A DNA stretch of 20,947 nucleotides from positions 1-20,947 of IMG/VR virus record IMGVR_UViG_3300020470_004444; one strand, written 5' to 3'. Position 1 is the stretch's first letter. Each line of letters begins with the position of its first letter. The notes beneath the pieces are model-generated. The model ran no database searches. It was not told the DNA's origin and was given only the letters and a program-made list of their open reading frames with translations. Made by a program: the position numbers and the translations under genes. This DNA comes from a virus. Below, piece after piece: positions 1 through 20,947 of this stretch.

Positions 1-24
1 TGCATCTAATCCTAATGTAACCAT
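1..24 (-). CDS. Start of a further downstream gene (first 8 codons only)
   Basis: Reading leftwards, an ATG at 24-22 opens a frame (MVTLGLDA) that runs off the window. It is supported by a strong AGGAGA ribosome binding site at 33-28, which overlaps the TAG stop of the 294-aa gene. The same AGGAGA-ATG arrangement precedes the 233-aa and 366-aa genes. It is therefore probably another member of the same structural-gene cluster. Eight residues are too few to identify a product. Confidence 0.6.
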
Positions 25-27
25 TTG

Positions 28-33
28 TCTCCT
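28..33 (-). promoter_or_regulatory. Shine-Dalgarno site overlapping a stop codon
   Basis: AGGAGA on the minus strand sits 3 nt before the ATG at 24. Its first two bases are part of the TAG stop of the upstream 294-aa gene. This decides the start of the partial gene at the window edge and suggests that ribosomes terminating on the 294-aa gene can reinitiate there. Confidence 0.6.
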
Positions 34-916
34 ATATATCTAATTTTATTTTAAATCTTGTATTTATTTTGTCACTTTTTCTTATAGCTCTTGGTAAAGT
101 AGCCTGAATTACAGGTGTGTCATAATCACCTTCTTGATATAAATTAATTGTTGTGATATATGGTTGAAAATCACTACCCGTAAATGTTGAAGCTATAAAA
201 GGTGTTGATAAAGTTAGTGGATTTGTGTCTGTTGTTAAAACATTTCTAATTGAATAATTAGTTGTTAAATTAAAATCTTGTGGTAATAAAGTAACATTAT
301 ATTCATAAGTATTTATCGTATTAACCGAGTCAAATTTTAAATTATAGTTTGTAGCTAAATTTGAATAATCAACACTACCACTCCAAGAGCCTGTTTCTGT
401 AATTACAGCTAATCCCTTATCATAAAATATATTACCAACATAATTATCAGAAGATGAAGCAGCTAATGTACTTTGTGAATGATGAGCATTTGTTGAATAT
501 AAATTACCAAAACCATCATCTATAATAATTGGATTATTACCATTATTATCAGGATTATTCAAATCTGTTAATTGAAATGAACCTTTTTTTATTTTTTCAC
601 CATAATATTGAGATGGTATTGTAATTAATGAACTTGTTGGATACCCATGATATTTTGTTAAAAATTGTTTACCAATATTTTGATTTAATGATAAATTACT
701 TGATGGGGTTGTAAATTTACTTTCACTTATATATGTAGGTGAGCCACTTGTATAAAATAAAACATTTAATGAGTTCCAATAATTATTGTTTAATGAACCA
801 GAATGAATTTTTATAGACTGAATACCAGCGGAAGATGCTGATAAATTTTGAACGTAATTTACAGTATTACTTTCAATTACAGTTGATGATTTATCAATCT
901 CTCCGAATACATACAT
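32..916 (-). CDS. Putative phage structural protein, 294 aa
   Basis: This protein is rich in Ser, Thr, Asn and Tyr and has no signal peptide or hydrophobic segment, as expected of a beta-rich virion protein. I do not recognise a named family over most of its length. Its last 40 or so residues (about 254-294) follow the pattern ITTINLY, acidic/Gly, PV, a basic PRAIRK segment, then RFKIKLDI. The end of the preceding 366-aa protein has the same layout (ISSVQLYNDAGD, PLKK, IKVKLTY), so the two probably share a C-terminal domain. The gene starts 11 nt after that protein's stop, behind a weak AAGATGGG ribosome binding site, and ends in TAG inside the next gene's binding site. A tail or neck accessory, or a decoration protein, is plausible from position alone. 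Confidence 0.7.
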   Translation of the reverse strand: MYVFGEIDKSSTVIESNTVNYVQNLSASSAGIQSIKIHSGSLNNNYWNSLNVLFYTSGSPTYISESKFTTPSSNLSLNQNIGKQFLTKYHGYPTSSLITIPSQYYGEKIKKGSFQLTDLNNPDNNGNNPIIIDDGFGNLYSTNAHHSQSTLAASSSDNYVGNIFYDKGLAVITETGSWSGSVDYSNLATNYNLKFDSVNTINTYEYNVTLLPQDFNLTTNYSIRNVLTTDTNPLTLSTPFIASTFTGSDFQPYITTINLYQEGDYDTPVIQATLPRAIRKSDKINTRFKIKLDI

Positions 917-927
917 AGCAACCCATC

Positions 928-2028
928 TTAATAAGTTAGTTTAACTTTGATTGTAGCTTCTGAACTAAAGTTTTTCTTCAATGGTGTAGAAAGATTACCA
1001 ACAGCTACCATATCACCAGCATCATTATACAATTGAACTGATGAAATAAATGTATTTGGATTACCTTTCATTGTTGATTGTCTTAATTCATTTAAAGAAC
1101 CTGATACAAATGTTGGATTGTTTGAAAAATTCATATGACCACTTCTTACTCTACAGAAATATTGAGCACTTACCTGGTCTTCTTCATCTCTAAACTTTAG
1201 TGAACCACCTAATGTCCTTAAACAATTTACAAATCTTAATGCGAATTTTTTATTTGCGTCTACACCCTCACCAGTTCCAAATCCAAAATGTGTTTGAGTA
1301 TTTAGTGCAGTAACGTCATTTTTATTAGCGTGTGTTCCTGGTATTGAACCTGATAATTCTTTTTGACTGAACACCATAATTCCCATATCAGGATAAAAGA
1401 AACCAAAGTTTCTTTCAGTAGCAGCTGCAGCTATAACACCAGCCGATGAACAACTCACAATATTATATCTATCACCAACAGGTGTTGCAGTTGGACTTGT
1501 TGTACTACTATCGTCTTTTAAATGTAAAAGAGTTGAACCAGCATCATTAGCTGAATTTGAACCAGTTAAAGATATTTGCCAAGTTCCCTTATTCAATCTA
1601 TCTTTCATATTAGAACGTCTACTATTAAGAATAAATATTTCTGTATCTGCTGAGGTTAGTTGTCCACCTGACCCTTTTTGAGATATTTTAAATCCACCAG
1701 TTACCTCTGTAGGAGCCAGAAGTAAACTAGCGTATTGTTTATAAATAGCATCAGTTGGAGCCTTGATAGCGTTCGCGTCATCATTTGAACCAAACCCTCT
1801 TGTACTACCAAATGCAACATTAAACTCTTCAACAGTTGGTGTTGATGAATTTGATATTCCAAAAAAATATGTTTCATTTGTATCTGTTAAAGATGATGTA
1901 GTTATATTAGCTGCTAATAAGGTTGTTGAACCATCTGAAAAATATGGACTGGTTACCTTTTCCGTTTGGGTAATTTTATCCATACCCTCCGTTGAATCTA
2001 ATGATATGTTTCCACCTGCTATTGCCAT
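928..2028 (-). CDS. Putative phage structural protein, 366 aa
   Basis: The start is fixed by AGGAGA at 2041-2036, 7 nt before the ATG. The sequence is soluble and Ser/Thr/Asn/Gly-rich, without transmembrane segments. The C-terminal region has a segment VRSGHMNFSNNPTFVSG (about residues 293-310), followed by ISSVQLYNDAGDMVAVG and PLKK, ending IKVKLTY. From memory, such endings are common in hypothetical virion proteins of uncultured T4-like and other tailed phages; I cannot attach a specific function. The last 40 residues resemble those of the 294-aa protein encoded next. Lying after the baseplate genes, it may be a tail-fibre-associated, whisker-like or head/tail accessory protein. Confidence in the coding call is high, in the role low. 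Confidence 0.75.
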   Translation of the reverse strand: MAIAGGNISLDSTEGMDKITQTEKVTSPYFSDGSTTLLAANITTSSLTDTNETYFFGISNSSTPTVEEFNVAFGSTRGFGSNDDANAIKAPTDAIYKQYASLLLAPTEVTGGFKISQKGSGGQLTSADTEIFILNSRRSNMKDRLNKGTWQISLTGSNSANDAGSTLLHLKDDSSTTSPTATPVGDRYNIVSCSSAGVIAAAATERNFGFFYPDMGIMVFSQKELSGSIPGTHANKNDVTALNTQTHFGFGTGEGVDANKKFALRFVNCLRTLGGSLKFRDEEDQVSAQYFCRVRSGHMNFSNNPTFVSGSLNELRQSTMKGNPNTFISSVQLYNDAGDMVAVGNLSTPLKKNFSSEATIKVKLTY

Positions 2029-2035
2029 TTATTTA

Positions 2036-2041
2036 TCTCCT
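2036..2041 (-). promoter_or_regulatory. Shine-Dalgarno site of the 366-aa gene
   Basis: AGGAGA on the minus strand with a 7-nt spacer (ATAAATA plus) before the ATG at 2028. It lies in the 24-nt space after the 233-aa gene and supports that start over internal ATGs. Confidence 0.65.
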
Positions 2042-2052
2042 AATTTAAATTC

Positions 2053-2754
2053 CTAACCTCTTCCAGTTGATAGTACTGCTCTTTGGTTTTTAGTAATGTT
2101 ATTTGTTACAACAAATGAATTATAAGCACCAGTTTCAACATGTACTACATAAACATTTGTTTGTTTACCTGCGGTGTCTTGTTGAACTGGATTTATTGTA
2201 AAGGAACTACCATTAAATCCATATTGTTGAGCAAATGGGATGTCTTGCTCTTGTAAAAATTGTTGACTTGTTCCACTTAAATTAGACATCATTGTAGCAG
2301 TTGTCGAAATTATTGATGGGTCTTGAATTACAATATAATACGGAAATCCATCTAATGTTACGTTACCAGTTGATGTAAAACCAACTAAATCAACATTAAT
2401 TGTTCCTGAATTTTCATCACCTTCATTAAATGTTTTTAAAGTTCCACCAACAGTATCTAAATTACCCAAAGTTAAAGCGGGAACAGCTACTGTGTTTTGG
2501 TTCAATGATATTAATCTGTTTCTTAAATTATATTCAGCATGAACACTAGCTTCTAACATTGGTAAGTTTTCAATGGCCTCACCATAAAAAGCTGAACCAC
2601 TTGGATGGTCTGGATTCCAAAGTCTATAATCAACACCTGTATCTGACATTGTGAATGAAGTAATGTTTAGATTACCACCATTCTTTAAAATTTCACGACC
2701 TTTTTTTGTTAATACTGCGTCAACTGTAACTGACCCATTGTCTAAATATCCCAT
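2053..2754 (-). CDS. Conserved phage structural protein, 233 aa (MGYLDN-type)
   Basis: The N-terminus MGYLDNGSVTVDAVLTKKGR, followed by a GG-N-x-I-T-x-F segment and then YRLWNP, PSGSAFYGEAIENLPMLEA (residues about 45-70), is a pattern I recall from hypothetical structural proteins of marine T4-like phages. In those proteins the N-terminal 'LT-x-x-G-R-x-x-L' helix is well conserved. No catalytic motif, signal peptide or membrane segment is visible. The start is supported by AGGAGA at 2765-2760, 5 nt before the ATG. It is the first gene after the 77-bp gap that follows the giant 1969-aa gene, so it may begin a separately controlled unit with the 366-aa and 294-aa genes. A virion role is inferred from sequence style and neighbourhood. 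Confidence 0.75.
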   Translation of the reverse strand: MGYLDNGSVTVDAVLTKKGREILKNGGNLNITSFTMSDTGVDYRLWNPDHPSGSAFYGEAIENLPMLEASVHAEYNLRNRLISLNQNTVAVPALTLGNLDTVGGTLKTFNEGDENSGTINVDLVGFTSTGNVTLDGFPYYIVIQDPSIISTTATMMSNLSGTSQQFLQEQDIPFAQQYGFNGSSFTINPVQQDTAGKQTNVYVVHVETGAYNSFVVTNNITKNQRAVLSTGRG

Positions 2755-2831
2755 TTTTGTCTCCTAATTTCGAAATACTTTAATTCATATATAAATATTA
2801 TAAAATCAAAAAAATAACCAATTTTAAATTA
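2755..2831 (-). promoter_or_regulatory. Only sizeable intergenic gap; possible promoter for the downstream three-gene unit
   Basis: This 77-bp spacer separates the 1969-aa gene from the 233-aa gene and is extremely AT-rich. On the minus strand it holds a TATAAT hexamer (2802-2797), about 43 nt upstream of the ATG at 2754, and the AGGAGA ribosome binding site at 2765-2760. No good -35 box lies at the usual distance; the nearest candidate, TTGGTT at 2821-2816, leaves only 13 nt. A T4 late-type TATAAATA occurs at 2790-2797, but on the plus strand, so it points the wrong way. No GC-rich hairpin terminator is visible. A promoter here is a guess from position and AT content. Confidence 0.25.
2760..2765 (-). 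promoter_or_regulatory. Shine-Dalgarno site of the 233-aa gene
   Basis: AGGAGA on the minus strand, 5 nt before the ATG at 2754. It matches the sites before the 366-aa gene and the left-edge gene, and confirms the conserved MGYLDN start. Confidence 0.65.
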
Positions 2832-5800
2832 TTAAGGGCCATAAATTATTTTATCATCACCTTTAGATGGCTTTCCACTATTAACTCTAAGTGTATTTTC
2901 ACCCCCAGTAACAGTAACACTATAAAATGAAGCTGTTGAATAATCCTCATACTGAACATTTAATTGTCCAGCATCCGTAGAACCTGAACGTGGGTTCTGA
3001 GTTCCTTGATACATTCTATCTTTAAATGGTTGACTAAATTTAGTAACATGATTTCTTGGTAAAGTAATTGTACCATCTGAACTTGTTATAAAATATCTTG
3101 TTTTACCTAACATTCTACCAGTGTGATTCGAATCACTACCACTTCCACCTATTAAAGACTGATAAGTAACATTTGCATGAAAGTCTGTATCTATCATTAC
3201 CCTATTATAAAATCTATTACTATCACTAAAATCACTACTTACACTACTACCTGAGTTATTTAGTGATGCAGAATAATATTCCGAATCCCCTATAGAATTA
3301 AATACAAATCTTGTGTCAATATGATATGTATTATAGTTGTTATCTGAGCCGGTATTAAAGTAATTTATAAAGTGTGTATCAGATGAACTTGTTCCCCAAT
3401 TTTTGTGAACACTTGTATATGACTCATTTGCTCTCGAAGCATAATCAATTGTTCCATCTTTTGATGTTACCACAGTTGAACCACCATAAGTTGGTTGAGT
3501 ATTAATTGAACCAGATTTAGGTCTTTCATAAGTAGTGGTGTTTGTGACATTAACACTTATGGAAGAACTTTTTGGTAGTTCATAAGTAGATGTATTTGTA
3601 ACATTAACACTAATTGAAGCTGATTTTGGTTGTATAAATTCAGAATTTGATAAACTTGGGCTTGGACTTATACTACTACTACGAATATTTGGATTTGTTT
3701 CAACACTATGTTTTTCATTTTCATATTTTTGTTTTTCTAAAATAGTTGGTTTTATTTCTACACCAATGTCAGAATTTTTACCACTAAATGTTGAACGAGC
3801 TGGAACAACAAAATTTAAACCTTCAACAATTGATTGATTAAACATATTTTCATGAGCTCTTATAAACGTATTGACATTAACTTCTATTGGATGTGCATCA
3901 AAAAAGTTTTCTCTAAATGTATCAAATTCATCATATGATTGTGAATAATAATTTACTGGATTACCATACAATGTTTCTAAGTTGAATCCACTTAAATTAT
4001 CCAAAATAAAATTGTCAACAAATGATTGTGGTGAACGGTATATTTCTAATTTTGGTGACGTTTTAAACTGTGGTTTTTTACCTAATGAACTTATACCTGT
4101 ATTATTTACACTTAGATTACCAAAAACAGATTTATTTGGATTTATTAAAATAGAGTTATCATTTGGTTTATCATTATTATCTTGTAATGTTAATTTCACA
4201 CTATCAACAATATCAAAACCATAAATTATTGAACCAGTATAAAAATCACCACTACGGGTAATTGTATAATCAGAATAAGTAGTGGTTGGTGAGGAATCTA
4301 CAATATTTAAAATTTGTCCAGACGCTGATATAGATGAAGTTGTATAGTTCTCATTTAATTTAAAATGATAAACTAATTCATCTTTATGTGAATTAATAGA
4401 ATTACCAACAGTTGAAAATTTATTTAATGTATGTTGTCTAAATTTAGAAATACTTAATGGTGTAGCCCACCCCTTTATCTCAGATAATGAACCACTAAAT
4501 ATTTGACCAACAAATAAATTAGATGATGATAATTCATTTCTTGAACCACTTGACTGCCAATTTTGGTTTGCAAAAAATCCTTTTCCACCAAGTGTTGAAT
4601 CTCCAGTAGCTCCACCACTTATAGACATTGTAACATAAGTATAGGTTTTTATTATTTTTTCATCTTGTAATGCACTATGTAATCTATACTCAATTGTACC
4701 TGGACCTGAAGTTGAACCAGTCATTCTTTGTAACATTATATTCCATAATTGTCCATCTGTCATTTCATTGTATGCTAATGACATTGAAAAACCTCTACTA
4801 TCAATAGATGTACCACCCCTTTGAGAGTTGTTTAATCTAAATTCAAATGATGAACTTAATCCATCGGAACTTGGTAATAACTTTAAATCCCAAAGTGTTT
4901 GTGCAGAACTACCACTTGATTTTAATATTGTTTGTGTTTGTGTTGTTTTTTTGTGTTTATACACAAATTCAAGTGTATTAATATTAGCACTATCCATCCA
5001 CCAATCAAGATTTAAAACTCTATCTTGATTAGAATTAAACATATATCTATAAAGTTTTTTTCTACTAGAAACAAACGAAATACTTCCACTTTCATGATTG
5101 AAGTTTGTATCTTGACTCTGTATAGGTTGAGGTGGTGCATCATTGATGACAGTATTATTATCACCAGTCGAAGTAGCTCCACCAAACTCTTGAAACTTCA
5201 ATACATCAGGTGGATAACCATATGTATTTAACAACGCTCTTACTGAATTTTTTGTTCCCTTTGATTTATAAATGTATATTAAGTTATTAAGTGTTTTTCT
5301 CCAAGTATTGTTTCTAATATCATCAATTGAGGTGACACCACTTAAATAACTTCCCAATGAATCTGTTAGACTTCCACTAAATGGATTAATAGCCTGCCAA
5401 CCCATATTGGATAATAACATTGGTAAAGTATTGTTTGGTGGTGAATTGGTTTTCTTATATCCTCGTTTATGTAAAGTTCCCATTGAATCAATATGATTTC
5501 TAATTAAATCATATTGTTCACCTTGTAGATTTAAGAAATCTTTCATATCATTGTATTCAGAACTTTCTTGAATGTAAAGAGGTAGATTATTTTCAAATGA
5601 GTGAATGTTATCGGTATCAAATGTTTCTGCTTTTGTCAACATATCATTGTACCAATTAGTCCATTCTGTTGAACTTGTATGGAATAAATTATCAAATGGT
5701 AAAACATTTGTTGGGTCTTTTAATGTTAATTTAACATCTGTGATTTTTGTTTCTGTTTTTCCATCAGGATGTAAAAACAATTGATTTATTTCACTATCGT

Positions 5801-8741
5801 TAAGTGAACGTAAATAAAATCTTGTTTCATCAAATTGACCATCACCATATCCTAATGCACTACCTGGTCCATTTCCAACTCTTATTCTATATATTACATT
5901 ACTACCTGATAATGGATAACCAGCTAAAGTTTTAACATTAACACCATCAATGTAAAGAGAACCCGTACCAGTGGTTTGATTCCAAGATAAAGCATAATGG
6001 TGAAATTCATTATCGGTTAAATCTGCATGACCTGGATTAGCAGCAAAATCAGATTTATTCAATACTTTGTGGCCTTGGTCGGTTACTTGTCCTTGTATAC
6101 TTGCACCACTTTTTCCTACCCACCAACCATCAACATCATCAAGAGATGAATGATTTACTGCTACATTATCTCGCAAACCACTACCTGAAGACTTGATGTC
6201 TAAGGACATAATTGTTATGTTTGTATCTTCAGTTTTTAACCAAGAAGTAAATGTAAATCCATCAAAGCCTTGGTCTACACCTGAAGATGTTGTGAATGTT
6301 ACTCTACCTGCTTCATTATCAATATTAGAGTTAAAATAAAATAATCCAGAAGCACCAGCATTACTACCACTCCATTTCAATGATGATGATATTTTACCAT
6401 CCACACCAGTTTCTACAGAGGCTGATGTGAATGAATCAGTTCCCCCACCTTCCCAAGAAATAGTTCTATTATTACCACTAACATCAAGTACTTCAAAATC
6501 TCTATCATCAATGGTAATGTTTTCATAATTGTAATGAGCAAATAAACTTGCAGATAAATTGTTTTTATAAAATATTCTAAACAATTCACCACTTGGCATT
6601 ATTGAACCTTTAAATGGTACTCCTACACTTGATGATACAGCTGTTGTTGGATATAAACCCGTAGAGTCTTTAATCGATACAGAACCTGTTTTAACACTTC
6701 CACTTAAAATTGTTATTTTACTTGAACCAGAAGTAAAATCATCATAAGATAAATCTGCCATATCATTATCTATGGTGTTTGGAACAAAGTATGATTGGGA
6801 CGCTTGAAAAATATATCGTTGATATTCACTTCCCGTCATATTAGGATTTAAAATATTATTTTGATATAAAGTGTCATGTGGTAATGATGGTGTTGAATTT
6901 TGATTTCTATTTTCCCAACTTAATAAACTTCCACTATCACCTTGTAGTAAGAATGATAAATAAATTGAACTACTGTAATTAAAAAATGGTTTGTTTTCCA
7001 CTTTATATTTATCAGTAAATAAATCTATATATTGATTATGAAGACCTGATACTTTCTCAGAAGAGTGTTTGTATACAACATTGAATCCATTGTGTTGATT
7101 TAACTCAATTCCCTCACCACTAAATGTTACGGGAATTGTATCAGCATAATTTTTTAAACTTGGTGCTGATGCAGTTGAATCAGTTTGACCATCAAAATAT
7201 AAAAATCTTTCATATGGTGTAAATGTTATAAACTCATTGTTTATTTTATTAAATAAATTTTTTCTTTTTTCAATTATATAAGTAGAGTCACCATTAATAG
7301 AGCTGGAAACATTTAATGAACTTGATATTTCTGAATAATACCCTTGAATTGTTTTAACTTTATTATTGAAGTTTTGTAACTTCTTTTTAGCTGAACCAAA
7401 AAATGTATGATTTGAAAATTCATTAAAGTCTGTATTAAGATTTGGATAATCATATTGACTTGACGATATTAATGAGTTTATTTCAATATCACCAATGGAG
7501 GCAGAATAAACTAATTCATTTAAATTTTGAAATCCAATGTCATTGTTATCAGGATTAATCCAATTCTGTTGAGTATCTGGAATTAATCCATCACCAAAGA
7601 AAACATCAGGTACATCTGAAAAATAAAATATGTCTTGAAGTTGAGTTGTTAATACTTCTCTTTCAATTGTAACCATTTTTAGATTACTGATATTAGATGG
7701 TAGTGGTTCATAAAGTTTTAATATAATGGATTGATTATTTTTACCATCTGTCACGTCATCAAATGCATAATTCATTATTGGAACATGGTCACCATTTCCA
7801 ATATTTAATATGTGTTTAAATTGGTATTTATAGTTTGGATTTGGTGTTACACCATCGTCTAAAAATTCATTTTGACCAAAATTTAATTCATCTGTTAAAT
7901 TTTTAATTGTTTCTGAATTATTAAAAATATCTTCATTAAGTATCTTTAACCTAACTTCTTTTCTTGAAGTTGATATTTGTTTTACTAAAAATTGATAATG
8001 GATTGGTTCATCTTGAATAAAATTACTCAAGTAATAATATTGAGCACCTTGAGGGTCAGGTTGTGATTGTTCGTTATCACCTGGCCCAGCGCCTGGACCT
8101 GCCTCATCTTCAATTTCTGCGTAGAAAGAGGGTGGAGCTCCAGCATCACCTATGTTAAATATTATTTGTCCCTCTTCATCAAGCATGGTTTGTAACATGT
8201 GAGCTATGTCTGGCCTTGAGGCATCACCTGACCATTCTTGAAAATCAAGAATATTTAATATACCATCATTATTAGTATCAAAATCTTCAAACCAATAGGG
8301 TACTGGTAAATTCCCTCCAACTTGTCCCTTAGTAACTTGACTTAAAAAATCAATTTGGATTCTATAATCACCCTGAGGTAATTCAAATTTATTAAATATT
8401 TCATTTGGTTTTATATAAACATTATCACCATTTTTATATATTTTAAAATCATTTAGAATATTTGTACCAAACAAACCACCAATTAATTTCGTTTCAAACT
8501 GATTATTTTCCTTAAAAGGTGATACGTTAACAGAGTAACCAGTATCTAATTCAGATAAAGTAGAAAAGAATATAGCTTTTCCATCAATACCATTTGTACT
8601 GTTAGGTAAATCAACTATATTATCTATAGCTTCAGTTGGGTAGATGGTCAGTCGAATGTAGTCATTTTCACTAAAAATTCCTGTGTTCTGACTAATAACT
8701 AAATCTTTATCTTGTTGATTAAATTCAAATTCTAATGTCAT
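2832..8741 (-). CDS. Giant multidomain baseplate/tail protein, 1969 aa, with tail-protein-I-like core and LamG domains
   Basis: Visible parts in order: a beta-rich N-terminus; a canonical EF/dockerin-type loop DTNNDGILNILD at about residues 154-165, followed by EWSGDASRPDIAH; an acidic Gly/Pro linker (GPGAGPG, about 220); a TPYERFLYF segment near 510; a LamG/concanavalin-like domain at about 800-990 (GFTFTSWLK, HHYALSW, GSLYIDG, DETRFYLRSL); then a helical segment at about 1010-1180 with a KGT-x-x-S-x-R-x-L-L-x-x-YGYPPD motif. That motif resembles phage tail protein I, the partner of gp6/J-type wedge proteins. A second LamG-like domain lies at about 1250-1430, and the C-terminus is Ser-rich with an 18-residue tandem repeat at about 1705-1755. 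The ATG overlaps the preceding stop (TAATG). Placement after gp25-gp6 suggests it replaces or contains the gp7 wedge function while carrying adhesive domains. The tail-protein-I assignment is moderate, the structural role strong. Confidence 0.8.
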   Translation of the reverse strand: MTLEFEFNQQDKDLVISQNTGIFSENDYIRLTIYPTEAIDNIVDLPNSTNGIDGKAIFFSTLSELDTGYSVNVSPFKENNQFETKLIGGLFGTNILNDFKIYKNGDNVYIKPNEIFNKFELPQGDYRIQIDFLSQVTKGQVGGNLPVPYWFEDFDTNNDGILNILDFQEWSGDASRPDIAHMLQTMLDEEGQIIFNIGDAGAPPSFYAEIEDEAGPGAGPGDNEQSQPDPQGAQYYYLSNFIQDEPIHYQFLVKQISTSRKEVRLKILNEDIFNNSETIKNLTDELNFGQNEFLDDGVTPNPNYKYQFKHILNIGNGDHVPIMNYAFDDVTDGKNNQSIILKLYEPLPSNISNLKMVTIEREVLTTQLQDIFYFSDVPDVFFGDGLIPDTQQNWINPDNNDIGFQNLNELVYSASIGDIEINSLISSSQYDYPNLNTDFNEFSNHTFFGSAKKKLQNFNNKVKTIQGYYSEISSSLNVSSSINGDSTYIIEKRKNLFNKINNEFITFTPYERFLYFDGQTDSTASAPSLKNYADTIPVTFSGEGIELNQHNGFNVVYKHSSEKVSGLHNQYIDLFTDKYKVENKPFFNYSSSIYLSFLLQGDSGSLLSWENRNQNSTPSLPHDTLYQNNILNPNMTGSEYQRYIFQASQSYFVPNTIDNDMADLSYDDFTSGSSKITILSGSVKTGSVSIKDSTGLYPTTAVSSSVGVPFKGSIMPSGELFRIFYKNNLSASLFAHYNYENITIDDRDFEVLDVSGNNRTISWEGGGTDSFTSASVETGVDGKISSSLKWSGSNAGASGLFYFNSNIDNEAGRVTFTTSSGVDQGFDGFTFTSWLKTEDTNITIMSLDIKSSGSGLRDNVAVNHSSLDDVDGWWVGKSGASIQGQVTDQGHKVLNKSDFAANPGHADLTDNEFHHYALSWNQTTGTGSLYIDGVNVKTLAGYPLSGSNVIYRIRVGNGPGSALGYGDGQFDETRFYLRSLNDSEINQLFLHPDGKTETKITDVKLTLKDPTNVLPFDNLFHTSSTEWTNWYNDMLTKAETFDTDNIHSFENNLPLYIQESSEYNDMKDFLNLQGEQYDLIRNHIDSMGTLHKRGYKKTNSPPNNTLPMLLSNMGWQAINPFSGSLTDSLGSYLSGVTSIDDIRNNTWRKTLNNLIYIYKSKGTKNSVRALLNTYGYPPDVLKFQEFGGATSTGDNNTVINDAPPQPIQSQDTNFNHESGSISFVSSRKKLYRYMFNSNQDRVLNLDWWMDSANINTLEFVYKHKKTTQTQTILKSSGSSAQTLWDLKLLPSSDGLSSSFEFRLNNSQRGGTSIDSRGFSMSLAYNEMTDGQLWNIMLQRMTGSTSGPGTIEYRLHSALQDEKIIKTYTYVTMSISGGATGDSTLGGKGFFANQNWQSSGSRNELSSSNLFVGQIFSGSLSEIKGWATPLSISKFRQHTLNKFSTVGNSINSHKDELVYHFKLNENYTTSSISASGQILNIVDSSPTTTYSDYTITRSGDFYTGSIIYGFDIVDSVKLTLQDNNDKPNDNSILINPNKSVFGNLSVNNTGISSLGKKPQFKTSPKLEIYRSPQSFVDNFILDNLSGFNLETLYGNPVNYYSQSYDEFDTFRENFFDAHPIEVNVNTFIRAHENMFNQSIVEGLNFVVPARSTFSGKNSDIGVEIKPTILEKQKYENEKHSVETNPNIRSSSISPSPSLSNSEFIQPKSASISVNVTNTSTYELPKSSSISVNVTNTTTYERPKSGSINTQPTYGGSTVVTSKDGTIDYASRANESYTSVHKNWGTSSSDTHFINYFNTGSDNNYNTYHIDTRFVFNSIGDSEYYSASLNNSGSSVSSDFSDSNRFYNRVMIDTDFHANVTYQSLIGGSGSDSNHTGRMLGKTRYFITSSDGTITLPRNHVTKFSQPFKDRMYQGTQNPRSGSTDAGQLNVQYEDYSTASFYSVTVTGGENTLRVNSGKPSKGDDKIIYGP
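3477..3629 (-). repeat. In-frame 54-bp tandem repeat (about 2.8 copies) within the 1969-aa gene
   Basis: Copies start at 3629, 3575 and 3521, exactly 54 nt apart. They encode PKSASISVNVTNTSTYEL, then PKSSSISVNVTNTTTYER, then a degenerate PKSGSINTQPTYGGS. The protein is more conserved than the DNA: many third positions differ (for example GTT/GTC, ACA/ACC, AGT/TCA), so the duplication is not recent. Alternating Ser/Ile/Val suggests a beta-strand or stalk unit. It lies near the C-terminus, after the second LamG-like domain. Confidence 0.85.
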
Positions 8742-11215
8742 TACAATGCCCCATCTTTATTACTTCTTCTTTTTGGAACTTTTATAAATGAATCTCTTCT
8801 CATTGGTTGACCTTTTCTTGTTTTTTTAACTTTATAGTCTCCAAACAATAATCCTTTGTTTGAATTACCACTTGAATCAATTATCGACTTATCAACTAAT
8901 TGACCTGTGTTTATTTCTAATTTACAACTTTGTTTTAAATCATTATCCTGATTATCACTTATAAATATCTGTCCGACTGAACTTTCCATTGGAAATTTAT
9001 TTATACCACCACTATAATAATTAAAATTATTATACTTTATAATAGTTTCAATTGTAGGATTGAAAAAGGTTTCAACAGGTTGTTCTAAACCATTACCATA
9101 TGGTATTAATCCATCATAAATTGATTCTCCCCATTCAGAAACATATGATGGATAAGTATACTCCGAACCTAAACCTGAACCACCAGCATTACGAAAAACA
9201 CTTACAAGGTGTGCAATGTCTGGTCTTCCTGATTGTTCCCATTGTGATATATCTGAACTATTAAGATTACCACCACTAATATTTATTTCTTCAACATATT
9301 GAGGAAATGGTAAGGTTGCTAAATATTCTGGTGTTATATTTAATTCTTGAGTTACAATATCAATATTTAGTAAATCATAAATACTATAACTTTTGTTAAA
9401 ATATCTAACTTGTTCTAAATCCATTGTTTCTATATTTTTTCCCATTTCATCATTTTCTAAATCATTGATTAAAAACTTTTCATCAATAATGTCCAACTCA
9501 CCCAATTTACCACCACTTAATGTGTTTTGAATACTTGTTTTATATTTTGAATCTTCACTAACACCACCAATGATTGCAGTTGTATAAGGCCACGGAATAG
9601 TTGTATAATCACTCCCACCAACATCTGCAAAATCAGGATATTCATTTGGTGGTACATCTAAATAAATTCTTGATGTTACAAGTTTCCATCTTCCAATTTC
9701 AAAATCTGGATTAGCTGCTGTATTACCATTACCATCAAATACACTAAAAATAATAAATTTTATATTTTTAATTCCAGGAGTTGTATATAAATTAGCTGGT
9801 GTATTTGTATCTCCCAATTTATATATTTTATATAAATTTTGATTTTGTTTTTCACTATATTGTATATTATTTTCTGGTTTTGAATCTAACCAATCTTCAA
9901 TGGTTTTAAATTTGTTTTCAGTATCATCCCAATCAATTACAAAATAATAAAAACCTGTTTGAGCAGGTTCACCTAAATCCTCTCCAAGTAAATCCTTAAT
10001 TTCAATATTAAATGTAACAGTTAATGGATTAGAAGATTTCATAATTAAATTAAAATCATCATGATAACTTTGTAAATCAACATAATTATTACCAAGTTGA
10101 TTATTTTGACTAAATCCAAATACTGTAAGTGGGAAAAAATCAGGATGTCTTATCAAAGAATCTGGATTATCTGATGCATCTTGAACATTATCAAGTTGGT
10201 TAGTTGGACTTATTGCATCTAACCATAGATAATCATTAAAAATATTTTGATTTACTGAAACTCTTGGTGACATTGTATCTATAAATTCTCTATAATTATT
10301 AACATTTGAAAAATAATTTTTTACACCAGATTGGGCACTTATCGTTACTTTTAATGAAGAGATTGTCCAAGCAGGTGACTCAGCTCCACCTCCACCACCA
10401 TCTCCATCATAAGTTTTAGTAGCATTATCAAAAGTAGCTGAATATGTCGTACCAGTAAAATTATTGCCTGTTTTTATAAAAAAGTCCTCATTGTTTATTT
10501 TAAAAATTTGATATCTTCTTTTTCTTTTGTCCGTATTTATAGGCCAAAACATTTTTTTATCACCTTTCATATAAACAACTATGTAAATTGGATTATATTG
10601 AGCCTCATTAAATAATTGAGTTTGAGATGGTGATGGTTCATTTGACTCAAGTTTAAATGTTTCACTTAAATTATCAACATCCCATTCACTTGGAGCACCT
10701 TCAAAATCACTAAGAAAAATATTTTGTGCACCTTGAGCAAAATTTTCAACTATTGGTACACCCTCTACTTCAGAGATATTACCTAAATCTTCACCTTCAG
10801 ATTTATTACCAAATCCTTGTGAATAAAATTTCCAATTATCATTATCATTTAATTTATTTTTTAATGTACTGAATCCAGCAGTGGTTGGGTCTTGACCAAA
10901 AGCTTCTTCAGAAAATATCCACGCAATTACTTTAACATTTTTTGTTGTACCTGAAACATTTCTACTTTTAACATATAGATTGTCAATTTTAATAAGTGGT
11001 TCACCCTCATATGATAAGTTTTTTTCAATAATAGCTTCATTTAATTCATCACCAACACTCTTTGTAAATAAATCTTTGTTTTGAAATTTATCCCAATTCA
11101 GAGGTAAACTGGTAGAGTTTTCATAATCATAAACAGTTTCACTATCATCAAAATTATATTGTGATGTGTCTCCACTTTTTGGTCTATCTAAAAGTATTTT
11201 TTTTATTTCAGGCAT
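8741..11215 (-). CDS. Putative baseplate-associated protein, 824 aa, paralogue of the upstream 1440-aa protein
   Basis: No named family is certain. A poly-Gly stretch (DGDGGGGGAESP) lies near residues 268-280. A degenerate PKD-like segment (FVIDWDD near 428, then a later TTPG-x-K-N-I-K-F) is followed by IIGGVSEDSKY (about 546), a YFNKSYSIYDLL block (about 605), and a dockerin-related segment at about 635-675 (LPFPQYVEEI, SGGNLNSSDISQWEQ, SGRPDIAHL) whose calcium ligands are mostly replaced. It ends with DSSGNSNKGLLFGDYKVKK and a basic tail. The IIGG, YFNK and DSSGN-type blocks recur in the same order in the 1440-aa protein. The SGRPDIAH segment recurs in the 1969-aa protein. Both ends use TAATG overlaps; GGAG at 11226-11223 is its ribosome binding site. 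A role as a peripheral baseplate scaffold or adhesin is inferred from context. Confidence 0.75.
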   Translation of the reverse strand: MPEIKKILLDRPKSGDTSQYNFDDSETVYDYENSTSLPLNWDKFQNKDLFTKSVGDELNEAIIEKNLSYEGEPLIKIDNLYVKSRNVSGTTKNVKVIAWIFSEEAFGQDPTTAGFSTLKNKLNDNDNWKFYSQGFGNKSEGEDLGNISEVEGVPIVENFAQGAQNIFLSDFEGAPSEWDVDNLSETFKLESNEPSPSQTQLFNEAQYNPIYIVVYMKGDKKMFWPINTDKRKRRYQIFKINNEDFFIKTGNNFTGTTYSATFDNATKTYDGDGGGGGAESPAWTISSLKVTISAQSGVKNYFSNVNNYREFIDTMSPRVSVNQNIFNDYLWLDAISPTNQLDNVQDASDNPDSLIRHPDFFPLTVFGFSQNNQLGNNYVDLQSYHDDFNLIMKSSNPLTVTFNIEIKDLLGEDLGEPAQTGFYYFVIDWDDTENKFKTIEDWLDSKPENNIQYSEKQNQNLYKIYKLGDTNTPANLYTTPGIKNIKFIIFSVFDGNGNTAANPDFEIGRWKLVTSRIYLDVPPNEYPDFADVGGSDYTTIPWPYTTAIIGGVSEDSKYKTSIQNTLSGGKLGELDIIDEKFLINDLENDEMGKNIETMDLEQVRYFNKSYSIYDLLNIDIVTQELNITPEYLATLPFPQYVEEINISGGNLNSSDISQWEQSGRPDIAHLVSVFRNAGGSGLGSEYTYPSYVSEWGESIYDGLIPYGNGLEQPVETFFNPTIETIIKYNNFNYYSGGINKFPMESSVGQIFISDNQDNDLKQSCKLEINTGQLVDKSIIDSSGNSNKGLLFGDYKVKKTRKGQPMRRDSFIKVPKRRSNKDGAL

Positions 11216-14200
11216 TAAAAAGCTCCATTTACTTTAGTTGTTTTAATAATGCCTCGTTGTCTTGATTTTTTTAATTGTAGTGTTTCATTATCAAATTCAG
11301 GACTAAAATCTTCAATAAAAAAACCATAATTTTTATTACCACTAACATCATTTAATGTGTCAATTTCTATTTTTTGATTAGTGATGTTAAGCAATAAACT
11401 TTGACCCGATTCATATTCATCTGTTATTTTACCATTTAATGGAAATGATATATGTGTATTTCCAGTTTGAACTGATATTGGAAATAAGTCTTTAATAAAT
11501 TTACCATTAGCTCCGTGTTTTGGTAATACAGGATAATATGAACCATCATCCCAATCTTGATTGGTAGACTCATTTATTTGTGTGTTAAAATATTTTGTAG
11601 GAATTTCAAAAACCATACTACCTCTCCAAGCCATTGCACCAAGTTCACTTACACCATTTTCATTATAGGATGTTTGGTCTGGATAATTTTCCATAAAATT
11701 GTATACATTTGGACTATCATAATACACATTAATATCATCATGAGTGCTTACACCAGCTGATGTACTACCATCAAAAGTTACACCATTTATAGCTATACGC
11801 ATAACGAATAAATTCATATCACCACCACCAGCATTACTATCATTATCAAACTCTATTTTTATTTCTTGAACGTCTAAACTTCTATCAATTGGTATATTGA
11901 AATCTATATTTTCAAAATCACTATTGTTTATGTTCGTATCAGGTGGTTTTGCATTTTCAAGAAACTCATCGTAATAAACTACCCCATTTATTATAACATT
12001 GTAATGTGGTAGTGTACCAAGACCATCTGTAGTTCCAGCTAAACGAATCTCCAATTCATTTGTTAATCCATTTCTAAGTTTAAAACTATAATTTTGAGGT
12101 ATTATGTTTTTCCAATATCTTTCATTGTCAGGAGCACCAACTTCCCTTAAATCATCTTCTTCAAATCCAAATAATTCCCAAATTGATTTTGGTTCATTGT
12201 AATATTTTATACAAGTTAAATCACAATCACCAATTCCTTTTCCTAATTCCTCTCTAATTGGTGAAATACCTTTGTACACTACTGGATTTGAAGGCAGTAA
12301 ATCCCAATTAATACCAAGAAAATTATTAAAATTGTAATAAGTATTCATATCTGGAGAATCAGTTCCAGCAGGGTTAAAAAAATCAAATTTATATATTTTT
12401 CCCTCTTGAAGATATTCTATTATTTCGAAATCCTCTAAACCAAACTCTGGTTCTTCCTTCCATTCTCCAGTTTCAATATCTCTAATTACATATGCTTCTA
12501 AAAATTCTTGAGTAGCTTCTTCACTACTGAATCTATATATTACCTGTAGTTCTTCTGGTATGCTATCTTTAGTTACTTCATATCTATATGAAAACTGCTC
12601 TCCAGGCATAGCTTCTGCATCAAAAAATTGCTCTCCTATTCCCTCCGGCCATATAACAGGTTGGAGTTGATATAGATTATATTTTTCAGAAATTCTTTCA
12701 GTCATATAACTTGGTAATACTTCTAAATTACTATCAATTTGGTTTTCCATTTTTAAAAGAGCTAATTCTGTTTTTAATTTATCACCATCATATTTAAAAT
12801 CTATACTTATTTTTTCATTATCTAAAAATCCAAGTTGTCTTTTTGTTTTTTTATAATAATTACTTTGGTCTGATATTCCACCAATTATTGGTGTAGTGTT
12901 TTTGTATGGGATAAATGAATAACCATCACTTCCAAAATATCTAAAATCCTCATCTAATCCTTCATTAATGTTTATCACTAATTTAAATTTTTTGTTATAA
13001 GGAATACCTATTATGTTATTATCTTTATCAGTTTTCACTCTCATCATTGTTCCCGTAACCTCAAATATACCACTGGTTTCATATGTGTGATACAATGCAG
13101 TGTCTTCATCAATTTGTTGAGGTGTTGATGTAAATTCATTTGGTGAACCATCACCCCAATCAATATCGTGAATATAAAACCTACCAAATTTAAAATCTTG
13201 ATAAATTGGTGTTCTTGTAACACCAAATGTTTCATCAATTGGATAGGTGGGATAAAAATAAAATTGAGCTTCTAAAGGGGCCTGTGAATCTTTATATTGT
13301 TGTGGTTGTAGTTCTTTATCATAATATTTTGTTAAATCTGCAGTTCCATAATTACCAACAGATATTTTTTTTCTAACATCAACATCAGGTGTGAACTCAT
13401 ATGATTCATAACATTCAATATTATCAATTAATACCCTACCTTCAAAAGCACTTTCAGTTTGTAAAAATAATGTTAAGTTACCAACACCATCGGTTGGAAA
13501 TTGAGACTCATTACTAATATATTGTTCCATCCCACTAATACCTTCATTCGTATCACCTTCTCCTGAGTTATTAGTGTATAATCTAGCAAGTATGAAACAA
13601 GTATTGTCAGGAGTGAATTGTCTACTAAAACTATAACCACTATTGTCATCATAAGTCCATCGTTCTCCATTCCAATACGCAACAACTAAATCCATTGGAG
13701 CAGTATGGGGAGGTGGCCCACTATGGTTTTCATCTTCACCAAAATCATCTCTACTATCACCATAATCAATTTCATCTGCCATAAACATTTCTTCTTGTTC
13801 TGAAACTGTACCTACATACATTAAATATGCTTCAAGGATTCTACCATCATTTTGTAATCCAGTTCGTTGGTCATCACCAACGCCACCAGTATCACCTAAA
13901 GCTGATGCAACAGTGTTTATATCATGTTCATCATATTTACCAACTTCAGCGTGTCTTACTCTTCTTTGAGTTCCATTAGGATGTATTATGTAAAAGAAAT
14001 CTATATTTGGATTACTTCTATCATAACCAGGTACTTTAAAAAATATTTCACCAGGGTCTTCACCGGGTTGTTTATCTTTATTAGAATTTGTATTTAATTG
14101 TATTTCAACTGGGCCACCATTTGCCTCATCATCAAATGTACCACCATATGGAATACCATGTATAAGACCATCATTTAAATGGTCATCCGTTAAATTAAAA

Positions 14201-15537
14201 GTAAATTCAAAATCTTCCCATTCATCGATTTCTTTATTTTGAAACCTACCTGTTCCACCATAATCTAAATCTTTTCTACTTTCAAAAGATGTGTTTTCAT
14301 ATGTGTCTTCACCTTCAATTAAATAATTGATGTTATTTTCTAAAAGTGAATTAAAACTTCCAGGAGCTTCAAAAAATGCATAGTAACTATAAGGAAGTGA
14401 ATTTTTTCCTGATTTTGGTAATTCATGAAATTGAGTTCCTAAAATACCAACATCAATTTTAGGCATCTTAGGTTCACCATCGAACCCTATAAATGCATTT
14501 GTGGTTTTCATTTTAAATTTTATTTTTAGTGAACTGTATGGATTTATTGGATTATCATTAAATTTATCATAAATGTTTTGAGCTTGATTTAACACTCTAT
14601 ACCAACCATTATTAAATATGTTAGGATTTTCAACTTTTATTCTGCCATTACCATGATGATTATTCATTAAAAACCAATTAAAAATATATTTTTGACCATT
14701 ACCACCCAACTCTGTATCAGCATACTCTCGATTTATATAATCAAGCATTTTGTCACCCTCTTGAAAATTCATAAAACACAAACATCTATTGTTTGAATAT
14801 GCTTCAGGTGTTGTTATCCACATCGCAATATGTGGTACGTCTTGTTCAAATGAATCTTCATTGTACAAAAAATAACCATTACCAATAAAACTATGTTGTC
14901 CCCTCAAGGTTACATGTGTATCTTGACCAGTATCGGATGTCATGGTGCTTTGACCTGTAGGATGAAGTTCAGGGTCTATATCTTGACCCATTGTTGAAGC
15001 GAAAAAATTTGTTATTTCTCTATCTTCAATATTAGTTCCAAAAGCAGATTTAATTCTACCCCAATAATTTATACCACTATCACCATTATTTAATTCTAAG
15101 GATAGTGGAACATAATTACCAATAACATCTCCTTGAAAAGGCCCAGGAGTTGCTCTTAAAGATAAAAATCTCCAATCACCATCAGGTTCTACAACAAATG
15201 GTATATTATTTCCATCTCTATTTAATTCAACGTATTTACTTCTTACAAATTTACAATCTCCATTTGTAATTAAATTTGGTTTAGTAGATGATTTAAATGG
15301 GGAACGTAATATATCTGGAAAACTATCAGCAAAATTGTTATCATCATCGAATGAAAACATACCCAATGCAATTCTACCATCTTGATTTGAATCTTTAAGT
15401 CCTTGATTTGTATTTTGAAAAGAATCTAAATTAATGTCCATACCACTATATACATCATAATGTTCTAATAGTGTTTGTTCAATTGCAACACCACTCACAC
15501 CGAATCCTGAAGAAGTTGATTCTGAAACAAAACTCAT
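11215..15537 (-). CDS. Large baseplate-associated protein, 1440 aa, with PKD-like domain
   Basis: Near the N-terminus (about residues 50-56) is an incomplete calcium-loop-like DSNQDGRI. From about residue 85, NLITNGDCKF resembles the opening of CBM4/9-type jelly-roll modules, and VLIDNIECYE near 702 resembles their closing strand; the spacing is too long for one simple module, so this is tentative. A PKD-like domain lies at about 775-865, with IDWGDGSP and YHTYETSGIFEVTGT, the two hallmark motifs. After it come TPIIGGISDQSNYY (about 883), IKYYNEPKSIWELFGF, and the end DVSGNKNYGFF with a basic tail; these blocks are shared with the 824-aa protein encoded next. No signal peptide or membrane segment is seen. 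The gene starts 1 nt before the preceding stop region (gap of one base) and ends in a TAATG overlap. Likely a surface-exposed wedge or fibre-base protein. Confidence 0.75.
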   Translation of the reverse strand: MSFVSESTSSGFGVSGVAIEQTLLEHYDVYSGMDINLDSFQNTNQGLKDSNQDGRIALGMFSFDDDNNFADSFPDILRSPFKSSTKPNLITNGDCKFVRSKYVELNRDGNNIPFVVEPDGDWRFLSLRATPGPFQGDVIGNYVPLSLELNNGDSGINYWGRIKSAFGTNIEDREITNFFASTMGQDIDPELHPTGQSTMTSDTGQDTHVTLRGQHSFIGNGYFLYNEDSFEQDVPHIAMWITTPEAYSNNRCLCFMNFQEGDKMLDYINREYADTELGGNGQKYIFNWFLMNNHHGNGRIKVENPNIFNNGWYRVLNQAQNIYDKFNDNPINPYSSLKIKFKMKTTNAFIGFDGEPKMPKIDVGILGTQFHELPKSGKNSLPYSYYAFFEAPGSFNSLLENNINYLIEGEDTYENTSFESRKDLDYGGTGRFQNKEIDEWEDFEFTFNLTDDHLNDGLIHGIPYGGTFDDEANGGPVEIQLNTNSNKDKQPGEDPGEIFFKVPGYDRSNPNIDFFYIIHPNGTQRRVRHAEVGKYDEHDINTVASALGDTGGVGDDQRTGLQNDGRILEAYLMYVGTVSEQEEMFMADEIDYGDSRDDFGEDENHSGPPPHTAPMDLVVAYWNGERWTYDDNSGYSFSRQFTPDNTCFILARLYTNNSGEGDTNEGISGMEQYISNESQFPTDGVGNLTLFLQTESAFEGRVLIDNIECYESYEFTPDVDVRKKISVGNYGTADLTKYYDKELQPQQYKDSQAPLEAQFYFYPTYPIDETFGVTRTPIYQDFKFGRFYIHDIDWGDGSPNEFTSTPQQIDEDTALYHTYETSGIFEVTGTMMRVKTDKDNNIIGIPYNKKFKLVININEGLDEDFRYFGSDGYSFIPYKNTTPIIGGISDQSNYYKKTKRQLGFLDNEKISIDFKYDGDKLKTELALLKMENQIDSNLEVLPSYMTERISEKYNLYQLQPVIWPEGIGEQFFDAEAMPGEQFSYRYEVTKDSIPEELQVIYRFSSEEATQEFLEAYVIRDIETGEWKEEPEFGLEDFEIIEYLQEGKIYKFDFFNPAGTDSPDMNTYYNFNNFLGINWDLLPSNPVVYKGISPIREELGKGIGDCDLTCIKYYNEPKSIWELFGFEEDDLREVGAPDNERYWKNIIPQNYSFKLRNGLTNELEIRLAGTTDGLGTLPHYNVIINGVVYYDEFLENAKPPDTNINNSDFENIDFNIPIDRSLDVQEIKIEFDNDSNAGGGDMNLFVMRIAINGVTFDGSTSAGVSTHDDINVYYDSPNVYNFMENYPDQTSYNENGVSELGAMAWRGSMVFEIPTKYFNTQINESTNQDWDDGSYYPVLPKHGANGKFIKDLFPISVQTGNTHISFPLNGKITDEYESGQSLLLNITNQKIEIDTLNDVSGNKNYGFFIEDFSPEFDNETLQLKKSRQRGIIKTTKVNGAF

Positions 15538-15538
15538 T

Positions 15539-17146
15539 TTAATCTACCTTAAAACCACGAGCTCGTAGTAAGTCACTTCGTGAAATTATTTCTACTTTAC
15601 ATTTATTTCCTAAACCTGAAAAATTTGTATACTCTCCAGTAGATAATAAATGATTTAACCAATAATCAGGTGTTACTACTAAATCTGCATTACCTAAACC
15701 ATCTGCAAATGACATTTCTTCTTGAACTTGAGGATTATAGGTTGCACATATAAAATACCATTCATTAAAATCTTCAGGTATGTAGGTTGATTGTAAAAGT
15801 TTTAATTCATCATTTCCATAGTCATTCAAATCACCTATATTGTATGACTTCCTAGCATCTCCAATTACACTACCATCTAATCTTAAATCACCACCTAAAC
15901 CAACATGAGAATCTTTTAATCCCTCATCATTCCCAGTTGAGTAAGAACCAGATTCTCTAACTTGTAATCTAACAAATCTAGCAGTGTCTGAGTCTTTAAA
16001 TATTCTTTCATCATAACCAGGTCCTACTTCAAATGTTCCTTCTTCAACAACTTTACCCCAAGTTGTTTCTGTTGATAAAGACGCATATGAATCATTTTTA
16101 TTCAATACATAGGTTTCTAATTTAAACCCAAATGGATTTGAATTTCTAGTTGGGTTTCCAAAGTTAAACAATGTTCCACTTGATACCTTATCTAAAAATC
16201 TAACCCACATTGTAATTGTAAAACCACCAGTCCCATCCGTGTTAAGATATGTTAAATTATTAGGGTCTAAACCTTCAATAAATTCTTGATTAGTGTTACG
16301 AATTATAATTCCTTGATTTGGATTTCTGAATTGTAAATATCCAGACGATTGATTTAGATACTCAGGTCTGTCATCTTGTAATACAAATGGTTCTTCCAAT
16401 ATGTCGGTTAAATAAGGAAGTATTGTGTTATAAATATCTTCAATGGTTCTTGTTGAATTAGTATCATTAGCTGTTGATTTTAATCTATGAATAAAAGCGT
16501 CTTCTTCATTAATATTTCCATCGGTGTTTTCTTGAGCATATGAGATACTATTATTTTTACTGTATTGAAGTGAACCAGTCCAATTATTTGTTGTATCTTC
16601 TCTATCAACAACTCCATCATCATTTAAATCAAATTCAGGTAATTCTGGTGGAAGTAATGCATTTAACTCTTGAAAAAATCTAATTATTCTAGCTTGTCTA
16701 GTGTCACCAGTTGGAAGTAATTCAAATATATTCGTGTCAAGAAATTCATTGGCTTTTTTAACATCTACAGTAGATTGTTGTTGAGACAATGGTATGAATT
16801 GACTTACGTTTAATGGATTACCTTCACCAAAAACTAAATCTGTAATTGTTCGTCCCCCATCTGGAAATCCACCACCAACTATACTTATACTAATAGTATC
16901 ATCCACACCTGGTTCAACAACTATTGTAAATTCACCAACGATTTGGTCAGCTATCAATTGTAAATTATCTTCTACATTGGCTTCAACATCTTTTTGAAAA
17001 AGAGCAAGAACTCCATCACCTTGACCAGTTTGCAATTGTCCATTACGAATAAATTTTTGATTGGCTTGGACATCAGGCGTATCGATAAGTGGACTTTCTA
17101 TTAAAGCATCAGCTATTCTGTCCAGTAATAATTCTAATTCTACCAT
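15539..17146 (-). CDS. Putative baseplate/tail protein with dockerin-like pair and LamG-like domain, 535 aa
   Basis: The N-terminal 160 residues are helical or mixed and unrecognised (ELELLLDRIADALIESPLID and onward). A textbook EF/dockerin loop DLNDDGVVDRED sits at about 172-183, preceded by LPPELPEF and followed by NNW. A second loop, QENTDGNINEED at about 204-215, has Gln in place of the first Asp. Together they resemble a dockerin-type pair that would bind one or two calcium ions. From about 290 to 500 runs a LamG/concanavalin-like beta-sandwich, with GGFTITMWVRF near 305 and EWYFICATYNP near 463. The end (CKVEIISRSDLLRARGFKVD) is short and polar. It lies 3 nt after the 377-aa gene and 1 nt before the 1440-aa gene, so it is part of the same transcript. 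The likely role is carbohydrate or surface binding on the baseplate periphery. Confidence 0.75.
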   Translation of the reverse strand: MVELELLLDRIADALIESPLIDTPDVQANQKFIRNGQLQTGQGDGVLALFQKDVEANVEDNLQLIADQIVGEFTIVVEPGVDDTISISIVGGGFPDGGRTITDLVFGEGNPLNVSQFIPLSQQQSTVDVKKANEFLDTNIFELLPTGDTRQARIIRFFQELNALLPPELPEFDLNDDGVVDREDTTNNWTGSLQYSKNNSISYAQENTDGNINEEDAFIHRLKSTANDTNSTRTIEDIYNTILPYLTDILEEPFVLQDDRPEYLNQSSGYLQFRNPNQGIIIRNTNQEFIEGLDPNNLTYLNTDGTGGFTITMWVRFLDKVSSGTLFNFGNPTRNSNPFGFKLETYVLNKNDSYASLSTETTWGKVVEEGTFEVGPGYDERIFKDSDTARFVRLQVRESGSYSTGNDEGLKDSHVGLGGDLRLDGSVIGDARKSYNIGDLNDYGNDELKLLQSTYIPEDFNEWYFICATYNPQVQEEMSFADGLGNADLVVTPDYWLNHLLSTGEYTNFSGLGNKCKVEIISRSDLLRARGFKVD

Positions 17147-17149
17147 ATC

Positions 17150-18283
17150 CTATTTCCTTTTCACTATAAATTCAAAATCATCATCAAATATTTGTTCTTG
17201 TCCGTCATCGTATTTTAATTTCAATAAAATTTTATAAACTCTATCAGGATAAAATCCATCTAAGTATTGAATAAAATAATTTGAGTTTTCATCACAGCTA
17301 AGTTTTGTATAACTTGTTCCCGTTGAGTCTTCAAATGGAACAATGAACTCATCAGTAGCAACATCTTTAATTGCATATGAACCACTACCCTCAGTAATAA
17401 ATGAACCAGTTACAGTTTGTACTGAATTAGTAAAAGTTTTTTGAATATATCTTTTTCTCGCACCAACTCTAAACTTAACACGCTCACCAACTTTATAACT
17501 TTCCCTTAATCCTTGCATGTATAAAAAGTTATCAGCTAATCCACTCATTGTTAATTCATTTAATGAACCTGTAGAGAATGATGAATCATTCCAACGAACT
17601 TCCAATCTTGGTGAAAAAATAGTATGTGTGTTTCTTGAAAAGAATTTTAAATGTCCGAATGTTGTTTCATCTGTTTCTTGACTACCACTAAAATTTATTA
17701 ACATTCCATAATTTGAATATTGTCCATTATACCACATACGAAACATATTTGTTATATCAACATCAATATCAGGTGATTGATTTGAAAATGATTGTTCTGA
17801 TTGACTAACATTTAAAACTGAAACACCAGCATTACTCCAAGTTAAAGCATTACCTCCAATTGGATTACTACGGTTTTCCCAACTACAACCATTAGTGTTT
17901 TTTGGTCTATCACCAAACTTACCAGTACCCTCAGTCCAAGATTGTGATATTGGTTGAATGGCTAAAGTATATTCTTCAGTCATTTCGGCATTACCCTCAG
18001 CTTCAAATAATCTTAAATAAACTTTTGTACCACTAAGAGCAGCAGGGCCTCTAAGTGGAGATATAGTCCCATCAGAAAGTGACTTAGATAATTCAGTAAA
18101 CTCGTCTCCACTAAATTGAACTAATGCTCTTGTTTGGTGGTCAAATGAATTGTTAAAAAATTCTTTTTTAACTTCAAGTATTTGGTCTCTTCCAAAGTTT
18201 TGGTCTCTAAAAGAAGTTCCATCTATTTTACTTGAACCACTTGAAATCCAAGTGTCTTGATTTGGAAAAATAAAATGATGCAT
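17150..18283 (-). CDS. DNRLRE-like structural protein, 377 aa
   Basis: The N-terminal half matches the style of DNRLRE/CBM96-type beta-sandwich domains: DTWISSGS at about 10-17, NFGRDQILEVKK near 30, RALVQFSG near 52, YLRLFEAEG near 92, then QSWTEGTG and WSNAGVSV. VDITNMFRMWYNGQYSNYGM (about 175-194) and the strand FSPRLEVRWND follow (about 220-231). Such domains occur in secreted adhesins and glycan-binding proteins; here the protein lacks a signal peptide, consistent with a virion component. The C-terminal 130 residues are a separate beta-rich part (KVGERVKFRVGARKRY, DGFYPDRVYKILLKLKYDDG) resembling an Ig-like or fibre-base fold. The start overlaps the gp6 stop (TAATG), with AGGGAG upstream, implying coupled translation with the wedge protein. 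It may be a gp6-adjacent wedge accessory; the exact role is unknown. Confidence 0.75.
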   Translation of the reverse strand: MHHFIFPNQDTWISSGSSKIDGTSFRDQNFGRDQILEVKKEFFNNSFDHQTRALVQFSGDEFTELSKSLSDGTISPLRGPAALSGTKVYLRLFEAEGNAEMTEEYTLAIQPISQSWTEGTGKFGDRPKNTNGCSWENRSNPIGGNALTWSNAGVSVLNVSQSEQSFSNQSPDIDVDITNMFRMWYNGQYSNYGMLINFSGSQETDETTFGHLKFFSRNTHTIFSPRLEVRWNDSSFSTGSLNELTMSGLADNFLYMQGLRESYKVGERVKFRVGARKRYIQKTFTNSVQTVTGSFITEGSGSYAIKDVATDEFIVPFEDSTGTSYTKLSCDENSNYFIQYLDGFYPDRVYKILLKLKYDDGQEQIFDDDFEFIVKRK

Positions 18284-20544
18284 TATCTAACTCTCCCTTG
18301 TATGTTTTCGTTTGGATTTTTTAATTCAAAAACAGATGGTGTGCCTGTGTTTGGTGGTAATATAATTGTCCCATCATCTGAAAGTGCTATTTTGAAATCA
18401 TATTTATAACCATAACCATCAGTACCACCATCAGCTATTACAAAACTTCCATCACTATTACCATCACCATCTAAATCAGCACCAGTACCAGACGTACTGA
18501 ATGAATAATTATATGTTGGTGAAGTTAATGATTCACCATCATCATAAAAATAATCTAAATCTTGAGTTATAGTAACATGACCGATTGAAAGAACACCCTC
18601 AACTCCCATCAATTCATATTCTAATTGACTTTTATAAATTGGTTGATTGAATTGCATTTTTTCAATTCTAAAATAATCTTTTATTTTTTGAATACAATTT
18701 AATTTTACTTGTTGTTTATCAGCATATTTTTCAGCTATGACATCAAATATTACACCAAAGTTAACAACATACCCATCGTTAAATGTTATTATATCTGTTA
18801 ACATTTTAAAATTTTGTAAATAGTTATTTAAATTAGTTAATAAAGTTTGTGGAACTGAGTCATTAGTTCCTAATGATGTTGCATGAGGATTACCAATTAA
18901 ATTCTTTTGTCCATTGTATGTTAAACAATAAATATTTATTGTTGTCAAACCTGGATTTTCTATAAATTGGCTTATAAAATTTTGTAACACAGTTCCCGCA
19001 GATGATATACTATTTAAAGTACCATTTGCCGAGTTTAAATTATCAATAACGCCATCCAAAGTATTTGTTGTTGTATCAGGATTATCTATGATGTCTTGTA
19101 ATATATTAATTGTAGAAGTTAAATTACTATTAGCAAATTCAGATAATTGATTAATGGATGCAGCAGCTATATCAGCTCCACCCACTTGTGGTTGATAAGA
19201 TGCATCTCGTGTAACATATACTTTCGCTATACCACCATACTGAGAATCCATATTTAAAATACGAGCTTCATAATCTTCTTTTGTAACACATCTATTTTGT
19301 GTTGCAAAAAATGCTTTAGCTTTTTCTTTTATTTCAATTATTTCCTCTTTGTTTCTACCACCAATAGCTGGTGAGTTATTTATAACACTTGTCAATTGAG
19401 CATTTGTATTTCCATTATCAGCAGTCAATGTTGGTGTGGTTATAATATTACCAGCTGGTATGTTTGATTGTGAACCACCTCCAACACGATAGGTGATTGT
19501 TAAAGTTGTATTGTTTGGTGTTTCACCAAGTGTTGAATAAAAATCACCTAACAATGGGTCTATACCATCATTTAAATCACTTGTTTGACCAGGAATGGTA
19601 ATTCCTAATTGCCCGACATCAATATAATCCTCAGTTATGGTTTGTCCGTTTTTCAAAACACCATTTCCAAATACTAATGATGTAGTGTTATCAACATTAG
19701 TTTCACGGGTAAATCTTTTTGTTGTTTTTCTATAAGTTAAAGAAAAAGGAACTGCTGTCGATGAAGGTAGTCCACCCTCTGTCGCATAAGCAGAATTTCT
19801 ATCAATATCATCAGTATAATGTGTTTTTATTGGTATTTGGTCTTGTGCTAAAAAATCTACTTCATACCAATTATTCCCGTTTGAATCCACACAAGAAACA
19901 ATGTCAACAACATTAGTATCAGGTATTGTAAGTTTTCTAAATTTTTCAGGAGCTCCAACTTGAAATGATATTGTTTTTTCTTTAGCACTTACAGCTGTCA
20001 CATTCCTTGATAAAGTATATGATGTTGCTAGTCCAGCGTCATCTTCTGTTCCAATAACAGCTGTGTCGTTTGATTGTGTTATTTGAAAATCTATATGTTC
20101 AAGAGTTGTAAACACAATGTTTGAATTTGAAATGGATTCTATTTCAATACCTGGATTAAATATACCACCATTACTATAATCTATTTTAGACCTATCTGTT
20201 GAAGCAGTTACCTCCGATGTAAAGGTTAATGTAACGTATGATGGAATAATTGGTTTGACTTTATAACCAAACATTTTAGCCATATTAATTACATTTCTTC
20301 TTTCTGATGCTAATGGTAATAACATCTCTTTATATTGTTGGTCGATATAAAACGATAACACATCACCAACATATGCGTTCATTTCTAATAACATCATACC
20401 AGGTGATGTTTCATTAAAATCTTGATAGGTATCAGGAAAATAAGATTTAGCATAATTCATTAAAGATTCTTTTAAACTTGAAAAATCTTTATTTAAATAA
20501 TTTACATTTGATTCTTTAAAATTTTCATTACCATATGTTGGCAT
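18283..20544 (-). CDS. gp6: Baseplate wedge protein, gp6/baseplate-J-like, 753 aa
   Basis: The N-terminus carries the wedge hallmark: NYLNKDFSSLKESLMNYAKS, then ETSPGMMLLEMNAYVGDVLSF (about 45-65; two adjoining blocks) and ERRNVINMAKMFGYKVKP. The middle has NRCVTKEDYEARIL (about 418-432), typical of gp6 and gpJ proteins, and the late region (about 585-660) has DGYVVNFGVIFDVIAEKY and the MGVEGVLSIGHVTI strand. In T4, gp6 dimers clamp gp7 to form the wedge core and connect neighbouring wedges in the baseplate ring. This copy is longer than T4 gp6 (about 660 aa). It has a helical insertion at about 460-540 and a C-terminal extension with DLDGDGNSDG (about 690). The start has TGGAGA at 20556-20551 and lies 13 nt after gp25. 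The assignment is confident. Confidence 0.93.
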   Translation of the reverse strand: MPTYGNENFKESNVNYLNKDFSSLKESLMNYAKSYFPDTYQDFNETSPGMMLLEMNAYVGDVLSFYIDQQYKEMLLPLASERRNVINMAKMFGYKVKPIIPSYVTLTFTSEVTASTDRSKIDYSNGGIFNPGIEIESISNSNIVFTTLEHIDFQITQSNDTAVIGTEDDAGLATSYTLSRNVTAVSAKEKTISFQVGAPEKFRKLTIPDTNVVDIVSCVDSNGNNWYEVDFLAQDQIPIKTHYTDDIDRNSAYATEGGLPSSTAVPFSLTYRKTTKRFTRETNVDNTTSLVFGNGVLKNGQTITEDYIDVGQLGITIPGQTSDLNDGIDPLLGDFYSTLGETPNNTTLTITYRVGGGSQSNIPAGNIITTPTLTADNGNTNAQLTSVINNSPAIGGRNKEEIIEIKEKAKAFFATQNRCVTKEDYEARILNMDSQYGGIAKVYVTRDASYQPQVGGADIAAASINQLSEFANSNLTSTINILQDIIDNPDTTTNTLDGVIDNLNSANGTLNSISSAGTVLQNFISQFIENPGLTTINIYCLTYNGQKNLIGNPHATSLGTNDSVPQTLLTNLNNYLQNFKMLTDIITFNDGYVVNFGVIFDVIAEKYADKQQVKLNCIQKIKDYFRIEKMQFNQPIYKSQLEYELMGVEGVLSIGHVTITQDLDYFYDDGESLTSPTYNYSFSTSGTGADLDGDGNSDGSFVIADGGTDGYGYKYDFKIALSDDGTIILPPNTGTPSVFELKNPNENIQGRVR

Positions 20545-20550
20545 TTTTTA

Positions 20551-20556
20551 TCTCCA
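20551..20556 (-). promoter_or_regulatory. Shine-Dalgarno site of gp6
   Basis: TGGAGA on the minus strand, 6 nt before the ATG at 20544. It lies within the 13-nt gap after the gp25 stop codon and supports the MPTYGN start. Confidence 0.6.
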
Positions 20557-20557
20557 A

Positions 20558-20947
20558 TTAATATCCGCCACCCCCTACTGAAGATTCTGAATTGATAGTT
20601 GAACCATCACTAAAATTTAAAGTCACAGAATCTAAGGTATTTGGGTCTTGTGTGATGTTAAATAATATTTTTACTCTTATTTCATTAGCCCCCACAACTT
20701 GATTACTTTCAATTGTGTCTATTTTAATATCTCTTACTTGTACAAAGGGTAACCATAATTCAAACCTATCTAATATAGCATCTTCTACCGCAATTAAATT
20801 TTCACTTTTAATATGTTCAAATAGTAGTCCTCTTAAATTTAAACCTAAGTTAGGTTGAAAAAGTCTTTCACCTTCATTGGTTTGTAATAAATTTCTTATA
20901 TTGTTTTTAACAGCTTCAATGGTTGTTGAAGTTGATGCAAAAAATCC
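20558..20947 (-). CDS. gp25: Baseplate wedge protein, gp25-like (N-terminus cut by window edge)
   Basis: The frame enters at the right edge and gives 129 residues ending in TAA at 20560-20558. IEAVKNNIRNLLQTNEGERL, followed by FQPNLGLNLRGLLFE, is the conserved core of the GPW/gp25 family (helix, then the acidic-Gly-x-R and P-x-x-G turn). Next come ENLIAVEDAILDRFELWLPF and the strands VRDIKIDTIESN and NEIRVKILFNIT. T4 gp25 is 132 aa, so only a short N-terminal piece is probably missing here. In T4 it joins the gp6-gp7 wedge core and contacts the inner baseplate and sheath, and its order before gp6 is seen in marine T4-like phages. An unusual Gly-rich tail (SSVGGGGY) ends the protein. It precedes gp6 by 13 nt on the same transcript. 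Confidence 0.93.
   Translation of the reverse strand, partial: GFFASTSTTIEAVKNNIRNLLQTNEGERLFQPNLGLNLRGLLFEHIKSENLIAVEDAILDRFELWLPFVQVRDIKIDTIESNQVVGANEIRVKILFNITQDPNTLDSVTLNFSDGSTINSESSVGGGGY

Follow-up and report, generated by a model that had tools for sequence, protein, structure and literature searches.

Sugar-binding modules on baseplates are, as a general idea, already known from other phages. In siphophages of lactic acid bacteria, the evolved Dit proteins carry carbohydrate-binding modules (CBMs) as inserts in the loops of a conserved distal-tail scaffold. CBM folds have been described in the baseplate wedges of myophages, where they lie within wedge-region proteins of the contractile-tailed Herelleviridae phages Deep-Blue and Vp4 (PMC11406892). 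There, Gp119 of Vp4 has CBM inserts and was shown to bind cells, whereas its sister protein in Deep-Blue, Gp177, is without them. In AlgoCIS, the spike cage Alg11 is a baseplate extension with two built-in CBMs (PMC8894135).

The stretch of DNA analyzed here, which we refer to as the window, is the virus fragment IMGVR_UViG_3300020470_004444 at its full length of 20,947 bases. It resembles the evolved Dit in that CBM inserts appear on a conserved scaffold, but the Dit system belongs to siphophages and differs in both the scaffold and the CBM families. As in Deep-Blue and Vp4, a CBM is found within a wedge-region protein and varies between relatives. The cases differ in that Deep-Blue and Vp4 have Gram-positive hosts and Gp119 was shown to bind cells (PMC11406892), whereas the modules of the window (CBM60, LamG, and DNRLRE) are predicted ones and reside in proteins that are, as far as PHROGs tells, unrelated to those of Deep-Blue and Vp4. 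AlgoCIS likewise is a contractile injection machine with CBMs in its baseplate, but Alg11 is a cage around the spike of a non-phage system, and no presence/absence series is seen in the available text (PMC8894135). A search of the available literature combining baseplate, carbohydrate-binding module, phage, and LamG found no report; searches on DNRLRE with phage returned just an unrelated annotation, and none was found on the phage Mel-JY01, which is discussed below.

Results and Discussion

Every gene discussed lies on the minus strand, and no tRNA is found in the 20,947-base window. In gene order, the window encodes gp25-like and gp6-like proteins, followed by proteins of 377, 535, 1440, 824, and 1969 amino acids (aa) and three smaller ones. 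The gp25-like baseplate wedge protein (20558..20947), the 5′ end of which is cut by the contig, matches Pfam GPW_gp25 with 38.2 bits against a cut-off of 27.2, and phrog_261 with an E-value of 3.1e-17. The 753-aa gp6/J-like baseplate wedge protein (18283..20544) matches the baseplate wedge subunit family phrog_219 (3.8e-23), and its tblastn matches are annotated baseplate wedge proteins. By Pfam, PHROGs, and tblastn, the gp25 and gp6 wedge genes adjoin, which is the arrangement of a T4-like baseplate. PHROGs (E ≤ 0.01) returns no match for any of the 8 proteins downstream of gp6, and the Pfam families gp7, gp8, gp9, gp10, and gp11 are absent from the window proteins, although distant equivalents could escape such a scan; the same kind of scan does find the gp7–gp11 families in Vibrio phage phi-ST2. 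The genes after gp6 would make up the outer baseplate, or wedge periphery, of a contractile-tailed phage. A prophage or cellular origin was considered and set aside, as a scan of genome contigs with the DNRLRE protein gave a single partial match of 35%, in Salipiger.

The original prediction had placed a cluster of sugar-binding style modules in consecutive genes encoding the 377-, 535-, 1440-, and 1969-aa proteins. All four open reading frames are present with these lengths. The interval assigned to the cluster, 15539–18283, spans just the 535- and 377-aa genes, however; the 1440-aa gene lies at 11215..15537 and the 1969-aa gene at 2832..8741. The first three are indeed consecutive, but the 824-aa gene (8741..11215) separates the 1440- and 1969-aa genes, and its product is itself a member of the cluster, with its position kept in relatives (alignment A2).

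Scans of viral contigs gave 122 relatives of the DNRLRE protein and 231 of gp6, the best 80 of each being used; the 1440-aa protein had 6 relatives and the 1969-aa protein 28, at 27 loci. Several of the loci share their contig with another. Gene maps of relatives repeatedly show the order gp25-gp6-DNRLRE-535-1440-824-1969. For the 1440-aa protein, 30 of 36 distinct complete homologues were aligned (A1; L019, L020, L024, L058, L108, and L110 were omitted for size), and for the 1969-aa protein 21 of 26 (A10; three distant phages, the near copy L154, and the 407-aa L167 were omitted). Alignment A4 contains 59 of 65 sequences, and A5 and A9 contain 53 and 50 of 84, respectively.

The protein directly downstream of gp6 (377 aa; 17150..18283) had been predicted to contain a DNRLRE-like domain, and this assignment is borne out by NCBIfam DNRLRE NF033679 (42 bits against a cut-off of 34) and by Pfam CBM96 PF24517 (30.2 bits against 26), as well as by fold and synteny. 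In the AF2 model, which has low confidence (pLDDT 54.3), VIA-align superimposes residues 1–231 on 8wab, a solved chondroitin-sulphate-binding CBM, with Z 11.0 over 157 residues and an rmsd of 3.5 (Foldseek E 3.3e-3); the same residues also align with TGF-beta-type prodomains at Z of about 7 to 11. Residues 249/250–376 of this low-confidence model (about 17153–17533) align with Ig V domains at Z 6.3–6.5. The model therefore suggests two joined folds, the first CBM-type and the second Ig-like. Searches of PDB sequences with the DNRLRE protein and with the DNRLRE profile gave nothing useful. In all 49 close relatives aligned, the protein is 62–93% identical to the window copy, and the alignment of 50 rows is filled nearly end to end. 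DNRLRE also follows gp6 directly, at 28–31% identity, in Mel-JY01 (Microcystis), in immuto phages (Flavobacterium), and in the uncultured LR756508. Since these phages have very different hosts, a structural wedge part fits better than a variable lectin, and the pattern argues that DNRLRE is a basic part of this baseplate type. A role as a variable receptor-binding part was ruled out because the protein is fixed and conserved.

The 535-aa protein (15539..17146) behaves similarly, being filled nearly throughout in 59 aligned sequences except around residues 401–440, where occupancy is 0.66. Its predicted LamG domain fared less well. Pfam returns no family for the window protein at E ≤ 0.5, and no LamG family in any of the 59 sequences, window copy included. 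The AF2 model (pLDDT 76.7) gives no Foldseek match at E ≤ 0.001 in PDB or BFVD, and a profile search of the PDB with the family yields chance matches only. What stands of the claim is a set of VIA-align rows, mostly to ConA-like, LamG, or pentraxin folds and all at Z ≤ 4.0, which are suggestive of a ConA/LamG-like fold in the C-terminal half of the modeled protein (about 15554–16345). A proven LamG domain is rejected on the joint Pfam, Foldseek, and PDB profile results. Structure prediction, which had been proposed as the check on lectin-type folds, thus gave a CBM-type fold for the 377-aa model, accompanied by an Ig-like C-terminal domain, but no significant Foldseek match for the 535-aa model. 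Finally, phage records searched by tblastn with the CBM60 domain and with the 535-, 1440-, and 824-aa proteins gave nothing useful.

The 1440-aa protein is a scaffold with several insertion sites, as judged from occupancy over 30 sequences: residues 681–920, 1081–1160, and 1361–1440 are filled in 97–100% of rows, whereas residues 1161–1320 are filled in about 30%. The predicted PKD-like domain (12928..13395; alignment A6) is fixed in 30/30 sequences. Its assignment has modest support, as the family profile matches 4xed (labelled Peptidase M14) with E 0.0046 over a WGDGS...HTY stretch, in a chain that we take to be the PKD domain of that structure, but the Pfam PKD family is matched in one relative only (L015), below cut-off at E 0.09. 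A PDB sequence search with the whole 1440-aa protein gave nothing useful.

The variable stretch of this protein, site S3, carries in the window a CBM60 domain (residues 1162–1258; 11764..12054), which scores 32.8 bits in the whole protein and 38.1 as an isolated domain against a Pfam cut-off of 28.2. Among relatives, L067 and L110 fall under the Pfam cut-off and L088 has no match; a phmmer search of the PDB with the window copy found no CBM60. In 30 sequences, S3 contains CBM60 in 4, an RPDI module in 3, a third cassette in 3, other sequence in 2, and a short segment of 4–15 aa in 18, although the CBM60, RPDI, and third-cassette profiles were trained on inserts of the window family, and a match to a sequence used in training carries no weight; for CBM60, L067 and L110 were not used in training. 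On the scaffold tree, 10 changes of S3 state are needed, and one fully supported clade of 11 mixes CBM60 (4), RPDI (3), and empty (4) sites. For CBM60 alone the count is 4 changes against 3.8 for shuffled labels, with no excess, and well supported branches force just 1; these trees do not establish that CBM60 itself has been exchanged repeatedly. The six CBM60 copies aligned are 39–62% identical, compared with 67–74% for their scaffolds. On these sequence data, CBM60 is the best candidate for sugar binding in the cluster, as a putative module.

RPDI modules are also found in the two downstream proteins. In the 824-aa protein the module occupies residues 626–719 (9059..9340; profile match 9.7e-26), and its EF-hand/dockerin-like loop is degenerate; in the 1969-aa protein it occupies residues 141–213 (8103..8321; 3.6e-13) with an intact DxNxDG loop. 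The original prediction had overlooked these EF-hand-like modules, as it had the CBM60 of the 1440-aa protein. In the consensus, W and RPDI come after an EF-hand-like loop, DINGDGELNSED; the module presumably resembles a dockerin. Pfam gives weak EF-hand matches in single members only and no dockerin match. Within the 1969-aa family, RPDI is present at residues 137–250 in 5 of 21 sequences and missing in 16.

The 1969-aa scaffold, assessed by occupancy over 21 aligned sequences, had been predicted to carry two LamG-like domains. The first of these (5697..6524) is supported through relatives: Laminin_G_3 is recognized in 4/4 scanned (6.9e-27 to 4.6e-12), which were picked for holding an insert at this site, and the window copy is 50% identical to that of L138, while Pfam finds no LamG family in the window copy itself at E ≤ 0.5. 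A PDB search with the first-LamG profile gave nothing useful. This site is filled in 12 sequences and reduced to 7–11 aa in 9, and on the tree of the protein core at least 4 changes of state are needed, of which well supported branches force 3. The second region (4302..5069; alignment A8), in contrast, is filled in nearly all of the 21 rows (occupancy near 1.0), and its assignment is unconfirmed, as Pfam recognizes LamG there in none of the proteins scanned.

The modules therefore fall into two classes. The fixed class comprises DNRLRE, the 535-aa protein, the PKD region of the 1440-aa protein, and the second LamG region; CBM60 and the first LamG make up the other, each being either entirely present or entirely absent at a fixed site. 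In relatives, a framework composed of the 377-aa protein (DNRLRE plus Ig-like), the 535-aa protein, the PKD region, and the 1969-aa core keeps its order, and its defined insertion sites hold CBM60, a LamG-like domain, RPDI, the third cassette, or nothing. From their conservation, the fixed modules are probably the framework of the baseplate. CBM60 and the first LamG are credible adhesion modules, with function assigned from family and insertion pattern. No cassette is essential, as S3 holds none in 18 of 30 relatives and the LamG is missing from 9 of 21. The proposal of multivalent glycan binding survives for CBM60 and the first LamG, which behave like exchangeable modules, but loses ground for DNRLRE and the 535-aa protein, which do not vary.

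The gp6 gene itself contains an apparent recombination junction (18548..18748), as seen in sliding nucleotide identity and in protein identity. The window gp6 DNA is about 98–100% identical to L085 over most of its length, apart from one 150-base bin at 0.94, and then drops to 0.59, and identity to L007 climbs to 0.99 where identity to L085 falls (about 18550–18750). The inner part of gp6 is accordingly near-identical to L085 and the outer part to L007/L142, and from the junction to the last gene the window tracks the L007/L142 contig at 90–94% DNA identity overall. This pattern fits a block-wise exchange of the whole outer baseplate across the gp6 junction, the alternative being an assembly chimera.

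Lectin-type domains after gp6 are not unique to the window. The gene after gp6 in cyanophage ACG-2014d encodes a protein of about 6800 aa; the 5900 residues scanned contain two Laminin_G_3 domains above cut-off and a YHYH domain. This phage resembles the window in having a LamG-bearing giant protein at the same place after gp25-gp6; it differs in having one protein where the window has five genes, and neither DNRLRE nor CBM60 is found in the 5900 residues scanned. In phi-ST2, the match of gp10 to a CBM_5_12-like domain stays under the cut-off (24.4 against 26.2), and gp7, gp8, gp9, and gp11 give no such lectin- or CBM-type match. In Mel-JY01, immuto, and LR756508, gp25, gp6, and DNRLRE follow in the same order and a large relative of the 1969-aa protein is present, but the proteins between DNRLRE and that relative are far fewer or shorter; nine proteins of these phages gave no match to CBM60 or LamG and a single weak one to CBM96. 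Carbohydrate-binding-type folds do concentrate after gp6 by HMM and models, and the variety in the window appears high, although the comparison, with two control phages and three distant relatives, is too small to yield a rate. The description of the cluster as unusually rich is thus supported as to variety and weakened by the LamG domains of ACG-2014d.

Taken together, these observations lead us to read the window as the outer baseplate of a contractile-tailed phage, a fixed scaffold with exchangeable glycan-adhesion modules, at a probability of about one-half. The beta-sandwich modules may instead be structural filler, lectin folds reused for assembly without glycan binding, with presence and absence reflecting neutral drift. 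Most modules of the 15539–18283 interval are fixed, which suits such a structural role and counts against adhesion; the conserved DNRLRE, which follows gp6 even in the three distant phages, points the same way, as do the fixed 535-aa protein, with its unproven LamG, the PKD region, and the second LamG region. Filler does not readily account for CBM60 and the first LamG, however, which are cleanly inserted whole or not at all and are assigned to families independently, nor for the faster divergence of CBM60 than of its own scaffold, and a comparable wedge CBM does bind cells (PMC11406892). We regard filler as possible but doubtful.

A calcium-dependent linker or docking role between tail proteins, with variation reflecting assembly partners, would suit RPDI above all the other optional cassettes. 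An iterated profile finds 63 RPDI copies, of which 36 lie in the 1440-aa class, 20 in the 824-aa class, and 6 in the 1969-aa class, leaving only 1 among 1577 other distinct ORFs searched, and the loop in the consensus agrees with this role; the weak, single-member EF-hand matches and missing dockerin match speak against it, and it is silent on CBM60 and LamG. As an account of the cassettes we consider it unlikely. The domain types are also compatible with binding of non-host material (particles, exopolymer gels, or mucus) that would concentrate phages near their hosts, and Ig-like capsid proteins bind mucus in other phages. The modules of the window lie in the baseplate beside gp6 rather than on the capsid, which favors contact at infection, and we consider non-host binding improbable.

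Conclusions

On the adhesion reading, the framework would assemble on gp6 and present the optional modules outward, where they could make weak, multivalent, and probably calcium-dependent contact with host surface polysaccharide before fibres or receptor-binding proteins commit the particle. Swapping cassettes, or the whole block after gp6, would then change adhesion and leave the inner baseplate untouched. The genes of the window probably help the phage to bind sugar-coated cells. A broader view, which we advance only tentatively, is that a widespread group of uncultured, contractile-tailed phages exchanges lectin-like cassettes at set positions in three neighboring proteins, and the whole outer baseplate as a unit via the gp6 junction, so that adhesion range evolves in the wedge periphery and not in the fibres.

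If the cassettes are only structural, they would explain HMM annotation that calls baseplate proteins sugar-binding. If they are adhesins, the relatives would provide a natural series of differing lectin modules on a common framework, and the sugar specificity of phages whose hosts are unknown could be tested with isolated domains. The study of adhesion range would then turn to wedge proteins and away from fibres.

An intein-like/Hint domain lies close to the N terminus in two homologues of the 1440-aa tail protein, those encoded in the related phage loci L015 (10775-17194) and L038 (9206-15586). In both, the domain spans residues ~90-254, from C-FVAGTKV to LTHN-S, with low-complexity linkers around it, and the PT-HINT matches are at 1.2e-8 (L015) and 8.5e-10 (L038). 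Among the 30 aligned homologues of this protein, a PT-HINT-type domain was matched in three.

At L102 (6163-12013), a 1138-aa ORF lies between two DNRLRE paralogues, whereas the usual layout has a single DNRLRE gene. Microcystis phage Mel-JY01 (L002, 28999-37945) encodes five genes in a row that are all relatives of the window's 366-aa protein. In the control cyanophage ACG-2014d (L170, 22489-40261), gp6 is followed immediately by a single structural protein of ~6800 aa, which contains YHYH and two LamG domains.

Within window positions 4302-8741, residues ~1041-1180 of the 1969-aa protein are strongly conserved (KSKGTKNSVRALLNTYGYP). This stretch is reminiscent of the gpI/gp7-type wedge motif, a putative likeness which would make the 1969-aa protein the candidate wedge partner of gp6.
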